64,000 bases of DNA. Origin: Planctomycetota bacterium (lineage in GTDB: Bacteria > Planctomycetota > UBA1135 > GCA-002686595). Below, piece by piece: positions 1 to 64,000 of this stretch (the stretch's first letter is position 1; every line of letters starts with the position of its first letter). The notes below the pieces were generated by a model. It was not told the DNA's origin, searched no databases, and saw nothing but the letters and a program-made list of their open reading frames with translations. The stretch is taken from NCBI GenBank assembly GCA_016779225.1, contig JADHNZ010000007.1, positions 1 to 64,000 of the forward strand, read 5' to 3'. Both the position numbers and the translations under genes were made by a program.

Positions 1-1342
1 GGAGTCCCTCTCCGCCCTCATAGGAGCCGTCGCCGTCTCCGACCTCGACGAGGGTCTCGGAGGCCACGCGCAGCCACGAGCCCGCGGCCAGGGCCGTCCG
101 CGCGAGAGCGATGCGGTTCTCCTCGGCCAGCGGGATGATGCGGTCTTGGGGCGGCCAGAACCCGTCGCTGCTGGAGCCGATCTCGGGCGTCCAGGACACC
201 GTCCCGTGGACCCCGTGGTCGTGGTCCACGGTCACGCCGTTCGCCGCGTACAGCAGGATCGACGCCGGGTCATGGGGGTAGCCGTTGAACTCGGTCGCCA
301 GGGTGCCGATCTCATCGAACAGCGCCCAGTTCGGCGGATAGGCCGGGGTGTAGCCCCACGGGGCCAGCCACAGGTTCGAGTAGGTGTGCAGGGAGAGGGA
401 GGTGCGGAAGTCGCGGCTGGCGAGGAACGCGACCATGGCTTGGACCTCGGGCTCGCTCTCGGCCGTGGGCCCGCGGTAGGTCTCCGATCCCGTGTTGGTG
501 GACGAGCCCGCGTTGTCGAAGCCCCACTGGAAGGGGTAGTTCCGGTTCAGGTCGACCCCGAAGGTGCCGTCCCCGTTGTCCCGCCGGTTCTTGCGCCACA
601 GCGCGCCGCCGCCCGGCTGGAGCTGCTGGTTGTGCACATAGCCGTCCGGGTTGACCACGGGGAGGAACCAGGTCTCACGCTCGTCCACCAGGTAGGTGGC
701 GAGGGGATCGCTGCCGTAGCTCTCGCACAGCCACAGCAGGTACCAGAGGGCGACCTGCATCCCCTCGGGTTCGCGCGCGTGGTGCATCGCGTCGATGCGC
801 ACCTCGGGCTCGGCCTCGTCGGCGCCGGGGTTGTCGCTGACCTTGACCGACCAGAGGTCGCGCCCCTCGAGGCTCGTTCCGATCGAGGTGCGCGGTCCGA
901 CGATGCTTGGGTAGGCGGCGTGGATCTGATCCAGCACGGACCCGACCTGATCCCAGCTGTAGTAGCCGCCGATCTCCCCCTGGCCGAAGGCCGGCTGCAG
1001 CCAGGCCCCAAGGCCCGGGCCGCTGCTCGGGCTCGCGGCGGTCGCGAGGCGCTGGGCATAGAACGACGCCAGGTCCTCGATGACGACGGTGGCGCGCAGG
1101 CCTCGGCCGCGCAGCGCGGCGAGCTGGCCGTCATCGGCGAGGACCTTCAGGCCCCCGCTCGCGAGGCCGCGCTCGACCACATCGGCGCCCAGGCGCTCCA
1201 GCTGTGCAAGGGCCCGCAGGCCACCCTCGACCTCCACGAGGTGGGCAGGGCCGCTCGGAGGTGGGAGCTGGGGGGCTTGGGCAGTCGGGAGGAGGCAGAG
1301 GAGGAGGGGCAGCATGGGAGTCCGCGCGCGGAGGCGCTCCAT
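1..1342 (-). CDS. M14-family zinc carboxypeptidase, exported (C-terminus beyond window)
   Basis: This gene reads right to left and runs off the window at base 1, so the C-terminus is missing; the 447 residues present have no stop. The protein starts with a signal peptide (Arg-rich start, then Leu-rich core ending near TAQA), followed by about 100 residues of probable propeptide. The M14 peptidase domain begins near residue 120 (GYYSWDQV). Visible motifs are H-A-R-E (zinc ligands His and Glu), NPDGY, DLNRNYP (substrate-binding Asn-Arg), SLHTYSN (third zinc ligand His) and TPEIGS (catalytic Glu). All key residues are therefore present and the enzyme should hydrolyse C-terminal residues of peptides outside the cytoplasm. 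Start: ATG at 1342 gives an Arg-containing n-region. ATG at 1312 is the alternative, because a TAGGCT box lies only 1 nt before 1342. Divergent from aat. Confidence 0.9.
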   Translation of the reverse strand, partial: MERLRARTPMLPLLLCLLPTAQAPQLPPPSGPAHLVEVEGGLRALAQLERLGADVVERGLASGGLKVLADDGQLAALRGRGLRATVVIEDLASFYAQRLATAASPSSGPGLGAWLQPAFGQGEIGGYYSWDQVGSVLDQIHAAYPSIVGPRTSIGTSLEGRDLWSVKVSDNPGADEAEPEVRIDAMHHAREPEGMQVALWYLLWLCESYGSDPLATYLVDERETWFLPVVNPDGYVHNQQLQPGGGALWRKNRRDNGDGTFGVDLNRNYPFQWGFDNAGSSTNTGSETYRGPTAESEPEVQAMVAFLASRDFRTSLSLHTYSNLWLAPWGYTPAYPPNWALFDEIGTLATEFNGYPHDPASILLYAANGVTVDHDHGVHGTVSWTPEIGSSSDGFWPPQDRIIPLAEENRIALARTALAAGSWLRVASETLVEVGDGDGSYEGGEGL

Positions 1343-1343
1343 G

Positions 1344-1349
1344 AGCCTA
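1344..1349 (-). promoter_or_regulatory. TAGGCT, candidate -10 box
   Basis: TAGGCT read on the minus strand, 1 nt before ATG 1342 and 31 nt before ATG 1312. If it is a real -10 box, transcription would start past ATG 1342, favouring ATG 1312. The same hexamer stands 7 nt before clpS and before the gene at 44446. Confidence 0.35.
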
Positions 1350-1440
1350 GGCGGGGTCGCTCACAGCCGGGCTTCCGACCTGCGTCCGCCCTGGGCTTGT
1401 CCCGGGTTGCGCCGGCGGGGGGTGGGCCATCTCCTCCGCG

Positions 1441-1446
1441 TACCCT
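1441..1446 (+). promoter_or_regulatory. TACCCT, candidate -10 box of aat (leaderless)
   Basis: TACCCT ends 6 nt before the GTG start at 1453. At this spacing transcription would begin at or next to the start codon. Confidence 0.5.
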
Positions 1447-1452
1447 CTGGAG

Positions 1453-2160
1453 GTGGAGCCCGCGCCCGCCCCGTTCCCCTGGCTCCTCGGCGTGGACGAG
1501 CCCGCCGAGGTGTGGCTGGACGGAGTGATGGAGCCCGCGTGGGTGCTGGCGGCGTACCAGCGGGGCTTCTTCCCCTGGCCCGTGGACGACCGCCTGGCGT
1601 GGTGGTGTCCCCACGAACGACTGGTCTTCGAGCGCCCGACCCCGCACCTCTCGCGCTCCGCCCTGCGCAGCCTGCGGCGTGCGGGCTGGACCGTGACCCT
1701 CGACCGCGCGACGGCCCGCGTGATCACCGCCTGCCAGCAGGCGCGTGGCCCGGGCCGGGACGGGACCTGGATCACGGACGAGATCGCGCGCACCTACTCC
1801 GAGCTGGCCGCGCAGGGGCTCGTGCACTCCTGCGAGGTGTGGGAGGGCGACGCGCTGGTGGGTGGGGTGTACGGGCTCTCCCTCGGCCGCGCCTTCTTCG
1901 GCGAGTCCATGTTCCACGCGCGCACGGATGCGTCGAAGGTCGCGGTGGGCGTCCTGGCGGCGTGGCTCGACCACCAGGGCTTCGACCTGTTCGACGGGCA
2001 GGTCGAGAACGAGCACCTCATCGCCCTCGGCGGGACGCTGATCCCTCGGGACGCCTACCTGACCCGCCTGCAGGCCAGCCTCCAGGCGCCGACGGTGATC
2101 GGGCCCTGGGAGCTGGAGCTGCCTGCCGAGGAGCTGGCGCGTCGCTTCCGCGCCCCCTGA
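1453..2160 (+). CDS. aat: Leucyl/phenylalanyl-tRNA--protein transferase
   Basis: Aat transfers Leu or Phe from aminoacyl-tRNA to proteins with N-terminal Lys or Arg, creating a destabilising N-terminus in the cytoplasm. The 235-residue length matches the family. Visible signatures are AYQRGFFPWP (residues 32-41), WWCPHERLV, the GTWITDEI segment, LVGGVYGLSLG and FGESMF with the following Ser/Lys, and GGTLIPRDAYL. The GTG start at 1453 gives the usual N-terminal length; an ATG at 1529 would remove about 25 residues. Its neighbour downstream is clpS, whose product binds the N-termini that Aat makes. The pair therefore encodes the marking and recognition steps of the N-degron pathway. No frameshift or missing core motif is visible. 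Confidence 0.95.
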   Translation: MEPAPAPFPWLLGVDEPAEVWLDGVMEPAWVLAAYQRGFFPWPVDDRLAWWCPHERLVFERPTPHLSRSALRSLRRAGWTVTLDRATARVITACQQARGPGRDGTWITDEIARTYSELAAQGLVHSCEVWEGDALVGGVYGLSLGRAFFGESMFHARTDASKVAVGVLAAWLDHQGFDLFDGQVENEHLIALGGTLIPRDAYLTRLQASLQAPTVIGPWELELPAEELARRFRAP

Positions 2161-2208
2161 GGCTGGGCGGCTGCGCACCGCGGATCCGGGTGATCGGCCG
2201 CATGGGTT

Positions 2209-2224
2209 CCCCTCAGCGAAGGGG
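2209..2224 (+). terminator. Small hairpin between aat and clpS
   Basis: CCCCT pairs with AGGGG (5 bp) around a 6-nt loop, 48 nt after the aat stop and just before the clpS -10 candidate. There is no T tract, so terminator function is a guess. Confidence 0.3.
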
Positions 2225-2229
2225 GCCTG

Positions 2230-2235
2230 TAGGCT
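2230..2235 (+). promoter_or_regulatory. TAGGCT, candidate -10 box of clpS (leaderless)
   Basis: TAGGCT ends 7 nt before ATG 2243. The 7-nt gap (tgagatc) has no Shine-Dalgarno sequence. Confidence 0.5.
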
Positions 2236-2242
2236 TGAGATC

Positions 2243-2656
2243 ATGGGGAGCGGGGGCACTTCGAGAGCGTTGGGGACGCGGAGCACACGACACGGCTGCG
2301 GGGAGCGCGCTGGCGCTCCCGGCGGGCCCCGCAGGCGTGAGCACACGCCGGATCCCGACGGCCCCGGCACCGCGGTCGCCGTGGAGGAGGAGGTCCAGGA
2401 GGTCATCGCTCCGCTCTCGCGCGTCGTCTGCCATGACGACCCGCACACGACCATGGAGTTCGTCGTGCAGGTGTTCACCGGCGTGTTCCGCCTTCCGCAT
2501 CCGCGTGCGGTCGAGGTCATGCTCGAGGTGCATGAGCGCGGCGCCGGCGTGGTCGGGCACTACCCCCGCAGCGTGGCGGAGCGCAAGGTGAAGAAGGCCA
2601 CCTCCATGGCCCGGACCAGCGGGTTCCCGCTGACCTTCTCCATCGAGGAGGACTAG
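2243..2656 (+). CDS. clpS: ClpS-family adaptor of the Clp protease
   Basis: ClpS binds proteins with destabilising N-termini (Leu, Phe, Tyr, Trp) and hands them to ClpA/ClpC-ClpP for degradation. The ClpS core occupies residues 47-137: C-H-D-D followed by TMEFVV, then VF, AVEVMLEVHERG, GHYPRSVAERK and a C-terminal A-R-x-x-x-F-P-L. This matches the family consensus; the usual N-D-D is H-D-D here. About 46 residues of Gly/Arg/Pro-rich, probably disordered sequence precede the core, longer than usual. A GTG at 2381 would give just the core, but ATG 2243 has a well-placed promoter box. It lies downstream of aat on the same strand and overlaps the tail of a minus-strand membrane protein gene by 4 nt. 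Confidence 0.88.
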   Translation: MGSGGTSRALGTRSTRHGCGERAGAPGGPRRREHTPDPDGPGTAVAVEEEVQEVIAPLSRVVCHDDPHTTMEFVVQVFTGVFRLPHPRAVEVMLEVHERGAGVVGHYPRSVAERKVKKATSMARTSGFPLTFSIEED

Positions 2657-3189
2657 TCCTCGTCGCGGGCCGTGCTCGGGCCTCCCGCGCGCGAGCGCAG
2701 CGGCCCCGCGCAGACCAGCGACCAGCCGAGGAGCTGCACCGCGAGCCCAAGGACGGGCCGCTGCTCCAGGACCTTCCCCGGGCCCGTGAGGCGTGCGGCC
2801 AGCAGCGCGACCACGACCAAGAGGCCCGCGAGGGAGAGGCGCACCGCGCCCGTACCGCGCCCGAGCCTGCGGGCCAGCAGCCAGAGTCCTGCCCCTGCGC
2901 CCAGTCCGCCCAGGACGAGGAGCAGCGTGCGCATCCCCTGGGCCGAGCCGTGGGCGCGCAGCTCCGGCGCCGCGGCCCGGGTGGCGTCGCGCAGGACGCC
3001 GAGGACCGCGCCGTGCAGGTCGAGCGCCTTGTCCGTGCAGATGAACGCGCAGGCCGCAGCCACCAGCAGCCACGCGCCTCGGGCCTGCGCCTCACGGCGT
3101 GCGGCGCTCCAGGCGAGGGCCCCGGGCACCGCCCATAGCACGACCTCGAGAGCCTGCAGGGCGCCCGTGCTGGCCGCGAGCACGATCAT
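2653..3189 (-). CDS. Small integral membrane protein, function unknown
   Basis: This 178-residue protein has about five hydrophobic segments (near residues 8-28, 38-54, 88-106, 117-131 and 147-163). It ends in a charged tail (STARDED). No catalytic motif is visible and I do not recognise the family. It follows another membrane protein gene on the same strand with a 4-nt ATGA overlap (3186-3189), so the two are probably translated together and may form a pair in the membrane. Its 3' end overlaps the convergent clpS by 4 nt. The ATG start at 3189 is the only good one. Confidence 0.6.
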
Positions 3190-3653
3190 GTCGCGCGCCC
3201 TCTGGCCAGGATGAGGAGGGGCACGGCCGCCCAGGCCAGCTCGAGGCCGTAGCGCAGCGCCGGCTCACCGAACGCCGCCGGCAGCAGGTCGTCCAGGAAC
3301 GCGGTCCAGGCCAGGAGCCAGCCCGTCCAGCCCGCCGCGGCGAGCAGGCCGAGGCGCACGCGGCCGTTCCCCTGCGAGGCGCGCAGGAGTCCCGGCACAA
3401 CGCGCGCGAGCAGCAGGACCACGAGGAGCCCGATGACGGCCTTGCCGACCGCGCGCTGCTCGTAGAGGTCCCTGTTCCGCAGGAACTCTCGCGTGGCCCG
3501 CCACAGGTGCGCGTGCCAGCGCGTCAGGTCCGCCGCGATGGCGAGCCCGCACCAGGTCCAGGCCGGCGCCTGTGCCCGCTCCGGACCCCGCGTGTGCAGG
3601 GCCAGGGCCAGGAGCAGCCAGGTGGCGGCGCAGACGAGGCGAACTTCGAGCAC
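3186..3653 (-). CDS. Membrane protein, function unknown
   Basis: About 155 residues with an N-terminal membrane segment ([14 protein letters not shown]), a soluble stretch rich in Trp, His and Arg ([27 protein letters not shown]), and three further hydrophobic segments. I chose GTG 3653 because the hydrophobic segment starts immediately after it; sequence upstream of it in this frame looks non-coding (antisense to hutU). It overlaps the start of the next gene in an ATGA junction. No family is recognised. The start is the least certain part of this call. Confidence 0.55.
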
Positions 3654-3791
3654 GGGGTGGATTCTCCCCCTCTGCCCCTTCGCCCACAAGGCTGCTCCGC
3701 CGTCCGGCCCCGCGCCTGCCCGAGCCGCTATCCTCGACCGCCACGCTCCGGGATGCCTCTCCCCGAGGACCCGAGCCAGCCCCGACGCACC

Positions 3792-5486
3792 ATGACTGCC
3801 ACCGACCCCGCACCGTTCGACCCCGCGCACCTCGTCCTCGGGCCCCAGCAGGCCCCGCGCGGCGCTGAGAAGACCTGCCGCACCTGGGCCGCGGAGGGCG
3901 CGATGCGCATGCTGCTCAACAACCTCGACGCCGAGGTGGCCGAGCGCCCGGAGGACCTGGTGGTGTACGGGGGAACGGGTCGCGCCGCCCGGGACCTGGA
4001 GTCCCTGCGGGCCATCTGCAGCACGCTCCAGCGACTTGCGCCCGACGAGACGCTCCTGGTTCAGTCGGGTCGCCCGGTCGGCGTCTTCCGCACGCACGAG
4101 CGCGCGCCGCGGGTGCTGATCGCCAACTCGAACCTCGTGGGCAACTGGGCCAACTGGGAGCACTTCCGCGAGCTCGAGCGCCAGGGCCTGATGATGTACG
4201 GGCAGATGACCGCGGGCTCATGGATCTACATCGGCACCCAGGGGATCCTGCAGGGCACCTACGAGACCTTCGCGGCCTCCGCCAAGCGGCACTTCGGCGG
4301 GACGCTCAAGGGACGCCTGCTCGTGACCGCGGGCCTCGGGGGCATGGGGGGGGCCCAGCCCCTCGCGGCCACCATGAACGAGGCCACCTGCCTGATTGCT
4401 GACATCGAGGAGGCGCGCATCGACTTCCGGCTGCGCACCCGCTACCTCGACGAGAAGGTGGACGGGGTGGACGCGGCCATCGACCGCGCCCTCGAGTACA
4501 AGGAGCAGGGCATCGCGCGCTCGGTGGGGGTCCTCTGCAACGCCACCGAGCTGCTGCAGCGGCTGCTCGACCGGGGCATCACCCCGGATGTGCTCACGGA
4601 CCAGACCAGCGCGCACGATCCCCTCGGGGGCTATGTGCCTGATGGGATGACCGCGGAGGAGGCCTTTGCCCTGCGCGATCGGGACCCCAAGGCCTATGAG
4701 GACGCCTCGTTCCGCACGATGGTGCGGCACTGCGAGCAGATGATCGAGCTGCAGCGTCGCGGGGCCGACACCTTCGACTACGGGAACAACCTTCGGGGGC
4801 ACGCCAAGGCCGCAGGCCTCGCCAACGCCTTCGACTTCGAGGGCTTCGTGCCCAAGTACATCCGGCCCCTGTTCTGCGAGGGCAAGGGTCCCTTCCGCTG
4901 GGCCGCCCTCTCCGGCGACCCGGAGGACATCCGCGTCACCGACGAGATCATCCTCGAGCTGTTCCCCGAGGACGAGGCCCTGGCGCGCTGGATCCACATG
5001 GCCCAGGAGCGCGTGGCCTTCCAGGGCCTGCCTGCCCGCATCTGCTGGCTGGGCTACCGCGAGCGCGACCGCGCGGGGCTGGCGTTCAACCAGGCCGTCC
5101 GGGATGGTCGCCTCAAGGCGCCCGTGGTGATCGGACGCGACCACCTGGACTGCGGCTCGGTGGCCTCCCCGAACCGCGAGACCGAGGGCATGCGCGACGG
5201 GACCGACGCGGTCGCGGACTGGCCGCTCCTCAACTGCATGCTGAATGTGGCCTCCGGGGCCAGCTGGGTCAGCTTCCACCACGGCGGTGGCGTGGGCATG
5301 GGCTACTCGCTCCACGCGGGCCAGGTCACGGTGGCGGACGGGAGCGCGCAGGCCGACGAGGCCCTCCGCGCGGTCCTCACGAACGACCCCGGCACCGGGG
5401 TCATGCGTCACGCGGACGCGGGCTATCCCGAAGCACTCGCCTGCGCCGACGACCGCGATCTCGACCTGCCCCTGCGGCGGGGCTGA
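3792..5486 (+). CDS. hutU: Urocanate hydratase (urocanase)
   Basis: HutU converts urocanate to imidazolone propionate in the second step of histidine breakdown, using tightly bound NAD+ in the cytoplasm. The 564-residue length is typical. Family signatures are clear: [54 protein letters not shown], the NAD-binding [14 protein letters not shown], the active-site Cys in [32 protein letters not shown] and the HHGGGVGMG segment. ATG 3792 gives the usual N-terminus; an in-frame ATG at 3753 would add 13 residues. No other hut gene is in the window, so histidine use here relies on genes elsewhere. It is convergent with pyrE, 12 nt apart. Confidence 0.97.
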
Positions 5487-5500
5487 GGACCGGGAGCCCT
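5480..5500. terminator. Hairpin between convergent hutU and pyrE
   Basis: GGGCT (5480-5484) pairs with AGCCC (5496-5500), spanning the 12-nt gap between the two stop codons. The stem is short (5 bp) and has no T tract. Confidence 0.35.
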
Positions 5501-6152
5501 ACTCGGCCGCGCCGTACTGGGCGCGGTAGGCCGCAATGCGCTCACGGTCGTCCGCACCCAGGCGCTCTCCGAGGTGCTCGAGGATCTCGTCCAGGGTGAC
5601 GATGGCGTGGGTCGGCATGGCGAACTCCTCCGCCAGCTCGGCCAGCGCGGTGCGCTCCCCGGCCCCGCGCTCCTGGCGGTTCACGGAGACCACGAGCCCC
5701 GCGAGCTGGACGGCCGCGGCCCCGCGCAGGATGGGGACGGTCTCGCGGATGGAGGTCCCTGCCGTGGTGACATCCTCCACGATCAGCACGCGGTCGCCGT
5801 CCCGCAGGCGATGCCCCACGAGGGTGCCGCCCTCGCCGTGGTCCTTGGCCTCCTTGCGGTTGAAGCAGAAGGCGACCTCGCGGCCGCGCTCAGCGAAGGC
5901 CGCCGAGACCGCGGCGACCAGCGGGATGCCCTTGTAGGCGGGGCCGAACAGGACATCGAAGCCCTCGGGGAAGGCCCGCTCGATGGCGTCTGCGTAGGCG
6001 TGCCCCAGCCTCCTCAGCTGCGTCCCCGTCCGGTAGAGGCCGGTGTTCACGAAGTAGGGCGTCTTGCGACCGCTCTTGGTCGTGAAGTCACCGAAGGTCA
6101 GGACCCCGACCTCGAGCATGAAGTCGACGAACGCGCGCTGATACTCCTGCAT
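5499..6152 (-). CDS. pyrE: Orotate phosphoribosyltransferase
   Basis: PyrE joins orotate and PRPP to form orotidine 5'-phosphate in pyrimidine synthesis. The 217-residue protein shows the expected order: an N-terminal orotate-binding part (FGDFTTKSGRKTPYFVNTG), FGPAYKGIPL, the flexible-loop region FCFNRKEAKDHGEGG with the catalytic Lys, and the PRPP-binding motif VLIVEDVTTAGTS. Length and motifs are complete. ATG 6152 is preceded at 9 nt by a TAGCAT box, and no Shine-Dalgarno sequence is seen. It stands alone, convergent with hutU, with no other pyr genes nearby. Confidence 0.95.
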   Translation of the reverse strand: MQEYQRAFVDFMLEVGVLTFGDFTTKSGRKTPYFVNTGLYRTGTQLRRLGHAYADAIERAFPEGFDVLFGPAYKGIPLVAAVSAAFAERGREVAFCFNRKEAKDHGEGGTLVGHRLRDGDRVLIVEDVTTAGTSIRETVPILRGAAAVQLAGLVVSVNRQERGAGERTALAELAEEFAMPTHAIVTLDEILEHLGERLGADDRERIAAYRAQYGAAE

Positions 6153-6161
6153 GGCGCGCGC

Positions 6162-6167
6162 ATGCTA
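6162..6167 (-). promoter_or_regulatory. TAGCAT, candidate -10 box of pyrE (leaderless)
   Basis: Read on the minus strand, TAGCAT ends 9 nt before ATG 6152. Confidence 0.45.
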
Positions 6168-6225
6168 GCCCCGGGTGGGTCCCCGGGGCCGCAGGATCCG
6201 CGGCTCCGGGGGGAGGCGTGGTGCC

Positions 6226-9200
6226 TCAGTTCAGCAGCAGCTCGATCGCGCTCGAGAAGTTGGAGGTGGGGCCGGGGTTGTTGTCCCGGTACCAGTACTG
6301 GAAGGTCCAGGTCGCGCCCGCGGTGAAGGTCACGCCGCCCGGAGGCTGGGTGAGGTCCACCGCGAAGCTGACGCGGCCGTTGGCGCCCGAGTTCTGCACG
6401 CTCGTGTTGAAGCGCCCGATGGGGGCGCCCAGGCAGAGGATGCCCTGGCCCACCGCGACGCTGGCCGTGGTCTGGGAGCAGACCAGGTAGCCGAACTGGT
6501 TGGTCGGCAGGCTCGTCACCTCGAAGGCCACATCGTTGGAGGCCACCGTGCAGCCGCCGGTGCTGGTCATGGCCGCGCCCAGGCCGGTCGAGTTGAGGGA
6601 GCCGTTGCAGACCGTGGTGGGGCTGCAGGAGCACTCGTCGGGGATCCCGTCCCCGTTGGAGTCGCTGCTGGCGCCGGTGGCGATGTCACAGACATCCGAG
6701 AGGCCGTTGCCGTTGCAGTCCGTGAAGCCCTCGTAGTAGACGCGCAGGACGCGGGCACCCATCTGCGTGGGGTTGTTGCCGCCGTCGGCGTAGAGCTCAG
6801 TGAAGTAGAGCCCGTCGGGGCCAGCGCAGAGGCCCACGGTCGTGGAGCGGCCGGTTCCGGTGTACTCGAGGAACGGCAGGGGGCCGGCCGCGAGGTCACC
6901 GTTGCTGTCGATCACCCACTCGGTGATGCGCTTGCCGTTGGCTTGGGTGCCGGAGGCGTAGGTGGGACCCGACTCGGTGATGAAGGCGTGGTCCATCTTG
7001 CCGAAGGGGAAGCCCGAGCCGTTGAACACGGCGGACTGGGTGAAGGCGATGTTCACCGGGCCAACGGCCGGCGCCCAGGTGTGGAGCGCGTTGATCGACA
7101 TGGAGGAGTTGGTCCCGTTCCAGCCGTAGTTCACGCCGCCGTCGATGCGCATGATGCGGTCGACGCTGGGGCCGTTCTCGACGCAGTACTGCGAGCCGTC
7201 GGAGACCCGGTAGTCGCCGCCGAAGGGGTTGCGCAGGCCGTAAGACCACACGAGGTCCTTGTCGGTGAGGCCGTCGGAGGGGTCGAAGAAGGGGTTCAGC
7301 GGGTAGGCGCTGCCGTTCTTGAGGATGCGCAGGACCTTGCCCCGGGCGCTGTTGAGGTTCTGGCCCGTCGAGGCGTTGAAGCCGTCCCCGTTGTGCACCA
7401 GCAGGCTGCCGTCCGGCATGAAGTGCAGGTTGCTGATCTGGTGGCTCTGGCCCTGGGGCTCGCCGGCCAGGTCGAGGATCGTGTCCTGCGTCGCGGCGGT
7501 GCGCCCGCCGTCCACGCTGGTGAAGCGAACGACCTTCGGGAAGCGGGTCCCGCCGACGTTGTAGAGCATCGAGGCGTAGACATCCCCCGAGTTCGGGTCC
7601 ACATCGATGCCCGTCAGCCCCTGCTCACCGTCGCCCGGGAACGCGCCCGAGGGCGTGTAGTTGAGCAGGCCGCTGGCGTAGGTGCCCACGGTGCCGTCGT
7701 TGGAGACGGTGCGAATCGCGCCGTACAGCTCCGTGACATAGAAGAGGATGTCATCGGGCGCGGTGCCGGGGTTCGGGACGAAGGCCACATTGACCGGCAT
7801 CGTGAAGCCCTCTGCCACGACCTCCACGCGGTAGCCCTCCTGCATGGGGAGCCAGGGAATGTCGAAGCCGCGCGCGAGGGTGTTGAAGCTGGGCTGGGTC
7901 GGCCCCGAGGTCGCGTTCCAGGTCGTTCCGTCCGAGGCCACCCACAGCACGCGCGTGGCGCCCGAGGCAAGGGAGAGGCCGGGGAGCAGCACCTCTGCGC
8001 GCTCGCACTCCTGGTCGTAGAAGATGAGGTTCGTCGGGGGCAGGCTCAGGGGAGAGCTGCCCGCCTCGATCGTGACCCGAACGGGCTCGTGGTGGGAGAG
8101 CAGGGGGCCGTTGGTGATCGAGGGCGCTCCGCCCGCGCCGGCGGCGAGCTCGAGCATCAGGTCGGGGTGGGGCGACTCGAGGAGGATCCTGCGCCCCGTG
8201 GCGAACGACGGGAAGCTCGCAGGCTGCCCCGTGGAGTCCACCAGCCAGTCCACCGGGGCGTTGTCGAGGACATCCTCCACCTCGAGGGGGAACCGCTGGG
8301 ACCAGTCGCCCGTGGCGAACATGCGCTCACCCCAGCCGCCCCACTCGCTGGCCGGATCGCCTGAGCTGTCGCGGTGACGCGCGCGCAGGGTGTAGGTCGT
8401 GTTCTCGTCCAGCTCTCCGCGCCCGGTGAGGGGACCCTCGAACACGCCGTCGCCGAGGTGCATGTGCAGGGCGGTGGGGAGGGGCTTGCAGGCGGCGCGC
8501 CAGACGCGGACCGGAGGGCTGACCTGCCAGATCTCGTAGTCGCTGCAGCTCAGGGCGTCCCCGGCGTCCGTGTCCGAGAACGGCAGGGTCTCCATGTGCA
8601 CATCGAAGGGGTTCACCTGCTGTCCGTTGGTCCCGGGCTCGCTGATGACAGTCGTCGCCGGAGGCGTGTTGCCCGAGGGGCTCTGGGCCTGCTCGTCGAA
8701 GGTCCACTCGAGGACCTCGTGGGTGCCAGCCGCCCCGTCGCGCGCAGCCGTGAAGCCCACCCAGCCCTGGGTCACGCCCGCGGGCAGCGCCGCCGCGAGG
8801 TCGAGCACGACGGTGAGGGCCGGCGAGGCCAGGTCGTCCACATAGACCTGGAGCGAGCCGGGCGCATAGGTGATGCGCACCATGTGCTCGAGGCCGTCAT
8901 CGAAGGGCGCTACCCAGCTCGAGACGCCCAGGGAGGCCGCGATCGTGCCCTGGTTCACGGCCACATGAGGCGCGACCGTGTCCGCCGCGAGGCCCGACCC
9001 GCAGAAGAAGTCCACCTGGGTGTCGAGCTCGATGGAGATCGACCAGGGGATCAGGTCCAGGCCCATCGCGCAGCCGCCGTTTCCGATGGCCGTGGGGGAG
9101 CTCGCCTGCACGATGAACGCCATGCCGGCGCCGCCCGGATTGAGGACTGCCTTGAAGGTGCTCGTCCAGGGGTCCACCAGCGTCTGGGGAGTCGTGGCCC

Positions 9201-9384
9201 AGGCCGCCCCGCGGGTGCCGGAGGAGGGACCATCCAGGAGCAGGCGCCCCCCGCTCACGCGGGCAGCATCCACCAGGTTCAGCCCGGCGCTCGTGCTGAA
9301 GTCCGTATAGGTGATGTCGGCGCTGGCGGTCGCGGTGAGGGAGGTCGCGAGGCTGAGCAGGACGGGCAGGCGGAGGCGTTGCAT
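6226..9384 (-). CDS. Large exported protein: lectin-like domain, PQQ/sorbosone-dehydrogenase-like propeller, Cys-rich repeats
   Basis: 1,052 residues. A signal peptide (cleavage near TASA, about residue 22) precedes an L-type-lectin-like beta sandwich (about 25-230) and a fibronectin-like stretch (240-360). A beta-propeller resembling PQQ-dependent sugar dehydrogenases follows (about 515-885: GYRVEVVAEGF, LTGIDVDP, SHQISNLHFMPDGSL, LRNPFGGDYR). Then come two C/D-N-G-N-G or D-S-N-G-D-G-I-P-D-E-C calcium-type repeats (about 887-918). The last 134 residues (SLNSTGLGA to SNFSSAIELLLN) resemble a domain I recall at the ends of many planctomycete exported proteins. Likely extracellular or cell-surface and sugar-binding; oxidase activity is not proved by sequence. 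ATG 9384 follows a TAGATT box at 6 nt. Confidence 0.88.
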   Translation of the reverse strand: MQRLRLPVLLSLATSLTATASADITYTDFSTSAGLNLVDAARVSGGRLLLDGPSSGTRGAAWATTPQTLVDPWTSTFKAVLNPGGAGMAFIVQASSPTAIGNGGCAMGLDLIPWSISIELDTQVDFFCGSGLAADTVAPHVAVNQGTIAASLGVSSWVAPFDDGLEHMVRITYAPGSLQVYVDDLASPALTVVLDLAAALPAGVTQGWVGFTAARDGAAGTHEVLEWTFDEQAQSPSGNTPPATTVISEPGTNGQQVNPFDVHMETLPFSDTDAGDALSCSDYEIWQVSPPVRVWRAACKPLPTALHMHLGDGVFEGPLTGRGELDENTTYTLRARHRDSSGDPASEWGGWGERMFATGDWSQRFPLEVEDVLDNAPVDWLVDSTGQPASFPSFATGRRILLESPHPDLMLELAAGAGGAPSITNGPLLSHHEPVRVTIEAGSSPLSLPPTNLIFYDQECERAEVLLPGLSLASGATRVLWVASDGTTWNATSGPTQPSFNTLARGFDIPWLPMQEGYRVEVVAEGFTMPVNVAFVPNPGTAPDDILFYVTELYGAIRTVSNDGTVGTYASGLLNYTPSGAFPGDGEQGLTGIDVDPNSGDVYASMLYNVGGTRFPKVVRFTSVDGGRTAATQDTILDLAGEPQGQSHQISNLHFMPDGSLLVHNGDGFNASTGQNLNSARGKVLRILKNGSAYPLNPFFDPSDGLTDKDLVWSYGLRNPFGGDYRVSDGSQYCVENGPSVDRIMRIDGGVNYGWNGTNSSMSINALHTWAPAVGPVNIAFTQSAVFNGSGFPFGKMDHAFITESGPTYASGTQANGKRITEWVIDSNGDLAAGPLPFLEYTGTGRSTTVGLCAGPDGLYFTELYADGGNNPTQMGARVLRVYYEGFTDCNGNGLSDVCDIATGASSDSNGDGIPDECSCSPTTVCNGSLNSTGLGAAMTSTGGCTVASNDVAFEVTSLPTNQFGYLVCSQTTASVAVGQGILCLGAPIGRFNTSVQNSGANGRVSFAVDLTQPPGGVTFTAGATWTFQYWYRDNNPGPTSNFSSAIELLLN

Positions 9385-9390
9385 GCCTCA

Positions 9391-9396
9391 AATCTA
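9391..9396 (-). promoter_or_regulatory. TAGATT, candidate -10 box (leaderless)
   Basis: Read on the minus strand, TAGATT ends 6 nt before ATG 9384. Confidence 0.45.
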
Positions 9397-9565
9397 GCCT
9401 GCCTCGGGTCACGGCGCTGGCTTCCCGTGCGTCGGCGCGCCGCGGGGTCTTGTGGATCGCGCATTCTCGCCACTGCGCGTTTCACGGGGATGCAGTCCGG
9501 CCACACCTTGGGACCGCCAAGGGCTCCGTGTCTCGTCCTGGGCGCGGGAGAGGGCGCTCAGCGGC

Positions 9566-9579
9566 GGTCCTCGAGGACC
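9566..9579. other. 14-bp perfect palindrome, possible terminator of the barrel gene
   Basis: GGTCCTCGAGGACC is a perfect palindrome lying 36-49 nt past the stop of the minus-strand gene at 9615. It sits in a 230-bp gap and is flanked by further complementary GCGCTC/GAGC sequence. It could be a terminator stem or an operator; there is no T tract. Confidence 0.35.
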
Positions 9580-9614
9580 CGAGCGGCGCTGGATCGTGCT
9601 GCTGCTGGCGCCGT

Positions 9615-10673
9615 CTACAGGGACGCCCGCCAGCGCAGTCCCAGGTTGAGGTGCGCGGCGGGGCCGGGGCCGTCCAGGTCCTCCCACAGGGGCGCACCGA
9701 TGCTGAGCTCCAGCCGGTTGGTGGTGGCGGAGCCCGGGCCGGCAAGGTCGTAGGCCAGCCCGAGGCTTGCCTCCACGCGGTCGCCGCCCTGGCGGCCGTT
9801 GTCCTCGAGCGGGCTCGCGGTGGGATCCGCTCCAGGAGCCGCGCCGCGCACATCGCTCCAGCCGCTGGCCTGCACGCGGGCACTGCCGACCCAGCGATCG
9901 CCGAACGGGCGCGCCGCCCACGCATCGGCCGAGAGCGAGCGCTCACGAGCCCAGCCCGAGTCGTTCTTCTCGAGCGGCAGGGTTCCGCGCGCGCCGGCTC
10001 CCCAGCTCCAGGTGCCCTCCTGTCGGATCCAGGAGGCCGTCACCAGGCCCTGCCACGAGCCGCCGCCGAGCTGGAGCCAGTAGGGGAGGAGCGCGTCGGG
10101 CGTGCCGGACCAGGAGTCTCGGGCGTCATGCTCACCCGTGGGCGTGATCACTCCGGCGCCCACGATGAGCCGCTCGCCAAGGCGCTCGAACATGCGGACA
10201 TCCGCCAGGAGCTCGATGTCTCCCAGCCCGTGGGTGCTCGTCCGCCCCCTCTCCGCGTCCGTCGCCCAGCTCACGCGCCGTGTCTCCACCGGCACGACCG
10301 CGGACAGCGTCACATGGTCGCTGAGCCCGTAGCGTCCGTTGACGGCCCAGCGGCTCATGGAGGCGCGCCGGGCCTGGGACCAGGTGGCGATCTCATCCCT
10401 CGCATCCACGCGCTCTCGGCCGTCGCGCATGCCGCGGAAGCGCCGCAGGGACTGCTCGACGCTGAACGCGAGCTCGCCCGCTCTCATCATCCAGCCGCCC
10501 CCGAGGGCGCCGGCCGGCGGGAGGAGATCGATGCGCGAGCGCTCGAGGGGGAGTCCGACCTCGACGAGGTCCTCGATCACGAGGGCCGGGGCGTCCTGGT
10601 TGGAGACCTCCTCGGCGGCGGCACCCTCGACAGGGTCCTGGGGAAGTGCGAGCAGGAGCAGGAGCGACAGCAT
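9615..10673 (-). CDS. Predicted outer-membrane beta-barrel protein
   Basis: 352 residues with a short hydrophobic start (MLSLLLLLALPQ) as signal peptide. The rest is made of alternating-residue beta strands (for example YGLSDHVTLSAVVPVET, RLIVGAGVITPTGEHD, GLVTASWIRQEGTWSWGAGARG) and ends in HLNLGLRWRASL. The pattern fits outer-membrane transporter-like barrels of the phenol-degradation/MetA type, but I cannot place it in a family with certainty. Its ATG overlaps the stop of the upstream FmdB-type gene by 1 nt (TGATG), so the two are co-translated. Confidence 0.7.
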   Translation of the reverse strand: MLSLLLLLALPQDPVEGAAAEEVSNQDAPALVIEDLVEVGLPLERSRIDLLPPAGALGGGWMMRAGELAFSVEQSLRRFRGMRDGRERVDARDEIATWSQARRASMSRWAVNGRYGLSDHVTLSAVVPVETRRVSWATDAERGRTSTHGLGDIELLADVRMFERLGERLIVGAGVITPTGEHDARDSWSGTPDALLPYWLQLGGGSWQGLVTASWIRQEGTWSWGAGARGTLPLEKNDSGWARERSLSADAWAARPFGDRWVGSARVQASGWSDVRGAAPGADPTASPLEDNGRQGGDRVEASLGLAYDLAGPGSATTNRLELSIGAPLWEDLDGPGPAAHLNLGLRWRASL

Positions 10674-10894
10674 CAGTTCAGGGAGCAGGAGCCCGGGCCT
10701 CGTGGATCGCCGCAGGTCCCGCAGCCGCCCGGCCCCGAGGGCTCGGGAGCGGCGGCTCCGCGCGCCTGGAACGCGCTCAGCTGGCGCTCCGGGTCGGGGG
10801 CCTCACAGCGGGGGCAGTGAATCTGTTCTGCGCCGAGCACGAGCTCCTCGAAGGGATGCGCGCAGGCGGTGCAGACGAACTCACGAATGGGCAT
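10673..10894 (-). CDS. FmdB-family zinc-ribbon protein
   Basis: 73 residues. The N-terminus (MPIREFVCTACAHPFEELV) followed by CPRC near residue 27 is the FmdB zinc ribbon, in which two C-x-x-C pairs bind zinc. The tail adds a further Cys cluster (C-G-T-C-G-D) and ends SCSLN. FmdB proteins are called putative regulators by tradition, but their role is not established. It leads a two-gene unit with the barrel protein. The ATG at 10894 has a TAGACT box 6 nt before it. Confidence 0.85.
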   Translation of the reverse strand: MPIREFVCTACAHPFEELVLGAEQIHCPRCEAPDPERQLSAFQARGAAAPEPSGPGGCGTCGDPRGPGSCSLN

Positions 10895-10900
10895 GGGCGG

Positions 10901-10906
10901 AGTCTA
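10901..10906 (-). promoter_or_regulatory. TAGACT, candidate -10 box of the FmdB-type gene (leaderless)
   Basis: Read on the minus strand, TAGACT ends 6 nt before ATG 10894. Confidence 0.5.
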
Positions 10907-10990
10907 GCAGCCCCCCTGCGCGGATCCACGCCCCTACGGCCTCGTGTCGAGGCCTCTCATAGGAGCCTCTCGCCCGCGAGGTCTGGGGCG

Positions 10991-12877
10991 TCAGGACTGG
11001 CGCAGCTGCCGGTCGCCCAAGCGCTCGTCTCCGGTCGAACCGCCTCCTGCGTCCTTGGGCTCGGAGTCCGCCTCGTCAGCGTCCCACTCCTCGGAATCCC
11101 ACTCTTCTGAATCCCACTCCTCTTCGAGCACCCATTCGAGCTCGCTGCTCGACTCGCTGGCCGCGGTGGCCGTCGCGAGGGTGAGCATCAGCATCATCCC
11201 GCTCTGGTCCAGGGCGCCCAGCAGGGCCGTCGCGTTCACCGTCCAGGAGGCATCCATGGTGCCGAGGGTGACGAGGTCGTCCCCCTCGACCCGAGAGACC
11301 TGCAGCATGGCCTTGGCCCCCCGGCGCAGCTCGGGGAAGGTGGGCATGAGCATCCCGAGGTCTTCGCCGTCCTCCGTGGTCCGCAGGGCGTTGGCGATCG
11401 CCGCCATGCCCAGGCTCATCCACGGGTGCCCGTCGGCGAGGAGGACCGGGCTGTCCACGAAGATCATCGAGACGCTGCGGTCATCGGCCTCGAGCGCCTG
11501 CGCAGCCTCCACGAAGCGCGGGTTGCTCGCCAGCCCCGCACTGCCGCTGCGCGCCTCCTCGATGGCCGCGAGTGCGGCCTGCGGCGACAGCCCCAGGTAG
11601 AGGACGCCCTCATGGACGGCCCAGGTGGGCTCCACGGGGACGGGCAGGCCGGGGACCACGAGGCTGGTGTAGGTGAGGCCTCCTCGGGTGAACTCCTGCA
11701 TCCGCGGCTCGGCCTCGTCGCTGGCGAGCAGGGTGGCCAGGCCCGCGAGCTGGGTCATCAGCTCATCCAGCACCTCGCGCTCCCGCACCTCCAGCATGAG
11801 CACTCCCGAGGTGAGTGAGCTGCCTCCGGTCGACTCGGACAGGAACGCGCCAACGGTGGGTCCGAACGCGGCCAGGAGGTCGGCCTCCAGATCGAAGCCC
11901 GTCTCGGAGGCGAAGGCCTCGAACGGATCCTCGTACGGCACGCCCTGGGCCTCGAGCACCTCCTGCAGGGGCTCGAGGGCGAGGCGCAGGATCGCGCCCC
12001 ACTCCATGCGCCACGCCATGGCGACGGTGCAGTCCGCAGGAAACCGCGCGAGGACCTCAGGCGTGATGCCCTGCGCGGGCAGGGCGCCTCCCTCACGCAG
12101 GTCGCGCCCGTAGCCTCGGGTCCTGCTCGCAAGCCACCCGCGCTCGCCGTCGCTCCCGATCGCCATCGAGAGGTCACGGAGCCCCACGAGCGCGAGCTCT
12201 GCCGCGCCCAGCTGGATCTCCTGTCCGTCGCGCGCCGCCAGCTCGGTCATCAGCTTGCCCAGGCCCAGGGCGTCGAGGTGCAGGCTCATCTGGGCGGGAA
12301 CGCCGGGAGGCAGGTCGTCGGGCAGCTCTGCCCTGGCCGAGGGCGCCTCGGCTCCGAGCCCGAGCACCAGGCGGTCGTCCATGGACCCGAGCCCCAGGAA
12401 GGTGCCTAGGCCCAGCTCCAGCGGTCGCAGTCCGCTCGGTCGCTCAGGACCCACGGCCATGCCCGCGAGCTCGAGGAGCTGCGTCATGAACTCCGCCCGG
12501 GCTCGCGCGGTGGCAGGGTCCGGAGCGCCGAGCTCGAGGGAGGCGCGCAGCGGGAGCTCGCCCGAGCCGGCCTCGAGCGGTCCAACCGCGAGGCGCATGT
12601 CGGCCATGAGCAGGTCCATCGTCATTCCGGCCAGGCCCGCCGGGATGGCCTCGCCCTCACGCTCGGCCATGGTCTCGATCCACTGCGGCAGCAGCTCCAG
12701 CACGCGGCGGAGCCCCGCGTCCTTGGGGTGCGCCAGCATGGCCTCGACGGGAACATGCCGGAGCTCGAGCACCTCTTGGGGGAGGGGGGACGGGGAGAGG
12801 AGGCTGGCGAGGGCGAGGGAGGTCAGCATGGGAGAGGTCGGCGTCAGGCTTCGGAACGCGTGGCGCTCCGAGAGCAA
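10991..12877 (-). CDS. Exported protein of unknown function with Trp/acidic C-terminal repeat
   Basis: 628 residues from TTG 12877, or 612 from ATG 12829 (start of MLTSLALASLL). I prefer TTG because a TAGGGT box lies 6 nt before it and nothing like a ribosome site precedes 12829. A signal peptide ends near LPQEV. The body (about 40-580) is a mixed alpha/beta protein with repeated Leu/Gly segments and no motif I recognise. It faintly resembles exported proteins of the DUF3352 style, but this is a guess. The tail is EEEWDSEEWDSEEWDADE, a 5-6-residue repeat rich in Trp and acid, followed by a polar end. It stands alone between the FmdB gene and a kinase gene. Confidence 0.72.
   Translation of the reverse strand: MLSERHAFRSLTPTSPMLTSLALASLLSPSPLPQEVLELRHVPVEAMLAHPKDAGLRRVLELLPQWIETMAEREGEAIPAGLAGMTMDLLMADMRLAVGPLEAGSGELPLRASLELGAPDPATARARAEFMTQLLELAGMAVGPERPSGLRPLELGLGTFLGLGSMDDRLVLGLGAEAPSARAELPDDLPPGVPAQMSLHLDALGLGKLMTELAARDGQEIQLGAAELALVGLRDLSMAIGSDGERGWLASRTRGYGRDLREGGALPAQGITPEVLARFPADCTVAMAWRMEWGAILRLALEPLQEVLEAQGVPYEDPFEAFASETGFDLEADLLAAFGPTVGAFLSESTGGSSLTSGVLMLEVREREVLDELMTQLAGLATLLASDEAEPRMQEFTRGGLTYTSLVVPGLPVPVEPTWAVHEGVLYLGLSPQAALAAIEEARSGSAGLASNPRFVEAAQALEADDRSVSMIFVDSPVLLADGHPWMSLGMAAIANALRTTEDGEDLGMLMPTFPELRRGAKAMLQVSRVEGDDLVTLGTMDASWTVNATALLGALDQSGMMLMLTLATATAASESSSELEWVLEEEWDSEEWDSEEWDADEADSEPKDAGGGSTGDERLGDRQLRQS
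11078..11132 (-). repeat. Short tandem repeat encoding EEWDS units
   Basis: About three imperfect copies of a 15-18-nt unit built on aatcccactcctc encode the (E)EEWDS repeats at the C-terminus of the gene at 10991-12877. Slippage here could change tail length without a frameshift. Confidence 0.6.
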
Positions 12878-12883
12878 GCCTGG

Positions 12884-12889
12884 ACCCTA
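12884..12889 (-). promoter_or_regulatory. TAGGGT, candidate -10 box (leaderless, TTG start)
   Basis: Read on the minus strand, TAGGGT ends 6 nt before TTG 12877. It is the main reason for preferring that start over ATG 12829. Confidence 0.4.
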
Positions 12890-13054
12890 GTACGCCCGGG
12901 GGGGAGGGTTCTTCAGGGCCTCACAGCCAATTCCCGAGGGCCCACCGGAGCGCGCGTCTCCAATGCCTGGGAGGCCTCGACCCTCGCCCGATCCCGCGCG
13001 CGAAGCGCTCGGCCCTGCGCCTTCGGGGCGCGCCTCGGCGCCGCTCAGGGGCCT

Positions 13055-13867
13055 TCAGGGACGCCAGTCCACGGTCGGCATGGCGCGACCGCGGAGCCTC
13101 TCGGGCTGGCGGATCAGGCGGCGGATCACGGCCGCGCGAGCCGCGAGGGCCTGTCGCACGAAGCCCTCGCCCCGAACCGGGCGATCCTGGGCGGACCGCT
13201 CTGCCAGGTAGGCCTCCAGCCAGCGTGCGGCAGCGCGATCACCCGCCCAGTCCACCAGGTCGCTGAGCAGGCAGCCCGCGTCCCAGGCCGGCCCTCGGAG
13301 GCCCCACCCCGGTCCTCCGCGCCAGCAGTCGAGGAAGACGAGCTGGCGCGCCGAGCCCACGCGGTGCATGAGGTTGCGGACGAACAGGTCGCGGTGCACG
13401 AAGCCCAGGGCGTGCATGCGCGCGACCTCACGGGCCAGCTCCTCCAACACGGCGTCACGCACCTGCTCGGGCAGCAGGGGCCAGCGCTCCTCCAGCGGTG
13501 CGGCCTCCGCGAGCCGCGCCGCCCAAAGCCACTGTCCCCTCGGGAGCCCGCGCTCGATGCGTGCGACCGCCGCGAGCGGGCGCGGGACCTCGAACAGGTG
13601 CGCGGCGAGCCACTCCAGGTTCGCGGCCTCCCGCAGGCGAGGCAGGCCCTGGAACAGGCGCAGCCGCACGCCGTGTCGCAGGGAGGCCTTGCCCTTGAGG
13701 GCGCCCCCCTTGCGCCACGCCTCGTGGTCTCCGAGCACGCACGCCTCGGCCGTCTCGTGCGCCGGCTCCTTGCGAGCCACCTGCTGGCGCGCGGCCTCCC
13801 CGAGCTCGAGGGTGGAGGCGCACAGGCGCCAGAGGGCGCCGTCCGCCGCGCGCTGCCAGTGGATCAT
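13055..13867 (-). CDS. Lipopolysaccharide-kinase-like protein (WaaP/InaA type)
   Basis: 270 residues with a protein-kinase-like fold. An Arg/Lys-rich N-lobe (KGGALKGKASLRHGVRLRLF) leads to LREAANLEWL. The catalytic loop is HALGFVHRDLFVRNLM (His-Arg-Asp and Asn) and the metal-binding Asp is in LVFLDCWRGG. This matches the Kdo/heptose kinases that phosphorylate the LPS core in the cytoplasm. The substrate is inferred. Its ATG overlaps the stop of the upstream methyltransferase in an ATGA junction, so the two act as a pair, possibly in envelope sugar modification. Confidence 0.75.
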   Translation of the reverse strand: MIHWQRAADGALWRLCASTLELGEAARQQVARKEPAHETAEACVLGDHEAWRKGGALKGKASLRHGVRLRLFQGLPRLREAANLEWLAAHLFEVPRPLAAVARIERGLPRGQWLWAARLAEAAPLEERWPLLPEQVRDAVLEELAREVARMHALGFVHRDLFVRNLMHRVGSARQLVFLDCWRGGPGWGLRGPAWDAGCLLSDLVDWAGDRAAARWLEAYLAERSAQDRPVRGEGFVRQALAARAAVIRRLIRQPERLRGRAMPTVDWRP

Positions 13868-14517
13868 CGAGCGGCCTCGCGGCGCTCGAGGAGGGCCCAG
13901 CTCTGGGGGGACACGAAGCGCATGCTGAAGCGTCGCTCCACGAGGGTGAGCCCCGCCTCCTGAGCGAGCTCCCGGAGCTCGGCTGCGCGGATCGGCGTGC
14001 GGTGGTCGCTTCCGTGGCGGCGCCAGCCCCTGCGACGGCGGAGCGCGTGCCAGGAGGCGGCGTCCCAGTAGCTGATCGCGACCCAGCGTGTGCTGACCCG
14101 GGCGAGCTCCGTCAGCAGCGCGGCACGCTCCTCTCGGGGGGCGAGGTGGTGCAGCAGGCGGCAGCAGACCGCGAGGCTGCAGGAGCGGTCAGCCAGGGGG
14201 AGGGCGAACGCCGAGCCCTGCACGCGGGACGCGCCCTCGAGCTGCGCGAGCATCGAGGCGGAGATGTCCAGGGAGAGGATCGGTCGCTGCAGCCGCAGGA
14301 GGAGTGGCGCGAGGCGCCCGGCCCCCGACGGGGCGTCCAGGATCGGCTCGGGGCCGAGCGTGCGATTCCTCAGCAGCCGCGCGAGCAGCGCCGGATCGCG
14401 CCCCGCCGCCCGCCGGCTGCGGAAGCGCGCCGTCCGGTAGCGGGCGCCAGCCTCGTCACCGGCCCAGCGCCCGGCGAGGTCTCCGGCGGCCGTGGGGGTC
14501 GAGGTGGGCTGTCTCAC
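13864..14517 (-). CDS. SAM-dependent methyltransferase (class I)
   Basis: About 217 residues. The SAM-binding motif I is ILDAPSGAGRLAPLL, followed by an acidic turn (LSLDISASMLAQL), AFALPLADRSCSLAVCCRLLHHL (motif II region) and ISYWDAASWHALRRRRGWRRHG. This is the methyltransferase type-11 pattern; substrate unknown. GTG 14517 has GGAG 4 nt before it and a TAGAAT box 8 nt before it, so it is preferred; upstream sequence in frame is Arg/Ser-rich and non-coding in style. It is coupled to the WaaP-like kinase gene and diverges from the aldehyde dehydrogenase across a 323-bp gap. Confidence 0.8.
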   Translation of the reverse strand: MRQPTSTPTAAGDLAGRWAGDEAGARYRTARFRSRRAAGRDPALLARLLRNRTLGPEPILDAPSGAGRLAPLLLRLQRPILSLDISASMLAQLEGASRVQGSAFALPLADRSCSLAVCCRLLHHLAPREERAALLTELARVSTRWVAISYWDAASWHALRRRRGWRRHGSDHRTPIRAAELRELAQEAGLTLVERRFSMRFVSPQSWALLERREAAR

Positions 14518-14525
14518 GATGCTCC

Positions 14526-14531
14526 ATTCTA
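14526..14531 (-). promoter_or_regulatory. TAGAAT, candidate -10 box of the methyltransferase gene
   Basis: Read on the minus strand, TAGAAT (5 of 6 matches to TATAAT) ends 8 nt before GTG 14517. Confidence 0.5.
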
Positions 14532-14698
14532 ACTGGTGTCCAGAGTTCGATCGGCCACGGCTCGCCCGGCGTGTGAATCTCATGGTGGAGCGCGTGCTCC
14601 GGCGGACCTCCGGGTCCCCGGCTGCTCGAGGCTCCATCCCTTTGGAGAGGGAATGGGTTCATCGGGCGGTGCTGGCAGGCGCCGCGGAACCCAGACAA

Positions 14699-14730
14699 GG
14701 GACCCGCGACCGGGCATGGTTGCGGGTCCC
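14699..14730. ncRNA. Strong 13-bp hairpin, possible small RNA or regulatory element
   Basis: GGGACCCGCGACC (14699-14711) pairs with GGTTGCGGGTCCC (14718-14730) over 13 bp with one G-T wobble and a 6-nt GGGCAT loop. It lies between divergent genes, so it does not terminate either one. It could be an RNA element of an unannotated transcript or a cruciform/operator. Confidence 0.35.
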
Positions 14731-14828
14731 ACTCCATTTCGGGCTGCCCGGGGACGAAGCCGGCGCGCAAAGCCCCCGGGGCACGCCCCCAGGACCCCTC
14801 CGCGAGCGTCCCCGGCGAGGGTTGCCGG

Positions 14829-14834
14829 TACTCT
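14829..14834 (+). promoter_or_regulatory. TACTCT, candidate -10 box of the aldehyde dehydrogenase gene
   Basis: TACTCT ends 6 nt before ATG 14841; no Shine-Dalgarno sequence in between. Confidence 0.5.
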
Positions 14835-14840
14835 CCTGCC

Positions 14841-16274
14841 ATGCGGCAGCGCTACGGGTACTGGCTTGCGGGCCAGGAGGCGGACGAGGGAGCCTGGCTC
14901 GAGGTTCGGGACAAGTATGCGGGGGACCTGCTGACGGAGGTCGCCACGGCCTCGCCCGCCACGATCGAGCGGGCGATCCAGGCTGCCGGGCTCGCACGAG
15001 CCCCGCTGCGCCGACGCGCGTCGAGCGATCGCCGCGCGGTGCTGGACCACTGCGTGGAGCGCCTCCGCCAGCGGGCGGACGAGTTTGCCGACGCGCTCTG
15101 CGCCGAGGCCGGGAAGCCCATCCGCGACAGCCGCGGCGAGGTCGCTCGCCTGATCGAGACCTTCCAGGCGGCGGCCGAGGAGAGCGTGCGCATGGGGGCG
15201 GAGGGCGTCCCCCTCGACGGCAGCCCGCGGGCTCGCGGGTACCGCGGCTACCTCAAGCGCGTGCCCATAGGCGTCTGCTCGTTCATCGCGCCCTTCAACT
15301 TCCCCCTCAACCTCGTGGCCCACAAGGTCGCCCCGGCCCTCGCGGTCGGGTGCCCGTTCATCCTGAAGCCTGCCAGCGCGACCCCCGTGGGCGCGCTGCT
15401 GCTGGGCGAGGTCCTGGCCGAGACGGACCTCCCGCGCGGCAGCTGGTCGATCCTCCCGTGCAGCCGTGACGGCGCGGACCTGTTCACGGAGCACCCAGAC
15501 CTCGCCCTGCTCTCGTTCACGGGCTCCCCCGAGGTGGGCTGGGCCCTCAAGGCCCGCGCGGGAAAGAAGAAGGTGGTGCTGGAGCTGGGCGGCAACGCCG
15601 CTGTGATCGTCGACGAGGACGCGGACCTCGAGGACGCGGTCGAGCGCATCCTGGTCGGCGCGTTCTACCAGTCGGGCCAGAGCTGCATCGGGGTCCAGCG
15701 CATCCTCGTGCACGAGCGGGTGAACGAGGCGTTCAAGAGGCTGCTGGTCGAGCGGACGCGGCAGCTGGTCGTTGGGGACCCGCGACGCGAGGAGACCTTC
15801 GTTGGGCCGCTGATCAGCGAGCGCGACGCCCAGCGGCTCCAGGAGTGGATCGCCGAGGCCGAGGCCGCCGGCGGGCGCGTCCTGACCGGGGGCGGGCGGA
15901 GGGGAGCCTGCTTGGAGCCCACCCTCCTCGAGGCCGTGCCGCGAGAGCTCCGCATCTGCACCCAGGAGGCCTTCGGACCGGTGGCCGTCCTGTCGACCTT
16001 CGCCTCCTTCGACGAGGCCCTGGCCGAGGTGAACGACTCGGCGTTCGGCCTGCAGGCCGGGGTCTTCACCCGCGATCTCTACCGCGCCCAGCGGGCCTGG
16101 GATGAGCTCGAGGTCGGCGGCGTCGTGGTGGGGGATGTGCCCTCGTGGCGCGTGGACACCATGCCCTACGGCGGCGTGAAGGACTCCGGCCTCGGACGCG
16201 AGGGCGTGCGCTACGCCATGGAGGACATGACGGAGCCGCGACTGCTCGTCGTGCGCACGCCTCCCGGGGAGTGA
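14841..16274 (+). CDS. NAD(P)-dependent aldehyde dehydrogenase family protein
   Basis: 477 residues of the aldehyde dehydrogenase superfamily, oxidising an aldehyde to an acid in the cytoplasm. Family features in order: cofactor-binding FIAPFNFPLNLVAHKVAPALAVGCPFILKPAS, the SFTGSPEVG turn, the general-base Glu in VVLELGGNA, the catalytic Cys in YQSGQSCIGVQRI, TQEAFGPV and the C-terminal MPYGGVKDSGLGREG. The YxSGQSCIxVQR form resembles lactaldehyde/phosphonoacetaldehyde-type and glyceraldehyde-3-phosphate-type members, but the substrate cannot be told. Monocistronic and convergent with the tandem universal stress protein gene. Confidence 0.93.
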   Translation: MRQRYGYWLAGQEADEGAWLEVRDKYAGDLLTEVATASPATIERAIQAAGLARAPLRRRASSDRRAVLDHCVERLRQRADEFADALCAEAGKPIRDSRGEVARLIETFQAAAEESVRMGAEGVPLDGSPRARGYRGYLKRVPIGVCSFIAPFNFPLNLVAHKVAPALAVGCPFILKPASATPVGALLLGEVLAETDLPRGSWSILPCSRDGADLFTEHPDLALLSFTGSPEVGWALKARAGKKKVVLELGGNAAVIVDEDADLEDAVERILVGAFYQSGQSCIGVQRILVHERVNEAFKRLLVERTRQLVVGDPRREETFVGPLISERDAQRLQEWIAEAEAAGGRVLTGGGRRGACLEPTLLEAVPRELRICTQEAFGPVAVLSTFASFDEALAEVNDSAFGLQAGVFTRDLYRAQRAWDELEVGGVVVGDVPSWRVDTMPYGGVKDSGLGREGVRYAMEDMTEPRLLVVRTPPGE

Positions 16275-16289
16275 GGCCGCAGGACGGCC
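16275..16289. terminator. Hairpin between convergent genes
   Basis: GGCCG pairs with CGGCC (5 bp) around a 5-nt CAGGA loop, starting right after the aldehyde dehydrogenase stop codon. Confidence 0.4.
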
Positions 16290-16298
16290 GGGCGCGCA

Positions 16299-17171
16299 TC
16301 AGACGAGTCGCCCGAGCTGGCGCTCGGAGACCGCGCCGATCGGCATGACCCACAGGGAGGTCTGCACCCGGGGCAGGACCCGCTCGGCCGTGTTGCCGAG
16401 CACGAGCCCGGGGATCCCGCGCCGCGAGTGGGTGCCCATCACCAGCACCTCCGGCTGCAGGCGCTCGACCGCCCGCCGGATGGACCGAGCGGGGTGGTCG
16501 CAGCCCACATGCAGGTGTGCGTCGGTCCGCCCTGCGGCCCGGGCCGCTGCCTGAACAGCGGCGACGGCGGCCGCCTGGCGGCGCTCCATGCCCACGCCCG
16601 CGTCCTGCTCCTGCCAGCCGTCTCCGAACGGCTGCTGCCACGCGTGCAGGAGGTGCAGGGCACTGCCCAGCTCCTCGGCGAGGCTGGCGGCCTCGTCGAC
16701 CATGGCCTGCAGCTTGTCATCCAGCTCGACCGCAGCCAGCACGCGGCGGGCGTGGCGCTCCCGCTCCCCGTGCACCACCCAGACGCGTGGATGGGCGCCG
16801 GACTCGAGGAGGTGCAGGGCCTGGCCGCCCATGGCCTTGCGAGGCCGGGCGCTGCTGCGGCCTACGACCACGGCGTCGGCGCCCAAGCGCTCTGCGGCAG
16901 CCAGCAGGGTCTCGGCAGCCTGACCCACCAGCACCAGGCTCGTGCAGCGCAGGCCCTCGGCTCGGAGAGGGCTGGCGAGGCGCTCCAGCGTGCGACCCGC
17001 TGCGCCACGCTCCGCTCCTGCTCGCAGGACATGGGCGAGGGTGAGCTCCGCGCCCGTGCGTGTGGCCAGGCGCGTGGCAGCTCGCAGGGCGCAGAGGCTC
17101 CCCTGGGTGGGTCGGGCGTCGAACGGATCCAGGTCGATGCCGACGAGCAGGGACTGGAGGCGCAGGGACAC
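16299..17171 (-). CDS. Tandem-domain universal stress protein (UspA fold)
   Basis: 290 residues with two UspA domains (about 5-138 and 141-285). The second domain ends with a full nucleotide-binding signature, MGTHSRRGIPGLVLGNTAERVL; the first has a degenerate one (VVGRSSARPRKAMGGQ). Such tandem Usp proteins are cytoplasmic ATP-binding stress proteins. It is last in a run of five minus-strand genes that includes a second Usp, a CBS protein, a histidine kinase and a response regulator. That setting suggests its expression is under that two-component system. Start GTG 17171; no clear promoter box near it. Confidence 0.86.
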   Translation of the reverse strand: MSLRLQSLLVGIDLDPFDARPTQGSLCALRAATRLATRTGAELTLAHVLRAGAERGAAGRTLERLASPLRAEGLRCTSLVLVGQAAETLLAAAERLGADAVVVGRSSARPRKAMGGQALHLLESGAHPRVWVVHGERERHARRVLAAVELDDKLQAMVDEAASLAEELGSALHLLHAWQQPFGDGWQEQDAGVGMERRQAAAVAAVQAAARAAGRTDAHLHVGCDHPARSIRRAVERLQPEVLVMGTHSRRGIPGLVLGNTAERVLPRVQTSLWVMPIGAVSERQLGRLV

Positions 17172-17328
17172 GGGGCAGAGGTTCGAGCGGGGTCTGGTCT
17201 GGAGGACTGTGGAGCCGTCGTGCGGTGCCCAGCGTGTGTGGATCCTCGCACGGCCGGTCCCGCTTCACCCTCCGCCGAGGTGGGTAGGGGCCGGCGCCAC
17301 TCTCCGTACGCGAGGGCGTCGCCGGCCC

Positions 17329-17979
17329 TCAGTCGCTGGAGAGCAGGCCCTCGCGGATCGCGATGCGGGCGAGCTCGGCAGCTGAGCTGACCTCGAGCTT
17401 CCGCTGCAGGTTCTCCCTGTGCTTCTTGGCCGTCCCCAGGCTCATGCCGAGGGAGCTGGCGACCTCCTTGTTGGATCTGCCGAGGGCGAGGAGCTGGAAC
17501 ACCTCGCGCTCCCGGGGGGTGAGAGCGTGCAGGCCTCCGGGTCCGCCTGCTGCCCCTCCCCGGACATGGCTGACGAGGGCTCCGGCGACCTTGGGCGAGA
17601 TGTAGGCATCTCCCCTCATCACCGAGCGCAGCGCCAGCGCCAGCTCCTCCGGCTCGGAGTCCTTGGAGACATAGCCATCGGCCCCCAGCCGCAGGGCCTG
17701 GTCCACGAAGGACTGCCCCTCGTGATGGGTCAGCATCACGATGCGCACCTTGGGTGCAGCCTTGCGGATCAGCGGGATCGCGTCGATTCCCGACAGGCCC
17801 GGCATGGTGATGTCGAGCAGCACGACATCTGGCTGCAGCTCCTCGATCTGGCCCACCGCGTGCCGCGCGTCTCCCGACTCGCCCACGACCACGAGGTCGT
17901 CGTACTGGTTGATGAGGCTCCGGAAGCCAGCCCGCAGGATGGCCTGGTCATCGAGCAGATACGCGCGGATCGAGGGCAT
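17329..17979 (-). CDS. Two-component response regulator, NarL/FixJ type
   Basis: 216 residues. A receiver domain (1-125) has the acidic pair D10-D11, phosphoacceptor D56 (VVLLDITMPG), T84 and K106 (VSKDSEP). A LuxR-type helix-turn-helix (about 150-212, LTPREREVFQLLALGRSNKEVASSLGMSLGTAKKHRENLQRKL) binds DNA. It lies 73 bp downstream of a PAS histidine kinase on the same strand and is its likely partner. A TAGCAT box 6 nt before ATG 17979 suggests it also has its own promoter. Probable targets are the neighbouring universal stress and CBS genes (inference). Confidence 0.94.
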   Translation of the reverse strand: MPSIRAYLLDDQAILRAGFRSLINQYDDLVVVGESGDARHAVGQIEELQPDVVLLDITMPGLSGIDAIPLIRKAAPKVRIVMLTHHEGQSFVDQALRLGADGYVSKDSEPEELALALRSVMRGDAYISPKVAGALVSHVRGGAAGGPGGLHALTPREREVFQLLALGRSNKEVASSLGMSLGTAKKHRENLQRKLEVSSAAELARIAIREGLLSSD

Positions 17980-17985
17980 GCACCC

Positions 17986-17991
17986 ATGCTA
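17986..17991 (-). promoter_or_regulatory. TAGCAT, candidate -10 box of the response regulator gene
   Basis: Read on the minus strand, TAGCAT ends 6 nt before ATG 17979; same hexamer as at pyrE. Confidence 0.45.
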
Positions 17992-18052
17992 GTGCCCCGA
18001 GCCCCGCGGATGCAGCGTCGCGCACAGGGCTACGGACCCGCGTCCCGCGAGC

Positions 18053-19897
18053 CTACGCCTCCGGGCGTAGGGAACTGTCCGTTGCTGCCGGGAGCTGGAT
18101 CGCGAAGCGGGCGCCGCCCAGAGGGCTGTCTCCCGACTCGATCGAGCCGCCATGCTCCTCAACCACCTTGCGGCAGAGGGCCAGGCCCACTCCGGTGCCC
18201 TCGGCTTTGCTCGTGATGAAGGGGTCGAAGAGGCTCCCCCGCATGGAGAGTGGGATGCCGGGCCCGTCGTCCTCGATGACGAGCTGAACCCAGCCCTGGA
18301 ACGGCGCCGCGGTGAGGCGGACTCGACCGCGGCCATCCAGGGCGTCAATGGCGTTGCGGACGATGTTGACCAAGGCGTCCTCCAGGTGCCCTGCGTCCCC
18401 GAGGATGGGGGGGCATCCGGGGCCAGTCTCGAGCTCGAGCGTGACCTCGGCGTCCTCGGCCTCGGGCCGGAGCTGGTCACAGACGCCCTGGAGGAGCTCC
18501 GCGACCGGGACCCGGCCGCGGCGCAGCTCGAGGGGGCGTGCGAACGACAGAGTGCGTCGCATGGTGCGCTCGAGCTTCCTCAGTCGCTCGAGCAGGTCGT
18601 CGAGGGCCAGCCGCTCATCCTCGCCCATGAGCTTGGCCACCGCGCGGAGGGCGAGGTTGATGGAGGTGATGGGGTTCTTGACCTCGTGGGCGAGGATCGA
18701 GGCTGACTCGCCAATGGTTGCTAGCGCGCGCAGCATGGAGCGCTCGCGATGCTGTGCGCGGCGCGCCTCGGTCACATCCCGCAGCTCCACCAGGAACAGG
18801 GCCCCATCGGTGGTCCCCGGCTGAATGGCCTTGAGGGAGAAGTCCATCGTGTGGAGGTCACCGTCGGGGGCCAGCAGCTCGAGCTCGCTCTTCACAAGCC
18901 CGCCTGACCAGGCAGCCTCGAGCCAGCCCTCGACCTGCTCCTGGTAGCGCTCGGCGCGGGCCCACCACCCCGCCTCCCACAGGGGTGAGCCCAGCAGGGT
19001 GCCGCTCCCCGCCAGCTCGAGCGCCGCCTGGTTGGCCTCCCGCACCACTCCATCGGGCCCCACGAGGAGCACGAGCTGGTGCTCCTGGTCGAACACGCCG
19101 CGAAACCGGCGCTCGCTCTCGGCGAGGGCGCGCTCGGCCTCCTTGCGCTGGGTGGCGTCTCGGAACACGCCGCAGAGGAGCGTCTCGCCCGTGGCCTCCA
19201 CATCGACCCGTGACACCGCGAGCTCCAGGTCGAACGGGCGGCCGTGACGGTCATGCACCACGAACTCCCGCACGGACCCGAGGATCCAGGTCTCTCCCGT
19301 GGCGCGGTACTTGGCGAGGTAGTTGTAGTGGGACGAGTGGTGCGGCTCGGGGATGAGCACATTCACATTGCGACCCACGAGCTCCTCGGGCTTCCAGCCG
19401 TAGAGCCCCTCCATCGAGGGGCTCGCGTCGCGAATGATCCCATCCAGACCTACGGTCACAACCCCATCCAGCAGCCCCGTCAGGACGGTCCGCAGGCGGG
19501 CCTCGCTCTCGGCCACGCGAGCCGCTGCCTGTCGCTTGGCCGTGATGTCGCGGCCCTGGCAGGTGAACACCTCGGTGCCTGCCGGTCCGGGGTGACGCAT
19601 GGCGGTCCAGGCCACGAGGCGGATGCGCCCACCCGCACCCACCAGGCGGCAGTCGACCTGATCGGTCTCCCCCTCGCCAGCCTCGATCCAGGTCGCGAAG
19701 CGCTCCTGCACCACCTCGAGGTCCTCCGGGTGGATGAACTCGAAGGCGCTCCGCCCCTGGAGCTGGGCGCGCGTTCCCCCGTAGAACCGAACGGCCCCCT
19801 CATTGACCCACTGGAAGCAGCCCTGCTCGTCGACCACGACCACGAGGTCGTCAGTCTTGTCGAGCATCTTCTGCAGGAGGGATTCGAGGACGCTCAT
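18053..19897 (-). CDS. PAS-domain histidine kinase with FixL-like sensor domain
   Basis: 614 residues from ATG 19897; no membrane segment, so cytoplasmic. Three PAS domains (about 10-120, 132-252, 258-378) precede the HisKA dimerisation helix with phosphoacceptor His404 (ILAHEVKNPITS) and a HATPase domain with N, G1 and G2 boxes (VNIVRNAIDAL, DDGPGIP, GTGVGLAL). The second PAS domain reads LIPEPHHSSHYNYLAKYRATGE then WILGSVREF. This lines up with the heme PAS of FixL, where the proximal His and distal Arg fall at His190 and Arg210 here. If it binds heme this is an oxygen sensor, but heme binding is inferred. A TATGAT box lies 12 nt before the ATG. Confidence 0.92.
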   Translation of the reverse strand: MSVLESLLQKMLDKTDDLVVVVDEQGCFQWVNEGAVRFYGGTRAQLQGRSAFEFIHPEDLEVVQERFATWIEAGEGETDQVDCRLVGAGGRIRLVAWTAMRHPGPAGTEVFTCQGRDITAKRQAAARVAESEARLRTVLTGLLDGVVTVGLDGIIRDASPSMEGLYGWKPEELVGRNVNVLIPEPHHSSHYNYLAKYRATGETWILGSVREFVVHDRHGRPFDLELAVSRVDVEATGETLLCGVFRDATQRKEAERALAESERRFRGVFDQEHQLVLLVGPDGVVREANQAALELAGSGTLLGSPLWEAGWWARAERYQEQVEGWLEAAWSGGLVKSELELLAPDGDLHTMDFSLKAIQPGTTDGALFLVELRDVTEARRAQHRERSMLRALATIGESASILAHEVKNPITSINLALRAVAKLMGEDERLALDDLLERLRKLERTMRRTLSFARPLELRRGRVPVAELLQGVCDQLRPEAEDAEVTLELETGPGCPPILGDAGHLEDALVNIVRNAIDALDGRGRVRLTAAPFQGWVQLVIEDDGPGIPLSMRGSLFDPFITSKAEGTGVGLALCRKVVEEHGGSIESGDSPLGGARFAIQLPAATDSSLRPEA

Positions 19898-19909
19898 GGT
19901 GCCAGCCGG

Positions 19910-19915
19910 ATCATA
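19910..19915 (-). promoter_or_regulatory. TATGAT, candidate -10 box of the histidine kinase gene
   Basis: Read on the minus strand, TATGAT (close to TATAAT) ends 12 nt before ATG 19897, giving a leader of only a few bases. Confidence 0.45.
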
Positions 19916-20038
19916 GTGCGCCGAGCGGTCGAGGCCGCAGGCGATCTCCACTGCGACCTTTCCCGCCTTGCCTCCTAGGCGATCCGGGGCGGGACCGCTG
20001 CCGGCCCCCTTGCCCCGGGGTCAGTGAGCTCTCTGTCT

Positions 20039-20836
20039 TCAGTCCCGATCGACGAGATGGTCGAGGAGGTCGGCGACGCTGATCATGCCGACCAGCCGAT
20101 TGCCCTCGGTCACGGGCAGCGCGCTGATGCGGTGCTTCAGGAGCAGGCCCACGGCCTCGGCCAAGGAGTCGTCGGCCTCCACCGTGTGGGGAGGACGGCT
20201 CATGTGCCCCTCGAGGGGAGAGTCCAGCCCTCGCCCCCGCCCCAGGGCGCGGAGGGCGTCGCGCTCGCTGAAGATCCCGACCAGGCCTGCCTGCCCGCAG
20301 ACGGCGAGGTGGTGGATGCCGTGGGTGCGCATGGTCTCGAGGGCCTCCCCGAGAGAGGCTTGCAGGCTGCAGGTCCGCAGGCCCGGCGTCATGAAGGGCC
20401 GAACGCTCGCGCCATCAAGGTCACAGCCGACGCCTGCCGCCCGCAGGAGGTCCACTGCGCTGAGGATCCCGTCGGGCCGCCCCTCGGTGAGGGTCACCAG
20501 TGCGTCCGCTCCGTGCAGGACGGCCTCGATGATCAGGGCTGAGAGGGCGTCACTCGAGGCGTCCACCACGGGCACTGGCGCAAGGTCGAGGTCCGCGACG
20601 CAGCGGCGGAGCTGCGCCGTGCCCTGGTACAGCTCGCGGATGCGTTCTGGCAGGCCGCCCGTGGCCTCGAGGAGCACGCGATCCGTCAGGAGGCCCTTGG
20701 CGCGACCCTCCGCATCGACGACGACCAGGTGCCGGACTCCAGCATCCTCCATCTGCCGTACGGCGGCATCGAGAGGACTCGCCTCCGGCACCGTGAGGAC
20801 CGGACGCGAGACCAGGTCGGCGACGCGCAGCCTCAC
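20039..20836 (-). CDS. Protein with four CBS motifs
   Basis: 265 residues made of two CBS pairs: motifs near 5-60, 75-130, 140-198 and 205-262 (for example LLTDRVLLEATGG, IFSERDALRALG, MISVADLLDHLVD). No other domain is attached. CBS pairs bind adenine nucleotides and serve as energy sensors. It overlaps the upstream universal stress gene by 4 nt, so the two are translationally coupled. Stand-alone CBS proteins beside Usp proteins also occur among hypoxia-induced genes of mycobacteria, a parallel worth noting but not proof of function. Confidence 0.9.
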   Translation of the reverse strand: MRLRVADLVSRPVLTVPEASPLDAAVRQMEDAGVRHLVVVDAEGRAKGLLTDRVLLEATGGLPERIRELYQGTAQLRRCVADLDLAPVPVVDASSDALSALIIEAVLHGADALVTLTEGRPDGILSAVDLLRAAGVGCDLDGASVRPFMTPGLRTCSLQASLGEALETMRTHGIHHLAVCGQAGLVGIFSERDALRALGRGRGLDSPLEGHMSRPPHTVEADDSLAEAVGLLLKHRISALPVTEGNRLVGMISVADLLDHLVDRD

Positions 20837-21282
20837 TTCTCCTCGACGCGTTGGAACGACAGGACCGGCACCGAGGAGCGGCGCACGACCTGCTCCGCGA
20901 CGGAGCCCAGGGCGAGCCGGCGCCAGCCCGTGTGCCCGTGCGTGGAGATGGCGATGAGGTCCGCGCTGCGGGCCGCGGCCTCGTCCACGATCGTCCGGGC
21001 AACATCGGGCGACGGAATTGCCGCGACCTCGACCTCGAGGTCGCTGAGGTCACCTGCGATGCGCTCCAGTTCCACGCGCGCGTTGTCCACGCGGACCCCG
21101 ATGGTGGGGTCGCCGATGGGCGGGGTCAGGGGCGCGCCGTGGGGCGCCACCTGCAGGTCCGGGACCACGCAGAGCAGGGTCAGGCGACCGCCGCCCTGGC
21201 GCACGAGCTCCGCGGCCTCTTGCAGGGGCCGCATGGACTCGGGGGAGAGGTCGGTGGGGACGAGGACGTGCTGGATCTTCAT
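20833..21282 (-). CDS. Universal stress protein (UspA family)
   Basis: 149 residues, one UspA domain. It begins MKIQHVLVPTDLSPES and ends with the nucleotide-binding pattern STHGHTGWRRLALGSVAEQVVRRSSVPVLSF (G-x2-G-x9-G-S). ATG 21282 is preferred: the family N-terminus starts there and a TACGAT box lies 6 nt before it. It heads the five-gene minus-strand stress and signalling run and overlaps the CBS gene (ATGA-like junction). Confidence 0.9.
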   Translation of the reverse strand: MKIQHVLVPTDLSPESMRPLQEAAELVRQGGGRLTLLCVVPDLQVAPHGAPLTPPIGDPTIGVRVDNARVELERIAGDLSDLEVEVAAIPSPDVARTIVDEAAARSADLIAISTHGHTGWRRLALGSVAEQVVRRSSVPVLSFQRVEEK

Positions 21283-21288
21283 GGCGTG

Positions 21289-21294
21289 ATCGTA
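21289..21294 (-). promoter_or_regulatory. TACGAT, candidate -10 box of the usp-CBS unit
   Basis: Read on the minus strand, TACGAT ends 6 nt before ATG 21282. Confidence 0.45.
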
Positions 21295-21554
21295 GGCCGG
21301 TGGAGGTTCGGTGGAATCCGATCGAGGCACGCCGCAACTACGAACATGTGCTGCCGAGGGCCCGAGTCACCTACCTAGGGCTCATCGGGAGCCTCCCCGC
21401 CCTCGTTTCACGGCCCAGAGGCGGCCTCCCAGTTACGGGAATCCCAGGGGCACCTTCACCCCGCCTCTGCTCCTCGGTCCTGCCTGCGCCTCTGCTCGTG
21501 GTGCACCGACCCCGAGCGCCGCGCCGCGCGGTCGTGCCCGCCTGCTGCGCCGAG

Positions 21555-21560
21555 TAGACT
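21555..21560 (+). promoter_or_regulatory. TAGACT, candidate -10 box of pcrA
   Basis: TAGACT ends 9 nt before ATG 21570; the gap ccgccgtcc has no ribosome site. The remaining divergent gap (21283-21554) shows no further feature to me. Confidence 0.5.
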
Positions 21561-21569
21561 CCGCCGTCC

Positions 21570-23780
21570 ATGGACTGGATGGACGCACAGGCCGCAGAGA
21601 CGGCTGCCCAGGCGGTGGGCTGGAGCGCCGAGGACCTGCTTGGGGGCCTGAACAAGCCCCAGGCCGAGGCCGTGACCCACCCGGAGGGCCCGCTCCTCAT
21701 CCTGGCGGGTCCGGGGTCCGGCAAGACGCGCGTCATCACGAGCCGCATCGCCTGGCTCGTCACCCAGCAGGGGGTCCGCCCGGACGAGATCCTGGCCATC
21801 ACCTTCACCAACAAGGCCGCCGCGGAGATGCGCGAGCGGGTGCACCGCCTGCTGCCCGAGCTCTCGGGGGCGTGGATCAGCACCTTCCACTCCATGTGTG
21901 CCCGCATCCTGCGGCGTGACATCGAGCACCTGGCCCCGTACACGCGGGACTTCAGCATCCACGACACCACCGAGCGCAACGCCCTGATCAAGCAGGTCGT
22001 GAAGGACCTGGGGTACGACCCCAAGCGCTTCCGGCCGGCGGTCCTGGGGGGCTGGATCTCGAACGAGAAGAACCGCGCGGCGGACCCCGGGGAGACCCTC
22101 GTGGTGGACGACGGCTCGGGGATGGAGGACGAGGTGTTCTCCAAGGTCAAGGCGGCCTATGCCGAGCGGCTGGCCGCCCAGAACGCCCTGGACTTCGATG
22201 ACCTCCTGCTGAAGACCCTCGAGCTGTTCGACAAGCACCCGGGGGTGCGGGACAGCTACGCGCGCCGCTTCCGGTATGTGCTCGTGGACGAGTACCAGGA
22301 CACGAACCGTGTCCAGTACCTGCTCACGGCTCACCTCGCCAGCGGCCACGGCAACCTGACCGTCTGCGGGGATCCCGACCAGTCGATCTATGGCTGGCGT
22401 GGCGCGGACATCCGCAACATCCTCGACTTCGAGGAGGACTTCGGCTCGCCCCTCGTCGTGCGCCTCGAGCAGAACTATCGCTCGACCAAGACGATCCTCG
22501 CCGCGGCCTCTGCGGTGATCGCGAACAACACGCGGCGCAAGGCCAAGGACCTGTGGACGGATGGCGACCAGGGAGAGCGCCTGGTCTGCCTTGAGTGCGG
22601 GGACGAGAACGAGGAGGCGCGCGAGATCGCGGCCCAGGTGCGCGGCCTGCAGGCGCGAGGCTCGGCCTGGGGGCAGTGCGCGATCTTCTACCGCGTGAAC
22701 TTCATGCAGCGCGCCCTGGAGAGCGCCCTGCGGCTCTCGGGCGTGCCCTATCAGGTCGTTGGCGGCCTCGAGTTCTACGCGCGGCGTGAGATCCGGGACC
22801 TCGTCGCCTACCTGAGGCTGCTCGTGAACCCGCGCGACGACCAGGCCTTTGCGCGGGTCGTGAACGCGCCCCTGCGCGGGGTGGGCCAGACCACCCTCGA
22901 GCGCCTGCTGCAGTGGTCCCTGGATCGTCGCGTGCCCCTGCGCGAGGCCCTGCGCTCGCAGGAGGCCATCGGCCTGGTCCGCGGGCGTGCCAAGAAGGGG
23001 CTGGCGGAGTTCGCCGGCATCCTCGAGGAGCTCGAGGCGTTCAAGGACGGGCCGGCGGGCCCGGCCCTCGACGCCGTCCTGGAGTCCATCGGCCGCGAGC
23101 GCTGGCTGGCGGAGATGGACGACGGCGAGCAGTCCGATGTGCGCGACGCCAACGTGGAGGAGCTGCGGGCCCACGCGCACGAGTACGACCGCCTGAACCC
23201 CGCCGGCAAGCTCCCCGGCTTCCTGCAGGATGTGGCCCTGGTCAGCGACACGGACGCCTACGACGGTGCGGAGGACGCGGTCAAGCTCATGACCCTGCAC
23301 TCGGCCAAGGGGCTCGAGTTCGACCATGTGTTCATCGCGGGGTGCGAGGAGGAGATCCTCCCGCACGCGCGCGCGGTTGAGGAGGACCCCGAGCTGGGCG
23401 TCGAGGAGGAGCGCCGGCTGTTCTATGTGGGCCTGACCCGGGCTCGGAAGACCCTCACACTCACGCGCGCCGTCACGCGCCTGTTCTTCGGAGACACGCG
23501 CTGGGCGCGGGCGTCGTCGTTCCTGGACGAGCTGCCGCCCGAGCTGGTCGAGGGCATGGAGAGTGACACGGAGGAGGAGGCCCTGGGGGCCTACGAGCCC
23601 GAGCCCGCGAGCGGCCCGTCCTACGCGGTGGGACAGCGCGTGCACCACGAGCACTTCGGGCGCGGACGGATCGAGCGCCTCACCGGCTCGGGGGTCAATG
23701 CTCGGGCCGATGTGCGCTTCGATGTGCATGGCAACAAGCAGCTCCTCCTGACCTACGCGAACCTGCAGGTGGTGCCGTGA
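21570..23780 (+). CDS. pcrA: ATP-dependent DNA helicase, PcrA/UvrD type
   Basis: 736 residues. A superfamily 1A 3'-5' helicase acting in nucleotide excision repair, mismatch repair and removal of proteins from DNA. Motifs in order: Q-motif (LNKPQAEAV), Walker A AGPGSGKTRV, Ia ITFTNKAAAEM, Ib STFHS, II VDEYQDTN, III GDPDQSIYGWRGAD, IV LEQNYRSTK, V LMTLHSAKGLEFDHVF and VI FYVGLTRARK. The C-terminal end (VGQRVHHEHFGRGRI and following) is the UvrD/PcrA C-terminal Tudor-like domain that contacts RNA polymerase. All catalytic motifs are intact. It overlaps the start of a sigma-54-type ATPase gene by 4 nt. Confidence 0.97.
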   Translation: MDWMDAQAAETAAQAVGWSAEDLLGGLNKPQAEAVTHPEGPLLILAGPGSGKTRVITSRIAWLVTQQGVRPDEILAITFTNKAAAEMRERVHRLLPELSGAWISTFHSMCARILRRDIEHLAPYTRDFSIHDTTERNALIKQVVKDLGYDPKRFRPAVLGGWISNEKNRAADPGETLVVDDGSGMEDEVFSKVKAAYAERLAAQNALDFDDLLLKTLELFDKHPGVRDSYARRFRYVLVDEYQDTNRVQYLLTAHLASGHGNLTVCGDPDQSIYGWRGADIRNILDFEEDFGSPLVVRLEQNYRSTKTILAAASAVIANNTRRKAKDLWTDGDQGERLVCLECGDENEEAREIAAQVRGLQARGSAWGQCAIFYRVNFMQRALESALRLSGVPYQVVGGLEFYARREIRDLVAYLRLLVNPRDDQAFARVVNAPLRGVGQTTLERLLQWSLDRRVPLREALRSQEAIGLVRGRAKKGLAEFAGILEELEAFKDGPAGPALDAVLESIGRERWLAEMDDGEQSDVRDANVEELRAHAHEYDRLNPAGKLPGFLQDVALVSDTDAYDGAEDAVKLMTLHSAKGLEFDHVFIAGCEEEILPHARAVEEDPELGVEEERRLFYVGLTRARKTLTLTRAVTRLFFGDTRWARASSFLDELPPELVEGMESDTEEEALGAYEPEPASGPSYAVGQRVHHEHFGRGRIERLTGSGVNARADVRFDVHGNKQLLLTYANLQVVP

Positions 23781-24706
23781 GCGAGGTGCCGCAAGAGCTC
23801 CTCGAGCAGGCGCGGGCCCTGGGGCAGGCCGCGCGCGAGGCCGGCTGCCTGGAGGCCGTGCTCGCAGAGGTCGGTCGCGAGCCCGTAGGCGAGGCCGACC
23901 GCGCTGATGCTGGCGCCATCGGTGACGAGGTGATCTGTCGCGCTCAGCCCTTGACCCACGGCTTCGTGGGGCGGAGTCCCCAGATGCAGGAGGTCTATCG
24001 CCTGCTCGACCGCGTTGCTCCGACCAATGTCACGCTGCTCGTCCTGGGCGAGACCGGAACCGGCAAGGAGCTCGTGGCCAGGGCCCTGCACGGCGGCTCG
24101 CGCCGCGCGAAGCGGGCGCTCCTCGCCGAGAACTGCGCGGCCGTGCCCGCGGAGCTTCTGGAGAGTGAGCTCTTCGGTCACGCGAAGGGTGCGTTCACGG
24201 GGGCCATCAAGGACCGGGATGGGCACTTCGTTGCGGCCGATGGCGGGACCGTCTTCCTCGACGAGATCGGCGACATGCCGCTCCCCATGCAGGCCAAGCT
24301 CCTCCGCGTGCTCCAGGAGGGTGAGGTCCGGCCGGTGGGCTCGAACCGCACCCTGAAGGTGGATGTGCGCGTGGTCGCGGCCACCAACAAGGACCTCGAG
24401 GCGGGCTGCCGTGAGGGCTGGTTCCGCGAGGACCTCTACTGGCGCCTCGCGGTGATGACCCTGCGCCTGCCGCCCCTGCGAGAGCGGGTGGGGGATGCGG
24501 CGCGGCTGGCCGAGCACTTCTTCGCGCGCGAGTGCGCCGCGCTTGGTCGGGAGCCCCTGGTCGAGCGCGGCGTCCTCGAGGACCTTGGCTCGCGCCGCTG
24601 GCCGGGCAATGTGCGCGAGCTCGAGAACGAGGTGCGCCGTGCGGTAGCCCTGTCCAGCGGTCCGGTGCGCGTGTCCGACCTGTCGCCCCGTCCCGCTGGC
24701 GCCTGA
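23777..24706 (+). CDS. Sigma-54 activator ATPase lacking a DNA-binding domain
   Basis: 309 residues. The AAA+ domain that remodels sigma-54 RNA polymerase is complete: Walker A GETGTGKE (91-98), the sigma-54-contacting GAFTGA loop (138-143), Walker B VFLDEIGD (159-166), sensor I (VVAATNKDL), the R-finger region ([10 protein letters not shown]) and sensor II ([17 protein letters not shown]). The protein then stops about 15 residues later with no Fis-type helix-turn-helix. The N-terminal 60 residues are not a receiver, PAS or GAF domain. It would act from solution or through a partner. GTG 23777 overlaps the pcrA stop, so it is co-translated with the helicase, an unusual pairing. Confidence 0.92.
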
Positions 24707-24735
24707 TCGCCGGTCAGCTGCCGGCGTGGGGGTGC

Positions 24736-24741
24736 TATCCT
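24736..24741 (+). promoter_or_regulatory. TATCCT, candidate -10 box of the CAP lipoprotein gene
   Basis: TATCCT ends 9 nt before ATG 24751. Confidence 0.5.
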
Positions 24742-24750
24742 CTTCGCCCC

Positions 24751-27174
24751 ATGCGGCGCCTCACCCTCCTCGCCCTGCTCCTGGTCCATGGCTGCGGCGG
24801 GGGCCCCGATCTGGCCCCGGTCGAGTGGCAGCTGCGGCGCGGAGAGCTGGAGGAGGCGCGCGCCGCCCTGGATGCGATCCCCCCGGAGGAGCGCGAGGAG
24901 CGCTACGCGCAGCTCTCGCGCCGCGTGGATGGAGCGCTGGCGGAGGTGAGCCGCGTGCGCCAGGAGCTGGCCGCCCTCGAGGTCGAGCGCGAGGCCCTCA
25001 CCCTCGAGCAGGTCCAGGCACGCCTGCAGCAGGTGCGTGCTGAGGGCAGCGTGGCCAAGGAGCTGGTCGCCATCGCCCGCAGCGCCGCCGTGGACTGGGA
25101 CGCCGAGCGCCGCGCGCGGCGGGGGTTCCAGGTGCGGCCGAGGACCGACCTCGAGGAGGATGCGCTCGCGGGGGCGGACCCCGATCCCGCTCCGGTTCCC
25201 GTGGACGCGTTCGTCCGCGAGGTCCTCGAGACCGCCGAGATGGACTCCCTTGCCGGTCGCCACGCCGCGGCCCTCGTGGCCCTCGAGCGTGCCGTGAGCG
25301 AGGCCCCGCGGATCGCCGGGTTTCGATCCGCCCTCGACGCCGCCCGCAAGCGCGCGGACGCGGATGCTCAGGCGCTGCTGACCGCGGCGGAGGGCGCCGA
25401 GCGCCTGCGCGGACTGGCGGGGGCCTGGGAGGTCGTGGGCGGCGAGCGGCACCGCTTCCCCGCCGGCGTGCTCGACGGCCGCTGGGAGCTGGCGCTGGCG
25501 CGGTGGACCCCGCCGGACGAGGTTCCTGCGAAGGCCTCCGACTCGGTCGAGGGCTCGGACGAGGTGCGGCCGGCTGTCGTCCAGGTCCCCTCCGCAGAGA
25601 TCCCAGGTCCCCCCTCCCGTCCTGCAGCGCCCGTGCGCCTCACGGCCGAGGAGCTCGTGCTGGATCCGGGGGAGCTCGCCATTGCCGGGGAGCGGGCGCG
25701 CCTGCGCGGGGATCTCCCCCGCGCCCTGGCCCTGCTGAACACCGCGGCCGGACGCACTGCGGGTCCGGAGCACGCCCGCTACCGCCGCCGGGCGCACGAG
25801 GTCTCTTGGCTCCTCGCGCTCGAGGACGAGTGGCCGGCCGAAGAGCTTGGGGCGCTCGATGCGCCCGCGTCCTCGGCGCTGCAGCAGGTGCTGGACGAGG
25901 GCCTGCTCTCCGAGGACGCCGTCGCCGGGCTCGCCCTGACCGTGCTCGGGGCCCAGGATGCGCGCGAGCGGGTCCGTGCGCTGCCGCTGCTTGCGGCCCT
26001 CACCGAGCTCGACCCCGAGCACCGTGACCTCTTGGTCGCCGGCGCGCGCGGGGAGGAGGTCCCCGAGGGCGGCTATGTCCTGAACGAGGGGCAGTTCCTG
26101 GGTGCCCTGGACTTCGACCGCGAGCAGGTCGGCCGCCAGGTGGAGGCGCTCCTGCGCGCCGTGCAGGGCAGCCGCGTGCCCCAGCGCCTCGCGGCCCATG
26201 CTGAGCTGGTGGAGCTGGCCCGCATGCACCTCTGGGCGGAGCAGGAGCTGGCGCGCGGGCTCGCGGAGCTCGAGGCCAGCGCCCTGCGCAGCCTCCAGCG
26301 CGCCAAGGCCTGGAAGCCCCTGCTGGCCCTGGCCGAGCAGCGTGCCCGCCTCGATCAGGCGCGTGCCTACGCCCTCGCCCTGATCTTCGACGAGCAGCGG
26401 TACTTCTATCCGGTGCCGGCGAACCGCCGCGCCGAGTACGAGCAGGTGCAGCGAGAGGTCGACGAGCGCGTGGCTGCCGTGCGTGCGCTCTGGGACGCGG
26501 GGGCTGCGGTGAGGCTCGACGAGCGCTTCCGCGAGGCGCTGCGTGACCTGCGCTGGGCACGCAGGGAGCAGGGGCATCGCAGCCTGCCCGACGGCGTCCC
26601 GGCCTGGATGGGGGTGCTCGCGGCCGAGCAGGAGGAGGTCAGCCTGCAGGGGTTCGCGTGGGACCGCGGGGAGCTCGCGCGGCTGCACCGTGACCGCTGG
26701 ATCGAGGACCGCAACGAGCGCGTCTGGACCGAGGGCGAGGAGAGCTGCGGCCGGGCCGAGCAGGAGCAGGTGCGCATCACCAACCGCTACCGCGCTCTGA
26801 TGGGGCGCCAGAGCGTGGGCTGGGATTCCAAGATCCAGGCGGCCGCGGCGGTGCACTCCGACTACATGAGCCGCACCGGCAACTTCGGCCACTTCGAGGA
26901 GGATGTCCCTGGACGCCGCACGCCCTTCGACCGCATGCGCGAGCAGGGGTACGACCGCGGCGTGAGTGAGAACTGCCACGCGGGCAGCGGCTCGCCGGAG
27001 GGAGCTCACCAGGGGTGGACCCACTCTTCGGGCCACCACCGTAACCTGCTCATGACCGGGCACACGGAGATGGCCACCGCCGTCGCCGGCTACTACTGGA
27101 CCCAGAACTTCGGCGTGGGGGAGGCCTCCCGTGCCGGGCTCCCCGCGCCCCCCTCCGATCCATGGCAAGACTGA
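24751..27174 (+). CDS. Large lipoprotein with C-terminal CAP/SCP domain
   Basis: 807 residues. The N-terminus MRRLTLLALLLVHGCGGG is a lipoprotein signal with Cys15 as likely lipid site. Residues 20-640 are helical, Glu/Arg/Ala-rich and TPR- or coiled-coil-like. The last 150 residues form a CAP (SCP/PR-1) domain: TNRYRALMGRQSVGWDSKIQAAAAVHSDYM, a TGNFGHFEED His/Glu pair, ENCHAGSGSPEGAHQGWTHSSGHHRNLLM and a YYWTQNFG end. The His and Glu residues that usually line the CAP cavity are present. Function is unknown; bacterial CAP proteins are exported. The 3' end overlaps the FHA gene by 13 nt, so the two are likely one operon. Confidence 0.85.
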   Translation: MRRLTLLALLLVHGCGGGPDLAPVEWQLRRGELEEARAALDAIPPEEREERYAQLSRRVDGALAEVSRVRQELAALEVEREALTLEQVQARLQQVRAEGSVAKELVAIARSAAVDWDAERRARRGFQVRPRTDLEEDALAGADPDPAPVPVDAFVREVLETAEMDSLAGRHAAALVALERAVSEAPRIAGFRSALDAARKRADADAQALLTAAEGAERLRGLAGAWEVVGGERHRFPAGVLDGRWELALARWTPPDEVPAKASDSVEGSDEVRPAVVQVPSAEIPGPPSRPAAPVRLTAEELVLDPGELAIAGERARLRGDLPRALALLNTAAGRTAGPEHARYRRRAHEVSWLLALEDEWPAEELGALDAPASSALQQVLDEGLLSEDAVAGLALTVLGAQDARERVRALPLLAALTELDPEHRDLLVAGARGEEVPEGGYVLNEGQFLGALDFDREQVGRQVEALLRAVQGSRVPQRLAAHAELVELARMHLWAEQELARGLAELEASALRSLQRAKAWKPLLALAEQRARLDQARAYALALIFDEQRYFYPVPANRRAEYEQVQREVDERVAAVRALWDAGAAVRLDERFREALRDLRWARREQGHRSLPDGVPAWMGVLAAEQEEVSLQGFAWDRGELARLHRDRWIEDRNERVWTEGEESCGRAEQEQVRITNRYRALMGRQSVGWDSKIQAAAAVHSDYMSRTGNFGHFEEDVPGRRTPFDRMREQGYDRGVSENCHAGSGSPEGAHQGWTHSSGHHRNLLMTGHTEMATAVAGYYWTQNFGVGEASRAGLPAPPSDPWQD

Positions 27175-28592
27175 CCGTCACCCAGGGCGACTCTCGTCGC
27201 CGCTTCAACCTGCGTCCGGGCACCCTCACCATCGGATCGGCCGCGAGCGCGACGCTGACCCTCGAGGATGCGGACCTGGCTCCTCTGCACCTGACGCTCG
27301 AGGTGGTCGGGGAGGAGGTCCGTGTCACCACGACCCAGGGCGTGGCTGCGCCGCTGGCCGGCGGCGAGGCGCTGGCGGGTCCGTTCACCTGGGAGCCTGG
27401 GCTGACCCTGCAGATCGGCGGCGTCGAGCTCGGGCTCGAGACCGACCTCGAGCAGCAGGGGGCCGCGGCCGCGACGCCGGCCGCTCCTACCGACAAGCGG
27501 CCCTCGTCGCCGAGCAGGACGCGGGCGGCCTCGTCCGGCTCTGGCTCCGGCTCCGGCGCCCGCTCGGGCCGCGCGCGTGCCGCGGCCGCGGAGCGCACGG
27601 GCAGCGGGCGCGTCCAGCGGCGGACCCGGTCCACGCCACAGAAGGGCCTCCCGACCTGGGCGATCCTGCTCTTCTTCGCCATCGGCGTGCTGGTCATCGT
27701 GCAGATGCTCGGCAACTACGCGGACAGCTCCCACGAGGAGGCGTTCGATGCCAAGACCAGCCTTGCTCGGCTCGAGGAGGCCCTTGCGGAGGGCAATGTG
27801 GGCAAGGCCGAGACCGAGATGGAGAAGGTCGAGCGCCACGACGCGGAGCTCACGGCCGAGTGGCGCGAGCGCTTCGCCAAGGTCCGTGAGCAGACTCGGA
27901 AGCTCACCAGCAAGAGCGAGCTGCTGGCCGACAACCTCGCGGGTAACCGGTTCCTCGACAACCAGGTGCGCAAGTACGAGAAGAACTACCTGGCGCCCGA
28001 GCCGAGCCGGCCGCGGGCGCGGGTGTTCGTCAAGCGGGCCAAGGAGTTCACGAGCCGCTGGCCGAACCATGACGCCGTGGAGGAGGTGCGCAACAAGCTG
28101 CGCCGCTGGGAGCCGACGGCCGAGCTGGGCCAGCCGGCGGACCTCGAGGACCTCATCTGGGAGGCCCACACCCTGACCTGGGCCTTCCCCCGCGACTACG
28201 AGAACGCGCTCGCCCTCCTCGAGGGCTACCGCAGCAGCGCCAGCGAGACCGAGCTGAAGCAGCTCGAGGGCGTGCTCAGCACCCACCGCTCCGAGCGGGA
28301 GGACTACTTCAAGGAGCGCTACGAGTACGCCGCCCACTACTGGGACACGGGCGACGCGGGCAAGGCCGTGGAGTACCTCGTGCAGCTGGTCACCAAGGTG
28401 GGCGAGCCCGGGATGGTGGCCAAGGCCGCCGACTCCCTCGTGGCGTTCGAGGGCCAGCTGGGCAAGGACGGCCGCACGATCCTCTCGATCGTCCCCACGA
28501 TGAAGGGCTACAAGCGTGACCGGCCGGAGGACTTCGAGCGCCTCGCCAAGAACGCGACCATGCGCGCCTTCTTCAGCCAGCACGGGATCTGA
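27162..28592 (+). CDS. Membrane protein with FHA-like N-terminus and helical C-terminal domain
   Basis: 476 residues. Residues 1-95 resemble a forkhead-associated (FHA) domain by strand pattern (FNLRPGTLTIGSAASATLTLEDADLAPLHLTLEV), but the conserved Gly-Arg and Ser-Arg-x-x-His are mostly lost, so phosphothreonine binding is doubtful. A Ser/Gly/Arg-rich linker (100-160) leads to one membrane segment (163-183, LPTWAILLFFAIGVLVIVQML). Residues 190-476 are charged and helical (TPR-like) and by the positive-inside rule lie outside the cytoplasm. It overlaps the CAP lipoprotein gene and may pass a signal or form a complex with it. Confidence 0.75.
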   Translation: MARLTVTQGDSRRRFNLRPGTLTIGSAASATLTLEDADLAPLHLTLEVVGEEVRVTTTQGVAAPLAGGEALAGPFTWEPGLTLQIGGVELGLETDLEQQGAAAATPAAPTDKRPSSPSRTRAASSGSGSGSGARSGRARAAAAERTGSGRVQRRTRSTPQKGLPTWAILLFFAIGVLVIVQMLGNYADSSHEEAFDAKTSLARLEEALAEGNVGKAETEMEKVERHDAELTAEWRERFAKVREQTRKLTSKSELLADNLAGNRFLDNQVRKYEKNYLAPEPSRPRARVFVKRAKEFTSRWPNHDAVEEVRNKLRRWEPTAELGQPADLEDLIWEAHTLTWAFPRDYENALALLEGYRSSASETELKQLEGVLSTHRSEREDYFKERYEYAAHYWDTGDAGKAVEYLVQLVTKVGEPGMVAKAADSLVAFEGQLGKDGRTILSIVPTMKGYKRDRPEDFERLAKNATMRAFFSQHGI

Positions 28593-28652
28593 GCCAGGAC
28601 CGCCGGGCGGACGCGGCGGCGTCCGTCCGGGGCCCTTCGGAGCGCAGCGCTC

Positions 28653-29618
28653 CTACCGCGAGCCCTTCTCCCGGCGGCGGTCCGGGTCGGCGCGCCCCGT
28701 GTCCTCCCCCGGGCGCGTACGCCAGCGCGGCTGATGCCAGGCCCACTGCTCCGGGGCCTCGAGGATCCAGCGCTCGAACTGGGCGTTGATCTGGGAGAGC
28801 GCCTGCACGAGCTCCTCGGAGCGCGCGCCGCGCGTGGGGGGAGCGAGGGGCTCGGCGACATGCACCTCGAAGCCCCCGCTCGGAGCCCGCAGGCAGCAGG
28901 CCGGGAGGATGGGGCGCCCTGAGGCCCGCGCGAGGGCGGCCGGTGCGGTCATGGTCAGCGCGTCGCGGCCCAGGAAGGGCAGGTGGATCCCGTCCAGCTG
29001 GCGGGTGTCGAGGTCGCAGAGCACGCCGAGCGTGCCCCCGCGGCGGAGCACCTCGAGGGGCACCCGGGCGCTGGCGTCCTGGGGGATGGTCTGGACGCCG
29101 TGCAGGGCCCGGACCCGGGCGAGCCAGTCGCCCGCGGCACCGCCGCGGCCGATGACGGCCCCGTCGAGGCCCCTCCGCCGGAGCCAGGCGGCGAGGACCT
29201 CCCAGTGCCCGATGTGGAGGGTCGCGATGACGACGCCCCCGCGCTCCGCACTCTCCAGGTGCTCCGCGCCGGAGGCGAGTCGCACCTCGTCCTCGAGCCA
29301 GCCCCCGCCGCCGCCGCCCGCGAGCCGCAGCACCTGGGCCAGCTGGTCGACGGCGTGGAGCTCGACGCCGCGCTCGAGGGCTCGGACGACCGCCGCGTCC
29401 CAGCCGGCGAAGGGGGCCGTCGCCGCGAGCTGCTGCCGCGCGATGGCTGCAGCGCGGGACCCCCGGGCGCAGACTCCTGCGGCCCTCAGCAGGGGCGTGA
29501 CCGCCGGAGTCGGTAGCCGGCAGAGGACCCCCGCGAGACCGGGGACCAGCCGGGCGCGTAGGCGTCGGCGCAGGGGCGCCCGCGCGGACCCGGCGGCGTT
29601 GGATGCCGAGGGAGTCAT
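28653..29618 (-). CDS. Lipid A acyltransferase-like protein (LpxL/HtrB family)
   Basis: 321 residues of the lysophospholipid/lipid A acyltransferase family that adds secondary acyl chains to lipid A at the inner membrane. The catalytic H-x4-E motif is LHIGHWE, followed by the VIGRGGAAGDW segment, LGVLCDLD, IHLPFLGRDALTMTAPAALA and a C-terminal LSQINAQFERWILEAPEQWAWHQPRW that is typical of the family. ATG 29618 overlaps the stop of the upstream kinase-like gene (29615-29618). With that kinase and the divergent lptF-lptG it marks an LPS assembly locus. Confidence 0.87.
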   Translation of the reverse strand: MTPSASNAAGSARAPLRRRLRARLVPGLAGVLCRLPTPAVTPLLRAAGVCARGSRAAAIARQQLAATAPFAGWDAAVVRALERGVELHAVDQLAQVLRLAGGGGGGWLEDEVRLASGAEHLESAERGGVVIATLHIGHWEVLAAWLRRRGLDGAVIGRGGAAGDWLARVRALHGVQTIPQDASARVPLEVLRRGGTLGVLCDLDTRQLDGIHLPFLGRDALTMTAPAALARASGRPILPACCLRAPSGGFEVHVAEPLAPPTRGARSEELVQALSQINAQFERWILEAPEQWAWHQPRWRTRPGEDTGRADPDRRREKGSR

Positions 29619-30880
29619 GCGAGGTCCTCCTCGCAGTGCGCCAGGGCACGCAGTCGGTCCAGAGGGCCGCCCAGGTGCCCCTCGGAGTAGGCGGCGCAGA
29701 ACGCTCTGCGGAGGTCCGCGGGAGCCTGTCCGTCCCCGGCCCCCTGCACGATCCATCGCCAGGCCGCGCGCAGGCACGCGCGCCTTCCCACGCCATCCCG
29801 CTCGCCTCCCCCCGCGCTCGCTGCGCGGAGCCTCGCCCGAACGACGAGCAGCTCGCCCGACGGAGCCCGCGCGAGGGTCACCGGATGCGCCGGATCCCAC
29901 TCGAGGCCCCGGTCGTGGAGCTGTCCCAGCAGGCTGCCGAGCGGTGCGGCCAGCGCCGCGCGCTCGGCCTCCTCGTCGCTGGAGAGCTGGATGGGCACGG
30001 CGCCCGCGGGCAGGCCGTGCACCACCCGCGCGGTCCCCGCGCCCTCGCGCAGGAGCACGGGGCGGGCTGCCGGGAGGCGGTGCTCCTCGAGCCGTCCGAG
30101 CTCCACCCACCAAGCCCGGGCCTGCGCCGGCTCGAGGGCGGCGCTGCGATGCCAGGGCCCGGGTGCCGGCTGTCGGTGCGCGAACCCGGGGCCCCTCGGG
30201 ACGCAGCTGCCGCTGGCGCGGGTCCAGCGGTCGTCTCGGCGAGAGGCCTCACGGGCGCGGCTCCGGCGCGCCTCGGTCTCGAGCTCGGCCGGGTGGGGGG
30301 GAGGCACTCTCAGCTCCCGCATGAGCCTGCCCGCGAGCCACTCCCGAGCGCGGGCATCGAGCTGCTCGCGCAGGCGGCCGCCAACCTTGGCAAGCAGGTC
30401 TGCGAGCTCCCGAGAAGAGGGCGCTCCTCCCAAGCGCCCTCGCCCCACATCGATCAGCCAGGCCCGGTGCTCTCCGTCGAGGAGCACATTGCCCGGGTGC
30501 AGATCGGCGTGCCGGTGTCCCGCGCGCGCCATGTTCACCGCCAGCACCAGCAGCCCGCGCAGCTGGGCGATGCGCGGTCGCCCGGGCCGCTCGAGCAGCG
30601 CCGCGAGGTCCACCGCGGCCGGCACCTCCTCGAGCTCGAGCTCCCAGTGCCCGTCGGCGCCCCGGCGCCAGGCGATCGCCCGAGGGACGCGCACCCCGCG
30701 CCTCGCCAGTCGGCTGAGCATCCGCGCCTCGCGCCAGGCGCGCAGCGGGTCCTTCCAGCGATCGAGCGCTCCCGGGGCGTGGAAGCGCTTCACGATCGTC
30801 CCGGAGGCCGTCCGGAGGACCGTGCGCTTCGGGCCGGCCTTCAGGACGGCCTCGGGAGGATGGGGGGGGACGAGGCTCAT
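29615..30880 (-). CDS. LPS-kinase-like protein with a second kinase-like half
   Basis: 421 residues. The N-terminal half (1-200) is a WaaP/Kdo-kinase-like domain: GTIVKRF (ATP-site Lys), the catalytic loop GHRHADLHPGNVLLD (Asp, Asn) and WLIDVGRGRLGG (metal Asp). Residues 200-240 are Arg-rich. The C-terminal half repeats a similar layout (ARVVHGLPAGAVPIQL, LLGQLHDRGLEWDPAHPVTLA, LLVVRARLR) without a full catalytic set, so it looks like a degenerate second kinase domain. It probably phosphorylates an LPS or other envelope sugar. Coupled to the LpxL-like gene; ATG 30880 has a TAGCAT box 14 nt before it. Confidence 0.8.
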   Translation of the reverse strand: MSLVPPHPPEAVLKAGPKRTVLRTASGTIVKRFHAPGALDRWKDPLRAWREARMLSRLARRGVRVPRAIAWRRGADGHWELELEEVPAAVDLAALLERPGRPRIAQLRGLLVLAVNMARAGHRHADLHPGNVLLDGEHRAWLIDVGRGRLGGAPSSRELADLLAKVGGRLREQLDARAREWLAGRLMRELRVPPPHPAELETEARRSRAREASRRDDRWTRASGSCVPRGPGFAHRQPAPGPWHRSAALEPAQARAWWVELGRLEEHRLPAARPVLLREGAGTARVVHGLPAGAVPIQLSSDEEAERAALAAPLGSLLGQLHDRGLEWDPAHPVTLARAPSGELLVVRARLRAASAGGGERDGVGRRACLRAAWRWIVQGAGDGQAPADLRRAFCAAYSEGHLGGPLDRLRALAHCEEDLA

Positions 30881-30894
30881 GGAGCGCGGGCTGG

Positions 30895-30900
30895 ATGCTA
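30895..30900 (-). promoter_or_regulatory. TAGCAT, candidate -10 box of the kinase-acyltransferase unit
   Basis: Read on the minus strand, TAGCAT ends 14 nt before ATG 30880. It lies back to back with the lptF box in a 75-bp divergent gap. Confidence 0.4.
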
Positions 30901-30940
30901 CTCCCCGGTCCCGCCGGAAGGGTCGAGACCCCGCCTCCGC

Positions 30941-30946
30941 TAGACT
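30941..30946 (+). promoter_or_regulatory. TAGACT, candidate -10 box of lptF (TTG start)
   Basis: TAGACT ends 9 nt before TTG 30956, supporting that start codon. Confidence 0.5.
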
Positions 30947-30955
30947 CTCCCGCTC

Positions 30956-32035
30956 TTGAAGCTGCAGGCCTACATCCTGCGCCAGATGCTGACGGCGCTG
31001 CTGTTCGGCGTGGTCTCCATCGTGGTCCTCGCCGTCCCCGGCGTGGCCGTGAACGCCGTGCACAAGCTGCCGGCCGCGGACGCCAGCCTGCTGGCGGCCT
31101 ACCTGCCCACCGTGCTGCAGACCCTCGCGCCCTATGTCCTGCCGCTGTGCTTCCTGCTGGCGGTCGTGGGGACCTACGGGCGGCTTGCGGCCGACCGCGA
31201 GTGGACGGCCATCCAGATGGCGGGCTTCCATCCCCTGGGGCGCCTGCTGCCCGGCCTGGCCCTGGCCACGGTCCTCTCGGGCACGACCTGGTGGCTCTTC
31301 GCGGAGCAGGTCCCCGGGCTCAAGGCGGACCAGAACGCACTCATCGCTCGCGGCCTGGAGCGCACGCTCTCGAACCTGCCTCCCGGCCGCACGACCGTTG
31401 AGTTCCACGGGTTCTTCCTGCGCGGGGCCTGGCGTGACCCCCGCAACCCCGACATCTGGCATGACGTGTACATGCGGCGCGCGGAGGAGGCTCCGCAGGA
31501 CCGCATCGACCTGTTTGCCGAGCGCGCCCACATCCGCACCGAGCGCGGGGCCCTGAAGGTGGACCTCGAGGGCGTGCGGGCGCACGCCCCCGGAGCAGGC
31601 GTGCGCTCGGAGCAGGGAGCCGTCGGCTACTCGATCCCCCTGGCCGAGCTCATCGACCCGCGCGGCCCGGCGACCTCGACGCGTCCGCGCTACAAGACCG
31701 TCTCCGAGCTGCGTGAGCAGCTCGATGTCGAGCCCGACCCCGAGCGTCGCAGGATCCTCGTCTACGAGGTGCACAAGCGCGCCAGCCTCTCGGTGGTCTA
31801 CTTCCTCTTCTTGCTGCTCGGCGTGCCGACGGGGCTGATCTTGCGGCGCGGGAACCAGCTGGCGGCCCTGGCGGTGAGCTCGGCCTACGGGATCGGCTAC
31901 TACGCCCTCTCGATGAACCTGGGGGCGGAGCTCGCGAGCCACACCGACCTGCCCGTGCTGGTCGTCGCTTGGGGGCCGACCGCGGCAGGGGTCCTGGCCT
32001 CGCTCCCTCTCCTGCGTGCGGGGCTGCGTCGATGA
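30956..32035 (+). CDS. lptF: LPS export permease, LptF/LptG family (first copy)
   Basis: 359 residues. LptF and LptG form the membrane part of the LptB2FG transporter that pulls LPS out of the inner membrane. The protein has three N-terminal membrane segments (to about residue 110), a periplasmic beta-jellyroll-like region (about 125-260) and three C-terminal segments (VYFLFLLLGVPTGLILRRG and on). Motifs MAGFHPLGRLLP and HKRASLSVVYFLFLLLGVPTGL are typical of YjgP/YjgQ proteins. TTG 30956 begins with the usual K-L-Q-x-Y-I-L-R. The second permease follows with a 4-nt ATGA overlap. Assignment as F rather than G rests only on gene order. Confidence 0.9.
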   Translation: MKLQAYILRQMLTALLFGVVSIVVLAVPGVAVNAVHKLPAADASLLAAYLPTVLQTLAPYVLPLCFLLAVVGTYGRLAADREWTAIQMAGFHPLGRLLPGLALATVLSGTTWWLFAEQVPGLKADQNALIARGLERTLSNLPPGRTTVEFHGFFLRGAWRDPRNPDIWHDVYMRRAEEAPQDRIDLFAERAHIRTERGALKVDLEGVRAHAPGAGVRSEQGAVGYSIPLAELIDPRGPATSTRPRYKTVSELREQLDVEPDPERRRILVYEVHKRASLSVVYFLFLLLGVPTGLILRRGNQLAALAVSSAYGIGYYALSMNLGAELASHTDLPVLVVAWGPTAAGVLASLPLLRAGLRR

Positions 32036-33141
32036 GCGGCTCGCACCGGCTGCGCTGGGGAGGGCGCCTCGACCGCTATGTCATCGGGCACTTCATCGGC
32101 TCCTATGGAACGGCCCTGTTCCTCGTCGTCGGGCTCTACCTGGTCCTCGACATGGCGAGCAATGTGGGGGACTACATCACGCCGGACAGTGCCGAGGGGG
32201 AGAGCCCCGTGCTGCGGTACTACCTGATCCAGGTCCCGTTCCTGTTCCTGCAGGTGGCCCCGTTCGTGACGCTGCTCGCGGGCATGTTCACGGTCAACCG
32301 CCTGCTCAAGAAGAACGAGGTCACGGCCATCCTCGCGGCCGGGGTCAGCTCGCGTCGCCTGACCGGGCCGATCCTGCTAGTGGGGCTCCTGCTCTCCGTG
32401 GGCATGTTCGTCCTGCGGGAGACCCTGATCGAGGTCCTGGCGGACGAGCGCGACCGCCTGCACTGGAGCCTCGTCGAGGGCGAGGAGAATCGCTCCTACG
32501 AGGACATCGTGGTCCACGGAGAGCTGGGCAGCCTGGTCTTCCTCGAGCGCTACTTCCCCGAGGGCATCGGCGCCGGTGTCCCCGTGGCCGAGGGCGTGGT
32601 TGCGATCCTCTCCGAGGACGAGCACTACACGCGCATCGACGCGAGCGGGGCGACCTGGACCGGGGACGCTTGGAGCCTCGCTGAGGCCGAGCGCCAGGAG
32701 ATGGGGGCCTCGGCGGCCTCCGAGCCCGTGGCGTTCCTCGAGGAGGTGGAGGACCTCGACCTCGATCCCGAGCTGGTCCTCACCTACCGCCGAGCGGGCT
32801 ACGAGCCGCTCGAGCTCTCCTTCGCCGAGGTCGGTCGCCTGATGCAGCGCGAGCCGGACGACATGACCTACCGGACCCTGTGGCACTACCACCTGACCTT
32901 CCCCCTGGCGAATGTGATCCTCCTGCTGGTGGGGCTGCCGCTGCTCTTCCAGTACGAGCGTGGGCGGGGCTCGGAGCGCCTTGCCCTGGGCGGCCTGCTG
33001 TGCGTCTTCTTCTTTGCCGCGGACTTCGTGTTCCGCAACCTCGGCCTCTCGGGCGGGCTGTCGCCCCTGCTGGCGAGCTGGACGCCGGTGCTCGGGTTCG
33101 GGAGCCTGGGGATCGTGCTGTTCGAGGGGATGCGGTCCTGA
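32032..33141 (+). CDS. lptG: LPS export permease, LptF/LptG family (second copy)
   Basis: 369 residues, same fold as the upstream gene: RLDRYVIGHFIGSYGTALFLVVGLYLVLDM at the start, LLAGMFTVNRLLKKNEVTAILAAGVSSRRL (the conserved loop after membrane segment 3), a periplasmic jellyroll (about 140-285), then three membrane segments (FPLANVILLLVGLPLLFQYERG onward). ATG 32032 overlaps the lptF stop, so both halves are made in equal amounts. It ends 93 bp before a lipoprotein gene. Confidence 0.9.
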   Translation: MSGSHRLRWGGRLDRYVIGHFIGSYGTALFLVVGLYLVLDMASNVGDYITPDSAEGESPVLRYYLIQVPFLFLQVAPFVTLLAGMFTVNRLLKKNEVTAILAAGVSSRRLTGPILLVGLLLSVGMFVLRETLIEVLADERDRLHWSLVEGEENRSYEDIVVHGELGSLVFLERYFPEGIGAGVPVAEGVVAILSEDEHYTRIDASGATWTGDAWSLAEAERQEMGASAASEPVAFLEEVEDLDLDPELVLTYRRAGYEPLELSFAEVGRLMQREPDDMTYRTLWHYHLTFPLANVILLLVGLPLLFQYERGRGSERLALGGLLCVFFFAADFVFRNLGLSGGLSPLLASWTPVLGFGSLGIVLFEGMRS

Positions 33142-33233
33142 ACGGGCCTCAGGGCTTGCCGTACCCCCCTCCAGGTCCTTCCATTGGGCGCCCGGGAAGA
33201 ATCCAGGCCGCCGCGCGTCCGAGCCCCGTCCCC

Positions 33234-34466
33234 ATGAAGGTCCCCCAGAGCCCGCTCCTCACCCTCCTGGCCCTCGCGGCCTGCGCCAGCTCCCCCGAGG
33301 CCAAGACCGGCCGCTCCGTGGACTGGCTCGTGGACCACGGCCAGTACGCCGAGGCGGTGGTCCGGGCGGCCGCCCTGCTCGAGAGCCAGCCGGCCTCCGT
33401 GCAGGCCCAGGAGGCGCACCGGCGGGCGACCATGGCGTGGCACCTCTCCGAGGGCCGCCGCCTGACCTTCGACGGAGCCGACGTGGAGGCCCTCGAGGCC
33501 TTCGGCCGGGCCCGGGACCTCGAGCCCCTGAACCCGGTGGTGGTCTCCTGGATCGAGAAGACGCGGCGCAAGCTCTCGCGGACCTGGCTCGACCGCGGCC
33601 TGGAGGCCCAGTCCGAGCAGCGCCTCGACGACGCGCAGGAGGCCTTCGAGCAGTCCCTCGCCTTCAACCCCGAGGAGGACGAGTCGGCCATCGGCCTCGC
33701 CGCGGTCTCCCTGCTCCAGGCCTACCGCGAGACCCTTGGCGAGGACTACTACGACGAGGGCGTGCGCGCGGTCAGCGACTGGGAGTACGAGATCGCCCGC
33801 AGCCGCTTCGGAGCCTCGAGCAAGTACCGCCCCGGCGACCCCAAGCCCGAGCGTCGCGTTGGCGAGGTCGAGCGCGAGCTCTCGCGCAAGCGCACCACCC
33901 AGGCGATCGTGCTCGAGGCCGACGGCCTGCACGCCGCCGCGCGCAACGACTACCGGGTGGCCCTGGTGCTCGACCCCGAGAACGCCATGGCCGAGGCCGG
34001 GCTCGCGCGGGCCCGCGAGGAGGCCACTGCCGACGAGCTGCTGCTCCAGGGGCGCATGGCGATCCTGCGCGGGGAGTTCGCCACCGCGCGCGACTACCTG
34101 GAGCGCGGAAAGGAGACCTCCCTCGTGCGCAAGGAGCTCTTCGACGAGGCCCTTGCCGGTATCGACGATGCCCGCGCAGCGAAGACCTATCAGAAGGCGC
34201 TCGACCTCGAGCACGACTTCCGCTACGAGGCTGCCATCGCCAAGTTCCAGGAGCTCCTGGAGGGCCGTGACTACTACGAGGACGCCATCTCGCGTCTCCG
34301 GACCCTCGAGGACTATGTGAGCGACGCCGCGGCCCTCTATGCCCGCGTCGAGGAGAGCCAGGACCCCGCCGAGCAGCTCCAGCTGCTGCGTCAGATCGAG
34401 GTGTTCTGGCCCGAGTACCGCGACATCCGCGAGCGCCTGCAGGCGCTCGAGGCCGCGGGCGCCTGA
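33234..34466 (+). CDS. TPR-type lipoprotein, function unknown
   Basis: 410 residues. MKVPQSPLLTLLALAACASS is a lipoprotein signal (lipobox LAAC, Cys17). The mature part is helical with repeated TPR-like units, for example ALEAFGRARDLEPLNPVVVSW, DDAQEAFEQSLAFNPEEDESA, RNDYRVALVLDPENAMAEAGLARA and YEAAIAKFQELLEGRDYYEDA. Such proteins scaffold envelope complexes. It lies just after lptF-lptG on the same strand, separated by 93 bp that contain a TACCCC hexamer far upstream (33162), so it may have its own promoter. Confidence 0.85.
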   Translation: MKVPQSPLLTLLALAACASSPEAKTGRSVDWLVDHGQYAEAVVRAAALLESQPASVQAQEAHRRATMAWHLSEGRRLTFDGADVEALEAFGRARDLEPLNPVVVSWIEKTRRKLSRTWLDRGLEAQSEQRLDDAQEAFEQSLAFNPEEDESAIGLAAVSLLQAYRETLGEDYYDEGVRAVSDWEYEIARSRFGASSKYRPGDPKPERRVGEVERELSRKRTTQAIVLEADGLHAAARNDYRVALVLDPENAMAEAGLARAREEATADELLLQGRMAILRGEFATARDYLERGKETSLVRKELFDEALAGIDDARAAKTYQKALDLEHDFRYEAAIAKFQELLEGRDYYEDAISRLRTLEDYVSDAAALYARVEESQDPAEQLQLLRQIEVFWPEYRDIRERLQALEAAGA

Positions 34467-34490
34467 GCCGGTCTTCGGCAGGTCCTCAGG
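34462..34490. terminator. Bidirectional terminator-like hairpin spanning both stop codons
   Basis: CCTGAG (34462-34467) pairs with CTCAGG (34485-34490); inside, GCCG pairs with CGGC around GTCTT. The TGA of the plus-strand gene and the TGA of the minus-strand gene (TCA at 34486-34488) lie in opposite arms. Confidence 0.55.
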
Positions 34491-35211
34491 AGGCGGCCGC
34501 TTCCTGACGCCGCGCCTCACCCCGCGCCATCCACCACACGATGGCGGCGAGGACGCTGACCTCGAGGAACGGGTGGACCGAGGCCTTGGAGAGGTCTCCG
34601 TTCCAGATCACGAAGGCCCAGTAGGCCCAGGGCATCCACGCGCTGATGGCCACGATGCCGGCGGCGCGGGCCAGCGCCGCGGGCGTCATGGGCTCCTCCT
34701 CCTCAGGCGCCTCGCCCTGCGCCTCGAGCTCGCGGTCGATGCGGTCGAGGGTCACGGCCGCGGCGTCCACGAGGCGCTGGTTCTCGCGCAGGGCGCGGAA
34801 CTCGATGGGGAGGGCCCAGAGGTTGAGGCCCAGGGCCAGCAGGCCGCTCAGCCAGTGCACGACCGCCGGGAGCCCGAGCGCGGGCGCGCCGAAGGCGAGC
34901 ACGCCTGCGGCCACGATCGAGAAGGAGCCGAAGATCGCCGCGGGGTAGGCCTTCTTGTTGGCGAAGAACTCGTTCAGCTCGTCCAGGAAGACCTGCGGCA
35001 GGTCCCGGCTGGCCACAGCCTCTCGCAGGATGCGCCCAGTCACGATCATGAACAGGATCAGGAGCGTGTGCGCGCCCACGGTGAGGATCGCGGCGGGCAG
35101 AGCCACCTGGAAGTGCAGATCGAGGCGCCCCAGGAAGCCGATCACTGCCGCGGCCAGCAGGGCGGGACCTGCGGCGAGGCACGCGATCAGGAAGTAGTGG
35201 GCCATCCTCAT
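34486..35211 (-). CDS. Integral membrane protein, function unknown
   Basis: 241 residues with about five or six membrane segments (near 6-25, 32-57, 95-115, 119-137, 190-207 and 218-232). A cytoplasmic charged stretch EAQGEAPEEEEP lies near 168-179. Motif-like stretches are TVGAHTLLILFMIVTGRILREA and FFANKKAYPAAIFGSFSIVAAG. I do not recognise the family. ATG 35211 is followed two codons later by another ATG (35205). It ends convergent with the TPR lipoprotein gene and lies downstream of the glycosyltransferase gene on the same strand (56 bp gap). Confidence 0.75.
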   Translation of the reverse strand: MRMAHYFLIACLAAGPALLAAAVIGFLGRLDLHFQVALPAAILTVGAHTLLILFMIVTGRILREAVASRDLPQVFLDELNEFFANKKAYPAAIFGSFSIVAAGVLAFGAPALGLPAVVHWLSGLLALGLNLWALPIEFRALRENQRLVDAAAVTLDRIDRELEAQGEAPEEEEPMTPAALARAAGIVAISAWMPWAYWAFVIWNGDLSKASVHPFLEVSVLAAIVWWMARGEARRQEAAAS

Positions 35212-35267
35212 GGCGATCCTTGGGTCTTGGGGGCGGGGGCTTGGCGGCGGGGGTGCTGGCCTTGCGG

Positions 35268-36305
35268 TCAGGCGCGCAGGGCGGCTCCGGCCCGCAGGGC
35301 GCGGGCCAGCGCGGCCGGATCGAGGCGCGTCAGGTCCCCGTCTGCGGCGCGGTGGGCGCGGTGTCCGGAGTCTGCGCATCCCATGGGGGGCCAGGGGCCG
35401 GTCTTCAAGGGATCGGTCGGGCCGAACCAGGTGTCTGTCCCAACCCCTACGGAAGCTGCCAGGTGGGCGGGCCCCGAGTCCCCGACCAGCAGGCGCAGCC
35501 CCGCCTCGCCCGCGGCGTGCAGCAGGCCGGCGAGCTCCGGCAGCCCGCGCTGGCCGATCAGGTGGCCCATGCCAGGACCCGGCGGCAGGCTCTCGGCAAG
35601 GCCCGCGCCCACCTCGGCCTCCGCGGGACCCGTCACCACCAGCAGGTCTTCCTCCGCGTGGAGCCGGCGGAGCACCTCGACGAGGGAGCGGGCGGGCAGG
35701 GTCCTCGCGTCGCCCTCGCGCCCCGGGTGCACCACGCGCCTGGGGCGCCCGCGGTCGGGGAGCAGCTGGTCCAGGAGCCGCGCACCGCGAGCGCGCAGCT
35801 CCGCGGGGAGCGGAAGCTCCGTGCGTGCCTCGACCGGCTGGCCAAGGGCGGCCTCCGCCACGGCCACCGCCCGCTGCACCGGATGGGGGCCCGCGGCCGC
35901 GGAGGCGAGCAGGGGCGTGGCGCGCGCGGCCCAGGGCTCCTGCCACTCGGCGCGCTGCGGCCCGTAGCGCCGGCCAGCCCCGCTGAGCCACGCGGCGGCG
36001 GCCGACTTGGCATTGCCCTGCACATCGAGGGTCGCGTCCGGCGCGAACGCGCGCAGCTCCCGGCGCAGGGTGCGCCAGGCCCCCAGCCCGCCGGAGCGAT
36101 CGAAGCGCACCAGCTCGAGCCCCGGCAGGACCTCGAGCAGGGGGGCGAACTCCGCCTGGACGACCCAGCCCAGCCGAGCCTCGGGACGGGCGCGGCGCAG
36201 CGCGTGCCAGGCCGGCAGGCCGCAGACCACATCCCCCAGGTGGGAGAGGCGCACCACCAGCAGGCGCCCGGCGGTGGAGGGGAGGGTGGCAGCGGGTCCC
36301 GGCAC
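35268..36305 (-). CDS. Glycosyltransferase family 9 protein (heptosyltransferase-like)
   Basis: 345 residues. GT9 enzymes transfer heptose from ADP-heptose onto the LPS inner core at the cytoplasmic face. Visible features: the N-terminal LLVVRLSHLGDVVCGLPAWHALR, the first-domain end DVQGNAKSAAAAWLSG, the nucleotide-binding VHPGREGDARTLP (usually H-P-G-x-x-W) and VTGPAEAEVGAGLAE, and the acceptor-side LLVGDSGPAHLAASVGVGTDTWFGPTDPLKTGPW. The set is complete enough for a GT9 call, the donor sugar is inferred. GTG 36305 has a TATCCT box 7 nt before it. Confidence 0.87.
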   Translation of the reverse strand: MPGPAATLPSTAGRLLVVRLSHLGDVVCGLPAWHALRRARPEARLGWVVQAEFAPLLEVLPGLELVRFDRSGGLGAWRTLRRELRAFAPDATLDVQGNAKSAAAAWLSGAGRRYGPQRAEWQEPWAARATPLLASAAAGPHPVQRAVAVAEAALGQPVEARTELPLPAELRARGARLLDQLLPDRGRPRRVVHPGREGDARTLPARSLVEVLRRLHAEEDLLVVTGPAEAEVGAGLAESLPPGPGMGHLIGQRGLPELAGLLHAAGEAGLRLLVGDSGPAHLAASVGVGTDTWFGPTDPLKTGPWPPMGCADSGHRAHRAADGDLTRLDPAALARALRAGAALRA

Positions 36306-36312
36306 ACCTCGG

Positions 36313-36318
36313 AGGATA
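36313..36318 (-). promoter_or_regulatory. TATCCT, candidate -10 box of the GT9 gene
   Basis: Read on the minus strand, TATCCT ends 7 nt before GTG 36305. A plus-strand TAGACT lies 39 bp away for the divergent kinase gene. Confidence 0.45.
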
Positions 36319-36357
36319 GGCCCGGGCCCGGCGCAGCGCTCGCGCGCGCTCCGCCCG

Positions 36358-36363
36358 TAGACT
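36358..36363 (+). promoter_or_regulatory. TAGACT, candidate -10 box of the NtrY-like kinase gene
   Basis: TAGACT ends 9 nt before GTG 36373. Confidence 0.5.
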
Positions 36364-36372
36364 GGGCCGCGC

Positions 36373-38283
36373 GTGTTCCGCCGCCTCTCGACCCGCTGGG
36401 CCCTCGCCGTCCTGCTCTCGGTCGCGCTGCCCTTCGTGGGCTTCGCGGCGTGGGTGGAGACCCATGTCTCCCAGCGCCTCGCCGAGGACGCCGTGCGCTT
36501 CCACCTGCTCTCGACGGCGTCGGACCTGGCGGATCAGCTCGATGGCGAGCTCCAGGAGCGCTGGCAGGACCTGGAGTACCTCGCAGGCGTGCCCCTGGTT
36601 AGCTGGTTCGTGGGCGGGCCCGAGGAGGAGCGCCCCCTGTTCGAGAGCACGGTCCAGGACCTCTTCGATCGCATGGCGCGGCTCAGCGGCGTGCACGGCC
36701 TGGTGCTCGCGGTCGACCGCGACGGCCGGGTCCTTGCCACCGACCGCGGCGCCGAGGGGCAGGAGGCGTCAGACACCCTGCGACGGGCAGCCCTGGGGCT
36801 CGACCTCGCCGGGGTCCCCTGGCTCGAGGAGGTCCTCGCGCGCGGGCGCGCGAGCCTCGGCTTCGGAACGGCCTCCGCGCTGCTCGGCCTCCCTGCCGGG
36901 GGGCCGCCCTTCGTCGGGATGGCCGTGCGCCTGTCCCCAGGCTCCGGCGAGGAGCCCTCCGGCGCGGTGGTGGCGCTCATGGGGACCGACCGCCTGCAGG
37001 CGCGCATCGAGTCGTTCGGGGTGCGCCGGCTCGGCGCGACCGGGGAGCAGCCCCTGCAGGACCTGTACGCGTCGTCCTACGCGTGGCTGTGGGGACCCGA
37101 TGCGGACACGATCCTCGCTCACCCGACCCGCGCCCTGGTCGGCACGCGCGTGTCCGAGCTCCAGGAGGGCGAGCTGCAGCCGCTGGTCGAGGCGGCGCGC
37201 GGGGCCCCGTGGGGCATGTATCCCGACTACACCTTCCGCGGGATCCAGAAGAAGGCCGCCTTCAAGCGCACGGCCGCGCCTGAGCAGGGCGGCTTCGGCT
37301 GGACCGTCGGCATCGGCGCAGACTTCTCCGACATCTACGCGCCCGTGCAGGAGGTGTCGCGCACCTTGCTGCTCGCCGCGGCCCTGGGCCTCGTGTCCGC
37401 AGCCGTGCTGACCTTCTTCGTGGCGCGCCGCACGGCACAGCCGATCCAGGAGCTGGAGGCCCACACGCGCCGCCTCGCCGCGGGTGACCTCGAGCAGCGC
37501 CTCGGCTGGTCGCGTCGCGACGAGCTCGGCGACCTCGCGCGCGGCTTCGACCGCATGGCGGGCGAGCTGGCCGAGGGGCGTCGAGCGGCCATGCGCGCCG
37601 ATAAGGACGCGGCCTGGCGCGAGATGGCGCGCCAGGTGGCCCACGAGATCAAGAACCCCCTCACGCCCATCTCGCTCTCGATCGGGCTGCTGCGGCGCGC
37701 GCGGGAGGAGGGCAGTCCCGAGGCGGAGTCCATCCTCGTGCGGACCATGGACATGATCGAGCGCCAGGTCGCGGCCATGCGGGAGATCGCGCGCGACTTC
37801 CACTCCTTCGCCGGGCAGCACCGCGACCTCGAGCCCGTGGACCTCGGAGCCTTGCTCGACGAGGTCCTCGAGCTCTCGGCCGCCTGGGCCGCGGAGCAGG
37901 GCGTGCAGCTCGTCCGCGAGGGCGACGGAGGCCTCGTGCTCGGAGACCCGGGAGAGCTGAGGCGAGCGCTCCTGAACCTCGTGTCCAACGCCATCGAGGC
38001 CAGCGACGAGGGCGGGGAGCTGCGTGCGCGCTGCGGCGTGCTCGGGCACGAGGTCGAGGTCGAGCTGGTGGACTCGGGCCGGGGGCTCGACCCCGAGCAG
38101 GAGCAGCACCTGTTCGAGCCCTACTTCACGACGCGCACCAGCGGAACCGGGCTGGGCCTCGCGATCGTGCGCCGGGTGGTCGAGGACCTCGGCGGGCGGG
38201 TCTCCCTCGAGAACCGCAGCGAGGGCCGCGGCGCCGTGGCGCGCATCGTCCTGCCTCTCTGGGAGCAGGGTGCAGCCTCATGA
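36373..38283 (+). CDS. Membrane sensor histidine kinase (NtrY-like)
   Basis: 636 residues. One membrane segment (9-29), a periplasmic sensor region (about 30-325, dCache-like, with LVLAVDRDGRVLATDRG), a second membrane segment (332-354) and a HAMP linker (355-408). The HisKA helix carries the phosphoacceptor His in REMARQVAHEIKNPLTPISLSI, a sequence typical of NtrY-type kinases. The ATPase domain has LLNLVSNAIEAS, DSGRGLDPEQ and GTGLGLAIVRRV. No response regulator is adjacent. The gene overlaps the next by 4 nt. The GTG start fits the promoter box. What it senses is unknown. Confidence 0.93.
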   Translation: MFRRLSTRWALAVLLSVALPFVGFAAWVETHVSQRLAEDAVRFHLLSTASDLADQLDGELQERWQDLEYLAGVPLVSWFVGGPEEERPLFESTVQDLFDRMARLSGVHGLVLAVDRDGRVLATDRGAEGQEASDTLRRAALGLDLAGVPWLEEVLARGRASLGFGTASALLGLPAGGPPFVGMAVRLSPGSGEEPSGAVVALMGTDRLQARIESFGVRRLGATGEQPLQDLYASSYAWLWGPDADTILAHPTRALVGTRVSELQEGELQPLVEAARGAPWGMYPDYTFRGIQKKAAFKRTAAPEQGGFGWTVGIGADFSDIYAPVQEVSRTLLLAAALGLVSAAVLTFFVARRTAQPIQELEAHTRRLAAGDLEQRLGWSRRDELGDLARGFDRMAGELAEGRRAAMRADKDAAWREMARQVAHEIKNPLTPISLSIGLLRRAREEGSPEAESILVRTMDMIERQVAAMREIARDFHSFAGQHRDLEPVDLGALLDEVLELSAAWAAEQGVQLVREGDGGLVLGDPGELRRALLNLVSNAIEASDEGGELRARCGVLGHEVEVELVDSGRGLDPEQEQHLFEPYFTTRTSGTGLGLAIVRRVVEDLGGRVSLENRSEGRGAVARIVLPLWEQGAAS

Positions 38284-39284
38284 CGGCGGCCATCCTCGTG
38301 ACTGGAGCCAACGGCTTCCTGGGGAGCGCCCTCTGCAGGGAGCTGGCCGGCGCCGGGTACCGGGTCTGGGCCTCTTGCCGCGAGGGCTGTGACGAAGGTG
38401 ACCTGCTGGGCCTCGACTGCGCCCGGGTGCGCTGTGACCTGACTCGGCCAGCCAGCGTGCGCGAGGCGGTCCGCCAGGCCGCGGATGCGGCCGAGGCCGA
38501 GGGGCTGCCGCTCTGGATCATCCACAACGCCGCCGTCATCAGCTACCGCACGGCGGACACCGCGCTGCAGCACGCGGTGAATGTGGAGGGCACGCGCGCG
38601 CTCCTCGACGCCGCTCGAGCCGTTGCTCCCGAGCGGGTCCTGCAGGTCAGCTCGGTGGCGGCGGTCGGGACCGCGGCCGCGGGGGAGGTCCTCGACGAGC
38701 GCGCGGCCTGGAACCTGCGCGACGCTCGCGTGCCCTACTGCGACACCAAGCGCGAGGCCGAGGAGCTGGCCCTGGCCTCGGGCCTCCCCGTACTCACCAT
38801 CAACCCCGGCTCGATCTTCGGGCCCGCGCGCCAGGGCTCCAACACCCTGCGCTTCCTGCGCAAGCTGCAGCGCGGCGAGCTTGGCACCCTCGCGCCGCCG
38901 GGGACCCTGGGAGTGGTCGGCGTGGAGGACTGCGCGCGGGGAGCACGCCTCGCCCTCGAGCGCGGGCGCGTGGGGGAGCGCTACCTGCTCGTGGAGTCGA
39001 ACTGGTCCCACGCGGCGCTCTTCCGCGAGGCCGTCCGCGTGCTGACCGGCGCGGACACCCTGCGGCCTCGCGTGGTGCCCCCGGTGGCGTGGCGCGGCGC
39101 GGTCGTGCCCCTGGCTCGCCTGGCGGACGCCCTGCGCCCTCTGCAGATGGTCACTCCCCAGGCGCTCACGCTCCTGGGGCGCCACTTCGCCTTCGACAGC
39201 GGGAAGGCCCGCGCCGAGCTCGGCTGGTCGCCCCGCCCGCTGGACGAGGTCCTGCGCTCGGCGGCGTCCGCGCTGCGCGCGTGA
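38280..39284 (+). CDS. NAD(P)-dependent epimerase/reductase of the extended SDR family
   Basis: 334 residues with a Rossmann fold: GANGFLGSAL (8-17, G-x-x-G-x-x-G), D in VRCDL, IHNAAV, the catalytic Ser region LQVSSVAAVG (124-130), and Tyr153-x3-Lys157 (YCDTK). The style (VEGTRALLDAA, TINPGSIFGP, PQALTLLGRHFAFDSGKARAELGW) resembles dihydroflavonol-4-reductase/3-beta-hydroxysteroid-type reductases and nucleoside-sugar epimerases; the substrate cannot be told. It is translationally coupled to the NtrY-like kinase gene, although no functional link is obvious. Confidence 0.9.
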   Translation: MTAAILVTGANGFLGSALCRELAGAGYRVWASCREGCDEGDLLGLDCARVRCDLTRPASVREAVRQAADAAEAEGLPLWIIHNAAVISYRTADTALQHAVNVEGTRALLDAARAVAPERVLQVSSVAAVGTAAAGEVLDERAAWNLRDARVPYCDTKREAEELALASGLPVLTINPGSIFGPARQGSNTLRFLRKLQRGELGTLAPPGTLGVVGVEDCARGARLALERGRVGERYLLVESNWSHAALFREAVRVLTGADTLRPRVVPPVAWRGAVVPLARLADALRPLQMVTPQALTLLGRHFAFDSGKARAELGWSPRPLDEVLRSAASALRA

Positions 39285-39295
39285 GGGCGCGCGAG

Positions 39296-39310
39296 GAGGC
39301 GCGTCGCCTC
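39296..39310. terminator. Hairpin between convergent genes
   Basis: GAGGCG pairs perfectly with CGCCTC (6 bp) around a CGT loop, in the 31-bp gap between two stop codons. Confidence 0.5.
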
Positions 39311-39315
39311 GACCT

Positions 39316-39681
39316 TCAGTCGCCCGCGAGCTCGCGGCGCAGGTCCTCGCCGTCGTAGCCCCAGGTCCCCGTCAGGACGGTCTTGCGGAACGAGAGGATG
39401 TCGAGGACCCAGTTCCACCAGCCCCAGTCCGGGCTCTGCTCCTGCAGGTCGATGCGCAGGTTCGGCAGGCCCGCGTCGAAGGCGTTGTCGCGCGCGATCT
39501 GGCTCGACTCAGCGGGGAAGTCCCACTGGAGGACGGTGAACGCCCAGGCCTCGGAGCGGAAGGTCCCGGAGGTCTGCGTCTCACGGGTGTGATCGATGCT
39601 CGCACAGGCCGAGGCGAGAGCCGCGAGGGCGAGTCCCCCGAGGGCGGAGCGCAGGGACGGGGAGGCGGGGCGGGCCTTCAT
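39316..39681 (-). CDS. Small lipoprotein of unknown function
   Basis: 121 residues from ATG 39681. The N-terminus MKARPASPSLRSALGGLALAALASACAS is a lipoprotein signal (lipobox ASAC). The mature part contains SEAWAFTVLQWDFPAESSQIARDNAFDAG and a Trp-rich stretch WGWWNWVLDILSFRKTVLTGTWGYDG. No family is recognised. A TAGAGT box lies 7 nt before the ATG. It diverges from galK across 200 bp. Confidence 0.75.
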   Translation of the reverse strand: MKARPASPSLRSALGGLALAALASACASIDHTRETQTSGTFRSEAWAFTVLQWDFPAESSQIARDNAFDAGLPNLRIDLQEQSPDWGWWNWVLDILSFRKTVLTGTWGYDGEDLRRELAGD

Positions 39682-39688
39682 GACCTGG

Positions 39689-39694
39689 ACTCTA
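39689..39694 (-). promoter_or_regulatory. TAGAGT, candidate -10 box of the small lipoprotein gene
   Basis: Read on the minus strand, TAGAGT ends 7 nt before ATG 39681. Confidence 0.45.
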
Positions 39695-39882
39695 TCGTCC
39701 GGAACTCGCCGGATCCCGAGTGCTCCTGGCCCTGTGTTCCGCACCGTTCTCAGGGACCCTGCGCGCGCCTTCGCGTGCTCCAGGGCCCTTTCAGTCCGGC
39801 CTCTGGTGCTGAGAAGCCCCAAAGGCCGGCGGATCGCGAGAAAGCCCTCCGCTCGCGGCCGAAGGCTGCCGATTCGTCCCCT

Positions 39883-41085
39883 GTGACTGCCCGCGCCCTC
39901 GATCCCGGAAGCTGGGAGGTGCTCCTAGCCCGCGCCGCAGAGGCGTGGGGGGGGAGCGCCGAGGGCGCGCGCCTGTTCTTCGCGCCGGGCCGGGTCAACC
40001 TCTTCGGGGCCCACCTCGACTACAGCGGCGGTCCGGTCCTGCCCGGGGCGATCGACCGGGGCACCCTGGTGGTGGGCAGGCCCCGGGACGACGGCCGCCT
40101 GACCCTGGGCACCACCCTCGACGCGCGTCGCTTCGACGGCCGGCTTGGCGCGCTGCCGAAGGGTCCTGCGGGAGCCTGGTTCGACTACCCGGTGGGCGCC
40201 CTCGCCGCGCTGGTCGGCGGCCGCGCCCTCGCCGAAGGCCAGGGCCTGGACCTCTTCTTCGGTGGGGACCTGCCCGTGGGCGCAGGCCTCTCCTCCTCGG
40301 CCTCGATCTCGGTGGTGACGGCCCTCGCGGCGGACGCCCTCCTGGGCCTGGGCGCCGGGCGGCTGAGCTGGGTGGCCGCGGCCCTCGCCGGGGAGCGCGG
40401 CTTCGTCGGCGTGCAGTGCGGGATCATGGATCCGCACGCCGTGGGCCACGCGCGGCCAGGTCACCTGCTGTGGCTCGACTGCAAGGACGGCACCTGGGAG
40501 CATGTGCCCTTGGACCCCGAGCGCGCGGCGTACCTGGTCTTCGACACTGGCGTGCAGCGCGAGCTTGCGAAGGGGGAGTTCAACCTCCGCGTGGCCCAGT
40601 GCGAGCAGGCCTTCCGGGCGCTCGCTCCCTACCAGCCGGGGGCCAGCTGCCTGCGTGACATCCGCGCCGAGACGCTCGAGCGCGAGGGGCACCGCCTGGA
40701 TCCGATCGTGCGCTCCAGAGCCCTGCACGCCGTGCAGGAGGTGGAGCGCACCTTCGCGGCTCGGCGCCACCTGGAGGCTGGTGACCTCGTGGCCGCGGGT
40801 CGGCTCATGTTCGAGGCCCACGCGTCCCTGCGCGATCTCTACGAGGTCTCGGTCCCCGAGCTGGACCATTTGGTCGCGCTCCTCGAGGTCGAGGCCGGCT
40901 GCTTCGGCGCGCGCCTCACGGGCGCCGGCTTCGGAGGCTGCGTGGTTGCGCTGGTCGAGCCCGGACGCGTCGCGGAGCTCGGGGCGCGCGTGGCGGAGGG
41001 CTTCCAGGAGCGCTTCGGCCGCAGGGCGCCCTTCGAGGCCTTCGCGGGAGATGCGGGACCGCGTGAGCTGTCGCTCGCACCCTGA
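39883..41085 (+). CDS. galK: Galactokinase
   Basis: 400 residues of the GHMP kinase family; phosphorylates galactose at C1 with ATP in the Leloir pathway. The galactokinase signature is near the N-terminus: PGRVNLFGAHLDYSGGPVLP (usually G-R-V-N-L-I-G-E-H-x-D-Y). The ATP-binding GHMP motif is LPVGAGLSSSASISV, followed by GIMDPHAVGHARPGHLLWLDC and the C-terminal motif ARLTGAGFGGCVVAL. The usual Glu in the signature is Ala here, which may alter sugar preference; related GHMP sugar kinases are possible. GTG 39883 is preferred by family length. It is monocistronic with no other gal genes in view. Confidence 0.9.
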   Translation: MTARALDPGSWEVLLARAAEAWGGSAEGARLFFAPGRVNLFGAHLDYSGGPVLPGAIDRGTLVVGRPRDDGRLTLGTTLDARRFDGRLGALPKGPAGAWFDYPVGALAALVGGRALAEGQGLDLFFGGDLPVGAGLSSSASISVVTALAADALLGLGAGRLSWVAAALAGERGFVGVQCGIMDPHAVGHARPGHLLWLDCKDGTWEHVPLDPERAAYLVFDTGVQRELAKGEFNLRVAQCEQAFRALAPYQPGASCLRDIRAETLEREGHRLDPIVRSRALHAVQEVERTFAARRHLEAGDLVAAGRLMFEAHASLRDLYEVSVPELDHLVALLEVEAGCFGARLTGAGFGGCVVALVEPGRVAELGARVAEGFQERFGRRAPFEAFAGDAGPRELSLAP

Positions 41086-41116
41086 GGACTCTCAGCGGCG
41101 GGGCTGAGAGGCCTCA
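41083..41116. terminator. Bidirectional terminator-like hairpin spanning both stop codons
   Basis: CTCTCAGC (41089-41096) pairs with GCTGAGAG (41103-41110), 8 bp, loop GGCGGG. An outer TGAGG pairs with CCTCA after one A-G mismatch, giving 13 bp in all. Both genes' stop codons (TGA 41083-41085 and TCA 41114-41116) are in the outer stem. Confidence 0.65.
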
Positions 41117-43108
41117 GCGATCGGTCGAAACGCCGGCCGGCCCGAACTGGGCGCGGCGGGAGGCCTCGAGCAGGACCGCCCCGGGCTCGGCCCCGATCAC
41201 CTCGCTGCTGAAGGGGCTCTCCAGCAGGTCCACCGCGGCTGCGGGTCGGCCGCCGAAGAGGTAGTTCCCCGCGAGCAGCAGCCGCGCGTCCGCGTCCAGG
41301 AAGTGATCCTCGAGGTAGCGCTCGAGCAGGGCGAGCTGGCGGTCGAAGTCCGCGGGCGTGCCGTAGAACGAGCGCTTGTCCACCGCGTGCAGGGCGAGGC
41401 TCGGGTCGAGCTCGAGTGCCTTGCGCAGCTCGGCCGCGGCCCAGCGGTAGTCGCCGATGGCGAAGAGGGCGTCCGACAGCACGAGGCGCAGGATGCCGAG
41501 CTCGGGGGCGAACTCCACCGCCCGCGAGTAGGCGCGCGCGGCGTCGCCGTAGCGTCCCTCGCGGAACGCCTCGTCGCCCACCGCGAGGTAGTGGTTCGCC
41601 GCGCGGTTGAGCTCCGCCTGCTGCTCGGGGTTCGGCGCTTGGGGCGCCTGCACAATGGCCTCGCCCACGGGGACCTCGACCAGCACGGGCTCCTGCACGA
41701 CCACCACCTCGGGCTGGGCCTCGACGACCACGGTCACCGGGGGCGCGTAGGAGTAGGAGACGAACGGTCCCCACCAGTAGCGGTTGCACGACCACCAGGG
41801 CCAGTACCCCGCGCCTCCGCAGGACCACCAGGAGTGCCACCACCAGGCCGAGCCATAGAAGGGCGCGTTCCACCAGCACCAGGGCTGGTACCCCCAGGTG
41901 CCCCAGAACCCGAAGCTGACCGAGCCGCAGCGGCCGTCATCGAAGCCGTCGTCGTACCCGTCTCCGTAGCCATCGTCGTACCCGGTGTCGTAGTCCCCGT
42001 TCCCGGTACCCGCGCCCGGAGAGGTCCCGTCCGTCGCGCCCGCGGCTGCGTCCGGGAGGACCTCGGCGCCGAGGGTGCCCGTGCCCACCGCACCAGGTCC
42101 GCCCTTGGGGTTGCCCGCACCAGCGAGCTGCTGCAGGTAGTCGTTGCGCGCCGCGGTCACGCGCTGCTGGGTGCGGGCATCCTGGATGCGCAGGTCGCGG
42201 GAGGCGCGGCCCTCGCGAGCGCTCGCAGCGCGCTCGTTGCGCGACTCCCTGCCCTCGCGGGCCTCCTGGGCCCGCTCTCCGCGGCGCGCCGCGAGGACGC
42301 GCTCGGTCAGGGGCGACTGGCTGGAGGCCGCCTCACCGGCATCCACGCGGGCCGAGGCCGCGCGGTAGCGGTCGAGGATGTCCCCGCGGCTCATGGCCCG
42401 GCTGGCGATGGCCGAGCCCTCCGGGCGAAGCGGGGTCGCGGCCTCGGCGGTGCGAGCCCCGGCGGCGGTCCAGCGCGAGCGGACGGAGGGCGAGGGGCCC
42501 GAGCCCGCGGGGGTCGAGCGCGGCCGCCAGCTGGTTCCACCGGAGGTGCTGCTGTACGACCGCGGGAAGCGCACCGGGGCGGGGCGCGTGTTGGTGATGT
42601 CGATGACCCCGGGCGCGGTGCTCGTCCCCGAGCTCGTGGAGCTGCTGGGGCGCCAGCTGCTCGGGGCGGGCGCGGGGGCGGAAGGGGCGGACGGGCGCGC
42701 GGCCGGCTGGCTGCTCGTCACCGGGGCGCGGGAGGGGAGCGCGCTCGGGAGGGAGGTGCTGGGCCGAGGGGAGCTGGTGGACACGCGGCTGGGCGTGGTC
42801 GTCGGGCGCGTGGTCACCCGCGGGGTGGCGGGGGCGGAGCGGGAGGGCGCGGGTACGCTGGGCGACGGCCGGGTGCTGCGCGAGGGTGAGCTGGTGATGC
42901 CCCTCGAGCTGGAGCCGGTGCTCGGGCGACTCGGCGTGGAGGAGGGCCGGCTGGGAGCGGGTCGGCTGCTCGGGGCGGGGCGGCTGGTCGAGCCGCGGGA
43001 GGAGGAGCCGCGGGAGCTGCCCTGGGAGGGCCGACCGCGCTGCGCGAGGGAGGCGTCCGGGAGGGCGACGAGGAGGGCCAGGGCGATCAGCAGGGGGCGC
43101 AGGCTCAT
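41114..43108 (-). CDS. Exported low-complexity protein with Trp-rich segment and TPR domain
   Basis: 664 residues. A signal peptide (ends DASLAQ) leads to about 230 residues of Ser/Pro/Arg/Thr-rich low-complexity sequence, then a charged helical stretch (ERVLAARRGERAQEAREGRESRNERAAS). A Gly/Asp/Tyr repeat (DYDTGYDDGYGDGYDDGFDDG) and about 50 residues with 15 Trp (near nt 41765-41930) follow. The last 180 residues form a TPR-like domain (NRAANHYLAVGDEAFREGRYGDAARAYSRAVEF, GDYRWAAAELRKALELDPSLALH). Probably periplasmic or surface-anchored; no enzyme motif. The start ATG 43108 is at the signal peptide; upstream in-frame sequence is not protein-like. Confidence 0.75.
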   Translation of the reverse strand: MSLRPLLIALALLVALPDASLAQRGRPSQGSSRGSSSRGSTSRPAPSSRPAPSRPSSTPSRPSTGSSSRGITSSPSRSTRPSPSVPAPSRSAPATPRVTTRPTTTPSRVSTSSPRPSTSLPSALPSRAPVTSSQPAARPSAPSAPAPAPSSWRPSSSTSSGTSTAPGVIDITNTRPAPVRFPRSYSSTSGGTSWRPRSTPAGSGPSPSVRSRWTAAGARTAEAATPLRPEGSAIASRAMSRGDILDRYRAASARVDAGEAASSQSPLTERVLAARRGERAQEAREGRESRNERAASAREGRASRDLRIQDARTQQRVTAARNDYLQQLAGAGNPKGGPGAVGTGTLGAEVLPDAAAGATDGTSPGAGTGNGDYDTGYDDGYGDGYDDGFDDGRCGSVSFGFWGTWGYQPWCWWNAPFYGSAWWWHSWWSCGGAGYWPWWSCNRYWWGPFVSYSYAPPVTVVVEAQPEVVVVQEPVLVEVPVGEAIVQAPQAPNPEQQAELNRAANHYLAVGDEAFREGRYGDAARAYSRAVEFAPELGILRLVLSDALFAIGDYRWAAAELRKALELDPSLALHAVDKRSFYGTPADFDRQLALLERYLEDHFLDADARLLLAGNYLFGGRPAAAVDLLESPFSSEVIGAEPGAVLLEASRRAQFGPAGVSTDR

Positions 43109-43318
43109 GGGGGTGGGGCCGCGGGGAACGGGCCCCCGGAGGGGCACTTGGCGGCGCAGGCAAAGGAATAGCAAGCGCGGTGCCAACGCGCTGGAGCTGC
43201 CAGGGGGAGGCTCTGCGGCGGCCTGACCTCCCTGGGGGACAGCCCGGCGGCCCCGGGCGGGGGCAGCCCCACGGGGCGGGAACCTCGTGCTCGCCGGGGC
43301 TTCGTGGGGGTCCGGACC
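43109..43318. other. 210-bp intergenic region
   Basis: No gene is seen. A minus-strand TATTCC hexamer near 43165 could serve the gene to the left with a leader of about 60 nt. An imperfect CCAGGGGGAGG/CCTCCCTGG inverted repeat near 43200-43236 might be a terminator for the gene to the right. Confidence 0.3.
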
Positions 43319-44446
43319 CTACTCGCCGCCGCCGGAGCCCCTGCCTGCCGGAGGTGCCTCACGCCGCAGCTCGGGGGCGTGTCCGGGGCGCAGCCACAGG
43401 ACCAGGCGCTCGTCGCCCCCGGGGGAGGGTGGAAGCTGGCTGAGGCCCGCTCGGATGGCGTCGGGCCCTGAGCCGGGCAGGCGCGTGGCCGCGGCCAGGG
43501 TGGCGGGCTGGTCGGACCACTGCGGACCCGGGACCCCACCATCGGCCTCGAAGAGCAAGGCCTGGGGAAGGCCGCGTGCGTCGAGGAGGAGCCCGTACCC
43601 CTCCTGCAGGGTGCGGTCTGTCCCCAGGCTCGCACGCGCGCCTGCGCGCTCGATCTCCACGGCGTCGGCCGTCGGCCAGTCCTCGACCGGTCGGATCCAC
43701 GCTGCTCGACGCGGCAGGCGCAGCCGCTCGAGCACCGCCTCCTCCGGCGAGCGGCGGGCGCGCCGGTCGGGCGGGACGAAGAACGAGGACCGGTAGCGCC
43801 GCGAGCGGTCGAGGTGCTCGAGGGTCTCCGTCCAGACGGGCGCGCTGCCCAGGTGCAGGGTCCATGCCCGCGGAGCGCCGTCCTCGGACCTCCACTCGAT
43901 TCCCTCGAGGCTCTCCCAGGGGGTGCCGTCCGGGAGCCGCGCGCTCAGGGAGTGCGGCCGCGCCGCGCCCGGCGAGAGCCGTGCGTGGAGGGTGCCCAGG
44001 TCACCGAGCCGGGCGACGCGCGCCTCGCCCTCGCCCTCCCAGGGGAGTCCCTGCGGCCAGACCAGCAGGGCGCGGCGCAGCTCGAGGGTCAGGGCCGTCT
44101 CGCGCAGGCGCGCTCCCTCGAGGGCCGCGCTCTGGGACGAGGCCACGGGCACCGACCAGGCCTGCTGCCCGCAGAGGTACGCCAGCACGCGGCGGTCGTC
44201 GCCCTCGTCCTCCGCGGCGAGCATCCAGCGTCCGCGCCCGGGGAAGGCCAGATCCACCTCGAGGCTGTGGGGACGCTCGGGCAGGTCACGGAAGACCACG
44301 CGCGTCCGCGCGTGGACGGCCCACGAGCCCGCCACGCGCGTGAGCGGGGGCGGCTCGTCCTGCCTCGCGGAGACGGAGCTCGCCGCGCCCGTCGCCAGCG
44401 GAGCCGCCGCGAGGAGCACGCCGGGGACCAGGGTGGAGAGCCGCAT
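43319..44446 (-). CDS. Exported protein of unknown function
   Basis: 375 residues. A signal peptide (MRLSTLVPGVLLAAAPLATGAASSVSA) precedes a beta-rich region starting VAGSWAVHARTRVVFRDLPERPHSLEVDLAFPGRGRWMLA, which looks like an outer-membrane lipoprotein-sorting-type or other beta-half-barrel fold, but I cannot assign it. The C-terminus is Pro/Gly-rich (APPAGRGSGGGE). ATG 44446 has a TAGGCT box 7 nt before it. The gene to its right is 56 bp away on the same strand. Confidence 0.7.
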   Translation of the reverse strand: MRLSTLVPGVLLAAAPLATGAASSVSARQDEPPPLTRVAGSWAVHARTRVVFRDLPERPHSLEVDLAFPGRGRWMLAAEDEGDDRRVLAYLCGQQAWSVPVASSQSAALEGARLRETALTLELRRALLVWPQGLPWEGEGEARVARLGDLGTLHARLSPGAARPHSLSARLPDGTPWESLEGIEWRSEDGAPRAWTLHLGSAPVWTETLEHLDRSRRYRSSFFVPPDRRARRSPEEAVLERLRLPRRAAWIRPVEDWPTADAVEIERAGARASLGTDRTLQEGYGLLLDARGLPQALLFEADGGVPGPQWSDQPATLAAATRLPGSGPDAIRAGLSQLPPSPGGDERLVLWLRPGHAPELRREAPPAGRGSGGGE

Positions 44447-44453
44447 GCGCCTC

Positions 44454-44459
44454 AGCCTA
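44454..44459 (-). promoter_or_regulatory. TAGGCT, candidate -10 box
   Basis: Read on the minus strand, TAGGCT ends 7 nt before ATG 44446; identical in sequence and spacing to the clpS box. Confidence 0.5.
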
Positions 44460-44502
44460 CTGCGAGCGTGCGGCTTCGTCCTCGCCAGGGCGTCTGCAGC
44501 GC

Positions 44503-45504
44503 TCAGCTCTGGGGGAGTCGCCCGGCCCACTCGACCCAGGGCTCGGTCTCGCTCCCGTAGTTCTTCCCTGCGAGACGCTGCAGGTCCCCGAGGAGGACCT
44601 GCCGCCGGGGACCCTCGGGGTTCTGGACGAGGGCGGCCGCGAGGGCGCGCGCGCTGCGTCCCTTGAGGTGCGGGTCGCGCGTGCCGAGGCTCGCAAGGGC
44701 GCGGCTCGCGGCGCGGGTGAGGAGCAGGTGCTCGCTCTCCAGCAGGAGCACGAGGTCCGGGAGGGAGGCTGCGTCTCCCAGGCGCGCGAGGATGATGACC
44801 GAGTGCGTCTGCACCGCGGGGTCCTGGTCGAAGAGGGACGCGCGCGCGCACTCGCGCGCGCTCTCCGCATCGGCACCCGCTGCCTGCAGCTGCTTGACGG
44901 CCCACGAGCCGTTGCGCCGGCAGCCCGGGTCGGAGTCGCTGAACAGCGCGACCAGCCCGCCCAGCGGCGTGCCCGCGCGCCCGAGGATCCCCAGCGCATA
45001 GGCCGCGTTCGCCCGCACCTCGGCCTCGGTGTCCTCGAGGGCCGCGACGAGGGGACCCTCCGCGGCCTCGTCGGTGCTGAAGCCGAGCGCCATGGCGGCC
45101 AGCTGGCGGTTGCGGGTCGGACCCGTCTGCAGAACCTCCACTAGCACCCTCGTGCCGCGCGTGGCCTTGTGCTTGAGCTTGGCATCGAGCACGCGGAACT
45201 TGGCGCGGTCCGAGGCCTCGCTCGCCTCGAGCAGCTGGTTGTTCCAGGCGGTGATGAGCTGGTCGAGCTCGATGAGCAGACCGCCCGTCGTGGGATCCAG
45301 CTCCTCGGCGTCCGAGGACACCCTAACCTCACCGATGCGGTCCCAGGTGGCGCTGGGGATGAGCGGCTCGACCTCGTCGCCCGCCGGCTCCTGCGTGCCG
45401 GTGCTGGCGCAGGAGGCGAGGGCTCCGAGGAGGAGGCTAGGGAGGAGCGTCCGGGGGAGGGACCGGGGCAGCGTCGAGGCGCTGCGCTCGAGGGGGGCGT
45501 CCAT
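44503..45504 (-). CDS. HEAT-repeat lipoprotein
   Basis: 333 residues. A lipoprotein signal (RTLLPSLLLGALASCAST, lipobox ASC) is followed by a helical region and HEAT repeats: AMALGFSTDEAAEGPLVAALEDTEAEVRANAAYALGILG, LVALFSDSDPGCRRNGSWAVKQL, AVQTHSVIILARLGDAASLPDLVLLLESEHLLLTRAASRALASLG. HEAT arrays bind proteins; no enzyme motif is present. It is upstream of another exported-protein gene on the same strand and diverges from the PA14 protein gene across 372 bp. Confidence 0.85.
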   Translation of the reverse strand: MDAPLERSASTLPRSLPRTLLPSLLLGALASCASTGTQEPAGDEVEPLIPSATWDRIGEVRVSSDAEELDPTTGGLLIELDQLITAWNNQLLEASEASDRAKFRVLDAKLKHKATRGTRVLVEVLQTGPTRNRQLAAMALGFSTDEAAEGPLVAALEDTEAEVRANAAYALGILGRAGTPLGGLVALFSDSDPGCRRNGSWAVKQLQAAGADAESARECARASLFDQDPAVQTHSVIILARLGDAASLPDLVLLLESEHLLLTRAASRALASLGTRDPHLKGRSARALAAALVQNPEGPRRQVLLGDLQRLAGKNYGSETEPWVEWAGRLPQS

Positions 45505-45876
45505 GGATCAGGGTGGACGCCCGCGGGGCGTCCGTTCTTCCCCTCCATCCTCTCCATTCCCGGCCCCCTCCGGACCCGTGGGATGCGGGTCTGGCGCGCG
45601 GCCCCCCGCGGCCCCGCGCGTCCCGCCCTGGGCCTCGTGTCTCGAGCCGGGATGCCGGGCACACCCCGGGCAGGCTGCACCCGTGAGCGGGGAAGCGGTC
45701 GGAGGGGCGTCCCGCAGGCTCTCCAAGGCGATTCCCCTGAGCGGAGCTGATCGCACTCCCAGGCGCGTTGTGGGGCCAGCAGGGGCACCCTACCCTCGGC
45801 GTCCCGCGGCCCTGCTCGCGTGCTGCCCGCGGGGCACACTTGGAAGCGGCCGCCACTCCCCCGCCAACGCCTTCCC
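45505..45876. other. 372-bp divergent intergenic region
   Basis: No gene is seen. A TACCCT hexamer (45789-45794) could be a plus-strand -10 box with an 80-nt leader. CGCGCGG (45595-45601) pairs with CCGCGCG (45614-45620) as a 7-bp stem. Nothing else stands out. Confidence 0.35.
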
Positions 45877-48699
45877 GTGATCGCCAAGCACCTCACCTCC
45901 TGCCTTGCGCTGCCGGTGTTCCTGTGCGCACCCCTCGGCGCCGCTCAGCAGGCCCCGGGTGGCGGGCCCGTTCGCGTGGAGGACTGCAATGGCAACGGCA
46001 TCCCGGATGTGGTGGACATTCGCCGCGGCACCTCCCTGGACTGCCAGGGGGACGGCGTGCCGGATGAGTGCCAGCTGGCGCAGCCCCTCGAGTACGCGCT
46101 GGACGACGGCGGGTTCGAGGGAGCGGTCGGGACGGACCAGCCGCACATCGCGTTCCTGAGCCGCTTCGTGGTCGAGCCGGGCAAGGAGCTGCTGACCGGG
46201 GTGGACCTGCAGTGGGGCTCGGGGGTGGACGGCCTCCCCGCCACGGTGGGCATCTGGTCCGACCCCGATGGCGACGGGGATCCCGCGGACGCGGCGCTGC
46301 TGCAGAGCGTGCCGGTCGTGGGGGAGTTCGGCTTCGCGGGGACCTGGGTCACCGTGGACCTCGACGAGCAGGTGCTCGGCCCCGTCGGGACCTCGTTCTT
46401 CGTCGGGGTGTGGGGTGCCTGGCCGACGGCGCCGACGGCCTACCCTGCGGCCTTCGACACGAGCGCCCCCGACGGCGCCAGCTGGTGGATCGCGTCCGCG
46501 ACGCCCATCCAGCCCAACAGCCTCGCGAGCGGCGCGATCACCGAGTACGGACTGCTCTCGCAGGTCTGCTCCTGCGATGGGGACTGGATGATCCGGCCGC
46601 TGGTGTGCTCCACGGGGCACTGCCGGGAGGCGACGGATGTCGATGGAGACGGGGTGCCGGATGCGTGCCAGGCAGACTGCGACGGCGACGGGGTGCCCGA
46701 CGACTTCCAGATCGGCCAGGACCCGACCCTCGACTGTGACGGCAACGGCAGCCTCGACTCCTGCGAGGTCTTCGACGACTGCGACGGCAACCAGGTGCCC
46801 GACCCGTGCCAGGCCGCGAACCAGGGCCTCGTGGGGCAGTACTACTTCAACCGCCTGCTGTCGGGACCGTTCCTCGCGCGCATCGACTCCCAGGTCGAGT
46901 TCAACTTCGACACCAGCGCGCCCCCGGTGGGTATCCCCAACGACGACTTCAGCGTGCGCTGGACAGGCTCGTTCTTCGCGCCCTCCGGAGGCACCTACGA
47001 GTTCGGCGTCCTGCACGACGATGGCGCGCGGCTGTTCGTCAACGGCCAGCTCATCCTGGACGAGTGGGGTCCCTCGGGGGGGGACTTCGACACGGGGACG
47101 GTGGACCTGCTTGGTGGCCGCTGGTACTTCCTCGAGCTGCACTACTACGAGGCCGCGGGAGGCGCGCTGGTCGAGCTCCACTGGGCGCCGCCCGGTGATG
47201 TGATGGACCCCATGCAGCCCTCCGAGCTGCGCCCGATCTACGACCGCAACGGCGACAGCGTGCCGGATGCCTGCCAGGTGCTGGACTGCAACGGCAACGG
47301 GGTCGCGGACGGCGACGAGCTGGCGGCGGGGACCCAGACCGACTGCAACGGGGACGGGATCCTCGACTCCTGCCAGGCCTGCGCGGACCTGGACCGCAAC
47401 GGCGTGCTGGATGTCTGTGAGGCCGCCCTCCCCAACGGCCTGTACGGGCAGTACTTCCGCGAGGGCGCGTTCGACGGGACCTTCGGCGCGCGCCTGATCG
47501 GGCGCGTCGACCCGGTCGTGGACTTCGACTGGGGGATGGGCTCGCCCGGGGGCGGGCTCCCCAGCGACGACTTCTGCGCGCGCTGGACCGGGACACTCGT
47601 GGCGCCCTCCGGAGGAGCAGGGACCGGCTATGAGCTGCATGTGCGCTCCGATGACGGGGTACGCCTGTGGTTCGACGGTCAGCTCTTGATCGACGAGTAC
47701 CACGCCAACGGCGGGACTGAGTACTCCGTCGGGATCGTGATGGCACCGGGCAGCCAGCACCGCCTGGAGCTGCACTACTTCGAGCTCAGCGGGGACGCCC
47801 TGGTCGAGCTGCGCTGGACGCCCCCGGGGGGAGCGAAGGAGATCCTCCCCAGCGCGTACCTGCGTCCGACCACGGACCTTGACGGGGACGGCCTCCCGGA
47901 CGCCTATGCAGAGGACTGCAATGGGAACGGGATCCTGGACGCGTTCGAGCTGGACTCGGACGGGGACTGCGTGATCAACGACTGCGAGCTCGGCGCGGGG
48001 CACTGGCGCTTCGAGGAGGCGCTGGGCACGGGGCTGGACGACGCCTCCGGAAACGGCGCCGGAGGGTTCCTGAGCCTCCCCGCGGACCGCGTGGCCAATG
48101 TGCCGGTCACCACGGTCCCCCAGACCGGCCTTGCGAACCAGCAGGCCCTCGACCTGTTCTGGACCTCGACCACGAGCAGCGGCTCGGCCGAGATCCCTGA
48201 CCCGACCTCACGCCTGGCCTCCGGCGGGCAGAGCTTCACCCTCCAGGCGTGGGTGCAGCTGGACCAGATCGCCACCAATGGCAATGCCGAGCGCCAGTGG
48301 CTGCTGCAGCGCAAGCCCGCGCTGTCCGGGGACAGCCAGCTCGATTACTCGCTGATCGTGCAGACCGGAGGTGGCGGTGGACCCTGCAACCTGGCCGCCT
48401 GGTTCGGGGACGGCTCGAGCCTGCTCGCCGTCACGAGCTCGTTCGAGATCCTGGACACCGAGTGGCACCATGTGAGCCTCGCCTACGACGCGCAGAGGCG
48501 CCAGCTGCGCTTCGGCCTGGATGGAGCCTTCGAGGAGATCGGCTTCACCAAGCCCGCCTGGTCACCCGCGGCCTCCGTCCTCATCGGGGCCCACTCCAAC
48601 GCCGCCGGCACGCGCAACCAGTTCCTGCGCGGCCAGGTGGACGAGGTCATGATCTCCCGCGGCTTCGTTCCAAGGGACGCGCTCCTGCGTTCGCACTGA
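45877..48699 (+). CDS. Exported PA14/LamG protein with D-C-N-G-N-G repeats (first paralog)
   Basis: 940 residues from GTG 45877, which begins a good signal peptide (LTSCLALPVFLCAPLGAAQQ). Order: a Cys/Asp repeat (36-70, DCNGNGIPDVVDI and CQGDGVPDECQ), a beta domain (85-245), more such repeats, PA14 domain 1 (about 316-450, GLVGQYYFNRLLSGPF), repeats, PA14 domain 2 (about 520-655, GLYGQYFREGAFDG) and repeats. A concanavalin/LamG-type domain ends it (about 708-935, AGHWRFEEALGTGLDDASGNG to MISRGFVPRDALLRSH). PA14 and LamG domains bind sugars, and the Asp/Asn loops likely bind calcium. Secreted or surface carbohydrate-binding protein; no catalytic domain. A paralog follows. Confidence 0.9.
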   Translation: MIAKHLTSCLALPVFLCAPLGAAQQAPGGGPVRVEDCNGNGIPDVVDIRRGTSLDCQGDGVPDECQLAQPLEYALDDGGFEGAVGTDQPHIAFLSRFVVEPGKELLTGVDLQWGSGVDGLPATVGIWSDPDGDGDPADAALLQSVPVVGEFGFAGTWVTVDLDEQVLGPVGTSFFVGVWGAWPTAPTAYPAAFDTSAPDGASWWIASATPIQPNSLASGAITEYGLLSQVCSCDGDWMIRPLVCSTGHCREATDVDGDGVPDACQADCDGDGVPDDFQIGQDPTLDCDGNGSLDSCEVFDDCDGNQVPDPCQAANQGLVGQYYFNRLLSGPFLARIDSQVEFNFDTSAPPVGIPNDDFSVRWTGSFFAPSGGTYEFGVLHDDGARLFVNGQLILDEWGPSGGDFDTGTVDLLGGRWYFLELHYYEAAGGALVELHWAPPGDVMDPMQPSELRPIYDRNGDSVPDACQVLDCNGNGVADGDELAAGTQTDCNGDGILDSCQACADLDRNGVLDVCEAALPNGLYGQYFREGAFDGTFGARLIGRVDPVVDFDWGMGSPGGGLPSDDFCARWTGTLVAPSGGAGTGYELHVRSDDGVRLWFDGQLLIDEYHANGGTEYSVGIVMAPGSQHRLELHYFELSGDALVELRWTPPGGAKEILPSAYLRPTTDLDGDGLPDAYAEDCNGNGILDAFELDSDGDCVINDCELGAGHWRFEEALGTGLDDASGNGAGGFLSLPADRVANVPVTTVPQTGLANQQALDLFWTSTTSSGSAEIPDPTSRLASGGQSFTLQAWVQLDQIATNGNAERQWLLQRKPALSGDSQLDYSLIVQTGGGGGPCNLAAWFGDGSSLLAVTSSFEILDTEWHHVSLAYDAQRRQLRFGLDGAFEEIGFTKPAWSPAASVLIGAHSNAAGTRNQFLRGQVDEVMISRGFVPRDALLRSH

Positions 48700-48716
48700 G
48701 TCCACCCAAGAGCACA

Positions 48717-48739
48717 CTCCTCGCCCTCAGGGCGGGGAG
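48717..48739. terminator. 10-bp hairpin between the two paralogs
   Basis: CTCCTCGCCC pairs with GGGCGGGGAG (one T-G wobble) around a TCA loop, 17 nt after the first paralog's stop. Confidence 0.5.
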
Positions 48740-48756
48740 GATCGTCGAGATGAGCC

Positions 48757-48783
48757 TGCCCCCCGGGCCTGCCCCGGGGGGCA
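48757..48783. promoter_or_regulatory. Perfect 11-bp hairpin just upstream of the second paralog's start
   Basis: TGCCCCCCGGG pairs perfectly with CCCGGGGGGCA around a CCTGC loop. It ends 14 nt before ATG 48798, where it could block or gate ribosome entry or act as a second terminator. Confidence 0.45.
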
Positions 48784-48797
48784 ACCTTCCACTAGCC

Positions 48798-51635
48798 ATG
48801 ATCGAGCCCCTGCTCCTCCTCCTGCCGGCCCTCGCGCCTGCCCCGGTCCTCTCGGCTGCGCCTGCACCGCTGGCGCCCTGGGCGCAGTCCCCTGCCACGG
48901 GCCTCACCCTCACGGAGGACTGCAACGGGAACGGGATTCCCGACCCCGAGGACATCCGGCGCGGCCTCTCCGCGGACTGCCAGGGGGACGGGATCCCGGA
49001 CGAGTGCCAGACGGAGGTGCCGTTCATCTACTCCTACGACGACGACGAGTACGACGCGGCCGTGGGGACCGGCTGGGACCACATCGCCTTCCTGACGCAG
49101 TACATCGTCGTCGAGGGCGAGGAGACGATCACGGGGGTGGACATCGCGTGGGGCGCGATCCCTGACGGCTACCCCTCGACCCTCACCCTGTGGAGCGACC
49201 CCAACGGGGACGGCGACCCCACCGACGCGCAGCCCCTGGTGAGCGTCCCCGTGCAGGCCCTGGAAGGATTCACGGGGAACTGGATCTACGAGGACATCCC
49301 CGACACCTATGTGGGTCGCGCGGGCTCCTCGTTCTTCGTGGGGATCTGGGGCTTCTATCCCGTGGGGAGCAACGCCTACCCGGCAGGCCTCGACTTCGAG
49401 TCCCAGACCCTGCGCTCCTGGTGGATCTCGTCCACAACGCCGATCATCCCCGACGACCTCTCCAGCGGCGGCATCATGGAGTTCGACCTGATCGGCGGCG
49501 TGTGCGCGTGCGACGGAGACTGGTTCCTGCGGCCCTTGACCTGTGACGGGGGGCACTGCCGCGAGGAGGCCGATGTGGATGGTGACAGCCAGCCCGATCG
49601 CTGCCAGATCGACTGCGACGGGGACCTGCTACCCGACTCCTACGAGATCGCGCAGAACCCGAGCGTGGACTGCGACGGGAACGGCGTGCTCGACACCTGC
49701 GAGCCGATGGTGGACTGTGACCAGAACCAGATCCCCGATGGCTGCCAGGCCACGGGCCAGGGGCTGGTGGGCCAGTACTTCCGCAACCCCTACCTGAGCG
49801 GTCCCTTCGAGGCGCGGATCGATGCGAGCGTGGACTTCGACTTCGGTCTGACCTCGCCGCTCCCCGGCCAGATCCCGAGCGACCTCTTCAGCGCCCGCTG
49901 GACCGGCTCGATCTTCGCCCCCGTGACCGGGGTCTACACCTTTGCGCTGCTCCACGACGACGGCGGACGCCTGTGGGTCAACGGCCAGCTCGTGGTGGAC
50001 GACTGGGAGACCGGCGCCGCGAACCTCGACAGCGGCCAGCTCGAGCTGGTGGGCGGTCGTTGGTACCACCTCCGGCTCGAGTATGTGGAGGACTTCGTGA
50101 GCGGCCTGATCCAGCTGCAGTGGCTGCCTCCTGGCGGCTCCGGCGAGGTCGTGCCCAGCGCGAACCTGCGCCCCATCTACGACCGTGACGGGGACGGCGT
50201 CCCGGACTCGTGTCAGGTGGCCGATTGCAATGGGAATGGGGTCGCGGACGCGGACGAGATCCTGTCCGGCCTCGCGCTCGACTGCGACGGGAACGGCGTG
50301 CCGGACGACTGCCAGCCCTGCCTGGATCGCGACCGTAACGGGCTGCTCGATGCGTGCGAGTCCGGCTTCGGTGGCGGCCTCGTGGGTCAGTACTTCCGCA
50401 CCCGTGACCTGGACGGCTCCGTGGGCCGCCGCGTCGCCGTGCGCGTGGACCCCCAGGTGGACTTCGACTTCGGCGGCGGCAGCCCCCTGGTGGGGCTGCC
50501 CAGCGACGGCTTTGCCGTGCGCTGGAGTGGTTCGGTCACGGCCACCGCGGGCACCGGGGCGTACACCCTGCACCTGGCGGGTGACGACGGAGTGCGCCTG
50601 CGGGTGGACGGCCAGCTGCTGATCGACGAGTACGCGCCGAGCAGCGGCACCGAGTACTCGGTGACCCAGGGGTGGGTCGCCGGCAGCCGGCACCTGATCG
50701 AGGTGGACTACTTCGAGTCCGGTGGGGACGCCGAGGTGCACCTGCGCTGGACGCCACCCGGCGGTGCAAAGGTGGCGATCCCTGCCGCTGCCCTGAGCCC
50801 GGACACGGACCTCAACGGCGACGGCCTCCCCGACCTGTACGGCCAGGACTGCAACGAGAACGGGATCCTCGACGCCCTCGAGGTTGACCTGGATGGGAAC
50901 TGCGTGCCCGACGACTGTGATGCGGGGCGGGCCTACTACCGCTTCGAGGAGGTCGGCGGAGCGGGGCTCGACGACAGCTCGGGCTCGGGCGTCGTGGGCA
51001 GCCTCGTGGCTCCCGCGGACCGCCAGCTCGAGGTCCCCGTAGAGCTCGTGCCCGCGACGGGCGCAGCCAATGACCAGTCCCTGCACACCGGCGCCGTCTC
51101 GAACTCCTTCGGGGGGCATGCCCGGGTCACCGACCCGCTCGGGGCGCTCGCCATCGGTGACCACTCCTTCACCATCGAGGCCTGGGTGCGCCTCGATCAG
51201 CTCTCGTTCCCCGACGCCACGGATCGCCAGTGGCTCGTGCAGCGCAAGCCCTCCGGGTCGAGCGACGCCAGCCTCGACTTCGGGCTCCTCGTCCAGTTCG
51301 GCGGCTACAACGTGGGCTACCGCAACCTCGCCGGCTGGTTTGGCGATGGGAGCAGCTTCCAGCAGATCGTCACCACCCTGCGTCTGCAGGACACCGACTG
51401 GCACCATGTCAGCATGGCCTACGACGCGGAGCGGCGCCTGCTGCGGTTCGGGCTGGACGGCCAGTTTGAGGAGCACGGCTTCGAGAAGCCCGCGTTCGCG
51501 CCGTCGGGGCCGACCCTGATTGGGGCCCACAGCAATGCGCAGGGGACGCTGAACCAGTTCCTGCGCGGCTCCATCGACGAGGTGCGGATCACGAGGGCCT
51601 TCCTGCCGCCCTCCGCGCTGCTGCGCTCCCGCTGA
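48798..51635 (+). CDS. Exported PA14/LamG protein with D-C-N-G-N-G repeats (second paralog)
   Basis: 945 residues with the same layout as its upstream neighbour. Signal peptide (MIEPLLLLLPALAPAPVLSA), DCNGNGIPDPEDI and CQGDGIPDECQ repeat, beta domain (HIAFLTQYIVVEGEETITGVDIAWG), PA14 domain 1 (about 321-455), PA14 domain 2 (about 527-665) and LamG domain (about 711-940, RAYYRFEEVGGAGLDDSSGSG). Alignable nearly end to end by eye with the first copy, but diverged throughout, so the duplication is old. The two may bind different glycans or form a pair. A 98-bp gap with two hairpins separates them. Confidence 0.9.
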   Translation: MIEPLLLLLPALAPAPVLSAAPAPLAPWAQSPATGLTLTEDCNGNGIPDPEDIRRGLSADCQGDGIPDECQTEVPFIYSYDDDEYDAAVGTGWDHIAFLTQYIVVEGEETITGVDIAWGAIPDGYPSTLTLWSDPNGDGDPTDAQPLVSVPVQALEGFTGNWIYEDIPDTYVGRAGSSFFVGIWGFYPVGSNAYPAGLDFESQTLRSWWISSTTPIIPDDLSSGGIMEFDLIGGVCACDGDWFLRPLTCDGGHCREEADVDGDSQPDRCQIDCDGDLLPDSYEIAQNPSVDCDGNGVLDTCEPMVDCDQNQIPDGCQATGQGLVGQYFRNPYLSGPFEARIDASVDFDFGLTSPLPGQIPSDLFSARWTGSIFAPVTGVYTFALLHDDGGRLWVNGQLVVDDWETGAANLDSGQLELVGGRWYHLRLEYVEDFVSGLIQLQWLPPGGSGEVVPSANLRPIYDRDGDGVPDSCQVADCNGNGVADADEILSGLALDCDGNGVPDDCQPCLDRDRNGLLDACESGFGGGLVGQYFRTRDLDGSVGRRVAVRVDPQVDFDFGGGSPLVGLPSDGFAVRWSGSVTATAGTGAYTLHLAGDDGVRLRVDGQLLIDEYAPSSGTEYSVTQGWVAGSRHLIEVDYFESGGDAEVHLRWTPPGGAKVAIPAAALSPDTDLNGDGLPDLYGQDCNENGILDALEVDLDGNCVPDDCDAGRAYYRFEEVGGAGLDDSSGSGVVGSLVAPADRQLEVPVELVPATGAANDQSLHTGAVSNSFGGHARVTDPLGALAIGDHSFTIEAWVRLDQLSFPDATDRQWLVQRKPSGSSDASLDFGLLVQFGGYNVGYRNLAGWFGDGSSFQQIVTTLRLQDTDWHHVSMAYDAERRLLRFGLDGQFEEHGFEKPAFAPSGPTLIGAHSNAQGTLNQFLRGSIDEVRITRAFLPPSALLRSR

Positions 51636-51653
51636 CGAGGCCGGGCGGCGCAG

Positions 51654-51700
51654 CCTGCCGAGGACCCAAGGGCCCGGCAGGAGCGCGCCGCCTCGGCAGG
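51654..51700. terminator. Inverted repeat with two alternative pairings
   Basis: CCTGCCGAGG (51654-51663) pairs perfectly with CCTCGGCAGG (51691-51700). Its first seven bases can instead pair with CGGCAGG (51675-51681). It follows the second paralog and precedes the leucine dehydrogenase-like gene. Confidence 0.45.
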
Positions 51701-51780
51701 GGTGCCCACCACCGGAGGTCGTCCGCTCCAGGCGCAGCCCGGGATCGCACGGGACGGGTGATCGCGCCGCTCGAGGCCGG

Positions 51781-51786
51781 TACCCT
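51781..51786 (+). promoter_or_regulatory. TACCCT, candidate -10 box of the leucine dehydrogenase-like gene
   Basis: TACCCT ends 6 nt before ATG 51793; same sequence and spacing as at aat. Confidence 0.5.
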
Positions 51787-51792
51787 GCGCCC

Positions 51793-52836
51793 ATGCCGCT
51801 GCAGCTGTTCGACGCCATGGGGCGCGAGGGCTTCGAGGAAGTGGTTGCCCTCCACGACGGTGCGAGCGGTGCCCGCGCCCTGATCGCCGTTCACGACTCT
51901 CAGGTCGGCCCGGCCTTTGGCGGGATCCGGCGCTGGACCTACGAGGCCGAGAGCGGTGCTCTGCTCGACGCGTTGCGCCTCTCCCGGGCCATGAGCCGCA
52001 AGTGCGCGCTGCTGCACCTGCCCGCGGGCGGGGGCAAGGTGGTCCTCCTCGACGGCGAGGGCCTCGACCTCGAGGCCGCGTACCGCAGCATTGGCCGGGC
52101 GGTCGAGCGCATGGCCGGCCGCTTCTACACCGGGCCCGATGTGAACACCGGCGCCCAGGAGCTCTCGTGGGTGCATGCGGAGACCCGCTATGTCACGGAC
52201 CCCGGACCCGAGGGCCCGGGCGAGCTCTCCGCCTGCACGGCCGAGGGCGTGTTCCTCGGGATGGAGGCAGCCCTGCTGTCCCTCGACGGAGAGGTGGACT
52301 GGGGGCGCCGGACGGTGGTGGTCCAGGGGCTCGGCGCGGTGGGGTTCCTGCTGGCGGCGAGGCTGGTGGGGGCCGGGGCACGCGTGATCGCAAGCGAGGC
52401 GGATCCCCAGCGCGTGCATGACCTCGCGGATCAGCTTGATGTGGAAATGGTGGATCCAGGCTCCGAGCTGACCCAGCCCTGCGACCTGTTCGCCCCCTGC
52501 GCCATGGGGGGCATCCTCCACGACCTCACCATCGAGCGCCTGCGCTGCCGCATCGTGGCCGGCGCGGCCAACAACCAGCTCTCGCGCTCCCATCACGGCG
52601 AGCAGCTGCACGAGCGCGGAGTGCTGTTCGTGCCGGACTTCGCGCTGAATACAGGGGCCCTGGTGCGTGGGGCGATGTTCCACCTCGAGGGGCGCCGGGA
52701 GCCGGTGCCCGTGGTCGGCGCGCGGGTGCGCTCCTGCGTGGAGGACATCCTGGCCCGAGCTCTGTCCGAGGGGCGCCCCACCTCCGTGGTGGGGGTGCAG
52801 CTCGCCGACGAGCGCCTGGCCGCGCGCCGCGCCTAG
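51793..52836 (+). CDS. Leu/Phe/Val-type amino acid dehydrogenase
   Basis: 347 residues of the Glu/Leu/Phe/Val dehydrogenase family, NAD-dependent oxidative deamination in the cytoplasm. The family's two catalytic Lys are present in AMSRKCALLHLPAGGGKVVL; GRFYTGPDVNTGAQELSWV matches the Asp-containing catalytic loop. The Rossmann NAD site is VVVQGLGAVGFLLAARL. Length and G-G-G-K pattern fit leucine dehydrogenase best, which makes 2-oxoisocaproate; phenylalanine dehydrogenase is possible. Likely role: branched-chain amino acid breakdown. Convergent with the YgfZ-like gene. Confidence 0.9.
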   Translation: MPLQLFDAMGREGFEEVVALHDGASGARALIAVHDSQVGPAFGGIRRWTYEAESGALLDALRLSRAMSRKCALLHLPAGGGKVVLLDGEGLDLEAAYRSIGRAVERMAGRFYTGPDVNTGAQELSWVHAETRYVTDPGPEGPGELSACTAEGVFLGMEAALLSLDGEVDWGRRTVVVQGLGAVGFLLAARLVGAGARVIASEADPQRVHDLADQLDVEMVDPGSELTQPCDLFAPCAMGGILHDLTIERLRCRIVAGAANNQLSRSHHGEQLHERGVLFVPDFALNTGALVRGAMFHLEGRREPVPVVGARVRSCVEDILARALSEGRPTSVVGVQLADERLAARRA

Positions 52837-52864
52837 GCGCGCGGGGCTGCCCGCGGCCGTAGGC
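52831..52864. terminator. Bidirectional terminator-like hairpin
   Basis: GCCTA (52831-52835) pairs with TAGGC (52860-52864); inside, GCGGG pairs with CCCGC around GCTG. The leucine dehydrogenase-like gene's TAG overlaps the left arm, and the convergent gene's stop follows immediately. Confidence 0.5.
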
Positions 52865-53959
52865 TCAGGCCTCGGCTTCCCGACCCGTGCTCTCGCCCGG
52901 ATCGGGGGGCGCCAGGAGCGTCGCCTGTGTGTCCAGGCCCTCGAGATCGAAGACCGTGCCCGGCTCCTGGTGACGCTTCTTCACATAGCCGAGGACCAGG
53001 CCGCTGTCGTGCTCGAAGGACCAGGCCCAGCTCGTGACGAGGCCCAGGTCACGGACCTCCCCGTCGAGGGTGCGCAGGAGGCGCGTCCCGGGGGGCACCG
53101 GATCCTCGGAGGCCACCCTCAGGGCGAAGAGCTGCTTGTTCAGGCCCCCATAGGTGTCGATCTTCGCCACGACCTCCTGACCCACATAGCAGCCCTTGTC
53201 GAGCGCGAAGGCGTGGCCCAGGCGGGCCTCCTGGGGATAGACCTCGTCGCTGGCATCCACGCTCCAGCGCGGCCTGAGCCGCTCGGTGCGCAGGGAGTCC
53301 TCGGCCACCAAGCCCCCGGGCGTGGCCCCCGAATCGAGAAGCAGCTTCCACAGGGAGGCCGCTCCTCCGGCGTCCGTGTCCACTCTCCAGCCGCGCTCGC
53401 CGGCCACCTCGGCCGGGCGTACGCGCACGGTGCCGACAGCGGAGCTCAGCAGCTGGGTCCCGCTCCCGGCCCCGTCGAACTCGGGCAGGGCCGCGCGCAG
53501 GACGGCGGCTGCCCCTGGGCCCGCGAGCTCGAGGGGCGCGAACGACTCCGTGGCGTCGGTGAGCTGGACATCCTCCCCGAAGAGGTAGAGGTCGAGCGCG
53601 ACGCGCAGGGCCTCGGCCTCGCCTGGGGCCGTCTCGCAGCGGAAACCCTCACCCGTGCGGAAGAGATCGAACCAGGCCTGCACCTTGCCCTTGGGCGACA
53701 GGAGCAGATTCGCGTTGCCCTCGCCCTCAGCCAGCGCGAGGACATGGTTGGCCAGGATCCGGTGCAAGAAGGGCGGCGCATCGGCCCCCGTGATCTCGAG
53801 GCAGCCCCTGCGCGTGGCGTCCAGGAGGAGGGCGCCCTCACGCCCCGCGCGGTACTCGGCGGGCACATCTCCGTGCGTGAGAACGAGGCTTCCTGCGTGC
53901 GTCGGCGTGACACGCGCGCCCGCGTCGCGGTGCAGATCGAGGAGGGGGGAGGAGTGCAT
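52865..53959 (-). CDS. Folate-binding YgfZ/GcvT-like protein
   Basis: About 364 residues. The protein follows the aminomethyltransferase fold: LHRDAGARV, EYRAGREGALLLDATRRGCLEITGADAPPFLHRILAN (GcvT/YgfZ N-domain), a central domain, and the YgfZ signature KGCYVGQEVVAK near residue 265 with its conserved Cys. The C-terminal part contains LVLGYVKKRH. YgfZ proteins support iron-sulfur cluster enzymes and bind tetrahydrofolate; true GcvT lacks the K-G-C-Y-x-G-Q-E motif. I start at ATG 53959: the upstream ATG 53989 overlaps a TAGGAT box (53988-53993). Divergent from the oxidase operon. Confidence 0.88.
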   Translation of the reverse strand: MHSSPLLDLHRDAGARVTPTHAGSLVLTHGDVPAEYRAGREGALLLDATRRGCLEITGADAPPFLHRILANHVLALAEGEGNANLLLSPKGKVQAWFDLFRTGEGFRCETAPGEAEALRVALDLYLFGEDVQLTDATESFAPLELAGPGAAAVLRAALPEFDGAGSGTQLLSSAVGTVRVRPAEVAGERGWRVDTDAGGAASLWKLLLDSGATPGGLVAEDSLRTERLRPRWSVDASDEVYPQEARLGHAFALDKGCYVGQEVVAKIDTYGGLNKQLFALRVASEDPVPPGTRLLRTLDGEVRDLGLVTSWAWSFEHDSGLVLGYVKKRHQEPGTVFDLEGLDTQATLLAPPDPGESTGREAEA

Positions 53960-54061
53960 CGGACCGTCCCTGGGGAGGGGGTCGGACATCCTAGTCCACG
54001 CCCCCTCGAGTCCCGCGCGGCGGATTGTCGCACAGCCTCTCTCGGGATGCTGCTGCATCGC

Positions 54062-54088
54062 TTGACACCCCTCCGAGAAGCTTTAGAT
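54062..54088 (+). promoter_or_regulatory. Candidate sigma-70 promoter of the cytochrome oxidase operon
   Basis: A perfect TTGACA (54062-54067) is followed after 15 nt by TTAGAT (54083-54088), in a locally AT-richer patch. It would give a leader of about 65 nt before ATG 54159. This is the one transcription unit here with a consensus -35 box, unlike the short TAnnnT pattern elsewhere. Confidence 0.5.
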
Positions 54089-54158
54089 CCTGCATGTTCC
54101 TCAGGTTCCATCGACAGCCTCTGAAGAGGTCCTGAGCCCCCCCACGGGGCCCCAACCC

Positions 54159-55802
54159 ATGACATCCATGGCCAATCAGCGCACCCTACGGACCGTTCCT
54201 GGCCGCCACCTGGCGGCCGCCGGCCTCCTGGCGGTCGCCGTCGCTTCCTGCGACTACGACCCGGGCCACGCCGACCTCCCCTGGCGCCTTTCCCTCAACA
54301 ACAAGGCCGTCCTGGCGGACGCCGGCCTGAGCGCCTCCGAGGCCCAGGTCACCGGCGCCCTGACGACCCTGTTCGGGACCGCTCAGAACCCCCGGCACCT
54401 CATCACCGGGGACATGTACGACGCCGAGGAGGACCCGAACCTCGCGGGCGACCTGGAGCTCTCCGACGAGCAGCTCGAGGCGATCGTGACGGACAACCGC
54501 GTGAAGCGGTTCCCCGCGCAGCTCGAGCTGATCGCGGCCGGACGCTTCTCCGAGGTCCCCGAGCCGCTCTACGCCCAGGACCTGTGGGCCAAGTGGCAGC
54601 GGGACTTCGCGCCCCTGCACACGGGCACCCCTGGCGAGGAGGGCGCGCCGGCCGTCTTCACCGGCGCTGACGAGGCCTTCCCCGTGGACGACATCTGGGT
54701 CCCCGGCCTGGGTGACGAGGCCACCTGGGGCGAGGCCGCGACCGCGCTCTTCGAGAACTGGTACCCGAGCCTGCGCGAGTCGGCCGAGATGTACCGTGCC
54801 CAGTGCCTGCACTGCCACGGCAACGAGGGCGGCGGCGACGGCCCGACGGCTGAGTTCCTGGAGCCGCGCCCGCGGGACTACCGCCTGGGCAAGTTCAAGT
54901 GGGTTGCCGTCGACAACGGCAAGCGCCCGCGCCGGGACGACCTGGTCAGCATCCTCAAGAACGGCGCCTACTTCACGGCGATGCCGTCCTTCGACCGCTT
55001 CAGTGAGGGCCAGCTGAACGGCCTCGCCGACTATGTCCGCCTGCTCGCCATGCGCGGCGAGACCGAGACCCTGCTGGCGCTCGAGATGACCGGCTCCGAC
55101 ACGGGCGACCTGCCGCTCGACACCGTGCAGACCTCCTACGCGGATGTCTGGGAGGGCTGGCGCGACGCCGAGGAGAACTATGTGGCTGGCGAGGTCGATG
55201 TGCCCCGATGGGACGGGATGAGCGCTGACGAGATGGTGCGCCGCACGGAGCACGGTCGCGAGCTGTTCATGGGCACCACGGCCAACTGCTTCTCCTGCCA
55301 CGGGGCCGACGGCCGCGGGGCCGAGGGGGCCACCCTGCCGATCTCGCTGGCCGAGGTGGTGGAGGCCGACAGCCTCGACGCCGACTACGAGCGTCGCGGC
55401 GGCTACCGCTGGGTCGAGCGCCGCAACGCCAAGGGCGAGGTGGTGAAGGACAAGGCGGACCAGCCGCTGATGGACCTCTACCGCATCAAGCCGGACGACT
55501 GGGGCAACCCGTCCATGCCGCGCAACTTCACCCGGACGATCTTCCGCGGGGGCAGCCGCCCGATCGACATCTTCCGCCGCGTCAAGTACGGCATCGGCGG
55601 GACGATCATGCCGGCCTCCGAGGCCTCGCTCACCGACGACGACCTCTGGGACATCGTCCTCTATGTGAAGCACCTGGCCAACTCGAACGACCTGGCGCGC
55701 GAGTACGAGCGCAAGGCCGCCGCGGCCGCGCGCATGCACGAGGCCGAGCACGGCCACGGCGACCACGCCGAGGACCACGACGCCGAAGAGGCCAGCCACT
55801 GA
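54159..55802 (+). CDS. Di-heme cytochrome c lipoprotein
   Basis: 547 residues, first gene of the oxidase operon. A lipoprotein signal (LLAVAVASCDYD, Cys31 as lipid site) anchors it to the membrane. Two heme-c sites are present: C216-L-H-C-H220 and C377-F-S-C-H381, each in a class-I cytochrome c-like domain; Met in YFTAMPSF and in GGTIMPASE are likely axial ligands. The C-terminus is His/Asp/Glu-rich (HEAEHGHGDHAEDHDAEEASH) and could bind metal. It probably hands electrons to the CuA site of subunit II, which lacks its own heme domain. The fold resembles mono-heme partners of alternative complex III and caa3 oxidases, here doubled. Confidence 0.9.
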   Translation: MTSMANQRTLRTVPGRHLAAAGLLAVAVASCDYDPGHADLPWRLSLNNKAVLADAGLSASEAQVTGALTTLFGTAQNPRHLITGDMYDAEEDPNLAGDLELSDEQLEAIVTDNRVKRFPAQLELIAAGRFSEVPEPLYAQDLWAKWQRDFAPLHTGTPGEEGAPAVFTGADEAFPVDDIWVPGLGDEATWGEAATALFENWYPSLRESAEMYRAQCLHCHGNEGGGDGPTAEFLEPRPRDYRLGKFKWVAVDNGKRPRRDDLVSILKNGAYFTAMPSFDRFSEGQLNGLADYVRLLAMRGETETLLALEMTGSDTGDLPLDTVQTSYADVWEGWRDAEENYVAGEVDVPRWDGMSADEMVRRTEHGRELFMGTTANCFSCHGADGRGAEGATLPISLAEVVEADSLDADYERRGGYRWVERRNAKGEVVKDKADQPLMDLYRIKPDDWGNPSMPRNFTRTIFRGGSRPIDIFRRVKYGIGGTIMPASEASLTDDDLWDIVLYVKHLANSNDLAREYERKAAAAARMHEAEHGHGDHAEDHDAEEASH

Positions 55803-55830
55803 TCCCCGCGATCACGAGAGGAATCCAAAG

Positions 55831-56682
55831 ATGATGCGCCTGCTCACGACGATCATGCTCCTGGCCCTCCTGGTCTTCGGACTGTGGAGCTGGGTCGACT
55901 ACGACTACTGGCTGCTCGGCCCCTCGCCGGCCCACTACACCTGGTGGTGGCCCGAGGAGTTCAGCACCATCGGCCAGGACATCGACAGCCTCTTCTATCT
56001 GATCGCGGTCATGGTCGCGGTGATGTTCGTCATCACCATGGGCGGCCTGGTCCTGTTCACCTGGAAGTACTCGGCCAAGCGCCAGGACAAGGCGGTGTTC
56101 TCTCACGGCTCGCACAAGCTCGAGCTGCTGTGGACCGCGGTGCCCGCTGGCCTGCTGCTCATCATCGCCTTCAGCCAGATGAGCACCTTCGCGGAGATCC
56201 AGTTCGCGAGCGCAACCCAGGACGAGGAGGGCAACGACCTCCCGGTCCACTGCGAGATCTGGGCCTCCCAGTTCGACTGGCGCTTCCGCTACCCCGGCAA
56301 GGACGGGCGCTTCGGAACCAACGATGACTTCGAGAGCCCCTACGAGCTCGTCCTGCCCCTGCAGGAGAACGAGGAGGGCGACGCCAAGAAGCTCGTCTTT
56401 CTGCTGCGCTCCCGCGATGTCCTCCACTCCTTCTTCGTGCCGCACCTGCGCTTCAAGCGGGATGCTGTCCCCGGCATGACGCAGCGCATCTGGCTCGGCA
56501 TCGACGACAAGCAGATGGAGGAGGTCCTCGCGACCCGCGAGGAGAAGAGCTTCGACATCATCTGCGCCGAGCTGTGCGGATGGGGTCACTACAAGATGAG
56601 CGGTCGCGTTCGCGTGCTGCCGCAGGACCAGTACGAGGCGTGGGTGGATGAGATGACCGCCCAGCAGTTCGGCAACTCCTGA
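55831..56682 (+). CDS. coxB: Cytochrome c oxidase subunit II
   Basis: 283 residues. Two membrane segments (about 5-25 and 52-77, with a third hydrophobic stretch 100-114) precede the cupredoxin domain. The CuA ligands are all present: His199 (RDVLHSFFVP), Cys245, Glu247, Cys249, His253 and Met256 (CAELCGWGHYKM). The VHCEIWASQFDWRFRYPG strand is typical. No C-terminal cytochrome c domain is fused. A Shine-Dalgarno (GAGAGG) lies about 9 nt before the ATG. It receives electrons from cytochrome c and passes them to subunit I. Confidence 0.96.
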   Translation: MMRLLTTIMLLALLVFGLWSWVDYDYWLLGPSPAHYTWWWPEEFSTIGQDIDSLFYLIAVMVAVMFVITMGGLVLFTWKYSAKRQDKAVFSHGSHKLELLWTAVPAGLLLIIAFSQMSTFAEIQFASATQDEEGNDLPVHCEIWASQFDWRFRYPGKDGRFGTNDDFESPYELVLPLQENEEGDAKKLVFLLRSRDVLHSFFVPHLRFKRDAVPGMTQRIWLGIDDKQMEEVLATREEKSFDIICAELCGWGHYKMSGRVRVLPQDQYEAWVDEMTAQQFGNS

Positions 56683-56717
56683 CTCCCGCCCCGACCCTCC
56701 ACACCAACGCAACGACC

Positions 56718-58541
56718 ATGGTCGACATCCACGCACCGCACGGCTCCGAGGCGCGCCCCGGAATGGGCGAGCCCGGGACCACCCGCGAGCACCACGATCA
56801 CCACGAGCTCGGCTTCATCCAGAAGTACATCTTCTCGGTGGACCACAAGGTGATCGGCATCCAGTTCATGATCACCGGTCTGATCTTCTTCGCCCTGGGC
56901 GGCCTGTTCGCCATGGCGATCCGGTACCAGCTCGCCTGGCCCTGGGAGAAGATGCCCGTGATCGGCTCCGTGCTCTTCCCGAACACCGGGCAGGCGATCA
57001 CGCCGGAGTTCTACACCATGCTCTTCACGATGCACGGGACGATCATGATCTTCTTCGTGATCATCCCGCTGCTGACCGGAGCGTTCGGGAACTACCTGAT
57101 CCCGCTCATGATCGGCGCGCCGGACATGGCCTTCCCGAAGCTCAACATGTTCGGGTACTGGACCATGATCCCCGCGATCTTCTGCGTGTTCATGGCGTTC
57201 ATCCAGCCGGGCGGCGGACCCGCTGCAGGCTGGACCGCCTACCCGCCGCTGTCCACCGTGACCAGCGCCGCGCCGGGCTCGCTCTCGGCGCAGACCTGGT
57301 GGCTGATGGCCCTCACCTGGGTCGGCGTCAGCTCGATGATGGGCGCGGTCAACTATGTGACCACGATCGTCAAGATGCGCGCGCCGGGGATGACCATGTT
57401 CCGGATGCCGCTGACCATCTGGGCGCTCTTCATCGCCGCCCTGCTGCAGCTCTTCGCCCTGCCCGTGCTGACCGCGGCCAGCGCCATGCAGATCTGCGAC
57501 CGCATGCTCGGGACCGGCTTCTTCACCCCGACCAACCTGGTGGTCAACCAGTTCAACCCCGAGACCGCGGGCGCCGCGGCCGGCGGCCAGCCGCTGCTCT
57601 GGCAGCACCTGTTCTGGTTCTACAGCCACCCGGCCGTCTACATCATGGTCGTGCCGGCCATGGGCCTCGCGTCCGACATCCTCTCGGTGCACGCCCGCAA
57701 GCCCGTCTTCGGCTACAAGCCCATGGTCTACTCCATGGCCTCCATCGCTGGCCTGGGCTTCATCGTGTGGGGCCACCACATGTTCGCCTCGGGCATGAAC
57801 CCGGCCCTGGGCATGACCTTCATGGTCGCGACGATCATGATCGCGCTCCCGAGCGCCATCAAGGTGTTCAACTGGCTCGGCACCCTGTGGGGCTCACGCA
57901 TCCACCTCACCTCGCCGATGCTCTTCGCCCTCGGCTTCGTGGCGATGTTCATCATCGGCGGGCTCTCGGGCATCTGGATGGCCGCGACCCCGGTCGACAT
58001 CTACATCCACGACACCTACATCGTCGTGGCGCACTTCCACTATGTGGTGTTCGGCGGCTCGGTCTTCGCCATCTTCGCGGCCATCTATCACTGGTTCCCG
58101 AAGATGTTCGGCCGGATGATGAACGAGACCCTCGGCAAGCTGCACTTCGTCGGGACCTTCATCTTCACGAACGGCGTCTTCTACATGATGCACCAGCTCG
58201 GCATGGCCGGGCTGATGCGTCGGACCGCCGACCCCTACGACTACGAGACCTACGCGCACCTGCAGCCGCTGAACGAGTTCATCACCATCAGCGCGTTCCT
58301 GCTCTTCGCGTGGCAGATCTTCTTCGTCTGGAACTTCTTCCACTCCATGTTCTGGGGCAAGCGCGTGGGGCGGAACCCCTGGCGCGCGGCCAGCATCGAG
58401 TGGGACACGCCCTCGCCTCCGGGCCACGGCAACTTCGACGCGCCCCTGCGGGTCTACCGCGGGCCCTACGAGTACGCGAGCCCTGAGGTCGAAGAGGACT
58501 TCGTGGCTCAGAGCCGCGACCTGACCGGTAAGTCCGAGTAG
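56718..58541 (+). CDS. coxA: Cytochrome c oxidase subunit I, A2 type
   Basis: 607 residues, twelve membrane segments. Ligands: heme a His106 (TMHGT) and His441, CuB His304, His353 and His354 (WGHHMF), heme a3 His439 (VAHFHYV). Cross-link Tyr308 lies in FWFYSHPAVY. The residue after H304-P is Ala306 where A1-type oxidases have the D-channel Glu (H-P-E-V-Y), and Tyr-Ser precede the His. This Y-S-H-P pattern marks A2-type oxidases such as caa3 of Thermus and Rhodothermus. D-channel entrance Asp136 (GAPDMAFP) is kept. It reduces oxygen to water and pumps protons. Confidence 0.97.
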   Translation: MVDIHAPHGSEARPGMGEPGTTREHHDHHELGFIQKYIFSVDHKVIGIQFMITGLIFFALGGLFAMAIRYQLAWPWEKMPVIGSVLFPNTGQAITPEFYTMLFTMHGTIMIFFVIIPLLTGAFGNYLIPLMIGAPDMAFPKLNMFGYWTMIPAIFCVFMAFIQPGGGPAAGWTAYPPLSTVTSAAPGSLSAQTWWLMALTWVGVSSMMGAVNYVTTIVKMRAPGMTMFRMPLTIWALFIAALLQLFALPVLTAASAMQICDRMLGTGFFTPTNLVVNQFNPETAGAAAGGQPLLWQHLFWFYSHPAVYIMVVPAMGLASDILSVHARKPVFGYKPMVYSMASIAGLGFIVWGHHMFASGMNPALGMTFMVATIMIALPSAIKVFNWLGTLWGSRIHLTSPMLFALGFVAMFIIGGLSGIWMAATPVDIYIHDTYIVVAHFHYVVFGGSVFAIFAAIYHWFPKMFGRMMNETLGKLHFVGTFIFTNGVFYMMHQLGMAGLMRRTADPYDYETYAHLQPLNEFITISAFLLFAWQIFFVWNFFHSMFWGKRVGRNPWRAASIEWDTPSPPGHGNFDAPLRVYRGPYEYASPEVEEDFVAQSRDLTGKSE

Positions 58542-58551
58542 TCGAGTCTCC

Positions 58552-59703
58552 TTGCATCACGGTGAGCCTGACCTCCCGGGGGTGCGCCTTGCGGCGCGCC
58601 TGCTCGTGGCGACCACCCTCCTGCTCCTCGGAGTAGGGGGGCTCGTCACGACATACCGGGTTGGGATGGCCGTGCACGACTGGCCGACCACCTTCGGGTC
58701 GACCATGTTCGCCTACCCGCTGGACGAGATGCTCCGCAGCTGGGGGGTGACCCTCGAGCACGGTCACCGCATGCTCGGCAGCGTCGTGGGCCTGCTGACC
58801 CTGGCTCTCCTCGTGGTCGCTGCTCGGGCCGGCGGCCGTGGCGCGCTCACGGCCGTGCTGCTGGGGCTCGCCCTCGAGGTCGTTGCTGTGCTCCTCCTCG
58901 CGGGCCAGCGCGCGAGCAGCACGGGCGAGGTCCTCATCGACTGGTCGCGGCCGGCCCTGCCCTTCGCCGGGGCGGTCGTGGCGCTCGTCGCCAGCGCCTT
59001 CGTCGGGCAGCGCCGCCGCCTGCGTGCTCTGACCGTGGTCGGGCACCTGGCCGTCGTGGGGCAGGGCCTTCTGGGCGGCACGCGCGTCCTCGAGAACAGC
59101 ACCCACCTGGCCTTCCTCCACGGGAGCCTCGCCCAGGTCGTGTTCACCGTGCTCGCCGTGACGGCGACCGTGGTCGGCAGCGCCCGCGCCGAGGCCCGCC
59201 ATGGGGGGGGCACCCCCCAGCGGGGTCCGGTCGTGCTCGCCGCCCTCGCCGCCGTGCTCGTGCTGGGCCAGTCCACCCTGGGCGCCTGGACTCGTCACAC
59301 CGGCGGTCACCTGCCGCTTGGCCTGCACGGCATGAACGCTCTGGTGGTCCTCGGCGTGGTCCTGCTGCTCGTGAGCCGCCTCGGCGCCTTCGAGCGCGCC
59401 ACGGGATCGCCCGTGGTGGGGCGCGTCCGCCGCGGCCTCCTGCACCTGGTGGCCGCCCAGTTCGTCCTTGGCGTCGGCGTCCTCGTCGTGATCCTCGCCG
59501 TGGCGGGGGGCTTCGAGGGCCCGGTCACCGTCACCGAGGCCGTCACCTCGACCCTGCATGTGCTGCTCGGCGCGCTGCTTGCCGGCTCTTGCGCCCGTGC
59601 GGCCGTCGTGCTCGCGGCCGTGGCCCCGGCGGGTGCGCGGGTGCAGGCAGGCAAGGTCTCTCAAGCTCCTGAGGCGGCTCTCTCCGCGGGAGGGGTCGCG
59701 TGA
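58552..59703 (+). CDS. ctaA: Heme A synthase (CtaA/Cox15 family)
   Basis: 383 residues with about eight membrane segments; oxidises the C8 methyl of heme O to make heme A. Conserved His appear in EHGHRMLGSVVGL, NSTHLAFLHGSLAQ and GHLPLGLHGMNALV, with VHDWPTTFG after the first segment. TTG 58552 lies 10 nt after the coxA stop; an in-frame GTG at 58582 is an alternative start. It overlaps ctaB by 4 nt (GTGA). Its place in the operon ties heme A supply to oxidase expression. Confidence 0.92.
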   Translation: MHHGEPDLPGVRLAARLLVATTLLLLGVGGLVTTYRVGMAVHDWPTTFGSTMFAYPLDEMLRSWGVTLEHGHRMLGSVVGLLTLALLVVAARAGGRGALTAVLLGLALEVVAVLLLAGQRASSTGEVLIDWSRPALPFAGAVVALVASAFVGQRRRLRALTVVGHLAVVGQGLLGGTRVLENSTHLAFLHGSLAQVVFTVLAVTATVVGSARAEARHGGGTPQRGPVVLAALAAVLVLGQSTLGAWTRHTGGHLPLGLHGMNALVVLGVVLLLVSRLGAFERATGSPVVGRVRRGLLHLVAAQFVLGVGVLVVILAVAGGFEGPVTVTEAVTSTLHVLLGALLAGSCARAAVVLAAVAPAGARVQAGKVSQAPEAALSAGGVA

Positions 59704-60608
59704 CCCGGCCCGTGGCGACCTCCCTCAGGGCCAACGCCCAGGGCTCCCTCCTGGCGCCCTGGCTGGAGCTGCTCCGGCCGCGGGTTGCCAGCATGGTGAC
59801 CCTCATGGCGCTGCTCGGCGCGGCGACGGCGCCGGGCTCGACCCTCCTGCGCGCGCTTGAGGCTGCCGTCCTCATCACCCTGGTCACGGGCTGCGCCAGC
59901 GTCCTGAACCAGGTGCTGGAGCGTGAGACCGACGCACTGATGCCGCGCACGGCTGGCCGCCCTCTCGTCACAGGACGCGTGGGCGTGGTGGGGGCCCTCG
60001 TGTTCGCGACGCTGCTCGGAGCCGGCGGCGCCGCCGGGCTCGCCCTGCGCTTCAACCTGCTCAGTGCGTTCCTCTCGCTGGCGACCCTGCTGGTCTATGT
60101 GGCGCTGTACACGCCGCTCAAGCGCGTGAGCACCTCGAACACCGTGGTCGGAGCCGTCCCCGGGGCAGCCCCGCCGCTCCTGGGCTACGCGGCGCTGGCG
60201 GGGGATGTCGGGCCGTGGGCCTGGTGCATGTTCGCGGTGATCTTCGCCTGGCAGTTCCCGCACTTCTTCGCCATCGCCTGGCTGTACCGCGACGACTACC
60301 GCGCCGCGGGCCACCGCATGCTGCCCTGCGTCGAGGACGCCGAGGGCCTGGCGGGCCGGCACAGCGTGCTCTACGCCCTGGCCCTGATCCCCGTGGCCCT
60401 GCTGCCCCTGACCGCCGGCCTCGCGGGCCCGTTCTACGGGGTTGGCGCGGGGCTGCTCTCCGTCGCCTACCTGGCGGCCTCGGTCGCCTTCGCACGCCGT
60501 GAGGACCGGCCCCGCGCGCGGGCGCTGGTCGTCACGTCCCTGTTCTACCTGCCCCTGTGGGCGGGCCTCATCCTGACTGACTCCCTCGTGTCCGCATCCC
60601 TCCGATGA
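59700..60608 (+). CDS. ctaB: Heme O synthase (protoheme IX farnesyltransferase)
   Basis: 302 residues with about nine membrane segments. This UbiA-family prenyltransferase adds farnesyl to heme B. The substrate-binding motif is LNQVLERETDALMPRTAGRPL (N-x3-E/D-x2-x-D), the second conserved stretch is YTPLKRVSTSNTVVGAVPGAAPPLLGY, and QFPHFFAIAWLYRDDYRAAGHRMLP follows. GTG 59700 overlaps ctaA; the end overlaps coxC (ATGA 60605-60608). Confidence 0.95.
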   Translation: MTRPVATSLRANAQGSLLAPWLELLRPRVASMVTLMALLGAATAPGSTLLRALEAAVLITLVTGCASVLNQVLERETDALMPRTAGRPLVTGRVGVVGALVFATLLGAGGAAGLALRFNLLSAFLSLATLLVYVALYTPLKRVSTSNTVVGAVPGAAPPLLGYAALAGDVGPWAWCMFAVIFAWQFPHFFAIAWLYRDDYRAAGHRMLPCVEDAEGLAGRHSVLYALALIPVALLPLTAGLAGPFYGVGAGLLSVAYLAASVAFARREDRPRARALVVTSLFYLPLWAGLILTDSLVSASLR

Positions 60609-61234
60609 CCGACGCCATTCCCGCCTACGACGCCGCGGTGGATGCTCCCAAGCACCACCACCCCGTCTACGACTACGACTCGGGCCCTCCCGTCGACCGC
60701 GGCAAGTTCGCGATCTGGGTGTTCCTCGGCACCGAGATCATGTTCTTCACCGGTCTCATCGGGACCTACATCGTTCTGCGCGCCGGCTCGCCCAGCTGGC
60801 CGAACCCGGCCGCGCGCCTCGCGGTGGACATCACGGCGTTCAACACCTTCGTGCTGATCTGCTCGTCCGCGACCGTGGTGGCTGGCCTGTTCGCGATCCA
60901 GAACGACGACCGCAGGAAGTTCAACCTGTGGTGGGGTCTCTCGATCCTGTTTGGCGCGTTCTTCGTGGGGGTCCAGGTCTATGAGTACTGGCACCTGTTC
61001 GCCCACGACATGACTCCGAACCAGGACCTGTTCTGGTCGACCTTCTATGTCATGACGGGCTTCCACGGGGCCCACGTGATCATCGGAGTCATCTGGCTCG
61101 CGGCGGTCTATGTCGCGGCCCTGCGCGGGAAGTACTCGTCCAAGGACTTCGTGGGCCTCGAGCTCGCGGGCCTGTACTGGCACTTCGTGGACCTCGTCTG
61201 GGTCCTCCTGTTTACCCTCGTCTACCTCATGTGA
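60605..61234 (+). CDS. coxC: Cytochrome c oxidase subunit III
   Basis: 209 residues with five membrane segments, the short form of subunit III that lacks the first two helices. Signatures: FAIWVFLGTEIMFFTGLIGTY, GFHGAHVIIGVIWL and LYWHFVDLVWVLLFTLVY. The N-terminus has a His patch (KHHHPVYDYD). Subunit III stabilises subunit I and supports proton uptake. Translationally coupled to ctaB. Confidence 0.96.
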   Translation: MTDAIPAYDAAVDAPKHHHPVYDYDSGPPVDRGKFAIWVFLGTEIMFFTGLIGTYIVLRAGSPSWPNPAARLAVDITAFNTFVLICSSATVVAGLFAIQNDDRRKFNLWWGLSILFGAFFVGVQVYEYWHLFAHDMTPNQDLFWSTFYVMTGFHGAHVIIGVIWLAAVYVAALRGKYSSKDFVGLELAGLYWHFVDLVWVLLFTLVYLM

Positions 61235-61251
61235 TCCTGGAGGAGACCGCC

Positions 61252-61770
61252 ATGTCCGACGAACATCCCCCTCAGTTCAGCGTCAAGAAGCTCTGGATCC
61301 TCCTCCTGGCCCTCACGGCCGCGGAGGTTGCCTATGGCGAGCTTGGGAACCGCACCTTCTACGAGAACAAGCTGCTCCTCTGGGGTGGCCTCCTCTCCTT
61401 CGCCTATGTGAAGGGCTACTACATCTTCCAGTACTTCATGCACATGAAGTACGAGGGCGCGATCGTGAAGGGCAACGTGTGGTTCACGCTGCCCCTGGTG
61501 GCCTACCTGATGATCATGCTCTGGCCTGACACCGCGGCGAACGACAAGCTGAACTACGGCATCGGGCGGCAGCTCGACCCGCAGGACGGCGTCGTCAAGG
61601 TGCACCTGGACCAGGCCGACTCCTCGCGGAACATCTTCAACCACGGCCACAAGGACGGCACCCGTCCCGCGCCGGCGATGCCCGCGAGCGAGTACGCCTA
61701 CCTCTACACCGCCGACCCCGAGCTCGTGCAGCCCGAGGCCCCGGCGGAGGACCACGGCTCCGGCCACTGA
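61252..61770 (+). CDS. Cytochrome c oxidase subunit IV (prokaryotic type)
   Basis: 172 residues. Three membrane segments in the first 90 residues (VKKLWILLLALTAAEVAYGEL, LLLWGGLLSFAYVKGYYIFQYFMHMKYE, NVWFTLPLVAYLMIMLW) match the caa3-type subunit IV family; the Y-x3-Q-x2-M-H-M-K-Y-E loop is characteristic. A soluble tail of 75 residues (GIGRQLDPQDG to DHGSGH) is unusually long and ends in His/Asp/Glu. ATG 61252 has a perfect GGAGGAG 7 nt before it, better than the GTG at 61231. Confidence 0.9.
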   Translation: MSDEHPPQFSVKKLWILLLALTAAEVAYGELGNRTFYENKLLLWGGLLSFAYVKGYYIFQYFMHMKYEGAIVKGNVWFTLPLVAYLMIMLWPDTAANDKLNYGIGRQLDPQDGVVKVHLDQADSSRNIFNHGHKDGTRPAPAMPASEYAYLYTADPELVQPEAPAEDHGSGH

Positions 61771-61811
61771 GCGCGGGTCGGCCGGCACGCCCCCCCCCGC
61801 ACCTCGCACGC

Positions 61812-62891
61812 GTGAAGCTGACCGCGAGCATCCTGGGCGCCGTACTCCTCGCGGGGGCGGCGCCCTCGTCGTGGGCCGCACTGCCCCCTGCCCAGGGAGT
61901 TGCCTCGCCCCCGCCTGGCTCGGAGGTCCGCTTCAGCGAGGTCCCCGACTTCGCCTTCACCGAGCGCAGCGGAGCGACCGTCACGAGGGCCGACCTGCTG
62001 GGCTCGCCCTGGATCGCGGTCCCATTCTATGCCCGCTGTCTGGGGCCTTGCCCGTCCCTCACGGGCGACCTCCGGGCCCGGGTCTACGAGGAGCTGCGGG
62101 GTTCGGATGTGCGCCTGGTGTCCTTCTCCGTGGACCCGCGCTTCGACTCGCCGGAGGTGCTCGAGGAGTGGGCCAGCCGCTTCGAGGTTGAGGATGACCG
62201 CTGGCTGTTCCTCACCGGGGACCTGGGGGAGATGGAGGCCTTTGTGCGCGAGGGGCTCAAGGTGGCTCTCGCGCGGGATGAGACCCTGGAACCCGGGCTC
62301 GCCGTGACCCATTCCACAAGGCTGCCGGTGATCGACCCCGAGGGACGCATCGCAGGCTGGTACGAGTGCGCGGCGGACGGCCTCGAGCGCGCCGAGCTGG
62401 AGTCGAACATGGACCTCTTGACCAATGTCGCCCTCGCCCTGTCGACGGCCCCCCAGCCCTCGAACCTGCCGGCCATCAACGCGGCCCTGAACGGCCTCGC
62501 CACCGTCCTGCTCGTGCTCGGCTACCGGGCGATCAAGCGCGGGGACCGCGAGCGGCACGCCGCGCTGATGAAGACGGCCTTCGCGACGAGCGCGGCCTTC
62601 CTGGCCTGCTACCTGTACTACCACACGGCCGTCCTGCCCCTTCAGGGAGGGCCCACGCAGTTCCATGGCGGCGGCGCGGCGAAGGTGGGCTACCTGACCC
62701 TCCTCGCGAGCCATGTGATCCTCGCGGCCGTCAACCTGCCCATGATCCTGCGCACGCTGCTCCTGGCGCGTCGCGAGGACTGGGAGCGCCACCGGCGCTG
62801 GGCGCGCTGGACCTTCCCGATCTGGCTCTATGTGAGCGTCACGGGGGTGGTGGTCTATGTGGTCCTGTACCATCTGAACCCAGCGCCATGA
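61812..62891 (+). CDS. SCO-type copper chaperone fused to a DUF420 (CtaM-like) membrane domain
   Basis: 359 residues from GTG 61812. After a signal segment (1-23), residues 38-195 form a thioredoxin-like SCO domain: C76-L-G-P-C80 (the C-x3-C copper site), SFSVDPRFDSPEVL and the copper His167 (VTHSTRLPVIDPEGR). Residues 215-355 are a DUF420 domain with four membrane segments and conserved His (FLACYLYYH, QFHGGG, LASHVILAAVNLP). DUF420 in Bacillus is CtaM (YozB), needed for oxidase maturation. The fusion joins two assembly factors, likely for copper delivery. It overlaps the next gene by 4 nt (ATGA). Confidence 0.93.
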   Translation: MKLTASILGAVLLAGAAPSSWAALPPAQGVASPPPGSEVRFSEVPDFAFTERSGATVTRADLLGSPWIAVPFYARCLGPCPSLTGDLRARVYEELRGSDVRLVSFSVDPRFDSPEVLEEWASRFEVEDDRWLFLTGDLGEMEAFVREGLKVALARDETLEPGLAVTHSTRLPVIDPEGRIAGWYECAADGLERAELESNMDLLTNVALALSTAPQPSNLPAINAALNGLATVLLVLGYRAIKRGDRERHAALMKTAFATSAAFLACYLYYHTAVLPLQGGPTQFHGGGAAKVGYLTLLASHVILAAVNLPMILRTLLLARREDWERHRRWARWTFPIWLYVSVTGVVVYVVLYHLNPAP

Positions 62892-63196
62892 GGCTCCTCC
62901 TCCGCACCGCACTCCCGGCCGTCCTGCTGCTGGCCTGGGCGCCGCTCGGCTTCACCTGAGACTCCTGCAAGGAGGCTCTGGCCGCCGAGGGAGGGTCCCT
63001 CGGAGAAGGATTCACCTACAGCATCTACTTCATGCTGACCGTGGTGCTGTTCGTGGTGCCCGCCGTGTTCGGCCTGTTGCTCTGGAACAGCTTCCGCTCG
63101 AACCGCGTGCGCGCGAGCAAGGGCGCAGGCTACGAGCCCCCGGCGGGAGTGGAGCGCTGGGTCGACGAGCCCGGCTCGGGCTCCGGCGACGCGTGA
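62888..63196 (+). CDS. Candidate selenoprotein: small membrane protein with in-frame TGA in a U-x-x-C motif
   Basis: Read straight through, this gene gives 102 residues with one in-frame TGA at codon 24 (62957-62959). The N-terminus (MRLLLRTALPAVLLLAWAPLGFT) is a signal segment. Then comes the TGA, followed by D-S-C-K-E-A-L-A, a short loop, one membrane segment (about 44-66, TYSIYFMLTVVLFVVPAVFGLLLW) and a basic, Gly-rich tail. TGA takes the place of the first Cys of a C-x-x-C motif; I recall small oxidase-linked proteins with C-P-x-C-K-E-A-L at this position after a signal peptide. Both ends overlap neighbours by 4 nt (ATGA with SCO, GTGA with ogt), as expected for one intact frame. A perfect 8-bp hairpin begins 25 nt after the TGA. 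Alternatives are a nonsense mutation or base error (TGC to TGA) or separate 5' and 3' products. Confidence 0.7.
62962..62974 (+). other. Small hairpin right after the in-frame TGA
   Basis: CTCCT pairs with AGGAG (5 bp) around GCA, 2 nt after the TGA. It could form the lower part of a recoding structure or compete with the larger hairpin downstream. Confidence 0.4.
62985..63003 (+). promoter_or_regulatory. Candidate bacterial SECIS-like hairpin
   Basis: CCGAGGGA pairs perfectly with TCCCTCGG (8 bp) around a GGG loop (or 7 bp with AGGGT). The loop starts 33 nt after the TGA. As I recall it, the bacterial SECIS consensus has a small apical loop with G in the first two positions, 16-37 nt after UGA; this fits. 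No bulged U, as in E. coli fdhF, is present. Confidence 0.5.
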
Positions 63197-63717
63197 CGAC
63201 GACGCTCCTCCGGCGCCGCGTGCGCACCCGCCTGGGCGTGGTCGAGCTGGTGGGAGGGGAGCAGGGGCTGGCCTGGGTGCAGCTTCCACTCGCGGGCTCC
63301 GGCGCCACCCGCGAGGCGCACCTGGCGCGCTGGTTCGGCGGGCCGAGGATCCGCGACGACCGCGCGGTGCTCCAGGATGCGGTGGCCGAGCTCGAGGCCT
63401 GGGACGCGGGGGACTTCGCGCCAAGGGAGACTCAGCTCGACCTACGCGGGACTCCCTTCCAGCTCGACTGCTGGCGCGCCCTCCGCAGGGTTCCCGCCGG
63501 CAGCACCGTGACCTACGGCGGGCTCGCCGCGCGCGCGGGTCGGCCGCGCGCCACCCGCGCGGTCGGCAGTGCCATGCGCTGCAATCCCGTGCCTCTCCTG
63601 GTGCCCTGCCATCGGGTGCTCGCGGCGGTCGGGCTGGGCGGGTTCGCCGGCGGAGCCGAGGGCGCGCTGGACCTCAAGTCCGTGATGCTGCGCCATGAGG
63701 GCGCGCTCCTCCGCTGA
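63193..63717 (+). CDS. ogt: Methylated-DNA--[protein]-cysteine S-methyltransferase
   Basis: 174 residues. Removes methyl from O6-methylguanine by transfer to its own Cys. The C-terminal DNA-binding domain is complete: GTPFQLDCWRALRRVPAGSTVTYGGLAARAGRPRATRAVGSAMRCNPVPLLVPCHRVLA with the active-site motif V-P-C-H-R-V, then GLGGFAGGAEGALDLKSVMLRHEG. The N-terminal domain is short and degenerate, as in Ogt/AGT proteins without the Ada regulatory part. GTG 63193 overlaps the stop of the candidate selenoprotein gene, so it depends on translation through that gene's TGA. A DNA repair gene at the end of an oxidase operon is unusual. Confidence 0.93.
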   Translation: MTTTLLRRRVRTRLGVVELVGGEQGLAWVQLPLAGSGATREAHLARWFGGPRIRDDRAVLQDAVAELEAWDAGDFAPRETQLDLRGTPFQLDCWRALRRVPAGSTVTYGGLAARAGRPRATRAVGSAMRCNPVPLLVPCHRVLAAVGLGGFAGGAEGALDLKSVMLRHEGALLR

Positions 63718-63837
63718 GGTGAGGGCTGGGGCTGCCGTGGTCCCGTGGGGCTTGGCACGGGGCGCGGGGCCGAGGCGCCCGGCGCAGAGAATCGGCGGCA
63801 GCCCGTCACCGGGACCTCCCGCCCGCGTCCTTGGAGC

Positions 63838-64000
63838 GTGAGTGGCCTCTCCTCGACCCGGACCACCAGCGCGCGCGCTGACGCCCGCTTCCTCGGTGGA
63901 CCAGACCCCCAGACGCGGCGCACCCTGCTTGCTGGGGGTCTTGGGGCCGCGTCCGCCGCGCTCGGCTGCGGGCATCCCTTCCCCACGGCCCTCGCTCCGA
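63838..64000 (+). CDS. Start of an exported protein with Tat-like or lipoprotein signal (cut by window end)
   Basis: GTG 63838 with GGAG 4 nt upstream opens a frame to the window end (54 residues seen). The sequence has a polar start, then QTRRTLLAGGLGAASAALGCGHP: a twin-Arg followed by a hydrophobic segment and a lipobox-like AALGC. This is the signal of a Tat-exported or lipid-anchored protein. The function lies beyond the window. The 120-bp gap before it holds a possible CCCG-TCAC-CGGG mini-hairpin and nothing else I can name. Confidence 0.6.
   Translation, partial: MSGLSSTRTTSARADARFLGGPDPQTRRTLLAGGLGAASAALGCGHPFPTALAP

Follow-up and report, generated by a model that had tools for sequence, protein, structure and literature searches.

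A small membrane protein encoded with cytochrome c oxidase genes in planctomycetes is almost certainly a selenoprotein

An in-frame TGA behind the cytochrome c oxidase genes

In the window (the whole stretch of 64,000 nucleotides that was analysed, in which all positions are numbered), a small gene in a cytochrome c oxidase operon carries TGA at codon 24. The DNA around it reads ATG ... GGC TTC ACC TGA GAC TCC TGC AAG GAG ..., translated as ...GFT-U-DSCKEALAAEGGSLGEGFTYSIYFML... The question was whether this TGA closes a short peptide or is read as selenocysteine (Sec) within a longer protein. An earlier note on this DNA had reported that the same frame goes on for 78 codons past the TGA, and our re-reading agreed, with the frame ending at the TGA of 63194-63196. 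The note had also described 4-nt overlaps at both ends of the gene and at four other junctions of the operon. The two ends were as described, with ATGA shared with the DUF420 gene (62888-62891) and GTGA shared with ogt (63193-63196). However, three further overlaps, not four, were verified within the operon, at 59700, 60605, and 61231. The features are listed in Table 1.

Table 1. Features of the oxidase operon and of the gene with the in-frame TGA
Feature	Position	Strand	Basis
Upstream cox operon: diheme cytochrome c, CoxII (CuA motif CAELCGWGHYKM), CoxI, CtaA-like, CtaB, CoxIII, CoxIV	54159..61770	+	Pfam, CuA motif
SCO1/SenC-DUF420 fusion; SCO CxxxC and His present; 4-nt overlap with the predicted selenoprotein gene	61812..62891	+	Pfam PF02630, PF04238; motifs
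Predicted selenoprotein gene (product of 102 residues): signal or TM segment, then the UxxC motif, another TM helix, and a charged C-terminal tail that ends around a conserved R-W	62888..63196	+	
In-frame TGA, predicted to encode selenocysteine as residue 24, the U of U-D-S-C	62957..62959	+	TGA in 59 of 94 distinct genes; 30 others have TGC/TGT here
Decayed relic at the place where the family usually has its SECIS, GGAGGC-UCUG-GCCGCC, without GGUC	62971..62986	+	Compared with 51 relatives from other genera
Proposed SECIS hairpin of the genus, CCGAGGGA-GGG-UCCCUCGG; loop 62993-62995, 33 nt past the UGA	62985..63003	+	Conserved in 7/7 genomes
ogt, O6-methylguanine-DNA methyltransferase; 4-nt overlap	63193..63717	+	PF01035

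The GC content of the region was about 69%, and 78 codons were open in 44% of arbitrary frames of the last 10 kb. This meant that the open frame alone was weak evidence. The frame stood above chance because both the TGA and the protein beyond it were conserved in 58 other distinct genes. Relatives of the protein read through the TGA were found in 18 of 40 near genomes; the aligned codon was TGA in 16 of them and TGC in two. An alignment-based search gave a copy in 50 of 154 genomes of the order, and TGA was present in 45 of these 50 after the codons were checked. The same kind of search, run on genomes sampled evenly across the phylum, gave a copy in 88 of 392. Many genomes of the order had no recognisable copy, which indicated that this small membrane protein was not universally needed. 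A locus search with a narrower alignment returned 15 loci; their records were titled either Planctomycetota or unspecified bacterium, and 0 of 15 were assigned to another phylum.

The codon at the motif was read from the fetched loci. Phylum-wide, 94 distinct genes were obtained, comprising 59 with UxxC (TGA), 30 with CxxC (TGC or TGT), four with CxxU, and one aberrant form. The CxxU genes had TGA at the second motif position and came from other planctomycete families. The minimum number of changes between Sec and Cys was about nine on a weakly resolved tree; the resolution of the DUF420 tree was too poor to date them, and the minimum count alone was used. The aberrant gene, L135 (G342:C58, minus strand), read QSAK-TGA-TGA-EGAL, with two adjacent TGAs and Ser for the first Cys, and was followed by a strong hairpin with a GGC loop 18 nt past the second TGA. 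It may represent a UU motif, or one Sec together with an error, and is unexplained.

Within the genus of the window, TGA was kept in 7 of 7 genomes, and dN was lower than dS downstream of it in 21 of 21 pairs. The residues directly past the TGA were conserved, and no start codon was found there. These results bear on the reading given by the standard annotation, in which the UGA is a real stop that ends a 23-residue leader peptide or marks a decaying gene, the rest being untranslated or restarted. The high frequency of frames open by chance in GC-rich DNA also fits such a stop. However, it is very improbable given a TGA common to 59 genes where 30 others have Cys, the purifying selection and the conserved residues past the TGA without a start codon, and a SECIS element that moves along with the UGA, as described below. 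A sequencing error, a recent mutation, and a pseudogene were rejected from the TGA of the 59 genes and of all seven genomes of the genus, together with the purifying selection. The earlier note had proposed a search for homologs as a check. Sec would be favoured by relatives with Cys or TGA at this position, and disfavoured by relatives without Cys or by close strains pointing to a base error or recent mutation. The many TGA relatives and the 30 Cys relatives aligned at the TGA were of the favouring kind, and neither objection held.

Selenocysteine machinery and the hairpin downstream of the UGA

The same note had named the genes for Sec insertion as a further check, and selA, selB, selC (tRNA-Sec), and selD were all found in the genome of the window. 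The tRNA-Sec scored 72.8 bits against a cut-off of 47, and ARAGORN gave its anticodon as TCA. In the phylum sample, SelA scored above its cut-off in 29 of the 32 genomes with a TGA form, compared to 13 of the 42 with the Cys form (Fisher p = 2.5e-7). The three TGA-bearing genomes without SelA were incomplete (67-79%), and SelB was found in one of them. Genomes with a TGA form thus nearly always had the machinery for Sec as well. A reassignment of UGA to another amino acid in this lineage, for example Trp or Gly, was also considered, since such changes occur in other bacteria. It is extremely improbable here. The gene itself and the neighbouring DUF420 gene both terminate in TGA, the aligned residue in relatives was Cys and never Trp or Gly, and the genome has a tRNA-Sec with the anticodon TCA. 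The selD of the same genome (locus L081, G000 contig C76:4503-5450(-)) had an in-frame TGA of its own (CAG-U-AAK), then a strong hairpin with a GUC loop 33 nt downstream. From this arrangement, selD is itself a predicted selenoprotein gene.

The folding energy of the 57 nt past the UGA was a weak discriminator because GC-rich sequence folds anyway, and a test of loop and stem at fixed positions was used instead. A GGUC loop was found at a spacing of exactly 17 nt from the UGA, its four bases starting at nt 18, in 49 of 51 TGA genes outside the genus of the window, whereas 1 of 33 TGC/TGT genes had it at that position. The stem flanking GGUC was mostly 6-7 bp in the TGA genes, compared to at most 3 consecutive pairs in the TGC/TGT genes (n = 33). 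The stem differed in sequence between genes, with GGAGGC/GCCUCC, GGAAGC/GCUUCC, GGCGGC/GCCGCC, GGACGU/ACGUCC, CGAGGC/GCCUCG, and others. In the count of stem pairs, 91.8% of the cells were paired. Both sides had changed in 19 cells, against 3.8 expected in shuffles (0/500), and the covariation score was 0.254 at the stem register and at most 0.118 in slid registers. In the CxxU genes, a hairpin lay about 18-20 nt past the UGA of the second motif position; it was most distinct in L119, L145, and L136 and least so in L147. This similar spacing from a shifted UGA indicated that the hairpin follows the UGA. An Rfam search gave no RNA family at the site.

The hairpin also left a mark on the protein. 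Codon +7 was GTC in 50 of 51 TGA genes outside the genus, compared to 6 of 29 Cys genes. Codons +6 to +8 of these Sec forms almost always encoded A-V-A (GCG GTC GCC) because the same bases form the loop and stem of the SECIS, whereas the Cys forms and the genus of the window were free of this constraint. The SECIS signal thus appears to shape the protein sequence in TGA genes.

In E. coli, the SECIS of fdhF has a GGUC apical loop about 18 nt past the UGA. The 49 relatives resembled it in loop and spacing, with a different stem sequence, whereas the genus of the window has a hairpin farther downstream instead. At the usual loop position, this genus had TCTG or ATTA/ATTG, residue +7 was Leu, and the old stem was broken. 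The downstream hairpin has 8 bp. All seven genomes share its core, GAGGG/CCCUC, and one pair beside the core varied (C-G in four genomes, U-A in one genome, C-A in two genomes). Its loop spacing was the same as that of the selD hairpin. In the window, it was no more stable than shuffled sequence (z = 0.01). On account of its conservation in the seven genomes with one covarying pair, it is likely the SECIS of the genus, although this is less securely shown than the family element. As the best explanation, UGA codon 24 would be read as selenocysteine by the SelB/tRNA-Sec system, with the hairpin just downstream directing it. We consider this reading highly probable from the comparison of sequences.

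Gene order, topology, and a possible role in oxidase assembly

The gene adjoined DUF420 in almost all loci, for Sec and Cys forms alike, and SCO and cox genes were usually on the same strand. The downstream neighbour was ogt throughout the genus and in much of the family, though this order did not extend to the whole phylum. Taking together the interchange of Sec and Cys, the covarying SECIS of the family, the Sec machinery, and the fixed place in the cox operon, we regard the small membrane protein with UGA at codon 24 as almost certainly a selenoprotein.

The structure model was of low confidence (pLDDT 71, pTM 0.40) and had helices at 2-17, 25-33, and 38-78. The first is N-terminal and hydrophobic, the second is short and contains the motif, and the third is long. 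With helices only, this low-confidence model contained no thioredoxin-like fold, and a fold search of the PDB with it gave no match. Residues like those of signal peptidase sites preceded the motif in many members, as A-x-A before Cys and G/A-x-T/A/G before Sec. Cleavage at such a site could place Sec at, or close to, the N-terminus of the mature protein, on the side of SCO and CuA. The first hydrophobic segment would be a signal peptide or an anchor. The U-x-x-C would then lie at or adjoining the mature N-terminus on the outer membrane face, held there by the second helix, with the tail inside. As a selenol/thiol partner, the protein could maintain the CxxxC of SCO, the CuA cysteines of CoxII, or both in the reduced state, or could hand Cu(I) on to them, during assembly of the oxidase. 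With Sec, such a site might react faster, or might better withstand irreversible oxidation, beside an oxygen-consuming copper enzyme.

The idea that the protein works with SCO-DUF420 at a copper or thiol-reducing site had been put forward in the earlier note, and what points to it is the conserved gene order and the predicted topology. From these two, a membrane-anchored selenol/thiol partner of SCO in CuA assembly is the leading, though tentative, candidate role. The known CuA assembly factors SCO1/SenC, TlpA, and COA6 handle copper or reduce the cysteines of CuA and SCO. They share with the protein described here thiol pairs that face the periplasm or intermembrane space. They differ in having no sequence similarity to it, and here the motif is short and membrane-anchored in a model without a thioredoxin-like domain.

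The main rival to the role in CuA assembly is that of a small accessory subunit, either in the oxidase or in a DUF420/CtaA-like heme-handling complex. In that case the protein would still be a selenoprotein, in which UxxC serves as a metal site or as a structural selenosulfide bond. Oxidases commonly have small membrane proteins as subunits, the gene keeps its place in the operon, and the CxxC and CxxU forms of the family fit a metal site. However, in most loci the gene follows DUF420/SCO and not the subunit genes, and purely structural Sec sites are generally rare, so we consider an accessory subunit possible but rather doubtful. For the assembly role, a bolder version was also formulated. 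It would be a phylum-wide, oxidase-building selenoprotein with Sec N-terminal or adjacent to the N-terminus after cleavage, serving as a selenolate ligand of Cu(I) or as a reductant of SCO/CuA. Sec could occupy either position of the CxxC, and the SECIS would re-evolve elsewhere each time. In this full form, the proposal is unlikely.

Relation to known selenoproteins and meaning of the family

Pfam and NCBIfam gave no family at a meaningful score for Sec or Cys forms, and a sequence search of the PDB gave no relatives. None of the 119 prokaryotic selenoprotein families and subfamilies in a 2026 inventory was like it by its listed description (PMC13188914, Table 1). The known bacterial UxxC and CxxU selenoproteins in that inventory likewise have UGA-encoded Sec for one Cys of a CxxC, Cys homologs, and a SECIS just downstream, but none is listed as a membrane protein of about 100 residues from a cytochrome c oxidase operon. 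Planctomycetes of Porphyra use Sec; the main text of that study names FdhA and FmdB and no oxidase-operon protein (PMC4807772). In the openly searchable main text of papers joining planctomycetes and selenoproteins, none like it was named, and selenium tied to cytochrome c oxidase biogenesis was not found in the open main texts searched. These results suggested an apparently undescribed selenoprotein family.

The family is abundant in one phylum, Planctomycetota, and escapes standard annotation, which cuts the gene at residue 23. Through this family, selenium would be linked to cytochrome c oxidase biogenesis. The repeated changes between Sec and Cys (at least about nine), the occurrence of Sec at one or the other motif position, and the shifting place of the SECIS may make the family a natural experiment on the gain and loss of Sec and on how an RNA signal constrains protein sequence.
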